From positions 1 through 37,477 of the forward strand of contig WRAJ01000021.1 of the NCBI GenBank assembly GCA_009780245.1: DNA of 37,477 nt, given 5' to 3'. Every line of letters begins with the position of its first letter. Positions within the stretch are counted from its first letter, which is position 1. This DNA comes from Turicibacter sp. (GTDB lineage: Bacteria > Bacillota_I > Bacilli_A > MOL361 > Turicibacteraceae). Positions 1 to 37,477 of the stretch are shown here, piece after piece. The notes below the pieces were generated by a model. It ran no database searches. It saw nothing but the letters and a program-made list of their open reading frames with translations, and had not been told where the DNA came from. Position numbers and translations under genes: made by a program.

Positions 1-173
1 TGAATTATAGCAGCAAACACCCGCAAAACTCACTATAGAAGCTTATATTTCGATACTTATAGTGAATTATAGCAGCAAACACCCGCAAAACTCACTATAG
101 AAGCTTATATTTCGATACTTATAGTGAATTATAGCAGCAAACACCCGCAAAACTCACTATAGAAGCTTATATT
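1..173. repeat. 62-bp tandem repeat, three copies (third partial)
   Basis: Copies start at 1, 63 and 125 with an exact period of 62 bp; the third diverges after about 173. The array begins at the window edge, so there may be more copies. Each unit carries ACTCACTATA and, about 30 bp later, TATAGTGA-type arms, so each can fold into a hairpin. Read on the minus strand the hairpin is followed by TTTT, so the units look like a multiplied operon terminator rather than coding DNA. Confidence 0.9.
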
Positions 174-191
174 CTGCACGTTATAGTGAGT
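147..191 (-). terminator. Terminator after the kinase gene
   Basis: On the minus strand a perfect 10-bp stem (ACTCACTATA / TATAGTGAGT, 182-191 and 152-161) is followed by TTTT about 28 nt after the kinase stop codon. It is the gene-proximal member of the tandem repeat. It would end the isomerase-transketolase-kinase transcript. Confidence 0.6.
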
Positions 192-219
192 CCTCCTATA
201 TTTTTTCACAGCTGCCTAA

Positions 220-1710
220 TTATTTTTGACTGCTGATAATACCATTAACTGCTTTTTGCCAACCCTCGTACCAGCTATCTCTTAAATCCTCGGCAAGCTG
301 TGCCGAGTAAACCTGCGAGTCCTCGTTCAAGGTGCGAATCCTATCCAGCGACTCCCACACGCCAAAGCCCAGACCCGCCAAGTACACCGAGCCCATCGCG
401 GATAGCTCTGCTAAATCGGACGTTCGGACATCCGCCCCGAGCATATCCGCTTGGAATTGCATCAAGAAGCGATTCTTTGTCGCACCGCCATCTGTGCGTA
501 GCGCTTTCACGGTGATGCCGGATTCCTGTGCAATCAACGTCACCGCATCTTTCACTTGGTAAGCCGTGCTTTCAAGGGCCGCTCGAGCGATATGGGCTTT
601 CCCGCTACTTCGGGTCAATCCAACAATGGCAGCCCGCGCATGCGGATCCCAGTACGGTGCCCCTAAACCAACAAAGGCTGGTATTAAATAAACGCCCTCA
701 TTATCGGGTAGCTTTGCCGCTAGTGGTTCTAGTTCGCCGACATCACCGAATAATTCCAGTTGGTCAATCAACCAATTCATCGTATCGCCCGTTGAGTGGA
801 TGATCCCTTCTAGCGCGTAGCTGACCTTCCCGTCAATCCCCCACGCCACGGATGTCACTAACCCGTTGCCGCCTCGCACCAACTCGCCCGTTTGCATCAG
901 GACCGACGTCCCCGTGCCGTAAGTCGCTTTCGCCATGCCCGGTTCAAAGCACTTCTGCCCGAACAAAGCCGCTTGCGAATCGCCAATCACACCTGAGATT
1001 GGTAGGCCTTTTGCATGGATTTCCTCGTCGGCAATGTGCCCGAAAAGCGCGTTACAACTTTTCACCTCGGGGAGCATCGACTTCGGGATCCCCATAATAT
1101 CAAGGATTTCCTCGTCCCAGCCTAGCGTGTTAATGTTGTACAGCGACGTCCGACTAGCATTCGTCACGTCCGTCGCATGCACCGCACCGTCCGTTAATTT
1201 CCAAATCAACCAGCTATCGATCGTGCCAAGTAGTAACTGTCCGCTCCTAGCTTTTTCTAGCGCACCCGGAACCTGCTCCAAGATCCATTTCACTTTCGTC
1301 GCTGAGAAATACGGGTCCACCGTGAGCCCCGTCTTCTCGAAAATCTTCTCTTCATAACCCTGCTGTTTCAACGCGTCGCAGAGTGTTGCTGTTCGCCGAC
1401 ATTGCCACACAATCGCGTGATGAATCGGCTCACCGGTTGTTTTGTCCCAAACTAGCACCGTCTCGCGCTGATTCGTCATCGCCAAGCCAACCACTTGCTT
1501 TTCTGCTAACACCTCACGGTTGACAACCTCGTTTAACAGCTCTTTCACATTCTCATAAATTTCCGTCGGATCGTGCGCCACCCAGCCCGGTTGCGGGTAA
1601 TACTGCTCGTGCGCCTTCGTCTTCTTCATCACAACCTGCGCCTGCTCATCTACCAACAACGCCTTCGTCCCCGACGTACTCTGATCAATTGCCACGATAT
1701 ATTTTGTCAT
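220..1710 (-). CDS. FGGY-family carbohydrate kinase, glycerol-kinase-like
   Basis: ATP-dependent sugar or polyol kinase of 496 aa, full length for the family. The fold is that of glycerol kinase: an N-terminal phosphate motif IDQSTSGTK, NQRE (R82, E83), W102, Y134 in DPYFSATK, and D244 in GDSQAALFGQ, which correspond to the glycerol-contact residues of GlpK. The GDQQ of typical GlpK reads GDSQ here, so one substrate-contact glutamine is a serine (S245). It is last in an operon with an isomerase and a split transketolase, 12 bp after the transketolase C half, with a GAGGTGG ribosome binding site. A true GlpK normally sits with glpF or glpO/D, so I infer a different substrate, perhaps a branched ketose such as apulose. 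Kinase call is firm; substrate is not. Confidence 0.85.
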   Translation of the reverse strand: MTKYIVAIDQSTSGTKALLVDEQAQVVMKKTKAHEQYYPQPGWVAHDPTEIYENVKELLNEVVNREVLAEKQVVGLAMTNQRETVLVWDKTTGEPIHHAIVWQCRRTATLCDALKQQGYEEKIFEKTGLTVDPYFSATKVKWILEQVPGALEKARSGQLLLGTIDSWLIWKLTDGAVHATDVTNASRTSLYNINTLGWDEEILDIMGIPKSMLPEVKSCNALFGHIADEEIHAKGLPISGVIGDSQAALFGQKCFEPGMAKATYGTGTSVLMQTGELVRGGNGLVTSVAWGIDGKVSYALEGIIHSTGDTMNWLIDQLELFGDVGELEPLAAKLPDNEGVYLIPAFVGLGAPYWDPHARAAIVGLTRSSGKAHIARAALESTAYQVKDAVTLIAQESGITVKALRTDGGATKNRFLMQFQADMLGADVRTSDLAELSAMGSVYLAGLGFGVWESLDRIRTLNEDSQVYSAQLAEDLRDSWYEGWQKAVNGIISSQK

Positions 1711-1722
1711 CGCCAGCCACCT

Positions 1723-2688
1723 CTACTTTGTAAGAAGCTCATGTGCAACCTTAACGACTTGCTTCACACTTAACCCATAGTGCTCAAACACCTCAGCCGA
1801 CTTCCCCGCCACAGCAGGCTCATCCGGTATCCCTAAGATCTTCATCGGAACTGGATGTTGTTGCACCACGACTTCCGCCACCGCAGCGCCCAAACCACCG
1901 TGAATACTATGCTCTTCCAATGTGATAACACAGCCAGTCTCTTTCGCCGCTTTTGCAATCGCTTCAGTGTCTAACGGCTTAATCGTATGGAAATTCAACA
2001 CACGTGCTTGGATACCCTCCTGCTTAAGCTGTTGTGCCGAGTCGAGCGCCACACGCACCGTTTCGCCGGTTGCGATCAGCGTTAAGTCCGTGCCTTCGTG
2101 CATCGTCACTGCTTTTCCTATTTCAAATTCGTAATCTTCGCTTAAATAACAATCTTCTACCGGGTTTCGCCCGACTCTTAGATAGATCGGACGCGGGTAA
2201 TCGATTAAAGCTTCGACCATCTTTTTCGCTTCGTGACGGTCAGCCGGTAGCATCACGTCAAGCCCGGGAATCGCGCGTGTCACCGCTAAATCTTGTACCG
2301 AGTGATGGCTCATCCCAAGCGCTCCGTAGCTAATGCCACCGCTAATCCCGATCAGTTTCACGTTTGTCTGTGAATAAGCAACGCTGACTTTGATCTGCTC
2401 GATGCTTCGCATGCTTAAGAAGCAAGCCGGGGAAGCAACGAACGGAATTTTTCCTGAGTGTGCCAGCCCGGCGGCCACGCCCACTAAATTTTGTTCGGCA
2501 ATCCCGATTTCAACAAGTTGATCCGGAAGCTCTTCGGCAAATTTCACCATGGAAGCCGAGCCGCGCGAATCACTCGTTAGGACGAGAATGTCTGCGTTCG
2601 TTTTGCCATGTTCGAGCAACGTATCGCTGATGACTTGCCGATTGGCGATCTTGTTTGGTTTTGTTCGTTCTAATGCGGTGTGTGTCAT
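1723..2688 (-). CDS. Transketolase, C-terminal subunit
   Basis: A 321-aa protein covering the pyrimidine-binding and C-terminal domains of transketolase. The catalytic glutamate that activates thiamine diphosphate is E65 in EIGIAEQN, and the SHHSVQDLA segment lies downstream as in other split transketolases. It needs the N-terminal subunit encoded just upstream; the two genes share the sequence ATGA, so translation is probably coupled. Split transketolases are common in Firmicutes pathways for unusual sugars (pentose, apiose and sulfosugar routes). Here it would move a two-carbon unit from the ketose phosphate made by the neighbouring isomerase and kinase to an aldose phosphate. Full-length transketolase is about 650 aa, so this is a natural half, not a fragment. 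Confidence 0.92.
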   Translation of the reverse strand: MTHTALERTKPNKIANRQVISDTLLEHGKTNADILVLTSDSRGSASMVKFAEELPDQLVEIGIAEQNLVGVAAGLAHSGKIPFVASPACFLSMRSIEQIKVSVAYSQTNVKLIGISGGISYGALGMSHHSVQDLAVTRAIPGLDVMLPADRHEAKKMVEALIDYPRPIYLRVGRNPVEDCYLSEDYEFEIGKAVTMHEGTDLTLIATGETVRVALDSAQQLKQEGIQARVLNFHTIKPLDTEAIAKAAKETGCVITLEEHSIHGGLGAAVAEVVVQQHPVPMKILGIPDEPAVAGKSAEVFEHYGLSVKQVVKVAHELLTK

Positions 2689-3506
2689 GTTAGTTTCGCC
2701 TCCAGTTCATTTAAGGCTGCTTTATACTGTGCATCGCTTGGTACGTGGTGATGCCAAGCCGGGTTGTTTTCGCCCGCTGGGATCCCCTTTGTTTTGATCG
2801 TATTCGCCATGATCAGCGTTGGTTTCCCGCTTCCCCTTCGATTGGTAGATAAAGCTTCGATTAACTGATTCATGTTGTGGCCATCCACTTCCACCACGTG
2901 CCAACCAAAACTTGTCCATTTTGATGGGAGGGGTTCTAGGGTCATCACATCTTCTGTTGTTCCGCTAATTTGGAGGCGGTTGCGATCGATGATGGCCACT
3001 AAGTTGTCCAGCTTGTAATGGGCCGCTGACATTGCCGCTTCCCAGACGGACCCTTCGGCTTGCTCGCCGTCGCCCATTAAAGTAAAGGTTCGGTAAGCCT
3101 TGCCGTCCATTTTTGCCGCAAGCGCCATGCCCACAGCCACTGATAAGCCTTGACCCAACGACCCGGTGTTCATTTCCACCCCGGCAACTTTATTATTGGG
3201 ATGCGCGATCAACCGCGTGCCAAACCCGCAGAAGGTCTTTAGCTCTTCTTTTTTTATGAAGCCACGATCAGCTAGGACAGCCCATAATGCCTCAGCGATA
3301 TGCCCTTTGCTCAGGATAAAACGGTCACGGGCATCGTCAGTTGGGTTTTGCGGATCGATGTTTAGGACGTTGTGGTATAGCGCGGTGAGGATGTCAATGC
3401 TTGAGAACGACCCACCGATGTGCCCCGCTTTCGCTTCGTGAATCATTTTCAGTACTGCTATGCGAATTTCAGTTGCTTTTCTTTCTAAACGCGTGTTCTC
3501 GTTCAT
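2685..3506 (-). CDS. Transketolase, N-terminal subunit
   Basis: A 273-aa protein with the thiamine-diphosphate-binding half of transketolase. It shows AGHIGGSFS (H29), SKGH (H69) and the ThDP motif starting GDGE at 145-148 and ending in N176. The start has the ribosome site AAGGAG 8 nt upstream. It overlaps the C-terminal subunit gene by 4 bp, so the two subunits form one enzyme. A 211-bp spacer with 42-bp repeats separates it from the isomerase gene upstream; I see no clear internal promoter there, so the four genes are probably one transcript. Function is certain at family level; donor substrate unknown. Confidence 0.93.
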   Translation of the reverse strand: MNENTRLERKATEIRIAVLKMIHEAKAGHIGGSFSSIDILTALYHNVLNIDPQNPTDDARDRFILSKGHIAEALWAVLADRGFIKKEELKTFCGFGTRLIAHPNNKVAGVEMNTGSLGQGLSVAVGMALAAKMDGKAYRTFTLMGDGEQAEGSVWEAAMSAAHYKLDNLVAIIDRNRLQISGTTEDVMTLEPLPSKWTSFGWHVVEVDGHNMNQLIEALSTNRRGSGKPTLIMANTIKTKGIPAGENNPAWHHHVPSDAQYKAALNELEAKLT

Positions 3507-3541
3507 CTGCGTTCTCCTTTTTATTTGATTTCATTCGTGCT

Positions 3542-3700
3542 GATTCCCTATTTACACGAAATAGGAGGTCGTCTAGGGAAATGGTTCCCTATTACCAGCG
3601 AAATAAGGGGGGTGATAGGGAAATGGTTCCCTATTACCAATGAAATAAGGGGGGCGATAGGGAAATTTTTACCTACTATCTTTGAAATAGGGGTGTCCCT
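3542..3700. repeat. 42-bp degenerate tandem repeat inside the sugar operon
   Basis: About four units with a 42-bp period, for example TAGGGAAATGG at 3574 and 3616 and a diverged copy at 3658, with a shorter first copy at 3544. The core TAGGGAAATGGTTCCCTA is a palindrome followed by a GAAATAAGGGG segment. Related sequence occurs at 10444-10567. The period is a multiple of three, so the plus strand shows a repeated peptide in an ORF from 3525, but that ORF overlaps the isomerase gene and has no coding support. Confidence 0.8.
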
Positions 3701-3717
3701 AGGAAAATCACCCTACG

Positions 3718-5154
3718 CTACTTATTCAAATCACTGCCGCGTAGCCACGCCTGGATTTCCGCTTCGGTTGGATCGACTGGATCTGGCGTTAATCCCGGAA
3801 TATACTGGCACGCTTCGTATAGCGCTGGGATCACGTCTTCGTGGATCCCCGTTGAATGGTGAATATAAGGCCCTTTGACTAGCTTCTCTTCCCATAGCGG
3901 CCAGTCGTTCACTTCCACCCACACGTAAGAGCCTCTTGTATACGGCCCTTCGATGCCTTTCGCTTTCCCCAAGAAAATCGAGTACTCGCCGTGATCACCG
4001 TCAAATCTTGCGATCGTCATGTCGCCACCCGCGACTTCTCCCTCAAGAGCGCCTGGGGCTTCATCCTCGAATAACCAGTGACGCTGTAGTTTAGGCTTGT
4101 CTTCAACCTTCATTGATAACGGGAAATTTCCGCAATGGAACAGCAATTCACCGTTTGGATTTTCCGGGTGACGCACCGTAATATCAGCAAAGAACGTCGG
4201 CTTCTGATTCATCGTCGCCGCTTGTACCATAATCGACGTGATCGCACCGTGAATGTCCGTTTCACACGTCGTCGGAATTTGCTCATCCGTTAATAACCCG
4301 TTCACAAAGCACGGCATAATGCCGGTAATGCTTTGCAGCGCTGACCAACATTGAATCGCCACCGCGTTACTTCTGGTCTGCTCCACCATTCGTCTAATCG
4401 CAATTTTCAGTGCGGCCATCTTAGTGATCGACTCATCTGGCAACCCGTCCCAGTCAACCGCTTCTTTCATCAACTTGATTTCATCCGCAAGCACGTCCCC
4501 ACCCATTTTTTCAATCCGTACAACCGATTTTCTTAAATCTTCCAAACTAATCGGGTGGATTTGAATCCCAAACTTTTCTAACAACTCCCCTTCGTTACAA
4601 ATCACTGACCAGAAATCTGACGGTCGTGTGGAAATTTGTAAAATACGCAAGTCTCTAAAATGCTTCACGACATTGGCAGCTGCAATAAAGTTTTTAAATC
4701 CACGTTCAAAAACTGGATCGTCAACCCGACAATTGGTGATGTACGTAAATGTCACACCGAAGCGTCGCAACACTTTCCCAGTGGCGAATAACCCGCATTG
4801 CGTATCGCGAAGTCGCATCCCATCTGCCAGAGGTGCCTCATCTCGTGGTCCCCATAATAGCACCGGCTTATCCAGCGCCTTCGCAACCCGAGCAACAATG
4901 TCCTCCGTTCCAAAGTTACAGTGCGGAACAAACAACGCATCCACTTCCGCATCTTTAAAGCGTCTAATGATTTCAGCTTCTTCGTGACGTTCGTGTAACA
5001 ACCCTTCCTCGTTGATACCTTCCAAATCAATGATGTCGATATCGAGATCAAAACTTTCCATCTTTTCCTTGATCAATACTTTGTACTTCAATGCGTCTTC
5101 CTTACTAAATACGAAGCGTCGTGTTGGTGCATAAGCGAGTTTAAACTTTTTCAT
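3718..5154 (-). CDS. L-fucose isomerase family protein
   Basis: A 478-aa sugar isomerase-like protein of the FucI/AraA structural family, which uses a divalent metal to interconvert aldose and ketose. Candidate metal ligands are E298 in CETDIHGA, D324 in FFADIT and H340 in FHCGNFP (or a histidine in the later IHHSTGIHED stretch). The length fits the shorter FucI-like subgroup rather than the 590-aa E. coli FucI. It is first in the operon with the split transketolase and kinase, so it should make the ketose that the kinase phosphorylates. The AGGAGG site is 8 nt before the start. A promoter and a LacI-type operator lie upstream. Family is clear; the sugar is not. Confidence 0.85.
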   Translation of the reverse strand: MKKFKLAYAPTRRFVFSKEDALKYKVLIKEKMESFDLDIDIIDLEGINEEGLLHERHEEAEIIRRFKDAEVDALFVPHCNFGTEDIVARVAKALDKPVLLWGPRDEAPLADGMRLRDTQCGLFATGKVLRRFGVTFTYITNCRVDDPVFERGFKNFIAAANVVKHFRDLRILQISTRPSDFWSVICNEGELLEKFGIQIHPISLEDLRKSVVRIEKMGGDVLADEIKLMKEAVDWDGLPDESITKMAALKIAIRRMVEQTRSNAVAIQCWSALQSITGIMPCFVNGLLTDEQIPTTCETDIHGAITSIMVQAATMNQKPTFFADITVRHPENPNGELLFHCGNFPLSMKVEDKPKLQRHWLFEDEAPGALEGEVAGGDMTIARFDGDHGEYSIFLGKAKGIEGPYTRGSYVWVEVNDWPLWEEKLVKGPYIHHSTGIHEDVIPALYEACQYIPGLTPDPVDPTEAEIQAWLRGSDLNK

Positions 5155-5186
5155 CTTCTACATCCTCCTGGTCTTAAATAAAATTT

Positions 5187-5205
5187 GTTTAGCAAATCAC
5201 TAAAC
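5187..5205. promoter_or_regulatory. Candidate LacI-family operator 1 (isomerase leader)
   Basis: GTTTAGCAAATCACTAAAC is a dyad with 6-bp arms GTTTAG / CTAAAC and a 7-bp centre. The same arms and spacing recur at 5489-5507 before the regulator gene. It lies between the isomerase promoter and start codon, where a bound repressor could block elongation. Confidence 0.6.
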
Positions 5206-5255
5206 GAATCCGATGAATCGTCATTTGTAAACATTTTCTTTCATTTGTTGCGTTA

Positions 5256-5284
5256 ATATTACCACAGCAATTAGCGTTGGTCAA
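5256..5284 (-). promoter_or_regulatory. Promoter of the isomerase-transketolase-kinase operon
   Basis: On the minus strand, -35 TTGACC (5279-5284), 17-bp spacer and -10 TAATAT (5256-5261). It is a good sigma-A match about 100 bp before the isomerase start. Confidence 0.65.
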
Positions 5285-5362
5285 GTACTTTTGATAAACT
5301 TTTTTAGTTTTATGATAATAAATTTTATGTTTTGTTTAGTTGCATTATTCTTAGATAACATT

Positions 5363-5408
5363 AAAAAACCGCCCAAACACCTTGATAAAAGGCATTTATA
5401 CGGTTTTA
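5363..5408. other. Hairpin-rich part of the divergent spacer
   Basis: The 433-bp spacer between the isomerase and lacI genes holds no gene I can support. This part has AAAACCG / CGGTTTT arms able to form a hairpin, followed by a TGATA / TATCA dyad near 5420-5440. It may insulate the two divergent promoters. Confidence 0.3.
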
Positions 5409-5488
5409 ATAAAGCACATGATAGGTTTTGTTCCCGTTTATCATAACACACTCTTTTTCGCACGTCAATGATTTTTAACATCAAAATC

Positions 5489-5507
5489 GTTTAGCGTTTA
5501 ACTAAAA
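5489..5507. promoter_or_regulatory. Candidate LacI-family operator 2 (regulator promoter)
   Basis: GTTTAGCGTTTAACTAAAA has the same GTTTAG-N7-CTAAA layout as 5187-5205 and lies just upstream of the lacI promoter. The pair suggests that the regulator controls the operon and itself, possibly with DNA looping. Confidence 0.6.
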
Positions 5508-5524
5508 TAGTTTAGTGGAGGGGG

Positions 5525-5552
5525 TTTATTTTTTAGAGAAATGTGTTATAAT
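5525..5552 (+). promoter_or_regulatory. Promoter of the LacI-family regulator gene
   Basis: Perfect -10 TATAAT at 5547-5552, with a weak -35 TTTATT at 5525-5530 and a 16-bp spacer. It lies 36 bp before the start codon. Confidence 0.55.
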
Positions 5553-5587
5553 AGAAGGAAATCTTAAGGTTATAGGAGAGAGTTGTT

Positions 5588-6613
5588 ATGAAAATAGATG
5601 ATATCGCTAGGTTAGCAAACGTCTCAAAATCAGCCGTTTCATTAGCGCTAAACGGGAAAAAAGGCGTCAGCGCCGAAACGCGCGATAAAATTTTAAAAAT
5701 CGCATCCGAACACGGGTACATGACACGCTCCGTTATCAAAACCGAAGCCGACCATTCCAAATTGTTAAGACTGGTCGCTTGTACAAACGGGCACATCGTT
5801 ACCGAGCAATACGAATCCTTGCCCTTTTTTACGGAGTTAATCGGTGATATTAATAAGCAGATTTCTTCTAACGGGTTTTCGCTCATCGTTTCAACCGTCA
5901 ATAGTACAAACCTCGAGGAAGAGATCACACAGCTAGAAAAAAACCAAAAGTCCGCTGGTATTTTACTACTAGGAACCAATTTAAACGCAGAACAAATTAA
6001 ACTGATCGCGACGATGCAACCCAACCTCGTTGTATTAGACACATGCTTTGAAACGTTAGAAGTTAATTTCGTTTCGATCAACAACGTCTACGGCGCTTAT
6101 CAAGCCGGAAAGTTTATCACTGATCTCGGCCATCAAAGCATTGGCTATGTCGCATCCGATGCCAGAATTTACAACTTTGATATGAGAAAAAAAGGCTTCT
6201 TGCAAGCCATGTCAGAATCAGATTTAGAGATCGCAGATGAACACTATTTCTCTATCTCCCCTACCGTTTTAGTTGAACAATCGGTGTTCACTCATGCGAT
6301 TAAAAACCTTAATGGCCAGCTGCCAACTGCCTTGTTTTGCGAAGCGGATTACATGGCGATCAGTGTCATCAAATCACTGACAGAGCTTGGCATTAGGGTT
6401 CCAGAAGATGTTTCTGTTGTTGGGTTTGATAATATTTTTGAGTCTCAAGTTATTACACCGGAGCTGACAACGATTCACGTCAGGAAGGACTCGCTGGCAA
6501 CGTTGGCCGTGGAAAAATTGATTAGTGACATTAGTCATCACCAAGATAAAACGAAGGTGTTTGTTGATACCGAAATCGTCATTCGGAAATCGTGCAAAGC
6601 CATTGGCTCATAA
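5588..6613 (+). CDS. LacI/GalR-family transcriptional regulator
   Basis: A 341-aa one-component regulator. The N-terminal HTH (residues 1-25, IDDIARLANVSKSAVSLALNG) and hinge are typical of LacI/GalR proteins, followed by a periplasmic-binding-protein-like sugar domain ending in the common VPEDVSVVGFDN segment (about 290-305). The start has the ribosome site AGGAGAG 7 nt upstream. It is divergent from the isomerase operon, with which it shares two matching operator dyads, so it most likely represses that operon until its sugar binds. The effector is unknown. A terminator follows directly. Confidence 0.93.
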   Translation: MKIDDIARLANVSKSAVSLALNGKKGVSAETRDKILKIASEHGYMTRSVIKTEADHSKLLRLVACTNGHIVTEQYESLPFFTELIGDINKQISSNGFSLIVSTVNSTNLEEEITQLEKNQKSAGILLLGTNLNAEQIKLIATMQPNLVVLDTCFETLEVNFVSINNVYGAYQAGKFITDLGHQSIGYVASDARIYNFDMRKKGFLQAMSESDLEIADEHYFSISPTVLVEQSVFTHAIKNLNGQLPTALFCEADYMAISVIKSLTELGIRVPEDVSVVGFDNIFESQVITPELTTIHVRKDSLATLAVEKLISDISHHQDKTKVFVDTEIVIRKSCKAIGS

Positions 6614-6640
6614 AAAGGACATCGCTCAGATGCCCTTTTT
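6612..6640. terminator. Bidirectional terminator between lacI and the thioredoxin-like gene
   Basis: Hairpin AAAAAGGACATC / GATGCCCTTTTT with one mismatch, A-rich on one side and T-rich on the other. It can serve the two convergent genes. Confidence 0.8.
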
Positions 6641-6642
6641 CT

Positions 6643-6957
6643 TTACTGTAAATCTCTAATGAATGCCTCAATTTCAGGCGGCGTCTTCCGATCTTTGCTC
6701 ACAAAGCGCCCCACTACCTCCCCATCCACAAATGCCAGAAACGACGGGATACCGTAAATATCCAAATCTTTGCACAGGGCGAGGTGGTCGTCACGATCAA
6801 CGTAAGAAAATTGCCATGCAGGAAAATTCGCCTCAATCGTTGGCAGATGAGGTTTAATAAAGATACAATCCCCGCACCACTCTGCCGAAAACACTACGAT
6901 GTGCTTGCCTGTTTCGGTTGTTTGTTCAAATTGCGCTAATGTTTTAATAATTTCCAT
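6643..6957 (-). CDS. Thioredoxin-family protein, WCGDC active site
   Basis: A 104-aa single-domain thioredoxin-fold protein for cytosolic thiol-disulfide exchange. The active site is WCGDC (W27-C31) instead of the classical WCGPC, and the cis-proline is in YGIPSFLAF near residue 70. The missing active-site proline and the aspartate resemble the YtpP-like Bacillus proteins and should change redox potential. It is monocistronic, with a terminator on each side. It has no signal peptide. It may maintain a particular partner rather than act as the main thioredoxin. Confidence 0.85.
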   Translation of the reverse strand: MEIIKTLAQFEQTTETGKHIVVFSAEWCGDCIFIKPHLPTIEANFPAWQFSYVDRDDHLALCKDLDIYGIPSFLAFVDGEVVGRFVSKDRKTPPEIEAFIRDLQ

Positions 6958-6980
6958 GTTATAACAACGCTCCTTCTATT

Positions 6981-7015
6981 AAAAATAAGCTAACCATTGC
7001 ATCAGTTAGCTTATT
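6981..7015 (-). terminator. Terminator of hpf
   Basis: Minus-strand stem AATAAGCTAAC / GTTAGCTTATT (11 bp perfect), followed by TTTTT. It lies just after the hpf stop codon and before the thioredoxin-like gene. Confidence 0.85.
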
Positions 7016-7028
7016 CGGATCACCCTTA

Positions 7029-7574
7029 TTATTCGCGATTCGTTTCAATCACACCAATCTGCCCATCTTTACGACGATACACGACACACACAGCGTCAAG
7101 TTCCATATCGAAGTACACGTAGAAATCGTGCCCAAGTAAATCAAGCTGCATAATCGCTTCTTCCACGTCCATCGGCTTCAAGAAAATTTCCTTCGACTTA
7201 AACGGCGCTTCGTTTGCCACTTCGCGATCACCGTTTTCTAGGTTACTAAAGTACTCGGCAATGCCTTCTCTTTCTTTAATTTTTTTATTTGCTTTTGTTT
7301 TATGACGACGAATTTGACGTTCCAATTTATCAATAACGAGGTCTACCGCTGCGTATAAATCCGTGTGCTCTTCTTCTGCACGTAAGATAAATTGCTTTCC
7401 TGGAATGGTAACTTCCACTTTTTGGATAACATCGTAAATTTTAATATTAACACGAGCTTCTAAATCATCACTAGCCGGTAAAAATTTTGCTAAAGAACCT
7501 ACTTTTAGCTCGATGTGCTCTCTAATTGCGTCTGTGATGGTAAAATTATTTGCTGCTCTCGTTACTATTGTCAT
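7029..7574 (-). CDS. hpf: Ribosome hibernation promoting factor, long form
   Basis: A 181-aa long-form HPF (the YvyD type of Gram-positives). The N-terminal RaiA-like domain (about 1-100) binds in the small subunit channel where tRNA and mRNA sit; the C-terminal domain (about 125-181, FLKPMDVEEAIMQLDLLGHDFYVY and VVYRRKDG) dimerises to join two ribosomes as 100S particles. I use the ATG at 7574, because an AAGGGAG site lies 9 nt upstream; a TTG codon nine bases earlier would sit on that site. A consensus-like promoter precedes it and a terminator follows, so it is a single-gene unit. Confidence 0.96.
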   Translation of the reverse strand: MTIVTRAANNFTITDAIREHIELKVGSLAKFLPASDDLEARVNIKIYDVIQKVEVTIPGKQFILRAEEEHTDLYAAVDLVIDKLERQIRRHKTKANKKIKEREGIAEYFSNLENGDREVANEAPFKSKEIFLKPMDVEEAIMQLDLLGHDFYVYFDMELDAVCVVYRRKDGQIGVIETNRE

Positions 7575-7607
7575 GCCAACCAACTCCCTTAAATCTGTTA
7601 TGGCACT

Positions 7608-7636
7608 ATTATAACATTCTTAAACTCCTTTGTAAA
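7608..7636 (-). promoter_or_regulatory. Promoter of hpf
   Basis: Minus-strand -35 TTTACA (7631-7636), 17-bp spacer, -10 TATAAT (7608-7613), about 35 bp before the start codon. Confidence 0.75.
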
Positions 7637-7687
7637 CACTTTCTAAAGGAGAAAATGCCTTTTCTTTCTAAAAAGAACAAGATTCGT

Positions 7688-7957
7688 TTATACTTCGAAA
7701 TACATCGAAACTTGCACAAATCCAGACTTATTTCGCAAATTGTCCTCATTTTCAGGAAAATAGACACTCATCTCGCGGTATGTATTCCCTCGATCAAACA
7801 CAAATTTCGGCGCCTCATTGTGATTCACTTTTGCTAGCTTACAAAAATAATTGAACTTATCCAGCGCCATCAAAACGTCTTCGTAATACTTATCAAAATA
7901 CACCGATTCCTCTGGCTGAATCACGACCAATCGCACACGACTAAAATTTCTTTCCAT
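7688..7957 (-). CDS. Hypothetical protein, 89 aa
   Basis: I do not recognise this 89-aa protein. It is predicted soluble, with no signal peptide or membrane segment, and has mixed beta-rich N- and C-terminal stretches (RVRLVVIQ, GFVQVSMYFEV) around a helical middle. A GGGGGAA ribosome site lies upstream. It is 34 bp downstream of the patatin-like gene on the same strand, so the two may be co-transcribed. Base composition is like its neighbours. Confidence 0.65.
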   Translation of the reverse strand: MERNFSRVRLVVIQPEESVYFDKYYEDVLMALDKFNYFCKLAKVNHNEAPKFVFDRGNTYREMSVYFPENEDNLRNKSGFVQVSMYFEV

Positions 7958-7991
7958 TTTACTATTCCCCCTATTACATATGCATCACATA

Positions 7992-9002
7992 TCAATACAA
8001 CCTCTCATGCCCAGACACCACATTACTCCGCACCACCTGCTCCAAAAATACCCGCAACGCCCGATCGTATTTCTCGCACATCGCCTTACCAACCACCTGC
8101 AATTTCTCAATATTATCCGCCGTCGCCACATCCATTCCTGGATGAACGTCAAACTCATTCAAATCAGGCTCAATCCGCAAATAATTGCCTCGACGATCTT
8201 TGTTTTCGTAAAACATTTCCAACTGATGGTTCACGGTTTGCGAAGCCGCCGAAGCGTAAATCTCAAGCGCAGGCCGAACCCAATTTAACCGCCCCCATTT
8301 CCGCGCCTGATCGAAGGGATAAGATCGGTTAATCGACCCGGTTCCAAGTGAAAGCAACATAATATCTTTACTACTTGGCCCCGAAGGAAATTTACTCGCC
8401 TCCACATACGCACAAAGGGCGGGGTTATTCGCAAACATCCCCCCATCAATAAACGCCCCACGCTGCTTTTGGGTTGGCGCAAAATAAGTTGGAGCCGCAG
8501 TCGTCGCACGTAGCACATCGCGGACCTTGCAATCGTATTCCGGTTTTTCGTTCACTCGAAGCCCGCTCACAAACGTCGCCACGCCCGTTTCAATGTTATA
8601 AGTTGGTAACAGTGCCGGACGGACCAGCTCGCTAATTTTGATATCGCCCAAATACGTTTGTAATAACCCCTCTAATGGTTCGTGCTGATATAAAGGGTTA
8701 AAAAGTCCCAGCCGATCCACCGTACGAGTCGCAAGGTTGCGCGTGAAAATCGCCTCACCGTGGTTAACGTAAAGCGCCGTCATATCAGTGGCGCGATATT
8801 TCTTGTCTGGGTGTAGAAGGAGTGCCGTTAAAATACCACCGGTGGACGTCCCCGCAATCAAATCAAAGTAATCGCTAATATGAGCCTCTTTGTTTTTGCT
8901 GATCTCGCGCAACAGCTTTTCAATGTGCGCCAGCACGCCAGCCGGGATGATTCCCCTAATTCCGCCACCATCAATGGCCAACACTCTAATTTTAGAAAAC
9001 AT
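7992..9002 (-). CDS. Patatin-like phospholipase
   Basis: A 336-aa patatin-family acyl hydrolase, predicted cytosolic. The oxyanion-hole motif DGGGIRG is at 11-17, the nucleophile S53 lies in GTSTGG, and the catalytic aspartate is D186 in DGGMFANNP, so the Ser-Asp dyad is complete. It should hydrolyse acyl esters of membrane lipids. Patatins of this shape serve as effectors (CapV) in CBASS defence, but no nucleotide cyclase or Cap gene is adjacent. The following 89-aa gene may share its transcript. It has no signal peptide. Confidence 0.88.
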   Translation of the reverse strand: MFSKIRVLAIDGGGIRGIIPAGVLAHIEKLLREISKNKEAHISDYFDLIAGTSTGGILTALLLHPDKKYRATDMTALYVNHGEAIFTRNLATRTVDRLGLFNPLYQHEPLEGLLQTYLGDIKISELVRPALLPTYNIETGVATFVSGLRVNEKPEYDCKVRDVLRATTAAPTYFAPTQKQRGAFIDGGMFANNPALCAYVEASKFPSGPSSKDIMLLSLGTGSINRSYPFDQARKWGRLNWVRPALEIYASAASQTVNHQLEMFYENKDRRGNYLRIEPDLNEFDVHPGMDVATADNIEKLQVVGKAMCEKYDRALRVFLEQVVRSNVVSGHERLY

Positions 9003-9053
9003 CGCACATCCCCACCCTATCGTTGTTAATCATTTCAGTCTATGCGACGACGT

Positions 9054-9095
9054 ATAAAAAAATGAGAACTTACTCATTTGAGTTCATCCTCATTT
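9054..9095 (-). terminator. Terminator of frr
   Basis: Minus-strand stem AAATGAG / CTCATTT with an inner GAACT / AGTTC pairing, followed by a T run. It lies 15 bp after the frr stop codon. Confidence 0.8.
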
Positions 9096-9109
9096 CCACA
9101 TAGTTGTGA

Positions 9110-9661
9110 TTACATCGCTAAGATATCTTGTTCTTTCTCAGAGCCAAGCGTATCGATTTGTTTAACAAACCCGTCCGTTAACTTCTGAACATCGTCCTCA
9201 GAGCTTTTCACGTCGTCTTCCGTCATCTCATTCGCCTTCTCAGCTTTTTTGATCAAATCGTTCGCATCGCGGCGGATGTTACGAACCGCTACTTTCGCGT
9301 CTTCAGCTAAGCCTTTTACTTTCTTAGCCAACTCTTTACGCGTCTCTTCCGTTAATGCTGGGACATTTAGACGAATAAGCTCTCCGTCATTGTTTGGCGT
9401 AATCCCGATATTCGCTGCGTTAATGGCTTGTTCGATATCACCTAAAATGGATTTATCGTAAGGCTTGATCACTAACTGCTTTGCTTCTGGTACCGAAATC
9501 TGTGACGTTTGATCAATCGGTGTCGGCGCTCCGTAATAATCAATCGTAATACCTTCTACTAATGCTGAACTTGCACGACCTGTTCTTAATTTTCCTAATT
9601 CCTTTTTGTAAGAGTCAATTGACTTATCCATTCTTGCTTGAATTTCATCTAAATTAAACAT
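9110..9661 (-). CDS. frr: Ribosome recycling factor
   Basis: A 183-aa protein that splits the post-termination ribosome together with EF-G. It has the usual length and both conserved blocks: the N-terminal RTGRAS (26-31) with YYGAPTPI, and the C-terminal KVAVRNIRRDAND stretch. It follows pyrH by 31 bp in the usual Firmicutes order tsf-pyrH-frr and ends at a strong terminator. The start has an AGGAGG-type site (GAGGAAATAAAG). Confidence 0.98.
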   Translation of the reverse strand: MFNLDEIQARMDKSIDSYKKELGKLRTGRASSALVEGITIDYYGAPTPIDQTSQISVPEAKQLVIKPYDKSILGDIEQAINAANIGITPNNDGELIRLNVPALTEETRKELAKKVKGLAEDAKVAVRNIRRDANDLIKKAEKANEMTEDDVKSSEDDVQKLTDGFVKQIDTLGSEKEQDILAM

Positions 9662-9692
9662 CTTTATTTCCTCCTCAATCCTTTATTTCATA

Positions 9693-10412
9693 CTAACGAC
9701 CGCTTACGATCGTTCCAATCTTATCGCCGGCAACGGCTTTTTTAATATTGCCCGCTTCGTTCATATTAAACACCATTAAATCAATATCGTTATCCATGCA
9801 TAACGATGCCGCTGTTGAATCCATCACTTGAAGACCTTTGTTTAACATTTCTAAATAAGTTAACGTTTCATATCTTTTTGCCTCTGGATTTGTGCGTGGG
9901 TCGTCGTTATAAACACCGTCTACACCGTTTTTCGCCATTAAAATCGCATCCGCATTAATTTCTGCTGCACGTAGCGACGCTGTCGTATCCGTTGAGAAGT
10001 AAGGATTCCCTGTCCCACCACCAAAGATGACGATGCGTTTCTTTTCCAAATGGCGAATCGCGCGACGACGAACATATGGTTCAGCTACTTGGTTCATGTG
10101 GATCGATGTTTGCGTACGTGAATCGACACCACAAGCATCTAAAGCATTTTGAAGTGCTAAAGCGTTCATAACCGTTGCTAACATGCCCATATAATCGGCA
10201 CTAGAACGTTCCATCCCCATTTCACTAGCTGTCTTACCGCGCCAGATATTTCCACCACCAACGATAATAGCAATTTCCACACCCGTTGCATGAGCTTCTT
10301 TAATTTCAGCAGCAATCTGTGCTACTTTTTCAGCATCAATGCCAAAGCCATCCGCACCTGCCATTGCTTCCCCGCTCAATTTTAAAATAATACGATTATA
10401 AGTTGACTTCAT
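9693..10412 (-). CDS. pyrH: UMP kinase
   Basis: A 239-aa hexameric bacterial UMP kinase that phosphorylates UMP to UDP in pyrimidine nucleotide synthesis. It has the amino-acid-kinase fold: ILKLSGEA at the N terminus, GGGNIWRG, and [15 protein letters not shown] for nucleotide binding. I choose the ATG at 10412, which has a GGAGGAG site 8 nt upstream and gives the normal N terminus; extending upstream adds 23 residues encoded by the palindromic repeat region. It lies between tsf and frr, as is usual. Confidence 0.97.
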
Positions 10413-10443
10413 AAACTCACTCCTCCATTGATGAACCTTTTTA

Positions 10444-10567
10444 GGTAATTGCGAAATTTCCCTACTTTTACAATATATCAAGGACTATAGGGGAATTTTT
10501 CCCTACTTCCACGAAATAGCAAGGGGCCTAGGGAAATTTATTTCCTAACAGCAATTTCGCAATTGCC
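10444..10567. repeat. 124-bp palindromic element with terminal inverted repeats
   Basis: The ends GGTAATTGCGAAATT (10444-10458) and AATTTCGCAATTGCC (10553-10567) are a nearly perfect 15-bp inverted repeat. Between them are degenerate units with TAGGGAAAT, TTCCCTA and CGAAATAGCAAGG, the same vocabulary as the 42-bp repeat at 3542-3700. The shared core at two unrelated loci suggests a dispersed repeat family, perhaps MITE-like. It lies between tsf and pyrH. Confidence 0.7.
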
Positions 10568-10596
10568 AATGAATCTTTTGGTCGGTCATTGTCATT

Positions 10597-10640
10597 GCGA
10601 AAGTCGCTGTTTTTAAAAAATCAACGAGTTAGCGACTTTT
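10597..10640. other. Stem-loop between tsf and pyrH
   Basis: AAAGTCGCT (10600-10608) pairs with AGCGACTTT (10631-10639) around a T- and A-rich loop. It lies beside the 124-bp element. Role unknown; it may shape tsf-pyrH readthrough. Confidence 0.45.
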
Positions 10641-10670
10641 CACAATCACTTGGCATAAACACTTGAATGA

Positions 10671-10695
10671 AAGGACACAAAAAATCTGTGTCCTT
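10671..10695 (-). terminator. Hairpin after tsf, possible terminator
   Basis: AAGGACACA / TGTGTCCTT 9-bp perfect stem 11 bp after the tsf stop codon. The U run lies in the loop and not after the stem, so termination may be weak and some transcription may continue into pyrH. Confidence 0.45.
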
Positions 10696-10705
10696 ATCAT
10701 CGCTA

Positions 10706-11737
10706 TTAACCACGAACTTGACTCATTACTTCTTCAGCAAAGTCAACTTCTTTTTTCTCAATACCTTCACCAACTTCAATACGCGCAAACGTACTCATCG
10801 TTGCAGAGATACTTTCTAAATACTTCTCAACTGTTTTGCTATCATCCATGATATAGCTTTGTGATAATAATGCGTAAGTTTGATCCACTTCAGTGTTATC
10901 TTTGATAAACTTGTCTAGTTGACCTGGAATGATTTTGTCCCAGATTTGCTCAGGCTTACCTTGTTCTTTTAACTCAGCTTCCAAACGCGTTCTAACTTCA
11001 GCCATCACAGCGTCTGTTAATTGTAACTTAGAAGCAAACTCAGGAATACGTAATAACGTCTTACCCGTACGCTTGCGGTCTTCGTTTTCAATTTCAATGC
11101 GTGCACGTAAAGCCACCACTTCTTCTTCGATGAACGAAACATCTAAATCCGTGTAAGATAATACCGTTGGCTTCATCGCTGCAATGTGCATCGCGATGTC
11201 TTTCGCCACTTGCTCTGATCCGTTTTCAACGACAGTGACAACCGCAATTCTGCTACCAGCATGCTTGTAAGCACCAAATACTTGTGCATCTGTTTTCTCA
11301 ATGATTTGGAAACGACGTAATTCAATTTTCTCACCAATAACAGCCGTTGCTTCGATTAACGCTTCTGATAATACCTTACCACTTGCAGTCGTTAAAGCTA
11401 AAGCCGCTTCTAAACCAGCTGGCTTGTTATCGCTAATTAACTTCGCTGTGTCTGCCACTAATGTCACGAATTGCTCGTTTTTAGCAACAAAGTCAGTCTC
11501 AGAGTTGATCTCAATCACCGTTGCAAAGTTTCCATCTACGTAAATGTCAGTTAACCCTTCAGCGGCAACACGATCCGCTTTCTTAGCAGCATTTGCCATT
11601 CCTTTTTCACGTAAATGCGCGATCGCTTTTTCCATATCGCCATCCGTTTCAACTAATGCTTTTTTACAGTCCATCATCCCTGCGCCTGTTTTTTCGCGTA
11701 ATTCTTTTACCATTTGTGCTGTTACTGCCATTTTCAT
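10706..11737 (-). CDS. tsf: Elongation factor Ts
   Basis: Nucleotide exchange factor for EF-Tu. The N-terminal UBA-like domain begins [20 protein letters not shown], and the protein ends in the conserved [10 protein letters not shown] region. At about 343 aa it is some 50 aa longer than the Bacillus or E. coli protein, because of an extra segment after about residue 200 ([19 protein letters not shown] onward). A similar long form is known in streptococci, which supports a lactic acid bacterium. I favour the ATG at 11737, with AAGGA 5 nt upstream; the ATG at 11731 gives the classical N terminus and is also possible. Confidence 0.96.
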
Positions 11738-11801
11738 ACACATCCTTATTTACTTTAGTTCCACCTCGCAACACACGTCACTCGGCGCCACTTTTCTTTT
11801 A

Positions 11802-11852
11802 TAAAAATACCTTTTGACTTGCGCAATCAAGTCGCCTGTACAAAAGGTATTT
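11802..11852 (-). terminator. Terminator or attenuator between rpsB and tsf
   Basis: Minus-strand outer stem AAATACCTTTTG / CAAAAGGTATTT, with an inner GACTTG / CAAGTC stem, followed by TTTTT. It lies 16 bp after rpsB, so tsf is probably expressed by partial readthrough. Confidence 0.85.
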
Positions 11853-11867
11853 GTTTATTTCATTTTA

Positions 11868-12587
11868 TTATTCTGCTACTTCAGCCTCTTCAGCTTCCAC
11901 TTCCGCACCTTCATTAGCTTCAATAATGCCATCAACCATTTTGCTAACGATCAAACGTACGGCACGAATCGCATCGTCGTTTGCTGGAATAATGTAATCC
12001 ACATCGTCCGGGTCACAGTTCGTATCAACGATTCCGAATACTGGAATGTGTAACTTACGTGCCTCAGCGATCGCGATTTTTTCTTTACGTGGGTCAACAA
12101 CGAAGATTGCCGCTGGCAATTCTTTCATATCGCGGATTCCGCCTAAGAATTTGTTTAACTTTTCAAATTCTTTACGTAATTCCAACACTTCTTTCTTAGG
12201 AAGTACTTCGAACACACCGTCGTTTTCCATCTTCTCGATCTCTTCCATACGCTTAATACGCTTCTGGATCGTGTTGAAGTTCGTTAACGTTCCACCTAAC
12301 CAACGCTTGTTTACCCAGTACTGTCCACCGCGCGTTGCTTCTTCTCTTACCGCATCTTGTGCTTGCTTCTTCGTCCCAACGAACAATACTTTTCCGCCGT
12401 CCTTAGAAACTTCCTGGATGTTTTTGTAAGTTTCATCGATCATACGTGACGTTCTTTGCAGGTCGATGATATAAATTCCGTTTCTTGAAGTATAAATGTA
12501 CTTCTTCATTTTTGGGTTCCAACGACGTGTCTGATGACCGAAGTGAACACCCGCTTCTAATAATTGCTTCATTGAAATAACAGCCAT
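11868..12587 (-). CDS. rpsB: 30S ribosomal protein S2
   Basis: A 239-aa small-subunit ribosomal protein, full length, with the conserved opening [19 protein letters not shown] and the block [19 protein letters not shown]. The start at 12587 has a perfect AAAGGAGG site 7 nt upstream; a longer frame to 12617 would add ten residues encoded by the leader and this site. The acidic C-terminal tail ([12 protein letters not shown]) is typical of Gram-positive S2. It heads the rpsB-tsf-pyrH-frr cluster. Confidence 0.98.
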
Positions 12588-12701
12588 GTTATTTCCTCCT
12601 TTGTTTTTCTTCCGCATACATCACCGTCCGTGCTCACCCGAAGGCACTCGAACACTCGCTCAATATACGTGAATTATTTTGATTTTTTCAAACCAACGAG
12701 T

Positions 12702-12731
12702 ATTTTACCACAAAATAGACCAGCAATGCAA
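12702..12731 (-). promoter_or_regulatory. Promoter of rpsB
   Basis: Minus-strand -35 TTGCAT (12726-12731), 18-bp spacer, -10 TAAAAT (12702-12707). The resulting leader of about 105 nt contains GTGCC-TTCG-GG and GTGC/GCAC pairing near 12625-12650, which could be a ribosomal protein control element. Confidence 0.6.
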
Positions 12732-12786
12732 GCGGGTTAACAAAAATGTTTTAAAAAATCATCCTCTGCAACCCTTTCTACTGGCC

Positions 12787-13569
12787 TTAGTATTGGCGCA
12801 TGCCCTTCATGACACGAATTGGCATCTTTTCACTGGCTTCTTCTTCAGCAATTCGCAGCAATTCTTTCACTTCACTTTTCGCCAAATGCCTAAACTTCCC
12901 CTGCTCCACACCATTCGCATCCAAAAACGCAAACCGGTCACGGCGCAAGCGCTTCACAGGATGCCCCACCGCCTCAAACATCAGCTTCACTTGATGATAA
13001 CGGCCTTCGTGAATCGTCAATTCCACCAGCGTCGAATCGTTTTCTGTGTCCGTGCTGACGATATGAAACGCGGCCGGTGCCGTCACATAATCTTTAATCT
13101 TAACCCCATTAACAAGCGGCTTCAGCGACCCCTTCGTCGCAATCCCCTTCACTCGAGCCAAATACGTCTTCGGAATGTGCGTCCGGGGATGCATCATCTT
13201 GTTAGCGAAATCGCCATCGTTAGTCAACAGCAAAACCCCGGCTGTGTCATAATCTAACCGCCCCACCGGATAAACCCGCTCAGTAATCTCCTTGCCGATA
13301 AAATCCATCACCGTCTTACGATCAAACTCATCCTTCATCGTCGTCACACACCCACGCGGCTTATTCATCAACAGATAAACGTGATTTTCTTTATGTACCG
13401 GAATTCCGTTTACCTCAATTTTATCCTGCGGCGACACCTTCGTGCCAAGCTCCTTCACCGTTTTTCCATTGACCTTCACCACCCCAGACGTGATTAACTC
13501 CTCCGCCTTACGCCGCGAAGCCACACCCGCAGCCGCTATTACTTTTTGTAATCTTTCTAACTTCTCCAT
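12787..13569 (-). CDS. rluB: 23S rRNA pseudouridine synthase, RluB/RsuA family
   Basis: A 260-aa protein with an N-terminal S4 RNA-binding domain (about 1-60, LQKVIAAAGVASRRKAEELI) and a catalytic RsuA/RluB domain with D104 in the VGRLDYDTAGVLLLTNDG motif. The GRYHQVKLMFEAVGHPV block follows. It isomerises uridine in rRNA; in Firmicutes this type usually acts on helix 89 of 23S rRNA. GAGGAG lies upstream of the ATG. RluB, RluE and RsuA are hard to separate by eye; the length and S4 domain favour RluB. Confidence 0.93.
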   Translation of the reverse strand: MEKLERLQKVIAAAGVASRRKAEELITSGVVKVNGKTVKELGTKVSPQDKIEVNGIPVHKENHVYLLMNKPRGCVTTMKDEFDRKTVMDFIGKEITERVYPVGRLDYDTAGVLLLTNDGDFANKMMHPRTHIPKTYLARVKGIATKGSLKPLVNGVKIKDYVTAPAAFHIVSTDTENDSTLVELTIHEGRYHQVKLMFEAVGHPVKRLRRDRFAFLDANGVEQGKFRHLAKSEVKELLRIAEEEASEKMPIRVMKGMRQY

Positions 13570-13605
13570 GCTGATTCTCCTCTTGCCACCTATTTATCTT
13601 CACCT

Positions 13606-13633
13606 ATTATACACGAACTCACTTTATTTTAAA
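13606..13633 (-). promoter_or_regulatory. Promoter of rluB
   Basis: Minus-strand -10 TATAAT (13606-13611) with -35 TTTAAA (13628-13633) and a 16-bp spacer, 37 bp before the start codon. Confidence 0.55.
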
Positions 13634-13662
13634 AGAAAAAGACTCCCCCTAAAGAGAAGTCT
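13632..13662 (-). terminator. Terminator of the CotD-like gene
   Basis: Minus-strand 8-bp stem AGACTTCT / GGGAGTCT (with G-U pairs) and a TTTTTC run, 15 bp after the stop codon. Confidence 0.75.
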
Positions 13663-13677
13663 AGTTTAAAAGATGAC

Positions 13678-14103
13678 TTACATCACGCAACCGCAATCTG
13701 TTTCTTGGTTGTCGAATCCGCCTTCGAAATCATTTTCAAACCTTGGCGTTGGTCTTTCTCCGCCGCAGCCGCCTCCGCCGTGTCCTTGTCCGCCGTGTCC
13801 TTGTCCGCCGCCGCAGCCTCCGCCAGCAGCCGCGCACCAGTCTTCGTTACGACGACCGTGCTCATGATGGTTGTGATCTTGCGTATGACGACGCTGAATT
13901 TCATACTCATGGTGGCGATGATGGTGATGCGTCTGATGGAACACTACCGGTACGATATGGCGCACGCGCTTATGATGGTGCATCTCAGAACGGCAATGAA
14001 CCGTCGGCTCTACAATCGTCTCCACATTTCCACAACCTCCACCTTGGTTCCAACCTGGCTTCTGACCGCACCCACATGGTCTGCATCTTTGACAATTTCT
14101 CAT
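13678..14103 (-). CDS. CotD-like His/Gly/Cys-rich protein
   Basis: A 141-aa low-complexity protein. It starts with a Cys-rich block (MRNCQRCRPCGCGQ), then a His-rich middle (IVEPTVHC, HQTHHHHRHHEYEIQ, DHNHHEHG) and a Gly/Cys/His tail (CGGGQGHGGQGHGGGGCGG, ending DCGCVM). The His-rich middle with TIVEPTVH recalls the CotD family of inner spore coat proteins. I use the ATG at 14103, which has AAAGGAGAGG upstream; the frame remains open for 30 more codons without a start signal. The GC-rich skew comes from Gly codons. It is a single-gene unit with its own terminator. It may be a coat or envelope protein or a metal-binding protein; family call moderate, function unknown. Confidence 0.7.
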   Translation of the reverse strand: MRNCQRCRPCGCGQKPGWNQGGGCGNVETIVEPTVHCRSEMHHHKRVRHIVPVVFHQTHHHHRHHEYEIQRRHTQDHNHHEHGRRNEDWCAAAGGGCGGGQGHGGQGHGGGGCGGERPTPRFENDFEGGFDNQETDCGCVM

Positions 14104-14119
14104 ATATAGCCTCTCCTTT

Positions 14120-14143
14120 ACTTTGAGAATATCTCTGGGAGAT
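14120..14143 (-). promoter_or_regulatory. 5' leader hairpin and -10 box of the CotD-like gene
   Basis: GAGTATCTC-CCA-GAGATATTC forms a 9-bp hairpin in the leader just before the ribosome site. Further upstream a minus-strand TATAAT lies at 14164-14169, with no good -35. The hairpin could control mRNA stability or access to the start. Confidence 0.4.
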
Positions 14144-14228
14144 ACTCTCTCATTAATTACTACATTATAGTATATTGCATTAGGTCTTTTCATGGCATGG
14201 CATAAGCCAATGCTTCACTACTTTTGAC

Positions 14229-14257
14229 TTGCATTTTTCAAGCAGATCAAGTATGAT
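14229..14257 (+). promoter_or_regulatory. Promoter of the HAD-TPR pair
   Basis: -35 TTGCAT (14229-14234), 17-bp spacer, -10 TATGAT (14252-14257), about 53 bp before the HAD gene. Confidence 0.55.
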
Positions 14258-14309
14258 GGAATTTGCAGAAATTCGCTATCAAAACCCTATGGAATAGGAG
14301 CTACTAAAT

Positions 14310-15095
14310 ATGGAAAAATGCCTCATTATCTTTGATATTGACGAAACACTCTACATCAACCACGAACGACGTATTCCCAACTCGACGCTCGTGGCGCTTG
14401 ATCAATTAAAAAAAGCCGGTCACACATTAGCCGTTGCCACCGGGCGAGCACCGTTTGAAATCAACGAAACGATTAAAAATCAGCCCTTTGATTTTTTCAT
14501 CTTAAACAACGGGCAATACGTGACGAAAAACGATGAAGTGATTTATGAAAATCCAATTGATCCTGTGACCATTAGAGAACTCGTTGCCGAAGCTACGAAC
14601 GAAGGGATCCAGCTAGGGTTTTCCTCCGCTGCGCGCAGTACGGTGACCGGGATCGACGAGTGGATTCACGATGTGTTTACGCATTCTGATCTCACTTATC
14701 CGGAAGTTGATGCTTCTATTGTTGAAAAAGAACCTGTTTTTCAAATTTGGTTCTTTTCCGATGATTATCCAAAATACGAGGAAAAATACAAAGAGAAAGT
14801 CCGCTTTGTTCCGTGGTTAAATCGTGGTTCGGATGTGATTCCGCCGGGCGCTTCAAAAGCAGCGGGCTTGCAGAAGACGATCGAGGCTTACAAGGGCGAG
14901 CTACCAACGAAAAATGTCTTTTTTGGCGACGGTGCCAACGATATCGAGCTAGTTGAAATGGCGGATATTGGCGTGGCGATGGGAAATGCAGTGGACAGCT
15001 TAAAAGAAAAAGCCGACTTCATCACGAAAAACATTGAAGACGACGGTATTTATTACGCGTGCGAGCAGCTTGGCCTGTTTGACGACGAAAAGTAG
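14310..15095 (+). CDS. HAD-family phosphatase, Cof type
   Basis: A 261-aa haloacid-dehalogenase-superfamily hydrolase of the Cof (IIB cap) type, probably acting on small phosphorylated metabolites. Motif I is FDIDETL (nucleophile D9, acid D11); Cof enzymes usually have DxDGT here, so E replaces G. Motif II is the T in ATGR (about 44-46), motif III the lysine near PGASKAAG, and motif IV GDGANDIEL (about 208-216). A GGAG site lies 12 nt upstream. A small TPR gene begins 8 bp after its stop codon, so the two are co-transcribed. Substrate unknown. Confidence 0.88.
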   Translation: MEKCLIIFDIDETLYINHERRIPNSTLVALDQLKKAGHTLAVATGRAPFEINETIKNQPFDFFILNNGQYVTKNDEVIYENPIDPVTIRELVAEATNEGIQLGFSSAARSTVTGIDEWIHDVFTHSDLTYPEVDASIVEKEPVFQIWFFSDDYPKYEEKYKEKVRFVPWLNRGSDVIPPGASKAAGLQKTIEAYKGELPTKNVFFGDGANDIELVEMADIGVAMGNAVDSLKEKADFITKNIEDDGIYYACEQLGLFDDEK

Positions 15096-15103
15096 GTGTG
15101 AGG

Positions 15104-15334
15104 ATGGAACGTTCGATCGAGCTACTCGAAAAAGAGCTGGCAGAAAATCCGGAAGATATTAAACGGTTAACCGAAATTGCAGCGGTTTACGAGTTTGAGC
15201 TGGAAGATTACGCGCAAGCCAAGCATTACTATGAAAAAGTGCTAGCGCTCAACCCTGATCATGCGATCGCTCGTGAGGCGCTTGAGGTGCTGAATGACCT
15301 TGCGCTACCTCCAAATTTATCAGAGGATCTTTGA
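15104..15334 (+). CDS. Small TPR-repeat protein
   Basis: A 76-aa acidic protein made of about two tetratricopeptide helical hairpins; the clear repeat is AAVYEFELEDYAQAKHYYEKVLALNPDH at about 24-51 (alternating small and aromatic residues, ending NPDH). TPR units bind peptides. I use the ATG at 15104, with GGTG 5 nt upstream; a GTG two codons earlier is possible. It is coupled to the HAD gene and ends at a terminator. Its partner is unknown. Confidence 0.75.
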   Translation: MERSIELLEKELAENPEDIKRLTEIAAVYEFELEDYAQAKHYYEKVLALNPDHAIAREALEVLNDLALPPNLSEDL

Positions 15335-15353
15335 ATAGGTTCTCTTTTTTTGT
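15324..15353 (+). terminator. Terminator of the HAD-TPR operon
   Basis: AGAGGATC / GGTTCTCT stem (with G-U) followed by seven T, overlapping the end of the TPR gene. Confidence 0.7.
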
Positions 15354-15392
15354 TCCAAACTATATGTAGATTCGAACCGGGGAGAGATGTGC

Positions 15393-16115
15393 ATGAGCGA
15401 AAAGAAAGAGCCGATCTATATGAAGTGGTGGTTGTGGGTTTCCATTTTTATCATCACGGCTTTTATCGTGAATTATACGACGGACGACGCCGTGGAGCAG
15501 GTGGATAATCCTGCTGAAGCGGGCGCTGTCATAGCGGAAGAGGACGAAATGGAAGAAGAACCGGTTTTGGATGAAGAAACGATGCAGGTGATGGTTGCAG
15601 CACATCTTAATGATGAGACAGCAGAGGAAGATTTGGCCGTCGATGACGGTGCGCCTGCGACGTTTGCTGTGGGGGATGCGTTGCCAGCTGGGGAGTATTT
15701 TGTGTTTACGCGGGATGACGGTTTTGGTTATGTGTTGTTAACGCGCAGACGTGATTTGACGCCTGGCGAGCTGATTTGGCAACGTCATTTTGAGAATCAC
15801 ACGATGATTTACATCCGCGACGGCGAGTATTTGACGACGAAAAATGCCACGTTAATCCCGATCGACGATGCCATCGTGCCGAATTTCGAGGACGGCGTGT
15901 TGCAAGCCGGGACTTACCGCGTTGGGGTTGATATTCCACCGGGTGTTTATACGTTATTTCCAGTAGCAGATAAGGTTGGTTTTTTTTCAACCGCCTCAAC
16001 CAGCCACCAGTTAAACGCCCACACCACCGCGCAGCGAAACTTCAGCGAGCCGATCACCATCTCCTTAAATACCGGGGATTATTTTACGATGTTACGGGCA
16101 GAGATCCGGAAGTAA
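15393..16115 (+). CDS. Membrane-anchored extracytoplasmic protein with repeated PAG-Y motifs
   Basis: A 240-aa protein with a short cytosolic N terminus, one TM helix (about 12-29, WWLWVSIFIITAFIV), a long acidic linker (about 35-85) and a beta-rich outer part. The outer part repeats a short motif: DALPAGEYFVF, GVLQAGTYRVG and DIPPGVYTLF. Similar glycine-tyrosine repeats occur in Firmicute surface proteins of unknown role. I use the ATG at 15393, with GGGGAGAG 7 nt upstream. It is monocistronic with a strong terminator. I do not know its function. Confidence 0.7.
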   Translation: MSEKKEPIYMKWWLWVSIFIITAFIVNYTTDDAVEQVDNPAEAGAVIAEEDEMEEEPVLDEETMQVMVAAHLNDETAEEDLAVDDGAPATFAVGDALPAGEYFVFTRDDGFGYVLLTRRRDLTPGELIWQRHFENHTMIYIRDGEYLTTKNATLIPIDDAIVPNFEDGVLQAGTYRVGVDIPPGVYTLFPVADKVGFFSTASTSHQLNAHTTAQRNFSEPITISLNTGDYFTMLRAEIRK

Positions 16116-16163
16116 AAACAGTTGGTAATGACTTTTGACAGTGACGCAACGATAAAAGGGCGT

Positions 16164-16206
16164 AGTCCCCGATTTTAAAGAGATTTTTTAAAATCGGGGA
16201 CTTTTT
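16164..16206 (+). terminator. Strong terminator after the membrane-anchored protein
   Basis: AGTCCCCGATTTTAAA pairs with TTTAAAATCGGGGACT, followed by TTTTT. This is one of the strongest hairpins in the window. Confidence 0.9.
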
Positions 16207-16283
16207 GCACGTTTCAGCAGAAAAACTATCCCTTTTTCATGATTTTCGAAGGAATTATGACATTTTTGAGGCTTTTGGGCTTG

Positions 16284-16332
16284 AAAAATCCCCTGATTTC
16301 GCGATTTCGCTCGAGAACAGGGGATTTTTTTT
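16284..16332. terminator. Bidirectional terminator after the PHP phosphatase
   Basis: AAAAATCCCCTG / CAGGGGATTTTT stem with A and T runs on the two sides. It lies 22 bp after the stop codon of the minus-strand PHP gene and faces the plus-strand terminator at 16164. Confidence 0.85.
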
Positions 16333-16353
16333 GTGCTAAGCTTAAAATGCCTA

Positions 16354-17154
16354 TCATAATTTATGAAACTTCGGTTGCATACGGTCAAACGTGCAAAATT
16401 CGGTGAAACCAATCTCTTTCAACAACTCGCGGCCTTCTTTGATATAAAAACCTAAATGATCTTGATGATGAGAATCACTCCCGACCGTAATGACCTTGCC
16501 ACCCAAGTCGTGATAAAGGGCTAGTATATCCCGAGCTGGCATCCAATCGGCAAGACCGTAGCGAATATGCGACGTGTTCAGATCAATCCCTTTTCCCTTT
16601 TTAATGACCGTCTCTAAAATTTCCACGATGATGTCACGGTGGTCGGCTAGTACCGGTTCACGGCCATCGCAGTAACGGCGAATTAAATCCAAATGTCCTA
16701 GGACAGAATAATCATCGAACATCTGAATCAAACTCAAAATCTCTTGATAATAGTCGTGCACGTATTCAGCCTTCTTCTTCCCGCGCTGATAAGTCCCAGC
16801 CCAAAAGCCTTGGTTATTAATTTGATGCACCGATAAAATCACAAAATCCAGGGGGTATTTCGCAATGATATCTAAATACCTTGGCACCGTGTGTGTCTGC
16901 ATCCCGAATTCTAAACCCTTTTTAATGGCAATTTTACGACCATACTTTCTCTGCATGCTTTCAATCTCGGCAAAGTACTTTTTAAAATTTGGTGCTGTGG
17001 TCGCAGCAGGACCCCGGTAATCCGTGTGATCGGTAAAGCAAATTTCATCCAAACCTAACCGAATCGCATCTTTCACAACCTGCTCCATCTTATAGCGCGA
17101 ATCCGAGCTATGGTTCGTATGCATGTGATAATCAGCAACATAATCTTTAGCCAT
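16354..17154 (-). CDS. PHP-domain phosphatase, histidinol-phosphatase-like
   Basis: A 266-aa PHP-fold metallohydrolase, HisK-like. Metal-binding motifs are D8-Y-H10-M-H12 at the N terminus, FTDHTDY (about 40-46), a central GLEFG and HLDLIRRY, and the C-terminal GSDSHH. It removes phosphate from small phosphoesters; the family includes the histidinol phosphatase of Bacillus, but no his genes are near, so the substrate is open. It follows holB by 13 bp and is probably in the tmk-holB transcript. Confidence 0.87.
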   Translation of the reverse strand: MAKDYVADYHMHTNHSSDSRYKMEQVVKDAIRLGLDEICFTDHTDYRGPAATTAPNFKKYFAEIESMQRKYGRKIAIKKGLEFGMQTHTVPRYLDIIAKYPLDFVILSVHQINNQGFWAGTYQRGKKKAEYVHDYYQEILSLIQMFDDYSVLGHLDLIRRYCDGREPVLADHRDIIVEILETVIKKGKGIDLNTSHIRYGLADWMPARDILALYHDLGGKVITVGSDSHHQDHLGFYIKEGRELLKEIGFTEFCTFDRMQPKFHKL

Positions 17155-17167
17155 TCACTTTCTCTCC

Positions 17168-17989
17168 TTATTCAAAATCCAACCACAGCTGATCCACGCA
17201 TAACGCCACGTTCATATTCGCGCGTAGATGACGCTTAGCCCGTTCAATCGCCCGTAATTTTCGCGTGCAACTACTCACGTCATTGCGCATCACTGAAATC
17301 TCCAGCAAGTTCTTATCAAAATCACCGCCGTCACCAAGCCCCAAAACCACATCGAGCACCACCTGATAATACAACAAATAAGCGTCTAAAAATTCCGGTA
17401 ATTGCTCCTTAAACACAGCCGCAAACTTAGCCACCACAAGCTGTGCCGGAACCGATCCCGCCTCCAACTGCCCGATCACAGCCAAAAATGCCGCACTAAT
17501 CTCAGCCGCCACGGCATCCGCACCAGCAAAATTCACATTCACCGTCCGCGAGACAATGGTCGAAAGCAACGCCTCTTTCGACGGCGACAGCAAAATAATG
17601 TGCACCCCCGGCGCCGGCTCCTCTAAAAACTTCAACAAGCTGTTCGTCGCCGAAGCCGTCATCTTTTCCGCCCCGTCAATCACATAAATTTTCGCCTTAT
17701 CCTCAACCGATTTCTTCGCAATCTCCCCCTTCAAAAAAACAATCTGCTCCTTCTTAATCAACTTCCCATCCGGTCTAATCGTAATGACATTGGCATGTTC
17801 TTCTTGCTCAACCAACCGTGCCACGCGTGCGTCATCGCCAAGGATCAACCGCGCAAAGTACTTAGCAGCTGCGAGGCGATCTAACCCGCTACCACCAAAA
17901 AACAAATAAGCATGGACCAATTGGTCGCCTTGCACGCTTTTCTCAAGAAAATCGTTCACCCAAGGCTGGTTATTCCGTAGCTGCTGCAT
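17168..17989 (-). CDS. holB: DNA polymerase III delta-prime subunit
   Basis: A 273-aa clamp-loader subunit of the replicative polymerase. The AAA+ region shows HAYLFFGGSG where a P-loop would be, but the GKT/S of Walker A reads LDRLAA, so it cannot bind ATP in the usual way; IYVIDGAEKMTASATNSLLKFLEEP is the typical delta-prime block. The SRC arginine-finger motif reads SRT. I use the ATG at 17989, with AGG 7 nt upstream, giving a 20-bp overlap with tmk; a TTG at 18007 is the alternative. Gene order tmk-holB is normal in Firmicutes. Confidence 0.92.
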   Translation of the reverse strand: MQQLRNNQPWVNDFLEKSVQGDQLVHAYLFFGGSGLDRLAAAKYFARLILGDDARVARLVEQEEHANVITIRPDGKLIKKEQIVFLKGEIAKKSVEDKAKIYVIDGAEKMTASATNSLLKFLEEPAPGVHIILLSPSKEALLSTIVSRTVNVNFAGADAVAAEISAAFLAVIGQLEAGSVPAQLVVAKFAAVFKEQLPEFLDAYLLYYQVVLDVVLGLGDGGDFDKNLLEISVMRNDVSSCTRKLRAIERAKRHLRANMNVALCVDQLWLDFE

Positions 17990-18605
17990 GCTGTAACCTC
18001 GCTTCAATCAGTTTTGTCACGTCCGCCACAACACCATCAACCGGTTGCTCACCGGCAATGACCTGGATCCGCTGCGGATGCTTCCGAGCCAATGCTAAAT
18101 ACCCGTCATAAACGGACTGGTGAAAAGTAAGTTGTTCCAAGTCCAAACGGTTGATCTCACGGAACTGATCTTGACTAATCCGCTTCAGCCCAATCTCAGG
18201 CTTCACATCGATGAAAATCGTTAAATCAGGACGCATGCCCGCAATGGCAAAATCGTTGATCTCCTCTACCTCAAGAGCACCGATCCCACGCGCATATCCT
18301 TGATAAGCAATGCTACTGTCAATAAAACGGTCGCACAGCACGACTTGCCCCTTGCTTAGCGCGGGTGCGATGACATCCACCAAATGTTGGCGTCTAGCAG
18401 CCGCATACAAGAGCGCTTCAGTGCGGCCGTCCATGTCCGTGTTGGTCGTATCTAAAATCACTTCACGAATTTGTTCCGCAATCTTATTCCCACCAGGTTC
18501 GCGCGTATAAAGCACGTCGTACCCGCGGCCTTTCAGCACCGCCATGATCGCCTGCGCCACCGTCGTTTTCCCCGATCCTTCCACACCTTCTAACGTTATA
18601 AACAT
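17970..18605 (-). CDS. tmk: Thymidylate kinase
   Basis: A 211-aa dTMP kinase that makes dTDP. It has P-loop GVEGSGKTT (7-15), the DR motif CDRFIDSSIAYQGYARG, and the LID region near GLKRISQDQFREINR. The start at 18605 has AAGGTGAG upstream and gives the standard N terminus MFITLEG; a longer frame runs through the upstream terminator and is rejected. It overlaps holB by 20 bp. Confidence 0.97.
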   Translation of the reverse strand: MFITLEGVEGSGKTTVAQAIMAVLKGRGYDVLYTREPGGNKIAEQIREVILDTTNTDMDGRTEALLYAAARRQHLVDVIAPALSKGQVVLCDRFIDSSIAYQGYARGIGALEVEEINDFAIAGMRPDLTIFIDVKPEIGLKRISQDQFREINRLDLEQLTFHQSVYDGYLALARKHPQRIQVIAGEQPVDGVVADVTKLIEARLQHAAATE

Positions 18606-18626
18606 CGTCTTTCTCACCTTACCCTT

Positions 18627-18656
18627 AAAAAAGCTACCGATCATCATCAGTAGCTT
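18627..18656 (-). terminator. Terminator after the ZIP gene
   Basis: Minus-strand AAGCTAC / GTAGCTT 7-bp stem and TTTTTTA, between the ZIP gene and tmk. Confidence 0.75.
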
Positions 18657-18698
18657 AGATTCTTTTTTAATTATAGCATAGTTTTACTAGGATTGGTA

Positions 18699-19574
18699 CT
18701 AATGCATCAAATCATGAAAAAAGTAATTCAACAGCACAACCAACAATACCCCAGCCAACATCACTAAAAACTTCCACTTCGAACGACCTGCATACTCAAT
18801 GGCCAACGGAAGGATTTCTGAAAACACAACCCCGAGAATACAGCCTGCGGCGATGGCAAACATGAAGCCTGATAAGTACACATTAATGCCACCAACGAGG
18901 TAGCCAATGACCGCACCCATGACCGTTGCCAGCCCTGCAAACCCGCAAAGCCCGAGAATTTTCCACGCCTTTGTGCCACCGGCTTTTAGCGGAATCGCAA
19001 TCGTCATTCCCTCTGGGATACACGACAAACCGATCATCACAGCGGCCATAACCGACCCAGCACTTCCAATCGCCAGCCCCTTCGGTAAATCGTGCAAAAT
19101 AATCGCGAACGCCACCGGAATCACAGCCATTAACATGCGTCGCCTTTCCGTTTTCGTCAATTCCGGCTCTTCGTCGTGCGAGCAATCTTCCGTATGAGGC
19201 AAAACCCCGTGAACGTGCTCGTGCCCATAGTGATCAAAAAAGCTAAGAATCACAACAAGCCCCACGCCAACGGCAACACCAAGAACTGTGAACCAAATAC
19301 CAGCGCCACGATGCTGATGCCAGTAGCGATACATCGTGCCCGTAACCGGATCAATGTTCGTGTGGTAATGGCCGTGCCCAATCGCGTGCGGAATAAAATC
19401 CACAAAGACAAGCGTCAGGAGCACAGATGCCGCAAAAATAAAGCTCAGCCCGATAAATTTCTTACTCGGCCTACTCGTCACAATCGCAATGATGCCACCG
19501 AGTATGGAGCTAGCAAAACCAGCAATACTGGCAAGCACGATAATATCTATGAGTTCTGGTCCAGTTTCAAACAT
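18699..19574 (-). CDS. ZIP-family metal transporter
   Basis: A 291-aa membrane protein with about eight TM helices. The metal path motifs are HDLPKGLAIG (161-170) in TM4 and SCIPEGMTIAIPL (184-196, E188) in TM5. A His-rich stretch (GHGHYHTN at 66-73 and HYGHEHVHGVLPHTEDCSHD at 115-134) lies in loops. It probably imports zinc or another divalent metal. TM4 has D in place of the usual N in the HNxPEG motif. It follows a His-rich lipoprotein gene by 29 bp, so the two are an operon and may act together. Confidence 0.9.
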   Translation of the reverse strand: MFETGPELIDIIVLASIAGFASSILGGIIAIVTSRPSKKFIGLSFIFAASVLLTLVFVDFIPHAIGHGHYHTNIDPVTGTMYRYWHQHRGAGIWFTVLGVAVGVGLVVILSFFDHYGHEHVHGVLPHTEDCSHDEEPELTKTERRRMLMAVIPVAFAIILHDLPKGLAIGSAGSVMAAVMIGLSCIPEGMTIAIPLKAGGTKAWKILGLCGFAGLATVMGAVIGYLVGGINVYLSGFMFAIAAGCILGVVFSEILPLAIEYAGRSKWKFLVMLAGVLLVVLLNYFFHDLMH

Positions 19575-19603
19575 GATAAATCTCCTTCCAAATCAAAGCC
19601 AAT

Positions 19604-20215
19604 CTACTCTGCGATGCGCTCAGCAAACATTAAATCAATCACACCGCCACCAATGGTAAATCGCAACCTAAACTCACCCGTTTCAACGATGTAATGAAGA
19701 TTTCCGTGCTGATAGGCACTTTGCGTGTTATCGTCTGTTGCTTCAGGATTGTTGTCAATGCCTAATCCTGGTAAAAGCTCTTGAAAGTTAATACGTGGAC
19801 TTCCAGGTTGTGTCGACCCGGCATAAAGGTGGTGATGCCAATACCCCGATTCAAAACTCGGATGCTCTCTTGAAGGGTTAATAGACGCATGAATCGTTGT
19901 ATTTGCCAGCTCCATGATGACGTTGCCGCCTTGCTCTTCGCCAACAAATGTCAACACGGCATGTGAAAATGGCGTGTCATGTCCATGATGGATTTCTTCT
20001 TCGCCTTCGTTCACCACTAAGCGGTCTAAATCATAAACGCGGATTTCAAGCTCGTCTGCATCGTTTGTTTCCGCTGCGTCATCTGCCGCTTCCGTCACTT
20101 CTTCCGTTTCAGGCGCGTCGTTTGTATCGTTACCGTTGCTATCGTCGTCGTTGCACCCTGTTAATACAACCGCCACCACAGCAAACAGCGCTAATAAGCT
20201 TAATAGTTTCTTCAT
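19604..20215 (-). CDS. His-rich lipoprotein, putative metal-binding partner of ZIP
   Basis: A 203-aa protein with a signal peptide and lipobox (VLTGC, Cys at about 21), an acidic Asn/Asp/Glu linker (about 22-55), then a folded domain with His clusters: EIHHGHDTPFSH, TTIHASINPSREH and GYWHHHLYAGS, and YQHGNLHYIVE. I do not recognise the domain. It should be anchored outside the membrane. The promoter and start (20215, GAGAGGAAG upstream) are its own, and the ZIP gene follows, so I infer a metal-capture lipoprotein feeding the transporter. Confidence 0.75.
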   Translation of the reverse strand: MKKLLSLLALFAVVAVVLTGCNDDDSNGNDTNDAPETEEVTEAADDAAETNDADELEIRVYDLDRLVVNEGEEEIHHGHDTPFSHAVLTFVGEEQGGNVIMELANTTIHASINPSREHPSFESGYWHHHLYAGSTQPGSPRINFQELLPGLGIDNNPEATDDNTQSAYQHGNLHYIVETGEFRLRFTIGGGVIDLMFAERIAE

Positions 20216-20248
20216 TTCAAATCTTCCTCTCTTTTTTGTCATTACTGC

Positions 20249-20277
20249 TATTTAGACCCAAAACCGTTCTAACTCAA
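20249..20277 (-). promoter_or_regulatory. Promoter of the lipoprotein-ZIP operon
   Basis: Minus-strand -35 TTGAGT (20272-20277), 17-bp spacer, -10 TAAATA (20249-20254). It lies at the end of the spacer after the InsA-like gene. Confidence 0.5.
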
Positions 20278-20287
20278 GTGAAGTGCC

Positions 20288-20596
20288 TTATTCTTGACAC
20301 CCTTTGCAAAGGCAATCGATTTGATGCTGCAAAGCTTTCAACGTCTCTTGAACCTTCTGCTTTGACACACCCAACTCTTTCGCAATGTCACGAATACCGG
20401 TATCGTCCATTCGAACGTTTAAAATCTTCTCTCCGATCCCAGCCTTCCACCCGTTGTACGTATATGCCAATTTGAAAGACTTCCCCTCGCATTCATCGTC
20501 TTTACAGACGTAGCGCTGCTCACCTTTGGCCGTTCTCCCGTTTTTCGCTACGTTATCACCAGTACACTCCGGGCAATTGACTAATTCTTCCGACAT
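20288..20596 (-). CDS. Orphan IS1 InsA-like zinc-ribbon HTH protein
   Basis: A 102-aa protein with the layout of the InsA protein of IS1-family elements: a zinc ribbon with C8, C11, C31 and C36, a short spacer ending SFKLAYTYNGWKAG, then an HTH (about 66-85, IRDIAKELGVSKQKVQETLKAL). In IS1, InsA binds the element ends and represses. No insB reading frame follows, and the C terminus ends with an extra Cys group (CLCKGCQE). Its start has AAGGTGGTG upstream. A promoter covered by a duplicated sequence precedes it, which suggests autoregulation. It is either a domesticated regulator or a relic. Confidence 0.7.
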   Translation of the reverse strand: MSEELVNCPECTGDNVAKNGRTAKGEQRYVCKDDECEGKSFKLAYTYNGWKAGIGEKILNVRMDDTGIRDIAKELGVSKQKVQETLKALQHQIDCLCKGCQE

Positions 20597-20612
20597 GCTT
20601 CACACCACCTTC

Positions 20613-20670
20613 ATCACACTTTTAGGACAAGCACAGGGCAGTAGTGTATCACACTTTTAGGACGAGCACA
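20613..20670. repeat. Two 23-bp direct repeats before the InsA-like gene
   Basis: 20613-20635 and 20648-20670 differ at one base and lie 35 bp apart (core CACACTTTTAGGAC). The upstream copy spans the promoter between -35 and -10; the other lies after the predicted transcript start. The arrangement is that of paired operators. Confidence 0.75.
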
Positions 20671-20671
20671 A
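20643..20671 (-). promoter_or_regulatory. Promoter of the InsA-like gene
   Basis: Minus-strand -35 TTGTGC (20666-20671), 17-bp spacer, -10 TACACT (20643-20648), overlapped by one of the direct repeats. Confidence 0.45.
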
Positions 20672-20698
20672 GAGTAAAATGAAAAATTTTCATAATAA

Positions 20699-20728
20699 AA
20701 AACCAGAGCGTTAGAAACTCTGGTTTTT
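20699..20728 (-). terminator. Terminator of the GerE-like gene
   Basis: AAAACCAGAG / CTCTGGTTTT stem with A and T runs on both sides, overlapping the stop codon region. Confidence 0.8.
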
Positions 20729-20939
20729 ACAAACTAATGACATCTAATTTCAGCAATTCGATAATCGCTTGGGAACGCCCCTTCACACCTAGCTTTAAAA
20801 TAACATTTGAAATATGATTTCGCACCGTCTTTTCACTAATATCTAGAAGGCTGGCAATCTCACTCGTCGTCTTACTAATAACGAGTAAATCAAAAATCTC
20901 TTGCTCACGTTTTGTTAAAATTGATTGCTTATTCTCCAA
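20727..20939 (-). CDS. GerE-like LuxR-type HTH regulator
   Basis: A 70-aa protein that is just a LuxR/GerE DNA-binding domain, without a receiver. The sequence LTKREQEIF, KTTSEIASLLDISEKTVRNH and KLGVKGRSQAIIELL matches what I recall of Bacillus GerE, the last-stage mother-cell sporulation regulator, at most positions. I use the TTG at 20939, with a GGGGGG site 8 nt upstream; the longer frame from a TTG at 20960 has no ribosome site. A long dyad lies upstream. In a non-sporulating lactic acid bacterium it would be a repurposed or relic regulator, possibly linked to the CotD-like gene. Confidence 0.8.
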   Translation of the reverse strand: MENKQSILTKREQEIFDLLVISKTTSEIASLLDISEKTVRNHISNVILKLGVKGRSQAIIELLKLDVISL

Positions 20940-20983
20940 GTACCTAACCCCCCTCTTCAATCTCGAGGTAGCCTATAGCCTCT

Positions 20984-21022
20984 GATACAAACGCCCAAAA
21001 CAGGCCTCTATCGATTTGTATC
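20984..21022. promoter_or_regulatory. Long dyad upstream of the GerE-like gene
   Basis: GATACAAA (20984-20991) and TTTGTATC (21015-21022) are perfect 8-bp inverted arms, 23 bp apart, with GCC/GGC pairing inside. It may be a regulatory site or leader structure. Confidence 0.45.
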
Positions 21023-21068
21023 TAATACTATTTTATGAAAAAGGAGCCATTTGGTTCTAATTCTTTTT

Positions 21069-22856
21069 TTATTTTTTCGACTTGTCTTGATCAAGATATT
21101 CTCTAATGACTTGTGCTAGTTTTGCTGGGATGCCAATCTTTGCATAAGCCTCGTCCGAGGCTGTGCTCATCTTATCGATGCTTTTCATTTCTCGCATCAG
21201 CAGTTCCTTGCGTTTAGCTCCGATCCCCGGTATATCATCGAGCTGTGAGGTAAACGCTCGTTTCCCGTGTGAAGCCCGGTGGAAGTTGATGACAAAGCGG
21301 TGGACTTCCTCCCCGATCTGAGCCAGCAAGTTGAACCCGACCCGGTCATCCGGTGTAAATGGCAACTCTTGTTCCGTGCGCCCGTCGATCAACGCCCGGG
21401 TGCGGTGTTTATCGTCTTTCACGAGGCCCACGACTAGCAGGTCGGCAAAGCCTAGGGAGGCCAACGTTTCCTTGACGGCGCGCATTTGCCCGAGACCGCC
21501 GTCGACGACGATCATGTCTGCGGGTTGTAAATCATCGTTTAACACTTTGAAATACCGACGGTAGATCACTTCTTTCATCATGCCGTAGTCGTCTTTTGTA
21601 TCGGCGTGCTTGATTTTATATTTGCGGTATTCCTTTTTCGCCGGGCGGCCGTTTTTAAAGACGACCATCGCGCTCACGGCGTCCTGCCCAGCGTGGTGGG
21701 AGTTGTCGTAGGCTTCGATCCGCTGCGGGGCTGATACGTTTAGCAAGCGCCCCAGAATCGCAATGGCGCCTTCGGTTCGTTCTAGCTTTCGATCGACGAG
21801 CTGTTGCTTTTGCTCAAGCGCTACGGTGGCATTCTTCATCGCGAGGTCGATCAGCTTCTTTTTGCTGCCGATCTTGGGCGCGATGACCTTGGCCGCCAGT
21901 ACCTTGCCGAGCAGCTGTGCATCTAAGGTTTCTGGGACAAAGATTTCCTTTGGCATCACGTTCCCGCGCTGATAAAACCACGCGATAAAGCTCGTCACTT
22001 CATCCGCCACGTCGTTGATCAGATTGAAAATTGAGACGTCACGTTCGATGATTTTCCCGCCGCGCACGAAAAACACCTGCACGCAAATCAGGTCGTCCAC
22101 CGTGGCAAAGCCGAACACGTCGCGATCTTCAAAATCAGCAAACGTCACCTGTTGCTTTTGCACCGTCAGTTCGATACTCGCGATCATGTCTCGGTACTCG
22201 CCGGCACGCTCAAAATCTAATTTCTCCGCGGCGATTTGCATTTTTTCTTCCAGCTCTTTCTTTACGTCTGAAATGTCGCCTTTTAAAAACTTCGTAATCG
22301 ATTCAATGAGTTGCTCATAGTCTGCGGGTTGTACCACATTCACACACGGAGCTAAACACTGGTCAATGTGTGCATATAAACAAACCTTGTCTGGCAGCTT
22401 GTTGCATTTTCTGAGCGGGTAAATTTTGTTCAGAAGGCGCGCCGTGTCGTTGGCCGCGTACGCATTTGGAAACGGGCCGAAATACTTGGCTTTGTCTTTT
22501 TTGACCTTTCGTGTGGTGACCAGGCGGGGATGGCGTTCGCTAGTAATCATGATATACGGGTAACTCTTATCATCGGTCAACTTCACATTAAAGCGCGGAT
22601 CGTATTTTTTAATGAGGTTCATCTCGAGCAACAGTGCCTCGACTTCGCTGTCTGTGATAATGTATTCAAAATCCATGATTTCGGACACCAGCACTTGCGT
22701 TCGTCGGTTGTGCACCTTCATAAAATAAGACCGCACCCGGCTCTTCAGCGACTTCGCCTTCCCAACGTAAATCACCTCACCAGCAGACGATTTCATCAAA
22801 TAACACCCTGGCTCCGCTGGCAATAGGGCTAACTTATCTTTTATTAACTGATTCAT
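21069..22856 (-). CDS. uvrC: Excinuclease ABC subunit C
   Basis: A 595-aa nucleotide excision repair nuclease that cuts on both sides of lesions marked by UvrA-UvrB. Domains in order: GIY-YIG nuclease (about 10-95, GCYLMK and VIYVGKAKSLKSRVRSYF), a Cys cluster region, UVR motif for UvrB binding (about 200-235), RNase-H-like nuclease with EAYDNSHHAGQ and DMIVVDGGLGQ, and C-terminal HhH (LDDIPGIGAKRKELL). I use the ATG at 22856 with AAGGTAGG 9 nt upstream; a TTG three codons earlier falls at the ribosome site. Full length. Confidence 0.97.
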   Translation of the reverse strand: MNQLIKDKLALLPAEPGCYLMKSSAGEVIYVGKAKSLKSRVRSYFMKVHNRRTQVLVSEIMDFEYIITDSEVEALLLEMNLIKKYDPRFNVKLTDDKSYPYIMITSERHPRLVTTRKVKKDKAKYFGPFPNAYAANDTARLLNKIYPLRKCNKLPDKVCLYAHIDQCLAPCVNVVQPADYEQLIESITKFLKGDISDVKKELEEKMQIAAEKLDFERAGEYRDMIASIELTVQKQQVTFADFEDRDVFGFATVDDLICVQVFFVRGGKIIERDVSIFNLINDVADEVTSFIAWFYQRGNVMPKEIFVPETLDAQLLGKVLAAKVIAPKIGSKKKLIDLAMKNATVALEQKQQLVDRKLERTEGAIAILGRLLNVSAPQRIEAYDNSHHAGQDAVSAMVVFKNGRPAKKEYRKYKIKHADTKDDYGMMKEVIYRRYFKVLNDDLQPADMIVVDGGLGQMRAVKETLASLGFADLLVVGLVKDDKHRTRALIDGRTEQELPFTPDDRVGFNLLAQIGEEVHRFVINFHRASHGKRAFTSQLDDIPGIGAKRKELLMREMKSIDKMSTASDEAYAKIGIPAKLAQVIREYLDQDKSKK

Positions 22857-22925
22857 GTTTGACAACCTACCTTACATCACTGTTCACAATCACTTGATTT
22901 CCACTCATGCGCTGCCTCTTATCCC

Positions 22926-22955
22926 ATTATACAAAAAAAGCCGCCTAGCCAGCAA
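22926..22955 (-). promoter_or_regulatory. Promoter of uvrC
   Basis: Minus-strand -35 TTGCTG (22950-22955), 18-bp spacer, -10 TATAAT (22926-22931). It is embedded in the terminator of the agrB-like operon. Confidence 0.5.
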
Positions 22956-22958
22956 CTT
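22933..22958 (-). terminator. Terminator overlapping the agrB-like stop codon
   Basis: Minus-strand 8-bp stem AAGTTGCT / GGCGGCTT with loop GGCTA and a TTTTTT run. The stem includes the last codons of the agrB-like gene. Confidence 0.75.
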
Positions 22959-23535
22959 TTTTTTCATGTCTTTGCTTTAAATATTCAATAATTAACTGTA
23001 AATTCTGCAAGAAGATAATCCACAACACCGCCGGCGCCAAAAAGTGGGCTTGATTTAAGAATAACACCGCAAACCAAATGACTGTGATCACCGTTGCAGC
23101 CACTTTTAACTTCCCATCGTTAGACGGATCCACAATGCGTTGGCGCTGCTTGCTACGAACCGGTGTCGCAATGTAAGTCATCGTAATCGAGAACACCGCA
23201 ACCAGCAACACCACAACGTTGCTAAGCGGGATAAGTGGAAGCACAAAAATGGCCAGCACCATACCAAGCAACGACCAAGCGAAACAGCCCCAGACACTCG
23301 ACGAATGAAACCCACCTGCATTCGGTCTAATCGTGATGATCGCTAACATCGCCGCCATAAATTCCCAATGAAACCCGATCACGAGAAAGAGGACGAACAT
23401 ATAGAGCAGCTTCTCAATCTCCCACAAAATCGCTTGTAGACTAAACCGCATCATATCAATGTCGTCTTCATCGTAATCCGTCTCTTTACGAATCCCATTT
23501 AAAATTCTAATAATTAAAAAATCTGAAATTGGCAT
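22945..23535 (-). CDS. AgrB-like membrane cysteine peptidase
   Basis: A 196-aa integral membrane protein with about five or six TM helices and the AgrB signature RPNAGGFHSSSVWGCFAWS. The catalytic His and Cys are seven residues apart (H77 and C84), as in AgrB, which trims and cyclises autoinducing peptides. I use the ATG at 23535 with AGGATG upstream; a TTG two codons earlier is possible. The normal neighbours agrD, agrC and agrA are absent. It is instead paired with a secreted protein gene 37 bp upstream, and a terminator cuts the transcript at its stop codon. The substrate peptide may be encoded elsewhere. Confidence 0.85.
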   Translation of the reverse strand: MPISDFLIIRILNGIRKETDYDEDDIDMMRFSLQAILWEIEKLLYMFVLFLVIGFHWEFMAAMLAIITIRPNAGGFHSSSVWGCFAWSLLGMVLAIFVLPLIPLSNVVVLLVAVFSITMTYIATPVRSKQRQRIVDPSNDGKLKVAATVITVIWFAVLFLNQAHFLAPAVLWIIFLQNLQLIIEYLKQRHEKKVAG

Positions 23536-23572
23536 AATCAAACATCCTCATCAACTATTTTCCTGTTACAAT

Positions 23573-24010
23573 TTAATTCAAAAGATGGCCAAATAAAATG
23601 TACTCGTGACCATCCGAGCATTCCAATACGTAATGAATCTCTTGCCCGCGAAAGATTCGAAATAACCTGACGTGTTCTGTCACTGAGTGGTTGCTAGCTT
23701 CTTCAAGAAGATCAATCGAAGTGAGTAACAGGCGGCCATCGATCGTCCGTAACTCGTATTCTCTAGCTCGTACGGTATAAGGGTCGACAATCAAAACAAT
23801 CTCATCTTCCATGTGCCACCTTGCATTTTGGTAAAAGGCACTCATGTAAGATAAATGATGGATGTGACCGTTTGACACGACAACCGTTCCTTCCTCAAGG
23901 AGCGCTAATACTTGTTCCTCGTCCACGTGTTGATTGGCAAACAGGTCGAAATTAGTGACACTGAAAAAGATGGCAATGGCTAAGATGCCAGCTAGTAATA
24001 ATTTTCTCAT
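23573..24010 (-). CDS. Secreted or membrane-anchored protein, DUF4362-like
   Basis: A 145-aa protein with an N-terminal signal or anchor helix (about 3-22, LLLAGILAIAIFFSVTNFDL) and a possible cleavage after FANQ. The rest, EEGTVVVSNGHIHHLSYMSAFYQ followed by beta strands with VDPYT and DGRLLL, resembles DUF4362 as I remember it. I use the ATG at 24010 with AAAGGAGTGA upstream; the frame is open for 30 more codons without support. It has a good promoter and leads into the agrB-like gene. Function unknown; being exported and co-transcribed with an AgrB-like peptidase is the only clue. Confidence 0.65.
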   Translation of the reverse strand: MRKLLLAGILAIAIFFSVTNFDLFANQHVDEEQVLALLEEGTVVVSNGHIHHLSYMSAFYQNARWHMEDEIVLIVDPYTVRAREYELRTIDGRLLLTSIDLLEEASNHSVTEHVRLFRIFRGQEIHYVLECSDGHEYILFGHLLN

Positions 24011-24123
24011 CGTTTCGTCACTCCTTTGTCGTGTGAGAATCAACGTTTTACATCTAAAACCAACGCTTTTCTCATTTGTTTGCGTGTTCCTTAAACACAA
24101 TTAGATTAGCACTTAGGACGCAT

Positions 24124-24152
24124 ATTATACCAAATTGTGACAGCGGTTGCAA
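24124..24152 (-). promoter_or_regulatory. Promoter of the DUF4362-like and agrB-like pair
   Basis: Minus-strand -35 TTGCAA (24147-24152), 17-bp spacer, -10 TATAAT (24124-24129). The rest of the 290-bp spacer to 24300 holds only the symporter terminator. Confidence 0.7.
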
Positions 24153-24246
24153 CTGTTTATCGCAACTTTCAGCAAATATTTCGTCATTTCTCCACCGTTC
24201 TTTGAGGAAAAAGATGTGAAACAAACTATTAGTTGAAACGCAACAC

Positions 24247-24297
24247 ATAAAAAGACCTCGGATTTGGGCTATTATTCATCCAAACCCCGAAGGCCTG
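24247..24297 (-). terminator. Terminator of the symporter gene
   Basis: Minus-strand long stem AGGCCTTCGGGGTTTGG / CCCAAATCCGAGGTCT with some G-U pairs, followed by TTTTTA, directly after the stop codon. Confidence 0.75.
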
Positions 24298-24300
24298 TTA

Positions 24301-25473
24301 TTACTCAGTGATCGCTTTTTTCTGCTTATCTTTGCCGGCAATTTTATTGACAACCATCACAACCGCGCCGTCTCCAAAGACGTTGGCAGCTGTACCGAAG
24401 CTATCTTGTGCAATGTAGATCGCAATCATCACGGACATCTGTGTTTCGGTGAAGCCCAGCATCGTTTCAAGTAAGCCAAGCGCCGCCATGATCGCACCAC
24501 CCGGAACGCCAGGCGCGGCCACCATCGTGACACCGAGTGTCATGATAAACGGGAAGAGCTGTTCAAAAGATAAGCTGACGCCGTCAAGCGCTAATACCGC
24601 AATGGCACAAGACACGAGTGTGATCGTGCTGCCTGATAAGTGCGTTGAAGCACCAAGCGGTGCCACGAATTCAGCCACTTCATCGTCGATACCTTCAATT
24701 TCCTTCATACACCTTGTCGTAACCGGGATCGTTGCGGCTGAAGATTGCGTTCCAAGTGCCGTCGTATAAGCAGGGAGCATTTTCTTAATCGTTTCAAACG
24801 GGCTTTGCTTGGTGTAAATCGACGCCACTAAATACTGGAACGCAATGTAAACGTAGTCGAGCGAAATCGTTAAAAGGAACACGACACCGTAGACCACTAA
24901 CGTGTGGGCAATCTCACCCGAGTAGGCCATCTCTGCGAAAATTCCTGCGATGTGAAACGGTAATAATGGTAAGAACACATGCTCAATAACTTTCTTGATA
25001 ATCGCTTGGAATTCTTGGAAAACGCTCAGCATGTTATTTCCTTTAACAGCCGTAATCCCAATTCCTAAAATGAAGGCGGTGATTAAAGCGGTCATAATGC
25101 CCATAATTGGCGCAATCTCAATGCTGAATAGCACTTCAAGTTCCCTTCCTTGGTAAACCTCGCCAATATCTCCAACCAGCATTGGCATAAAGAGGCTCGC
25201 ACCCGCCCAACCCCAAATACCAGCAAGTAGCGTCGAGATATAAGCAATCGCCACCGTAATCCCGAGTAGCTTCCCCGCTTTCCCTCCAAGCTCAGCAATC
25301 CCAGGTACGATAAACCCGATGATAATCAGTGGAATGACGTAACTTAAGAAGTTTCTAAACAAACCACTAAACGTCACCATGACGCGATTAATCGGTGTGA
25401 ATCCCGTCAGTCCAATCAGAATCCCCAAGATAATTCCAATTAATAATTTTGGCAGTAACCCCATTTTCTTCAT
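24301..25473 (-). CDS. Dicarboxylate/amino acid:cation symporter
   Basis: A 390-aa DAACS-family (GltP/SstT-type) membrane protein that moves glutamate, aspartate, serine or a dicarboxylate with Na+ or H+. It has about eight TM helices and two re-entrant loops: the serine-rich GTQSSAATIP (241-250), APGVPGGAIM (320-329), and the substrate and sodium site in TM8 with D357, N364 and GD367-368. Length is slightly short for the family. AAGGTG lies before the start. It is monocistronic. The exact substrate cannot be read by eye. Confidence 0.9.
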   Translation of the reverse strand: MKKMGLLPKLLIGIILGILIGLTGFTPINRVMVTFSGLFRNFLSYVIPLIIIGFIVPGIAELGGKAGKLLGITVAIAYISTLLAGIWGWAGASLFMPMLVGDIGEVYQGRELEVLFSIEIAPIMGIMTALITAFILGIGITAVKGNNMLSVFQEFQAIIKKVIEHVFLPLLPFHIAGIFAEMAYSGEIAHTLVVYGVVFLLTISLDYVYIAFQYLVASIYTKQSPFETIKKMLPAYTTALGTQSSAATIPVTTRCMKEIEGIDDEVAEFVAPLGASTHLSGSTITLVSCAIAVLALDGVSLSFEQLFPFIMTLGVTMVAAPGVPGGAIMAALGLLETMLGFTETQMSVMIAIYIAQDSFGTAANVFGDGAVVMVVNKIAGKDKQKKAITE

Positions 25474-25563
25474 TCAAACCAGCACCTTTCCAGTCGCATC
25501 TAAAGGTATTCTAAAAACCATTGACCGCTCAAACACCACTGACTATATTTTCGTATTTTCGCT

Positions 25564-25569
25564 ATTATA
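25564..25569 (-). promoter_or_regulatory. Extended -10 promoter element of the symporter gene
   Basis: Minus-strand TGTTATAAT, i.e. TG-n-TATAAT, with no clear -35. It lies 91 bp before the start codon. Confidence 0.45.
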
Positions 25570-25680
25570 ACACAAATCTTTCACAGTGGGAGTCCTTTTT
25601 GAAAATAAAGTTACAGTTTTTTTCGTACAAATTTATAGAAATTCGTTTGTTTGATGCGCCGACTTTTGGCCGACGGGTAG

Positions 25681-25706
25681 AAAAAAAGATTGAGCACGCT
25701 CAACCT
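25681..25706 (-). terminator. Terminator of the FMN enzyme gene
   Basis: Minus-strand stem AGGTTGAGC / GCTCAATCT with one G-U, two-base loop, and a run of seven T. It lies 59 bp after the stop codon. Confidence 0.75.
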
Positions 25707-25764
25707 ATCGTTTCATATGATGAGTAAAAAGTCACTATGATATCAACAACAGTCCCTCACTAAT

Positions 25765-26691
25765 TCAATATTTCTTTCCCTTATACGGCTGATAGGTAGT
25801 GGGTAGCCAAACAACAGAGGGATCGATATTTTCAAGGGTCGATACAGCTGTTCTTGCCATCGTCCCTGCAAGGCTAGCTGTTATTTCTTCTACTTTGGCG
25901 GTTACTCCCGCTGCCCCGTTATCCGCTAGCGGCTTCATCATCGCACGACCAACCGATACAGCGGTTGCTCCTAACGCCAACGCTTTATATACATCCATCC
26001 CACTTTCAACGCCGCAGTCAACAAAAATCGGAATCTGCCCTTGAATCACTTCCACAATTTTAGGCAAAGCCATCAAAGGTGGAATCGCATAATCCATAAT
26101 GCCATGATGATGCGACACAACAATCCCACCGGCACCGACTTCTAGACACTTTTTCGCATCTTGCACACTCAAGACACCTTTAATAATAAAGGGTAACTTC
26201 GTTGCGCGTACAAAGCTTGCCAGCTCTTCCGTTGTCTTACCTGCTAAAGGACAGCTACCAAAAATATTATCGTATTCTCCTTTATGATTATAAGCATGAT
26301 CAATATCGATGCCGACCGCGATACACCCCTGCGCCTCTGCAAAAGCAACCTCACGCAAAATCTCCTCATTACTCACATGAGGCTTAATGATCTTAATCGT
26401 CTTGGCACCCGTCTGACAAACACGCGCAAGCTCTTCGTCCTCCCCCATCCCTGACCACATCACAGCACCAGCTGCAAGTGCCCCTTTCGCCATTTCTTCT
26501 AACCCATCTGGGTGACACTTATTCAAATGCGACAACGCCGCCATCATCACAGGTGTCTTAAAGGTCTCCCCAAATAACGTCAAATGCGTATCAGGAATAA
26601 CCGCGTCAAAATGCCGCATCTCTAGTAATAAAGAATCAAAGTACTGCCTTGTGATAAGATTTGAATCGTGTGCTCTTTTATTAGTTTCCAT
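25765..26691 (-). CDS. FMN-dependent alpha-hydroxy-acid dehydrogenase family protein
   Basis: A 308-aa TIM-barrel flavoprotein of the lactate oxidase / IPP isomerase 2 superfamily. It shows the FMN and substrate elements KTPVMMAALSH, LPFIIKGVLSVQDA, VVSHHHGIMDYAIPPL (in place of the usual SNHGGRQLD) and ALGATAVSVGRAMM. Classical enzymes have about 360-380 aa, and this one lacks the first 40 or so and has a short loop 4. I use the ATG at 26691 with AGGAGG 9 nt upstream; a GTG two codons earlier is possible. It begins 20 bp after the decayed YhcG gene. Substrate unknown. Confidence 0.8.
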   Translation of the reverse strand: METNKRAHDSNLITRQYFDSLLLEMRHFDAVIPDTHLTLFGETFKTPVMMAALSHLNKCHPDGLEEMAKGALAAGAVMWSGMGEDEELARVCQTGAKTIKIIKPHVSNEEILREVAFAEAQGCIAVGIDIDHAYNHKGEYDNIFGSCPLAGKTTEELASFVRATKLPFIIKGVLSVQDAKKCLEVGAGGIVVSHHHGIMDYAIPPLMALPKIVEVIQGQIPIFVDCGVESGMDVYKALALGATAVSVGRAMMKPLADNGAAGVTAKVEEITASLAGTMARTAVSTLENIDPSVVWLPTTYQPYKGKKY

Positions 26692-26710
26692 TTCCACATG
26701 CCTCCTGATT

Positions 26711-27221
26711 CTAACTTTTACTTGCTAGCAAAAGTTGCTCTTCTAGTTGCTCATGTGAGCGTGAAAGTTCTGCTTTTAACTCGTCTTCTGTTGGCATATG
26801 CATACGATATTTAGAAGCAAATAAATTCTTGTCATCCGCAAGGACAGAATACCTCGCAATACTTTCATCTTTATCCGCACACAATTCTCATTAACGTCCG
26901 ATAATGTGTCCAACTCAATTCGCTACGCAGTGCGTAGCGAATTGGGAATTGTTGAAAAAACTGACGCATATTTCGTAAATTAGCCACTGTAAAGCCTTCA
27001 CCAAAGTCTTTCGTAAGGCGTTCTGATAAGAATTTTAATAAATGTTTGCCATAATCAGCTCTATTTCCCACTGCTTCACTAATATACCTACCAACTTCCC
27101 AATAGGTTAAAACCATGGTTTGATTAACTGTCTTTATCACATCCGCTCGAGCTGTTTTGATCGTTCCATGAATATTTTTATATAACTTTATATCTGATTT
27201 AGTTACTTCTACATTGCTCAT
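26711..27221 (-). pseudogene. YhcG/DUF1016 nuclease gene, internal deletion and frameshift
   Basis: The first 112 codons from 27221 encode the N-terminal DUF1016 helical domain (TVNQTMVLTYWEVGRYI and LRNMRQFFQQFP, ending LSWTHYRTLMRI) and stop at 26871. A second frame at about 26875-26711 carries the C-terminal end (ARYSVLADDKNLFASKYRMH and MPTEDELKAEL). The middle, which holds the PD-(D/E)XK nuclease core in this family, is missing: full proteins are about 330-350 aa and only about 165 are left. The remnant stops 20 bp before the FMN enzyme gene. YhcG proteins are often near restriction systems. Confidence 0.85.
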
Positions 27222-27640
27222 TCTTTCACTCCTTGATTAGTTCGCTTGGTTAAATGAAGTTTTTATATTAGGTATGTTATTGTCAATTTTCTTGTTAGCT
27301 AGTTCTCACTAATAGCTATATTTATACGAGGTTACACAAATTTCTGTTAAGATCGATAGGCTTTATTTGCTCAAAATCGCTCGTTATCGACAGTGCTATA
27401 TTTTGATAGAGAGATAACACTGAAAATTAATTAAAAATTTTTATTATATTCCTTTCAAATATTATACCATTTTTCACTAGCTTTTCCTATTAAAAACTCA
27501 TGAAAGGACAAAATGCTTGTGCATTCTTTTCTTCTCATGAGCAAAGTAAATCAACCACTTAGATCACTACTCAAATTTCTTGTGAAATTTGCACCTGCTG
27601 ACTACCCCTGAAATGATATCATATGCAATCATATGATTTT
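27222..27640. other. AT-rich spacer without a gene
   Basis: About 420 bp with no credible ORF. It contains a minus-strand TGGTATAAT-type -10 near 27460-27470 and a perfect dyad ATCATATG-CAAT-CATATGAT at 27618-27637. The region is probably the old YhcG promoter region and scar. Confidence 0.5.
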
Positions 27641-27676
27641 CGGCAAAAAGAAAAACCCCGTAAGATCAAGGGGTTT
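27641..27676 (-). terminator. Terminator of tRNA-Trp
   Basis: Minus-strand AAACCCC / GGGGTTT stem followed by TTCTTTTT, about 30 nt after the tRNA. Confidence 0.85.
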
Positions 27677-27705
27677 GACGCTATATGCGTCTCTATCTTC
27701 ATATA

Positions 27706-27779
27706 TGGCAGGGGCGACAGGAATCGAACCCGCGCTGACGGTGTTGGAGACCGTAGTTCTACCGTTAAACTACGCCCCT
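27706..27779 (-). tRNA. tRNA-Trp (anticodon CCA)
   Basis: Complete cloverleaf: acceptor AGGGGCG / CGCCCCT, D-arm with TAGTTTAACGGTAGAAC, anticodon stem ACGGT / ACCGT with loop CTCCAAC (anticodon CCA), T-arm GCGGGTTCGATTCCTGT, discriminator G, and an encoded CCA end. The AGGGGCRTAGTTTAA start is typical of Firmicute tRNA-Trp. It has its own promoter and terminator. Confidence 0.96.
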
Positions 27780-27810
27780 GTATGAGAGCACTCTTTTAAA
27801 GCACTCAAAT

Positions 27811-27839
27811 ATAATACCATTTTCATGTTTACAAGTCAA
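27811..27839 (-). promoter_or_regulatory. Promoter of tRNA-Trp
   Basis: Minus-strand -35 TTGACT (27834-27839), 17-bp spacer, -10 TATTAT (27811-27816), about 32 bp before the tRNA. Confidence 0.75.
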
Positions 27840-27907
27840 TATTTTTTTTGCTGAAAATCAAATATTTTTGTTTGCAAATCAATACTTCTCAAACACTCCC
27901 GTCCTAC

Positions 27908-28255
27908 TTAAACACGCAAAATCTTCTCCATCGCACGCCCCTTAGCCAACTCATCCACCAACTTATCCATGTAACGAATCTTCTGCATCAACGGATCCTC
28001 GATCTCCTCCACGCGCACCCCACAAATCACACCCGTGATTAACTCAGCATTCGGATGCATCGCCGGCGCCTCGTCAAAAAACGCCGCCATGTCAATCTTA
28101 TCTGCGATCGTCTGCTCAAGCCCAGCCACGCTATACCCCGTCAACCAACAAATGACTTCGTCCAACTCATCCCGAGTGCGCCCCTTCTTCTCGACCTTTG
28201 TCACATAATGCGGGTAAATACTTGCAAAACTCATTTTAAAAATTCGATGTCCCAT
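27908..28255 (-). CDS. DUF2200 family protein
   Basis: A 115-aa protein matching the widespread DUF2200 family over its full length: [35 protein letters not shown], and [23 protein letters not shown] with the end [16 protein letters not shown]. It is soluble with no known function. It is 47 bp downstream of the racemase gene on the same strand, perhaps in one transcript. Confidence 0.9.
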
Positions 28256-28302
28256 GTTTCATAACCTCACTTTCATTTTTCACACCTTCTACCACCCCTA
28301 AC

Positions 28303-29007
28303 TCACTCAAACATCGCCTCAAGGATCGCTTCAATGTGTATCTGCGTCGTATCTAACAAAACAGTATCTAAATCACCCTCACCGATAATCAAAGGCAACT
28401 CCGTACAACCTAAAACCAACGCATCCGCTTCACACTCAGCCAACATCCGCCCAGCAATTTCCAATAAAACCGCTCGATCCGCTTCCAACACAACCCCTGC
28501 TACCAAATTCGGAAAAATAATCCCATGAATCGCCTCTTGATCCGCTTCGCTAGGCACCACCGCCTCCATACCGTATGCGCGACATTTCTCCTCATACATC
28601 CCGCTACTCATCGTAAACTTCGTCCCAAAAACAACCACCCGCTTACAACCTTTAGCCTGTGCAACCTTACACGTCTCATCCACCAACCCAACGATCGGAA
28701 TCGGTGACTGCGCTAAAACGTTATCAAAGACAATATGGGCCGTGTTCGCCGAAATGGCTGCCACCTCCGCTCCGGCCTGATGCAACAACCGAATCGACGT
28801 AGCAAACAGGTTGGAAAAATTCACCCAATCTTTCTTCTCAACCAACTCATAAGCCTCCGCTAAATTTAAACTGTCGATCACCATCAAGGGATTTTCACCA
28901 CTCTCAGCCGGACTCGTCAATCGATTGTAATAACTCTCGTTAATCCGCTTATAATATTCAACCGTTGCTGCCGGCCCCACCCCACCAACCAATCCAAGCT
29001 TCCTCAC
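28303..29007 (-). CDS. Aspartate/glutamate racemase family protein (YgeA-like)
   Basis: A 234-aa amino-acid racemase fold. It keeps the N-terminal GLVGGVGPAATVEYY, and the C-terminal catalytic Cys is C201 in VLGCTELPL. The first catalytic Cys is missing: the site reads ISANTAH, with A87 before N88, where racemases have CNT. It may therefore act as an isomerase, lyase or one-base enzyme, or on a different substrate. I use the GTG at 29007, with GGAG 8 nt upstream; a TTG at 29025 is on the ribosome site. It lies in a string with rlmA upstream and DUF2200 downstream. Confidence 0.85.
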   Translation of the reverse strand: MRKLGLVGGVGPAATVEYYKRINESYYNRLTSPAESGENPLMVIDSLNLAEAYELVEKKDWVNFSNLFATSIRLLHQAGAEVAAISANTAHIVFDNVLAQSPIPIVGLVDETCKVAQAKGCKRVVVFGTKFTMSSGMYEEKCRAYGMEAVVPSEADQEAIHGIIFPNLVAGVVLEADRAVLLEIAGRMLAECEADALVLGCTELPLIIGEGDLDTVLLDTTQIHIEAILEAMFE

Positions 29008-29033
29008 ACGCGTCACTCCTTTCAAACTACCCC

Positions 29034-29885
29034 CTACACACCAAACCGCCCTACCAGCACATCCACATCAATCGTCATCTCGCTAACCGCGCCCAAATTC
29101 ACCTGCTCCGAATCCAGGTGAAACAACATCGGCGTCATCCCTGCAAAATCCGCCACCTGCTCCGACGTCACCGGCAACGTATACCGCACCCGACGCACCG
29201 CTAGCACATCTAAATTCTTCTCAAACAAAGCCAAAACATCCGCATTCGAATACGCCCCTTTCGCCAATTGACCTTTCACCACGTCCCGCAATTCAGCCAG
29301 ATAAAAGGCTTGTGGAACAACCTTAACGATCAGACCACCCCTCTTGAGTACCCTGCCAAACTCCTCATATCGCGCAGGTGAAAAAACGTTGATAACCACA
29401 TCCATCGTCCCGGTCTGAAGGGGAAGCTGCGCTAGGTCAGCCACAAAGCACTTAGCCCCGGTTGCGAAACGCGCGGCGAGTTTAACCGCTTCTTTCTCGA
29501 TATCGACCGCGAAAACGTTTCGCGCAGCCTTCGAGCCCCCGGAAAGTTGGGTTGTGAAAAAGCCTTCACCACAGCCTGCGTCGAGGACGTTGATCACACC
29601 TTCCGGTGCATACGCCGCGATGATTTCCGCGAGGGCGGCGGTGAGTTGGTCGTAGAATCCGGCGGTGAAAATGCGACGGCGACTTTCGAACAGGGCTTTG
29701 CTGTAGAGGGTTTTGACTTGTTTTTGCAGCAAGTTGATGTAGCCGGCTTTGGACAAGTCGAACGTGTGGCGCGACTGGCAGACTAGGCTGGCCTCGTTTT
29801 GAAACGCCACGGCCGATTGGCAGACGGGGCACTTGAATAGCGGAGCCGAATCCTTGAATTTCTCGTATACTTTCGTAATTTTCAT
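29034..29885 (-). CDS. rlmA: 23S rRNA (guanine-N1)-methyltransferase, RlmA type
   Basis: A 283-aa SAM-dependent methyltransferase. The N-terminal zinc finger has C19, C22, C36 and H40 and is followed by SKAGYINLL, typical of RlmA. The SAM site is VLDAGCGEGFF (100-110), followed by AVDIEKEAV. It methylates a guanine in hairpin 35 of 23S rRNA; Gram-positive members (RlmA-II, TlrB type) act on G748, E. coli RrmA on G745. It begins 25 bp after the glycosylase gene in the same direction. Confidence 0.92.
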   Translation of the reverse strand: MKITKVYEKFKDSAPLFKCPVCQSAVAFQNEASLVCQSRHTFDLSKAGYINLLQKQVKTLYSKALFESRRRIFTAGFYDQLTAALAEIIAAYAPEGVINVLDAGCGEGFFTTQLSGGSKAARNVFAVDIEKEAVKLAARFATGAKCFVADLAQLPLQTGTMDVVINVFSPARYEEFGRVLKRGGLIVKVVPQAFYLAELRDVVKGQLAKGAYSNADVLALFEKNLDVLAVRRVRYTLPVTSEQVADFAGMTPMLFHLDSEQVNLGAVSEMTIDVDVLVGRFGV

Positions 29886-29910
29886 CCTGTATGACCTACT
29901 TTAATTGATA

Positions 29911-30522
29911 TTATTCTTCCCAGCAATCCGCAACTTCACGCATCGCCCGCTTTGGCATTCGCGAGACATAGGGATTCCCCTCGACGAAAAACCGCAGAGG
30001 CGCATCCGTCCAACTCCCTTTATTCGGAATCCCGATGCGTGGCGACGCCACAATCCCCCGCGGCTTTAGACTAGCCGCTTCATCCAATATCAGCTGGCCG
30101 TCGCCAAGGGCCATGCCATCTAGCTCACGGGTGATCCCGAGAGCTTTCGTCAACTTCCCAGGGCCGTTTGATAAGCCAAGACCGTCTACCCCACGATGCG
30201 ACACCATCACATCCCGGTGATCCGCCGGTTGCAGCGCACGAATCAAAATCGCTTCCGGAATACCCGCTTTTTGCGTGACGATGTTTAACATGTTGTGGGT
30301 GTGCATCGTGTAAACGTAAATCGTGCCGCCCGGACCGTACATCGACTCGATCCGCGGCGTCCGCTTCCAATTGTAACTGTGACACGCTCTATCGACCGCT
30401 CCCAAATAAGCTTCCGTCTCCACGATGTAGCCGCCAAGCCAATGCTCGCCGCATTTGAAAAGCAACTTCTTCCCTAGCAATTCCCGCGCAATTTCTTCCG
30501 TTGACGCCTCAATAAAATCCAT
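29911..30522 (-). CDS. mpg: DNA-3-methyladenine glycosylase, AAG/MPG type
   Basis: A 203-aa base-excision repair enzyme that removes alkylated and deaminated purines. It has VETEAYLGAVDRACHSYN (catalytic Glu in ETEAY, with D46-R and H50), MYGPGGTIYVYTMHTHNMLNIV, the ILIRALQP block and the SNGPGKLTKALGI block. I use the ATG at 30522 with GAGGG upstream; a TTG two codons earlier overlaps the spacing. It heads the transcript with rlmA, the racemase and DUF2200. Length is normal for the bacterial family. Confidence 0.95.
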   Translation of the reverse strand: MDFIEASTEEIARELLGKKLLFKCGEHWLGGYIVETEAYLGAVDRACHSYNWKRTPRIESMYGPGGTIYVYTMHTHNMLNIVTQKAGIPEAILIRALQPADHRDVMVSHRGVDGLGLSNGPGKLTKALGITRELDGMALGDGQLILDEAASLKPRGIVASPRIGIPNKGSWTDAPLRFFVEGNPYVSRMPKRAMREVADCWEE

Positions 30523-30602
30523 TTTCAACCCTCATTCACAACTCAAATCTGTATGCATTTTCAAAAATACAATAAAAATTTTATTTTTTAAACCTTTTCA
30601 TG

Positions 30603-30631
30603 TTGACATCCCATCTCTTATTTGTTATAAT
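30603..30631 (+). promoter_or_regulatory. Perfect consensus promoter, candidate antisense RNA
   Basis: TTGACA (30603-30608), 17-bp spacer, TATAAT (30626-30631): an exact sigma-A consensus. The only nearby product would be an RNA of about 55 nt ending at the hairpin 30660-30693. Confidence 0.8.
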
Positions 30632-30637
30632 TCAACT

Positions 30638-30695
30638 ATAATTAGAATACTTCCCAGAGGGAAGTCTAGTCGCGCACGATTAGACTTCCTTTTGC
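30638..30695 (+). ncRNA. Candidate antitoxin-like small RNA
   Basis: It starts about 7 nt after the consensus -10 and ends in a 12-bp stem with a T run. It could fold ACTTCCC-AGA-GGGAAGT (30649-30665) or the terminator stem (30660-30689), but not both. It overlaps the end of the short ORF on the opposite strand, so it can base-pair with that mRNA. This is the layout of type I antitoxins. Inferred from sequence only. Confidence 0.5.
30660..30693. terminator. Shared bidirectional terminator of the convergent pair
   Basis: GGAAGTCTAGTC pairs with GATTAGACTTCC around GCGCAC (one mismatch or G-U), with TTTT on the plus strand. Transcripts from 30638 (plus) and about 30740 (minus) both run into it. 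Confidence 0.7.
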
Positions 30696-30722
30696 TATTG
30701 ATATTAGATCTAAAGTAGCCAC
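30666..30722 (-). CDS. 18-aa peptide, possible type I toxin or remnant
   Basis: GTG start with the ribosome site GAGGTGA 5 nt upstream and a promoter 18 nt before that. The product MATLDLISIAKGSLIVRD loosely follows the short holin-like toxins of Firmicutes (M-S-T-F-E-A-L and G-LIV pattern) but is shorter than their usual 28-35 aa and has little hydrophobic length. The opposite strand carries a strong antisense promoter and a shared terminator. It may be a decayed toxin or a new short one. Confidence 0.4.
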   Translation of the reverse strand: MATLDLISIAKGSLIVRD

Positions 30723-30746
30723 AAAAATCACCTCAATTATGCCGTA

Positions 30747-30775
30747 ATTATAGCATTTCCAGTGCGTGTTTTCAA
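30747..30775 (-). promoter_or_regulatory. Promoter of the 18-aa peptide gene
   Basis: Minus-strand -35 TTGAAA (30770-30775), 17-bp spacer, -10 TATAAT (30747-30752). Confidence 0.7.
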
Positions 30776-30831
30776 CCCACCCGTACAACCCCAATCGTTT
30801 AATTTGCAACCCTAACTACTAGCATTCAATC

Positions 30832-30862
30832 GCCTTGGATAACTTCCATCGAGGCTTTTTTT
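30832..30862 (+). terminator. Plus-strand hairpin with T8 run
   Basis: GCCT-TGG / CCA-TCG-AGGC hairpin followed by TTTTTTT. It may be a second stop for plus-strand transcription from 30603. Confidence 0.5.
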
Positions 30863-30871
30863 ATTAGATAG

Positions 30872-31018
30872 AAATTGTAAGCTAGTACCTACGGGAACTC
30901 TCTCAATTAGCACGGGGGCAGCGAGCCAAAAATTGCCTTTTAGTTTTCGTTTAGGATAATTGTCGCATGCAAAGAACAAACTTGCGGGCTTATTTTAAAA
31001 TTTGGGGCTCGCTTTTTC
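30872..31018 (+). other. Structured segment of unknown role before ygjV
   Basis: AGCGAGCCAAAAATT (30912-30926) pairs with AATTTGGGGCTCGCT (about 31000-31014), which is then followed by TTTTT. The enclosed 75 nt have an inner CGCA/TGCG hairpin, and upstream lies a compact AGTACC-TAC-GGGAACT element. The layout is that of a small structured RNA with a terminal stem. I could not match it to a known family such as 6S, SRP, tmRNA or the main riboswitches. Confidence 0.4.
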
Positions 31019-31055
31019 CAACATAAAAAATAAAATAAAATTGCAACAAATAGGA

Positions 31056-31084
31056 TTGCCATGGCCGTCATCGCGTGTTATAAT
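31056..31084 (+). promoter_or_regulatory. Promoter of the YgjV-family gene
   Basis: -35 TTGCCA (31056-31061), 17-bp spacer, -10 TATAAT (31079-31084). Confidence 0.7.
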
Positions 31085-31193
31085 GACTTAAAACTCGAAA
31101 TTATGACACACTATCAACAACGTTTACCTTTGTGAACACCCCAGCTTCTTACAAATCCAACTCCCTATTCCTTACTAGCAAAGAGGTGCTATT

Positions 31194-31856
31194 ATGACGG
31201 CTATCATTCAATTTTTCCAAGATTCATTTCGCGAAATCCTAGAAATCCACGTCCACAACCCGATGTGGATGGCCAGCCAAGTGTTTGCCTTTTTCTCCTT
31301 AATCACCATGTTCTGGTCATTCCAAATTAGAAACAAGCTAAAAATGATGTTACTCCTTGGACTAGGCACCACATTCCTCGCGGTCTCAGCAGCACTACTA
31401 GACAATTGGACACTAACCGTTCTCTTTGGTATTGCGAGTATCCGTAACTACGTTTTCTGCTACTTCGAGTGGCGTCAGCTAAAAGATCGCCCAGTTCCAC
31501 GCAGCATTTGGAAACTATTTGGCGGCATCTTCATCATCGTGACCGTTGCCTCTACCCTCATCCTTGTTCACATCATGCAAGTCAGAATCCATTCTGTATG
31601 GTTAGAATGGCTCATTTGCGGCACCTTAATCGGCCTGATCATCGGCAACGTCCTCGAAGGAGACACCCACTGCATGCGAATCAGCTTTATCTTCAACCGC
31701 ATCTTCAACATCATCAACCACGCCTACTTCTTCAACGTCATCGCCGTCATCATCGCCTGCTTAACCATCTCATCAAACCTCATCTTCTACCTCCGCCAAC
31801 TAATGGAATGGCACCACGCCAAGAAGCATAACCAGACTTACGTTTGGCCGAAGTGA
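31194..31856 (+). CDS. YgjV-family inner membrane protein
   Basis: A 220-aa integral membrane protein with about six TM helices. It has the family layout: QVFAFFSLITMFWSFQIRNK, then short hydrophobic helices with SIRNYVFCYFEWRQ, and a C-terminal pair after the MRISFIFNRIFNIINH loop. Members of the YgjV (Imp-YgjV) family have no settled function. An AAAGAGGTG site is 5 nt before the start. It is monocistronic and convergent with the defence operon. Confidence 0.75.
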   Translation: MTAIIQFFQDSFREILEIHVHNPMWMASQVFAFFSLITMFWSFQIRNKLKMMLLLGLGTTFLAVSAALLDNWTLTVLFGIASIRNYVFCYFEWRQLKDRPVPRSIWKLFGGIFIIVTVASTLILVHIMQVRIHSVWLEWLICGTLIGLIIGNVLEGDTHCMRISFIFNRIFNIINHAYFFNVIAVIIACLTISSNLIFYLRQLMEWHHAKKHNQTYVWPK

Positions 31857-31862
31857 TCTCAA

Positions 31863-31890
31863 GGATCACTTACTAAAAGTGAACCTAAAA
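31863..31890. terminator. Weak hairpin between convergent genes
   Basis: GGATCACTT / AAGTGAACC stem with one mismatch between the ygjV-like gene and the membrane protein gene. There is no strong T run. Confidence 0.35.
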
Positions 31891-31917
31891 TTTCCGAGGA
31901 AATAACTAGTCTCGATT

Positions 31918-33114
31918 CTACAAAAAAGCCAAAACCAACCGAACCAAAACCAACACAACTAAAACCCCCAACAACACCCGATACGGCCACTCAACCCGCG
32001 GCGCCTTAATATACCCCTCAAAATTCTCATCAGTAAAATACAACGTATCCGTATAAAACTTTTTCAACTGCCGATACTCCTGCTTATTCTGATAAATGTT
32101 ACGACAAAAGATCGCGATGATCACACCAAGCGCCAACAATAACATCGCCAGCACAACCTGAGCCCTTTCCGAAGAAGAAGCACAAAACAGCCTGACCCAT
32201 AAATCATTCTGGTCATCCGTCTGACTCACCTCGCTGTAAACATAAATCGCAACCGCAGCCAACCAACCAATCATCTGAGTGTGCACAGCCTTATAAGACC
32301 TAGCCATGGAATTGCTAATCGTTAAAAAATCATCCTTTAACCGATTCACTTGCTCAAAATAGTTTTCCGTCTTATCCGAAATAATGCGATTAAACGCCGA
32401 CTTGGACTTCTCCAACAACCCCTCAACATCAGAAAAAGATTTTACCTTTGCAACCACCTCTCTCACGACTTTCAGCTTCGTTTGGTAAGCGTTCGTATCC
32501 AGCTCATCGTTTACAACCCAGTCATACAACGGATATAACCGAAGCCCCTCCGGCTCCATGAATGACAACCTCAGCTCAAAAGGCTCCTCACTCTTTTCAG
32601 AGCGCACAGAAAAAATAAAATTCCCCTTCTCATAAGCAGAGCTATTAGCCAAAAAGAGCAGCACATAGATATTCTGTACCCACTTTACTCGCTCAGTCCT
32701 TCTCAACAGTTCAAACACATTAACCGAAACCCTTAACTTCGATTTCTCAACCTTCATATCAAGGTTATTCGCAGCAAGAACCGCCTCATAGATCGCCACT
32801 TCATCAGCAACATCAACCTCGATAAAATCTGTTTCAGTTGGATCATCGTAAAGAAATAAAGGCTCTTCGTATTTTTTTACAGAAAGCTTTTCACAAATGT
32901 CATTGAAATGATCTTGACGTTCCATGTAATCTGATTCTAAAAGCAAAAACGCACTGTTTTCAGTCGCATTGCTATAAATCGCTAAAAGTTCATCAAAAGT
33001 CACAAAATTAAAAGCTTGCCGCTTTTCTTTTAGATCACTTAATATTCTTCTATTCTCGCTAGTATCCTTCAAATAATAAGCTTGATGTTGCCAGTGCCCA
33101 TCCAACTGCTTCAT
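31918..33114 (-). CDS. Membrane partner of a putative two-gene defence operon, unknown family
   Basis: A 398-aa protein I do not recognise. The first 265 residues look soluble: mixed alpha/beta to about 200, then a helical, possibly coiled segment (about 211-273). Three TM helices follow: about 281-295, 318-337 and a C-terminal one at 377-397. So a large cytosolic part is tethered to the membrane by its C-terminal end. I use the ATG at 33114, with AGGTGA 6 nt upstream, so it begins just 2 bp after the previous stop codon. Translation is coupled to the upstream soluble partner. The position beside a helicase-nuclease and CRISPR suggests phage defence; this is inference. Confidence 0.7.
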   Translation of the reverse strand: MKQLDGHWQHQAYYLKDTSENRRILSDLKEKRQAFNFVTFDELLAIYSNATENSAFLLLESDYMERQDHFNDICEKLSVKKYEEPLFLYDDPTETDFIEVDVADEVAIYEAVLAANNLDMKVEKSKLRVSVNVFELLRRTERVKWVQNIYVLLFLANSSAYEKGNFIFSVRSEKSEEPFELRLSFMEPEGLRLYPLYDWVVNDELDTNAYQTKLKVVREVVAKVKSFSDVEGLLEKSKSAFNRIISDKTENYFEQVNRLKDDFLTISNSMARSYKAVHTQMIGWLAAVAIYVYSEVSQTDDQNDLWVRLFCASSSERAQVVLAMLLLALGVIIAIFCRNIYQNKQEYRQLKKFYTDTLYFTDENFEGYIKAPRVEWPYRVLLGVLVVLVLVRLVLAFL

Positions 33115-33116
33115 CC

Positions 33117-34070
33117 TCAATCACCTAACTCATTTTTAATGTTTTCCAAAAACGCACTTTCGACCCTCACACTAAGCCAGCCATCTTCAATTTTGATGCC
33201 ATTCTCACGCCTAAGCTTCACGAAATTATTGGTAGATAGTTTCGTATCCTCAGAAACTTGCAGCGTTTTTTTGTATTCCCTATTCAACTCGCTCTCAGAA
33301 ACCGTGAACTCAGAATCAATCAACGCGGCTTGATCCGAGAAAAACTCATCCTCATCTTTCACCTCAATCAATTCGAGTTGATTGAGAGTATGAATCAGTT
33401 TTTCTTTATCAAATACTTTATTCTCAAATAAATAATCTTCCGTCGCAAGTCTTATTTGTTTGATGTTCGGTGCACTTACGATGTCATCTGAAAACAGTTC
33501 ATCACTTTTGATTAATGCAATTAACTCTTTTGTATTTAACGCATCATCTCGTTGCCTAGACAAATCCAAAAAACTTTCTACCCAGTATTTTGCTGCTTTC
33601 GTATTCTTATCCACAATGATGATATTATCAAAGTCATTTTCAAAGATACAAATCTTATAATAACCAGCATCCGTTCCTAGCTGAGGTTTAATTTCATACG
33701 TTCCTAAATCAATGCCTTCTGTTCCTTCAAGCTTCAATAACAACAGTCGACTTGCTGCTTGACTAATAAACAAATGCCCTGCCGGAATTGACTTCTTCCG
33801 CCCATCACCTGATTTTCTCATCTCAGCTTGGAGCAGGCTAGATGCAAAAATTTCAAGTGAAAAGTCTTCTTTCGCTTTGTCATAATCATAGAGCAACACA
33901 TCAGACCTCTGCTGATCTGACGCAAGCGTACAGACTATTCTTGAATGCTTTAACTTCGAATCCTCCCCCAGCAACCTGTCAAAAATCTTTTCAATGTTCG
34001 TTCGCTTTTGATCATCAATGTCTACCCTCTCAACCTCTTCGCCCACATTATAAACCTCTAATCTACTCAC
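33117..34070 (-). CDS. Soluble partner of the two-gene defence operon (DUF4868- or NA37-like?)
   Basis: A 317-aa soluble acidic protein I cannot place firmly. The first half has alternating helices and strands around AEMRKSGDGRKKSIPAGHLFIS, KYWVESFLDLSR and DIVSAPNIKQIRLATEDYL. This vaguely recalls the nucleoid-associated YejK/NA37 proteins or the DUF4868 (KwaB) domain. The C-terminal end, FVKLRRENGIKIEDGWLSV, could be a small DNA- or peptide-binding domain. I favour the GTG at 34070 with GAGAGG 9 nt upstream; a GTG at 34079 lies on the site. Own promoter upstream. Function unknown. Confidence 0.7.
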   Translation of the reverse strand: MSRLEVYNVGEEVERVDIDDQKRTNIEKIFDRLLGEDSKLKHSRIVCTLASDQQRSDVLLYDYDKAKEDFSLEIFASSLLQAEMRKSGDGRKKSIPAGHLFISQAASRLLLLKLEGTEGIDLGTYEIKPQLGTDAGYYKICIFENDFDNIIIVDKNTKAAKYWVESFLDLSRQRDDALNTKELIALIKSDELFSDDIVSAPNIKQIRLATEDYLFENKVFDKEKLIHTLNQLELIEVKDEDEFFSDQAALIDSEFTVSESELNREYKKTLQVSEDTKLSTNNFVKLRRENGIKIEDGWLSVRVESAFLENIKNELGD

Positions 34071-34129
34071 ATCCGTCACCCTCTCTTTAGCATTATTGGA
34101 AACCTTCGATCGTCTCTTGTCTTAATTTC

Positions 34130-34157
34130 ATTATACCGCTTTCCATCCGAATTACAA
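34130..34157 (-). promoter_or_regulatory. Promoter of the two-gene operon
   Basis: Minus-strand -35 TTGTAA (34152-34157), 16-bp spacer, -10 TATAAT (34130-34135), about 60 bp before the start. Confidence 0.65.
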
Positions 34158-34289
34158 CCTCTTACGGAACAGATATCATCAAAATAACCCAAAAACGGTG
34201 TGTTGTTTGAGGTGCTTTGCAAAAATAAAGCAACTTTTTGACCACTGTATTTTCATTTTAAACTGATCAATATCGCTGATATTCATAAT

Positions 34290-36200
34290 TTAAATTACTG
34301 TACTATTTCTTCGGAAAAATATTTCAAAAGCACTAGTACTAAGATCTAAGATGAACAACTTCTTTTTTGCACGAGTTATTCCAGTATAAATTTCCTCTGG
34401 ACTTAATCCATTTTTCTTATCTGTCAGAACTAAAACTACTACATCTTCATCATAACCCTTAAAGCTATGAACTGTTGATAATTTTGTATGTCCGGAATTT
34501 TTTCGAAAATTTATTTTCAGCAATCGCTCAAAATTTTTAATATTTTTTTTCAACAATTGTTCATAACTATTGCTAATTTCCCTTTCAAATTCAAGTTTTG
34601 GATTTTTCTTTATTAATGCCCATTCCTCATTAGAACGTTTTTCTATCATCTTAAATTCTTTATTAGTTACAAAAGTACGATTGATACCTTTTTCATTCAT
34701 TTTCCTGAAGTTTTCCTGTATTATATCAAAAATTTCACGAAGAATCGCCTTGCTATAAGCTAAATAAGTGTAATCATTAGGAGAGATTCGCTCCTCAATT
34801 AAATATTTTTCAATAGCAATAATCCCTTGCGTTATTTGTTCTTTCTCAATTTTATAATAAATGACTTGTGAAATATCAAGGCTGAAATCGAGTACCCCTT
34901 GACCTTCCGCAATACCTAATTCCGACAAAGATACAAATGCTTCCTCAGATATTTCAGGGAGATATTCTTTTTCAAAAACCTGCGCCACTTCCAACACATT
35001 TCCTTTAGAACGATAAGAATTCGTTAATCCTCTCCACTTCCAATTCATGTGGGGGATAATTGGTAACTTGTCAATTCCCATCTCTTTTTTATAAATATTC
35101 TGTGAAACATCACCACACACCATGAAAAGACCATCTTCTTTCAGAAAATATTTTTCTACAATCCGCAACCAATTTTCTTCATAATCTTGAACCTCATCAA
35201 TAAAGACCGCATCATATCGACGAGGACTACCTCCTTCAAAAAAGGACAGCTTTGCCCAATCATCGTAAACATCATATGACAACTTTTTTTCACAGTTATT
35301 CGCTTCAGTAGCAAAATACTCATGATAATTACTAATAGTTAAATTTTTATTCTTAATTGTTTTCCTTGCACTATTTCGTATACGATCCTGCAAATAATTC
35401 CTTAGGGTAATATTAAAAGTTAGTACTAGTACTTCTAATTCTTCATCAAGAGCCATTGAAATCCGCTTAGCTAAAACCTCTGTTTTACCGCTTCCGGCTA
35501 TGCCATGGAATTTCAATCGTTTGTTTGTGGTTTTTATAATAGAGCGCTGTTGATCATCAAATTTAACTTCTCTTTGTTCAATCTCAGCACTAATAGGTAG
35601 CAGATATTGGGCAATGCTTCTATACAGTGTATCATTCAGTTGTGATGTTCTTATGCTCATAAAATTTTCTAAAATAGAAAAATCACCAAAAGAATTCACA
35701 TCAAATATCTTAGTAAATCGATGAGTATTTGAAAGTTCATCTTTAGAAAGTCTGTATGTACTTGAGGTCAAGAACACTGCCGTTCTGACTAGCCCATATA
35801 TCGATTCATTCTTGAACTTCTCACGTAATAATTCAAGAGAATGCTTCTCAAACAAATTATTTTTATATTTCAACACTTGTTGGAATGGACTTGCAATTTT
35901 CGCTTTATTATTTTTTAAAGACCATTCATTACCAGAACCATTCACATTATAATAAGCTAGATTCCAATCTTTAACCTCAATGATCCATACTCCACCTCCT
36001 GAGGTAGCATTTGACTTTTCAAGAATAACAAAATCTGGGCGATCACCATTAATATTGGGTTGAACGTGTAATTCAAAAAATCTTCCAGTCAAGCACTCTA
36101 ACCCTTTTTTAAAATAATCATAAACCTGCCATTCCCCATCAGTCATCGGTGTTTTGAAATTTCTAATTTCCTCTATTGAGGGATAACTAATAACATTCAC
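34290..36200 (-). CDS. NERD nuclease / SF1 helicase fusion
   Basis: A 636-aa protein. The N-terminal NERD (nuclease-related) domain carries PDFVILE (D56) and IIEVKDWN (E75, K77), the D-ExK set of PD-(D/E)XK nucleases. A UvrD-like SF1 helicase follows: Walker A GIAGSGKT (233-240), motif II FIDEVQD (333-339), STVHSFKGYDED near 580 and the arginine motif YTGITRAKKK near 610. It should unwind and cut DNA. NERD-helicase fusions are often in defence islands, and staphylococcal Nhi is a nuclease-helicase with anti-phage activity. The start is a GTG with GGAGG 7 nt upstream. Codon use is AT-rich compared with the rest of the window, suggesting transfer. Confidence 0.88.
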   Translation of the reverse strand: MNVISYPSIEEIRNFKTPMTDGEWQVYDYFKKGLECLTGRFFELHVQPNINGDRPDFVILEKSNATSGGGVWIIEVKDWNLAYYNVNGSGNEWSLKNNKAKIASPFQQVLKYKNNLFEKHSLELLREKFKNESIYGLVRTAVFLTSSTYRLSKDELSNTHRFTKIFDVNSFGDFSILENFMSIRTSQLNDTLYRSIAQYLLPISAEIEQREVKFDDQQRSIIKTTNKRLKFHGIAGSGKTEVLAKRISMALDEELEVLVLTFNITLRNYLQDRIRNSARKTIKNKNLTISNYHEYFATEANNCEKKLSYDVYDDWAKLSFFEGGSPRRYDAVFIDEVQDYEENWLRIVEKYFLKEDGLFMVCGDVSQNIYKKEMGIDKLPIIPHMNWKWRGLTNSYRSKGNVLEVAQVFEKEYLPEISEEAFVSLSELGIAEGQGVLDFSLDISQVIYYKIEKEQITQGIIAIEKYLIEERISPNDYTYLAYSKAILREIFDIIQENFRKMNEKGINRTFVTNKEFKMIEKRSNEEWALIKKNPKLEFEREISNSYEQLLKKNIKNFERLLKINFRKNSGHTKLSTVHSFKGYDEDVVVLVLTDKKNGLSPEEIYTGITRAKKKLFILDLSTSAFEIFFRRNSTVI

Positions 36201-36267
36201 TGAAATTCCTCCATTCTATACTATCGTTGTATTTTCTTATTTTTGCAAAACTTGACAGTGTGTCGGT

Positions 36268-37351
36268 ATTTCGCCACACACACCTAAACAAGGTGCGACA
36301 GATAAAAACTCTCATCAAGGAACGGCATACTTCTATTTCAATCCACGCACCTAAACAAGGTGCGACCAATTCCGAGTGATGCACGATGAGCTTTTTTTGT
36401 AATTTCAATCCACGCACCTAAACAAGGTGCGACAGCCGTTGTTATTACTGATGATGATCACTGCATAATTTCAATCCACGCACCTAAACAAGGTGCGACC
36501 AAACTTGACAAAGACTTTATGTCAAAAGGATCAATTTCAATCCACGCACCTAAACAAGGTGCGACATGCGCTATCTTCTGTGTCTTCTTCATGACGTGGC
36601 ATTTCAATCCACGCACCTAAACAAGGTGCGACCTTGTTGGTTCAGGTTAATAGTCCTTGTCGGATTATTTCAATCCACGCACCTAAACAAGGTGCGACGG
36701 TTGCTTTTTCGGGACACTAGAGGAGTTTACTGAATTTCAATCCACGCACCTAAACAAGGTGCGACAAATTAGAAATATGTGTCGTTATGCCTTAATTTTA
36801 TTTCAATCCACGCACCTAAACAAGGTGCGACAGAAGAATGCTATCTACATTTCGACACAAAAAGTATTTCAATCCACGCACCTAAACAAGGTGCGACCCG
36901 AGCAGGGCGCGGAACGAGTCACCGGATCGTCAATTTCAATCCACGCACCTAAACAAGGTGCGACAGCAATTTTAAATCTACGATCACGCCAGATTTTTTA
37001 TTTCAATCCACGCACCTAAACAAGGTGCGACACAGTTATCGCAATCAGCGACAGAAGATCAACTTATTTCAATCCACGCACCTAAACAAGGTGCGACAAC
37101 ATCACTTCGTCATGGGTTGCGCCCATTTCCTATTTCAATCCACGCACCTAAACAAGGTGCGACCAAAATCATCTAGCAAGTCCTCAATTTCTTTTCCAAT
37201 TTCAATCCACGCACCTAAACAAGGTGCGACAGCATGGTTATCCTGTGTCGCGAGGGTTTGTCGAATTTCAATCCACGCACCTAAACAAGGTGCGACAAAC
37301 ATATCCAACAATATATTCGACGGAATTATCATTTCAATCCACGCACCTAAA
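36268..37351 (-). CRISPR. CRISPR array, type I-C-like repeat, 16 spacers
   Basis: Seventeen repeats of 32 bp with spacers of 34-35 bp. Repeat starts: 36268, 36335, 36402, 36468, 36534, 36601, 36667, 36734, 36800, 36866, 36933, 37000, 37066, 37132, 37199, 37265 and 37331. On the minus strand the repeat runs GTCGCACC...GGTGCGTGGATTGAAAT with a GTCGCACC/GGTGCG palindrome and the ATTGAAA end, as in type I-C systems. The repeat at 36268 has five changes, the usual mark of the leader-distal end, so the leader should be on the right. The repeat at 37331 is cut after 21 bp. Fifteen repeats are identical. No cas gene is in the window. Confidence 0.98.
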
Positions 37352-37477
37352 TGAGTATTACGGCTCTTTAGCACCATCAATCCGCTAGTGGGTAGTCCAG
37401 TTGTGTGCTAGTGGGTGTTCCACCAATCTGCAGCGAACTGTGCCAGTAAAAAATATAAAGTAAATGACCATAATCAA
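37352..37477. mobile_element. Possible end of an insertion sequence that cut the array
   Basis: Right after the broken repeat the sequence changes to TGAGTATTACGGCTCTTTAG and carries two 16-bp direct repeats (GCTAGTGGGT-NN-TCCA at 37384 and 37407, period 23). Multiple sub-terminal repeats and a TG start recall the ends of IS21-family elements; the GGCTCTTTAG at 37362 instead recalls ISL3-type ends. No transposase is visible before the window ends, so this is tentative. Confidence 0.35.

Follow-up and report, generated by a model that had tools for sequence, protein, structure and literature searches.

The genes at positions 220-5154 of the 37,477-nucleotide stretch of Turicibacter sp. DNA analysed here (contig WRAJ01000021.1, hereafter the window) very probably encode a Firmicute version of the non-oxidative D-apiose pathway. 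This assignment draws on the clade that the transketolase N-terminal subunit (TKN) forms with AptA, the position of the kinase outside the glycerol kinases (GlpK) together with its Ser/Ser pocket, the fold and family of the isomerase, and the GH140-like genes neighbouring related operons. Apiose is a branched sugar of plant cell walls, present in pectin (RG-II) and in many plant glycosides.

Gene content and conservation of the operon

As the original prediction had stated, an isomerase, a split (two-subunit) transketolase and a GlpK-like kinase are encoded in this block by intact ORFs, all on the minus strand. The unit exceeds the predicted coordinates, since a divergent LacI gene (5588-6613, plus strand) travels with the block. 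Its features are as follows:

220..1710, minus strand: FGGY kinase of the GlpK branch, putative apulose kinase (496 aa; FGGY_N/C)
1723..2688, minus strand: transketolase C-terminal subunit (TKC), putative apulose-4-phosphate transketolase subunit B (321 aa; Transket_pyr + Transketolase_C)
2685..3506, minus strand: transketolase N-terminal, TPP-binding subunit (TKN), putative apulose-4-phosphate transketolase subunit A (273 aa; Transketolase_N)
3557..3682, no strand: three 42-bp palindromic repeats between the isomerase and transketolase genes (genome-wide repeat)
3718..5154, minus strand: isomerase, putative D-apiose isomerase (L-arabinose/L-fucose isomerase superfamily, ApsI-like; 478-aa ORF)
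5500..5517, no strand: probable LacI operator (inverted AACTAAAATAGTTTAGTG), with single half sites also at 5198-5205 and 5334-5341
5588..6613, plus strand: divergent LacI-family regulator (LacI HTH + Peripla_BP_3)

The TKN and TKC genes overlap by 4 nt. The window starts at base 1 of its contig, whose end, 219 bp past the kinase, hides the genes downstream, and no transporter was visible adjoining the operon in the window, its downstream side being cut by this contig end. The genome is 76% complete, and a search for the missing downstream genes via the 62-bp end repeats gave only weak copies elsewhere in the same genome. The core palindrome of the 42-bp repeats had 75 strand-wise matches across the genome vs. 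0 for the control; these elements are a genome-wide repeat of the organism and lie outside the pathway.

In the pathway that we propose, in which each catalytic step and the inducer are predicted, a LacI-type repressor would bind TTTAGT-type sites and be released by apiose or a derivative of it, the isomerase would convert D-apiose to the ketose D-apulose, and the GlpK-like kinase would phosphorylate a hydroxymethyl group of apulose, a sugar similar to glycerol/dihydroxyacetone at its branch point. From apulose 4-phosphate, the two-subunit transketolase would transfer a two-carbon unit to glyceraldehyde 3-phosphate, yielding dihydroxyacetone phosphate and xylulose 5-phosphate. In many relatives, the sugar could be supplied from plant apiosides by an apiosidase encoded next to the operon, together with a PTS or ABC transporter and a GH1 beta-glucosidase. 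If this is true, many genes that carry the annotation glycerol kinase, transketolase or L-fucose isomerase in Firmicutes would acquire one job, eating apiose.

Conservation was assessed in 80 Bacillaceae/Paenibacillaceae loci that were retrieved with the isomerase only: TKN was found in all 80, TKC and the kinase each in 79, and the LacI gene in 71 (44-69% identity). No fewer than 80 other bacteria from soil, plants and the gut, as well as Listeria, keep the same gene order, which is far beyond chance. Of 66 divergent intergenic regions, 59 contained the half site AACTAAAC, against a mean of 1.85 after shuffling, and the inverted AACTAAAATAGTTTAGTG at 5500-5517 is the probable LacI operator.

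The Listeria monocytogenes genes lmo1030-lmo1036 form an orthologous operon, alike in order and orientation (identities: LacI 48%, isomerase 53%, TKN 62%, TKC 63%, kinase 44%), in which the genes immediately after the kinase encode a PTS beta-glucoside transporter and an apiosidase-like enzyme of PF13204 (313 bits), whereas the window's contig ends there. The Listeria operon has been termed an 'operon responsible for glycerol metabolism' or assigned to 'fucose utilisation', and was modestly linked to intracellular growth (PMC3091722). An apiose pathway would give these genes, until now assigned to the metabolism of glycerol or fucose, a testable function.

Affiliation of the transketolase and the kinase

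Domain scores were 171 bits for Transketolase_N (N subunit) and 111 bits for both Transket_pyr and Transketolase_C (C subunit). TKN formed one clade with the AptA of E. coli and Klebsiella (96/96 support), to the exclusion of further split transketolases encoded in the same genomes, and TKC was 36-39% identical to AptB, which places the pair with the two-subunit transketolases of the AptA/AptB type. The original prediction was to be refuted if these genes were the sole housekeeping transketolase copy; this was ruled out, as the genome has three transketolase sets, including a full-length one (C17) and another split pair whose neighbour is a transaldolase gene (C12). The latter is intact, as apparent stops in its match break neither subunit ORF.

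The kinase (FGGY_N/FGGY_C, 255/132 bits) shares the FGGY family with GlpK, is about 46-50% identical to the GlpKs of related genomes, and passes the GlpK equivalog cut-off of NCBIfam TIGR01311 (615.4 vs. 590.35 bits). Together with the link between the Listeria operon and glycerol metabolism, and modestly intracellular growth (PMC3091722), this score speaks for the use of glycerol or glycoside-glycerol, with a genuine glycerol kinase as the step by which glycerol would enter central metabolism. However, the true GlpKs formed a 100/100 clade leaving out all operon kinases, so that the grouping with proven glycerol kinases that the original prediction had named as counting against it did not appear. 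At the positions of E. coli Q246 and F270, which belong to the glycerol pocket, Ser/Ser was found in 84/84 operon kinases and in 2/2 AplK vs. Gln/Phe in 9/9 GlpK, and the P-loop reads DQSTSGTK (DQGTTSSR in GlpK); the GlpK residues D245, R83, E84, W103, and Y135 are conserved. Moreover, neither an isomerase nor a dedicated transketolase is needed for glycerol, and separate GlpK paralogues are kept in genomes with the operon; no second GlpK was found in the window's own, 76% complete genome. A glycerol operon was rejected on the exclusion from the GlpK clade and the pocket residues, and we regard it as highly improbable.

The product labelled 'glycerol kinase' in databases is thus, judging from its place outside the GlpK clade and the AplK-like Ser/Ser pocket, probably an FGGY apulose kinase distinct from GlpK. 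AplK was not sister to the operon kinase in the tree, the root of which is unsure. The TIGR01311 scores of the operon kinases of Monoglobus (566) and Listeria (484) and of Klebsiella AplK (481) are lower. If the apiose reading is true, the curated glycerol-kinase model would seem to over-call; residues 246 and 270 are offered as marks that may separate apulose kinases from glycerol kinases.

Family and fold of the isomerase

Pfam Fucose_iso_C matched the isomerase weakly (22.2 bits), under the gathering cut-off of 29.3 bits that defines membership in the L-fucose isomerases. As a PDB sequence search gave no match at E up to 1, fold comparison was used instead: Foldseek with the AlphaFold2 model retrieved L-arabinose isomerases (E 5.7e-16), followed by L-fucose isomerases, and the modelled protein has the arabinose/fucose isomerase fold. 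The family residues E298, D324, H433, H340, and R383 are kept. The isomerase is 27% identical (E 7e-42) to that of the Klebsiella apiose-type cluster, and another subfamily sits between the operon and enterobacterial isomerases in the tree, where a single clade was not rejected (p-AU 0.096).

The original prediction had taken the L-fucose isomerase family as a sign that another sugar might be used. This doubt falls away because the enterobacterial isomerase belongs to that family as well: an isomerase of the same family, which we infer from synteny to be ApsI, is encoded in clusters of Klebsiella, Rahnella, and Sodalis whose remaining genes correspond to the apiose cluster of E. coli.

Split transketolases also occur in the sulfo-transketolase (sulfo-TK) pathway, and the only NCBIfam match of the isomerase was NF048012 (sulfoquinovose isomerase SftI, 104.7 bits), both of which would fit an isomerase and split transketolase acting on a sulfosugar, i.e., sulfoquinovose. 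Yet this score is far under the cut-off of 700, the Klebsiella isomerase scores similarly weakly (114 bits), the annotated neighbours include no sulfoquinovosidase, sulfonate exporter or sulfoaldehyde reductase, and the sulfo-TK pathway needs no sugar kinase. With the weak SftI score common to the enterobacterial isomerase, a sulfoquinovose pathway was rejected and appears scarcely credible.

Enterobacterial apiose genes and candidate apiosidases

D-apiose degradation I of Pectobacterium and Escherichia (ApsI, AplK, AptA, AptB; MetaCyc PWY-8089) was reportedly described by Carter et al. in 2018. Growth on D-apiose was shown for E. coli STc131/STc14 carrying aptA/aptB/aplK (PMC13001218). Both systems combine an isomerase, an FGGY kinase and a split transketolase, and share the TKN clade, the kinase pocket residues and the isomerase superfamily. 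The pathway logic of the original prediction (isomerase, apulose kinase, transketolase A/B) thus finds support in phylogeny, pocket residues, neighbourhood, and a growth-proven apiose cluster, with D-apiose as the predicted substrate. Judged on sequence, the operon departs from the enterobacterial pathway in regulator (LacI vs. a 'sugar-binding transcriptional regulator'), kinase lineage (closer to the GlpK branch), isomerase subfamily (only 27% identity), and transport (apiosidase, PTS/ABC/GH1 partners instead of the ribose-type ABC set with a DUF2291 protein), and also in its gene order, isomerase-TKN-TKC-kinase.

GH140-like apiosidase genes lay within about 10 kb in 36 of the 80 loci (about 0.5 expected), on either side of the operon and variously arranged; mapped on the isomerase tree, they were gained or lost at least 15 times. 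Sixteen of these loci have strong members of PF13204, the family of the GH140 apiosidases BT1012 (PDB 5msy) and PDB 8t9w, and one matches the latter, 'Apiosidase', at 6e-26. In the other 20, only the DUF5060/DUF5605 type, the commonest neighbour, or an even weaker relative occurs; these putative apiosidases are far removed from PF13204, scoring roughly 44-78 bits. Unlike in these loci, no PF13204 gene was found in the window or its genome, which is 76% complete; the contig itself breaks off 219 bp beyond the kinase.

The same logic could serve an aldose other than apiose, be it a tetrose or a different branched or furanose-forming sugar, which the GH140-like enzymes would release. This would agree with an isomerase only 27% identical to its enterobacterial counterpart and separated from it in the tree by another subfamily, with a commonest neighbour only distantly related to PF13204, and with the use of split transketolases for several sugars, the C12 pair standing in a xylose-type context. 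We nevertheless consider it unlikely, as the transketolase clades with AptA, the kinase pocket equals that of AplK at two diagnostic positions, and strong GH140 members occur in 16 loci and in Listeria, all of which favour D-apiose.

Nucleoside-hydrolase-fold proteins, either a PF01156 cluster or PF07632 Sde182-like, adjoin the operon in 20 of the 80 loci; none was found in the window's genome. They seldom co-occurred with GH140-like genes (both kinds in 2 loci, nucleoside-hydrolase-fold genes alone in 18, GH140-like genes alone in 34; Fisher p 2e-4), a pattern not significant in a tree-aware independent-pairs test, which was underpowered. Nucleoside hydrolases hold the furanose 2,3-diol through calcium, and apiofuranose offers a 2,3-diol of this kind, which makes these proteins candidate apiosidases; that they form a second, unrelated apiosidase class replacing GH140 is a rather doubtful suggestion. 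In the motif of the PF01156 cluster (INTDAKxEADDQ), Asn replaces the usual first aspartate of nucleoside hydrolases.

The operon and its proposed pathway

All four genes claimed in the original prediction are real, intact and present in the window, together with a divergent LacI gene:

220-1710, minus strand, glycerol kinase (GlpK)-like kinase gene, intact
1723-2688, minus strand, transketolase C subunit (TKC) gene, intact, 4 nt overlap with the N subunit gene
2685-3506, minus strand, transketolase N subunit (TKN) gene, intact
3718-5154, minus strand, isomerase gene, intact
5588-6613, plus strand, LacI gene, divergent, start 433 bp from the operon

We infer that all steps of a D-apiose pathway are encoded in this organism: the isomerase would convert D-apiose to D-apulose, the kinase would form D-apulose 4-phosphate, and the split transketolase would turn the latter and glyceraldehyde 3-phosphate into DHAP and xylulose 5-phosphate. 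Apiose is the most likely substrate, but one of its close analogues could take its place. The known D-apiose pathway, reportedly that of Carter et al. in 2018 (cited in PMC13001218), follows the same reaction scheme. The pathway is already known and the operon is most likely a Firmicute variant, which differs in regulator, kinase lineage, isomerase subfamily, and transport and hydrolase partners. No link of the apiose pathway to Listeria or Paenibacillus was found among the open-access papers searched; Carter et al. 2018 may already propose parts.

E. coli SE15 carries aptA and aptB (apulose-4-phosphate transketolase subunits) and aplK (apulose kinase), strains of E. coli and E. fergusonii that have the cluster can grow on D-apiose, and the E. 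coli cluster lacks the D-apiose isomerase gene apsI, unlike that of Pectobacterium (PMC13001218). Klebsiella, Rahnella and Sodalis records hold an E. coli-type cluster plus an 'L-fucose/L-arabinose isomerase family' gene, by synteny the ApsI equivalent. Compared with the enterobacterial proteins, the window isomerase is 27% identical to the cluster isomerase (E 7e-42), TKN 44% to AptA, TKC 36-39% to AptB and the kinase 39-44% to AplK.

In the source genome (2.1 Mb, 76% complete), neither an apiosidase nor a transporter was seen adjoining the operon, and genes beyond the kinase are lost because the window starts at base 1 of contig C21. Bases 1-186, at this contig edge, are three 62-bp direct repeats (two identical); copies of ~70% similarity lie on contigs C1 and C4. 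The 42-bp repeats at 3557-3682 and 10488-10508, with the core palindrome TAGGGAAATnnTTCCCTA (75 strand-wise matches at dozens of genome sites; control, 0), are a dispersed intergenic repeat.

Distribution and regulation

A genome scan with the isomerase as sole query gave 80 loci from Bacillaceae, Paenibacillaceae and their close relatives, with isomerase identities of 71-78%, where the partners, which were not queried, lay beside it: TKN in 80/80, TKC and kinase each in 79/80, and divergent LacI in 71/80. More distant syntenic copies occur in Monoglobus pectinilyticus and Listeria monocytogenes. In the window's order, the isomerase is present in only 1/8 genomes, so the operon's occurrence is patchy and acquisition is possible. 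The half site AACTAAAC was present in 59/66 intergenic regions vs 1.85 in shuffled sequence, an enrichment by which the regulon looks shared among operon carriers; in the window, positions 5500-5517 hold two such sites as an inverted pair.

The orthologous Listeria operon (L119:4004-13086) is lmo1030-1036, named glycerol operon or fucose utilisation in the literature, and a lmo1031-1036 mutant showed modestly reduced intracellular replication (PMC3091722); lmo1036 has been termed a beta-glucosidase. In the Paenibacillus turpanensis isomerase gene (L104:9001-10431), codon 411 is an in-frame stop, possibly through decay or a sequencing error.

Enzyme lineages

None of the curated families claims the window isomerase, and its weak sulfoquinovose isomerase match is equally given by the Klebsiella protein. 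Its AlphaFold2 model (mean pLDDT 69.5, pTM 0.76; residues 319-435 poor) best matched L-arabinose isomerases (E 5.7e-16), followed by L-fucose isomerases. E298, D324 and H433 are conserved and presumably correspond to the superfamily metal ligands. The isomerase tree did not place it as sister to the enterobacterial isomerases, a placement that the data do not reject.

At 615 bits, the window kinase scores above the GlpK equivalog cut-off of 590. The clustering with glycerol kinases that, together with glycerol-only activity, would have refuted the original prediction was not found, as true GlpKs, including paralogues from operon-holding genomes, formed a clade (100/100) that left out every operon kinase, with a similar result in another tree. 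The operon kinases may or may not form a single clade (p-AU 0.47), and AplK was placed further out. Among the E. coli GlpK residues known from crystal structures to contact glycerol (D245, R83, E84, W103, Y135, Q246 and F270), the first five are retained in operon kinases, while positions 246/270 are Gln/Phe in 9/9 GlpKs and Ser/Ser in 84/84 operon kinases and 2/2 AplKs. Phe to Ser at 270 would widen the pocket on the substrate side. The window kinase P-loop reads DQSTSGTK vs DQGTTSSR.

In a transketolase tree with operon subunits, AptA and further split transketolases of these genomes, among them the window genome's second pair, operon subunits and AptA formed one group (96/96) and the remaining split transketolases fell outside; some branches are long, and a long stem leads to AptA within the group. 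The second pair neighbours genes for a transaldolase and a xylosidase-like protein, and the operon transketolase is not the genome's only one.

Neighbouring genes

Members of PF13204, the Pfam family of GH140-like apiosidases, number ~2 per genome among 50 operon-holding genomes, so ~0.5 would be expected in 80 stretches of ~19 kb. With an HMM built from the neighbours, a PF13204-type gene was found in 36/80 loci, including two (L050, L066) missed by PF13204 itself. Mapped on the isomerase tree, the trait was gained or lost at least 15 times and is thus not one inherited arrangement. Strong members occur in 16 loci and Listeria (the three run against Pfam scored 309-334 bits), and the one compared matches the solved structures 8t9w (named Apiosidase) and 5msy (the GH140 apiosidase BT1012). 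Most of the remaining PF13204-type neighbours are of DUF5060/DUF5605 type, their nearest solved structure being only a 'putative glycoside hydrolase'.

Strong members are often accompanied by beta-glucoside PTS genes and GH1 enzymes, and no obvious signal peptide was seen in the proteins inspected, which suggests for these loci that an apiosyl-glucoside would be taken up by the PTS, apiose removed inside the cell and the glucoside then cleaved. At L058, L074, L085 and L113, all from Paenibacillus, sugar-uptake genes, one of them for an ABC-type solute-binding protein, and the GH gene lie within the operon. Nucleoside-hydrolase-like genes (PF01156, PF07632) lie beside the operon in 20/80 loci (L091:13752-14696, L071:17458-18981 and 18 others), almost never at the same locus as GH140-like genes; they are possibly unrelated apiosidases.

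At the far end of the window, a CRISPR-like array (36280-37300; repeat ~ATTTCAATCCACGCACCTAAACAAGGTGCGAC each 66-67 bp) runs toward the contig end. The stretch 31918-36200 on the minus strand comprises a NERD+UvrD-type helicase gene (PADLOC C3a187, 159 bits) and, after it, two genes with no Pfam or PADLOC match, a possible defence island adjoining the array.

Follow-up and report, generated by a model that had tools for sequence, protein, structure and literature searches.

A two-gene pair of a divergent NA37/YejK-fold protein and a membrane protein, a candidate Kiwa-like anti-phage system, in a Turicibacter defense island

A coupled gene pair at the edge of a defense island

The window analyzed here is an entire contig (C21; 37,477 nt) from an assembly that is 75.75% complete, and the island it carries was therefore seen only as far as the contig end. 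Two genes on the minus strand, designated A and B, were found to be flanked by a YgjV-like gene downstream and by a NERD-UvrD helicase and a CRISPR array upstream. The features are listed with the evidence for each in parentheses.

31194-31856, plus strand: YgjV-like inner membrane protein, a convergent host gene at the island edge (Pfam Imp-YgjV, 29.3 bits)
31918-33120 (or from ATG 33114), minus strand: gene B, membrane protein of ~400 aa (ORF, alignment, model, hydropathy, conservation)
33112-33120, minus strand: A/B junction, GTGATTGAGGATG (sequence; overlap in close-family pairs)
33117-34070, minus strand: gene A, soluble NA37/YejK-fold protein of ~317 aa (ORF, homologs, alignment, AlphaFold model, Foldseek, hhalign)
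34157-34130, minus strand: strongest promoter-like match ahead of gene A, TTGTAA-16-TATAAT (10/12)
34290-36200, minus strand: NERD-UvrD nuclease-helicase (Pfam; PADLOC C3a187 "NERD+UvrD," E 3.4e-47)
~36267-37477 (contig end), no strand: CRISPR array with ~32-nt repeats, ATTTCAATCCACGCACCTAAACAAGGTGCGAC, at a spacing of 66 to 67 nt (sequence)

An initial annotation had described an uncharacterized, coupled pair of a soluble and a membrane protein lying between a host gene and a nuclease-helicase with a CRISPR array. The location was confirmed, with the host gene proving to be YgjV-like and the nuclease-helicase of the NERD-UvrD type, and the description of the pair was borne out, as homologous overlapping pairs exist and no library assigned either protein. 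Since such pairs recur in other species with their gene order kept and an overlap of comparable size, comparative sequence evidence confirmed both ORFs as real genes.

The longest ORF for gene A begins at GTG 34079 and encodes 320 aa. The most likely start is GTG 34070, because AAAGAGAGG is found ~9 nt upstream of it and the homologs begin at the same column; it also agrees with the end coordinate given in the initial annotation. For gene B, the options are TTG 33120, which would give a 4-nt overlap (TTGA), and ATG 33114, which is the more likely. The gene A stop codon (TGA, 33119-33117) overlaps the TTG and lies 2 nt before the ATG, which is itself preceded by AGGTGA. Translational coupling of the two genes is therefore likely from the layout, as the possible starts of gene B either overlap the stop of gene A or sit 2 nt past it. 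Among 11 readable junctions in the close family, the overlap was 4 nt in 8 and between 4 and 11 nt in all 11.

The claim that the pair has its own promoter fared less well. The 210 nt upstream of gene A do contain the region's best-scoring promoter-like site; such matches are, however, no more numerous there than chance predicts (15 found versus 15.0 expected). The GC content of the pair (40.0%) is offset from both the first 31 kb of the contig (45.6%) and the NERD-UvrD helicase (32.2%), which fits acquisition. Treating the A-B pair and NERD-UvrD as one unit was rejected, as their adjacency was kept in no other locus. The CRISPR repeats look type I-C-like by eye. Cas1 (PF01867) was not found in the 75.75% complete assembly, and so the array may be an orphan, or its cas genes may be unassembled.

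Fold of protein A and topology of protein B

Protein A was not named by Pfam, NCBIfam, or PADLOC models, and PDB sequence searches found nothing. Residues E86, K116, K142, and W166 of A are invariant. A model was built from a 15-sequence alignment (AlphaFold pLDDT, 84.3) and compared with 350,542 PDB chains using Foldseek. The top match was YejK (9be2; E 5.4e-5, probability 1.00), followed by a weak match to KwaB (9mtn; E 0.032, probability 0.38). Full-chain TM-scores were low for both (0.31 for YejK and 0.24 for KwaB), so the domain arrangement of A probably differs from that of YejK and KwaB, or else the model is imperfect.

Sequence profiles pointed to the same fold. A itself did not match Pfam NA37 (PF04245; gathering score, 24.6 bits), while its homologs scored 24.0 (L013, the best, at E 3e-5), 20.4 (L010), and 18.5 bits (L011). 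When the A family was aligned by hhalign with nine NA37/YejK sequences, the match extended over 232 columns with a score of 59.4 (probability 93.7, E 1.9e-7), whereas 80 shuffles scored 24.8 at best and a reversed profile 15.8. On the combined basis of the Foldseek match, the Pfam matches below the cutoff, and the hhalign score, A is a divergent NA37/YejK-fold protein that just misses formal NA37 membership.

The NA37 members YejK (PMC8934667) and StaR (PMC10053502) associate with DNA or the nucleoid and act on topoisomerases. With YejK of E. coli and StaR of S. pneumoniae, A has in common the fold class, profile similarity over ~230 columns, and a length of ~320 to 335 aa. In contrast to A, which is always coupled to a membrane partner, the housekeeping YejK (L044) is not directly followed by a membrane partner gene on the same strand.

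Protein B was likewise left unnamed by Pfam, NCBIfam, and PADLOC models. It consists of an N-terminal cytosolic domain of ~280 aa, of mixed alpha/beta structure and then helices, followed by C-terminal transmembrane (TM) helices (model pLDDT, 77.5). TM helices were predicted at about residues 279 to 299, 319 to 341, and 378 to 400. Two of these were strong by hydropathy (321 to 339 and 382 to 400), whereas TM1 (~279 to 299) was weaker in the window copy, where the model shows it as the last part of a 49-residue helix. TM1 was clear in the S. epidermidis homolog and in distant homologs. The TM1-TM2 loop contains one basic residue and the TM2-TM3 loop six, a charge distribution that fits a cytosolic N terminus.

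Conservation in B peaked at residues 236 to 300, comprising a juxtamembrane segment, SxFNRII..YFEQ..LKDDFL, together with TM1. This part reached 3.0 to 3.1 bits, compared with 2.3 to 2.7 for most of the rest and 2.9 for TM2. Structure prediction, which the initial annotation had proposed for both proteins, gave YejK as the top match for A and no PDB fold match for B. No catalytic motif was found in B either, and with neither a recognizable fold nor such a motif, any role given to it is a guess. A weak Pfam match to OKR_DC_1_N, below the cutoff (E 4e-4), was set aside because it recurred in no homolog.

Distribution and genomic context of homologous pairs

A contig scan with three query sequences gave only two loci, and the family-wide genome searches were far richer. 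Gene A was not found in other sampled members of the source order and family nor, ZOR0006 excepted, in 390 further genomes of the phylum sample (n = 392). A-B pairs, constant in order and mostly overlapping, were identified on a 22.7-kb plasmid of Staphylococcus epidermidis, in ZOR0006, and in ~13 of 337 Streptococcaceae genomes; gene A was also present in S. zalophi. Matches to gene A occurred in 15 of these 337 genomes, of which nine were close (one of them, L017, truncated by a contig end), one was broken (L018), and five formed a distant branch (L019 to L023; E about 1e-8 to 1e-10).

Wherever the contig permitted and the copy was intact, B directly followed A with an overlap of 4 to 20 nt. 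A separate search with B recovered exactly the 8 Streptococcaceae genomes with a full-length close A, and elsewhere in the 337 genomes only one marginal match of 35 residues. The two genes therefore co-occur strictly. The partner in the distant branch has 474 to 506 aa and the same layout as B, and by profile comparison it is homologous to B (probability 94.8, E 5.4e-8, score 66.8; controls at or below 29). No relative was detected by alignment in viral contigs, tblastn with A matched no phage record, and a viral fold library gave no significant match. At one further locus (L034, 7099-11037), what is left of a disrupted gene A (116 aa) precedes two uncharacterized genes and split PIN-like ORFs.

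Pairs were found beside restriction-modification (RM) systems of varying type. In S. zalophi and three other streptococci (L027 to L029), the pair is embedded in a type I hsdR-hsdS-hsdM operon and lies between hsdR and hsdS. Identity among these four loci was 65 to 81% for hsdR, 45 to 53% for A, and 36 to 44% for B, so a single recent event did not give rise to all four. A type III system adjoins the pair on the S. epidermidis plasmid, and a type II system with a C5-methyltransferase adjoins pairs L031 and L032 at a site beside valS. At the same site, pair L030 and the distant pair L025 have no other defense genes alongside, and pair L033 was found near an ars operon. The distant pairs L024 and L026 occur at Eco57I-like methylase/helicase loci, and a TOTE primase-helicase is near L035. 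As the copies at the valS site are 76 to 79% identical, some of these contexts are not independent.

Recurrence of the pair beside known defense genes was thus observed in unrelated genomes, namely, in the window, on the plasmid, and at the RM loci. Such placement is defense-island behavior, short of proof of function. The neighborhood survey advised in the initial annotation thereby found homologous pairs recurring at RM loci and at the valS site. According to the annotation, its candidate for a new system would be contradicted by homologs lying always in core genome positions and never near defense genes, or by a profile assignment of both proteins to a known system. Neither was seen: RM, CRISPR, Gabija, and Qat genes adjoin (the last two in the case of pairs from Pseudomonadota), and no profile search made such an assignment.

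Two of these settings merit separate description. The streptococcal site downstream of valS (L030, L031, L032, L025, and L035) carries cargo that varies by genome, comprising close pairs, distant pairs, C5-methyltransferase RM genes, or TOTE genes, and it resembles a hotspot at which defense genes are inserted. In L024 (6457-10454) and L026 (8881-12872), the distant pairs share an operon with the Eco57I-like methylase/helicase and a third gene of 473 aa, with a PbeA-like helicase upstream in L026; these operons are possibly a composite multigene defense system.

Using E. coli YejK as the query, NA37 proteins were also found on plasmids, and several of their genes are directly followed by a gene for a protein of 375 to 450 aa whose C-terminal part carries two or three TM helices. 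The carriers were Sphingomonas, Acinetobacter (two), Methylobacter, Pseudomonas, and Methylobacterium. Three of these pairs adjoin known defense genes, one next to Gabija (L049; GajA, E 1.9e-230; GajB, E 2.2e-234), one next to QatA (L050; E 3e-266), and one next to PDC-S06 (L051; E 8.9e-292). In PHROGs, the NA37 partner corresponds to phrog_5023 and the distant streptococcal pair to phrog_30064 and phrog_32650, which indicates that phages or prophages carry related genes as well.

The architecture of the Pseudomonadota pairs with three TM helices matches that of A-B, with NA37 first and the TM protein second, but their partners were not significantly similar to B (E 0.12) and were linked to it weakly through the distant branch (E 0.002). 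Direct homology of B to these partners was rejected, as the match was not significant and was outscored by the reversed control, although the alignment was in register at TM1. The distant-branch partner scored 33.6 against the Pseudomonadota partners, with controls reaching 27.4, so that a link between B and these partners by way of the distant branch is only suggestive. On the Vibrio plasmid pVP157-1 (L048, 1501-3490), an NA37/YejK gene is directly followed by one for a DUF6602 protein matching NucC/PD-DExK effector models, and NA37 is there coupled to a nuclease instead of a membrane protein.

These arrangements raise the possibility that YejK-fold DNA binders have been joined several times to different membrane partners, as in KwaB-KwaA, the NA37/phrog_5023-like pairs, and A-B. 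The result would be a general and mostly uncatalogued class of immunity systems, to which the Bacillota pair would add a new family. We put this forward tentatively, as somewhat short of an even chance.

Proposed function and comparison with known systems

In the Kiwa system, KwaB is tethered to the membrane by KwaA; by binding injected DNA, which it does not cleave, KwaB stops replication and late transcription (PMC12904381). The reading we prefer, at roughly an even chance, is that A-B is a stand-alone, mobile two-gene anti-phage system in which an A-B complex captures phage DNA at the membrane in a similar manner. DNA binding and capture are suggested as the likely role by the place of A in the NA37/YejK fold class near KwaB and by the wide occurrence of NA37 proteins paired with proteins of three TM helices. 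We infer that A would bind double-stranded DNA through its NA37/YejK fold. B would use its large cytosolic domain, together with the conserved juxtamembrane helix, to anchor A at the inner membrane face or to dock it there when triggered. Upon injection of phage DNA, the putative complex would grip the incoming genome at the membrane, and transcription or replication of that genome would be blocked, as by KwaB in Kiwa. Of the elements of this model, the coupling and strict co-occurrence of the genes, the fold of A, the membrane topology of B, and the recurrent defense context come from computation, whereas DNA binding, complex formation, protection, and capture at the membrane are proposed. 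Points against the model are the low full-chain TM-scores of A to YejK and KwaB, the absence of a significant profile link to KwaB, the lack of a recognizable fold in B, the copies without other defense genes at valS or near ars genes, and the partial dependence among the contexts.

The initial annotation had pointed to the logic of abortive or membrane-disrupting systems. In an abortive-infection mechanism, A would sense phage DNA or a change in DNA topology in the cytosol, and B would be an effector that depolarizes or permeabilizes the membrane once A signals. The joining of a long cytosolic domain to a highly conserved juxtamembrane segment and TM1 is a usual layout of a gated membrane effector and agrees with this explanation. 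However, B is limited to two or three helices and lacks any known pore fold, and KwaB, the closest characterized fold relative with a membrane partner, acts without killing the cell (PMC12593503). The evidence does not favor membrane disruption, and abortive infection appears rather unlikely, if still the main competitor. The likeness to the logic of Kiwa that the same annotation had drawn was supported.

Capture of phage DNA by a self-sufficient pair also has to be weighed against an accessory role, in which A-B would have no defense activity of its own and would serve a neighboring restriction system, for example by tethering its complex, or DNA that enters the cell, to the membrane. The four pairs between hsdR and hsdS fit such a role, as do those that adjoin systems of type II, type III, or the Eco57I-like kind. 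Yet the partners vary: they include RM systems of types I, II, and III, CRISPR/NERD-UvrD in the window, and, in Pseudomonadota, Gabija and Qat. Some copies are solitary at valS (L030 and L025) or sit by ars genes (L033). Nor does A follow hsdR closely, given the lower identity of A than of hsdR among the type I loci. An accessory role is accordingly improbable.

We hold it to be just as doubtful that the pair is a mobile modulator of the nucleoid or of DNA topology, that is, a membrane-tethered YejK/StaR-like protein serving plasmids, prophages, or islands and not defense. NA37 proteins are nucleoid associated and act on topoisomerases (PMC8934667, PMC10053502), they are common on plasmids and phages, and their partner families are represented in PHROGs. 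Against this, pairs lie inside RM operons or, in Pseudomonadota, next to Gabija, Qat, and PDC-S06, and the distribution of A is rare and patchy (15/337 Streptococcaceae and, besides its own, one genome among the 392 of the phylum sample).

Finally, it is very improbable that the pair is a diverged form of Kiwa in which A corresponds to KwaB and B to a larger KwaA: KwaB was the second-best PDB fold match of A and the gene order is that of streptococcal kwaB-kwaA, but there was no Pfam or PADLOC match at E up to 1 and no profile-profile signal, B is twice the size of KwaA, and Kiwa-bearing streptococcal genomes lack A.

If the DNA-capture proposal is correct, a widespread and unannotated family joins Kiwa in halting phages by gripping DNA at the membrane, and a housekeeping nucleoid fold (YejK/StaR) is tied to immunity. 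The proposal would also account for the uncharacterized pairs found at valS and within type I RM operons of streptococci. Because PADLOC-DB 2.0.0, Pfam, and NCBIfam all lack the pair, models based on the present alignments would reveal it in other genomes. Among the open-access papers searched, none with an account of the Bacillota A-B pair or with a phage assay of it was found.

The comparison with Kiwa itself showed likeness in design and separation in sequence. Both are two-gene units in defense islands that encode a soluble and then a membrane protein, and KwaB came second after YejK for the A model. The order of soluble before membrane gene is common to A-B and streptococcal kwaB-kwaA, contrary to the initial annotation, in which the gene order was said to differ from that of Kiwa. 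KwaA beside streptococcal KwaB has 183 to 222 aa and is mostly membrane embedded, whereas B has ~400 aa with a cytosolic domain of 280 aa. A did not match the Pfam (PF16162, DUF4868) or PADLOC models of KwaB at E up to 1, PF16162 had no match in the source genome, and B did not match PADLOC KwaA at E up to 1. Membership of A-B in Kiwa was therefore ruled out by sequence. In hhalign, A gave no signal with KwaB, a weak negative, since the small streptococcal KwaB set was also not linked to YejK. True Kiwa, as detected by the KwaB model, was present in other streptococcal genomes, and A was in none of those.

A further relevant system comes from DefensePredictor. Among its 42 DS systems validated against phage is one, reported in 2026, in which a transcription unit encoding a YejK domain gave protection in E. 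coli MG1655 (PMC13092281). This system has in common with A the YejK nucleoid-associated domain, and the A-B architecture may be partly known already through it.
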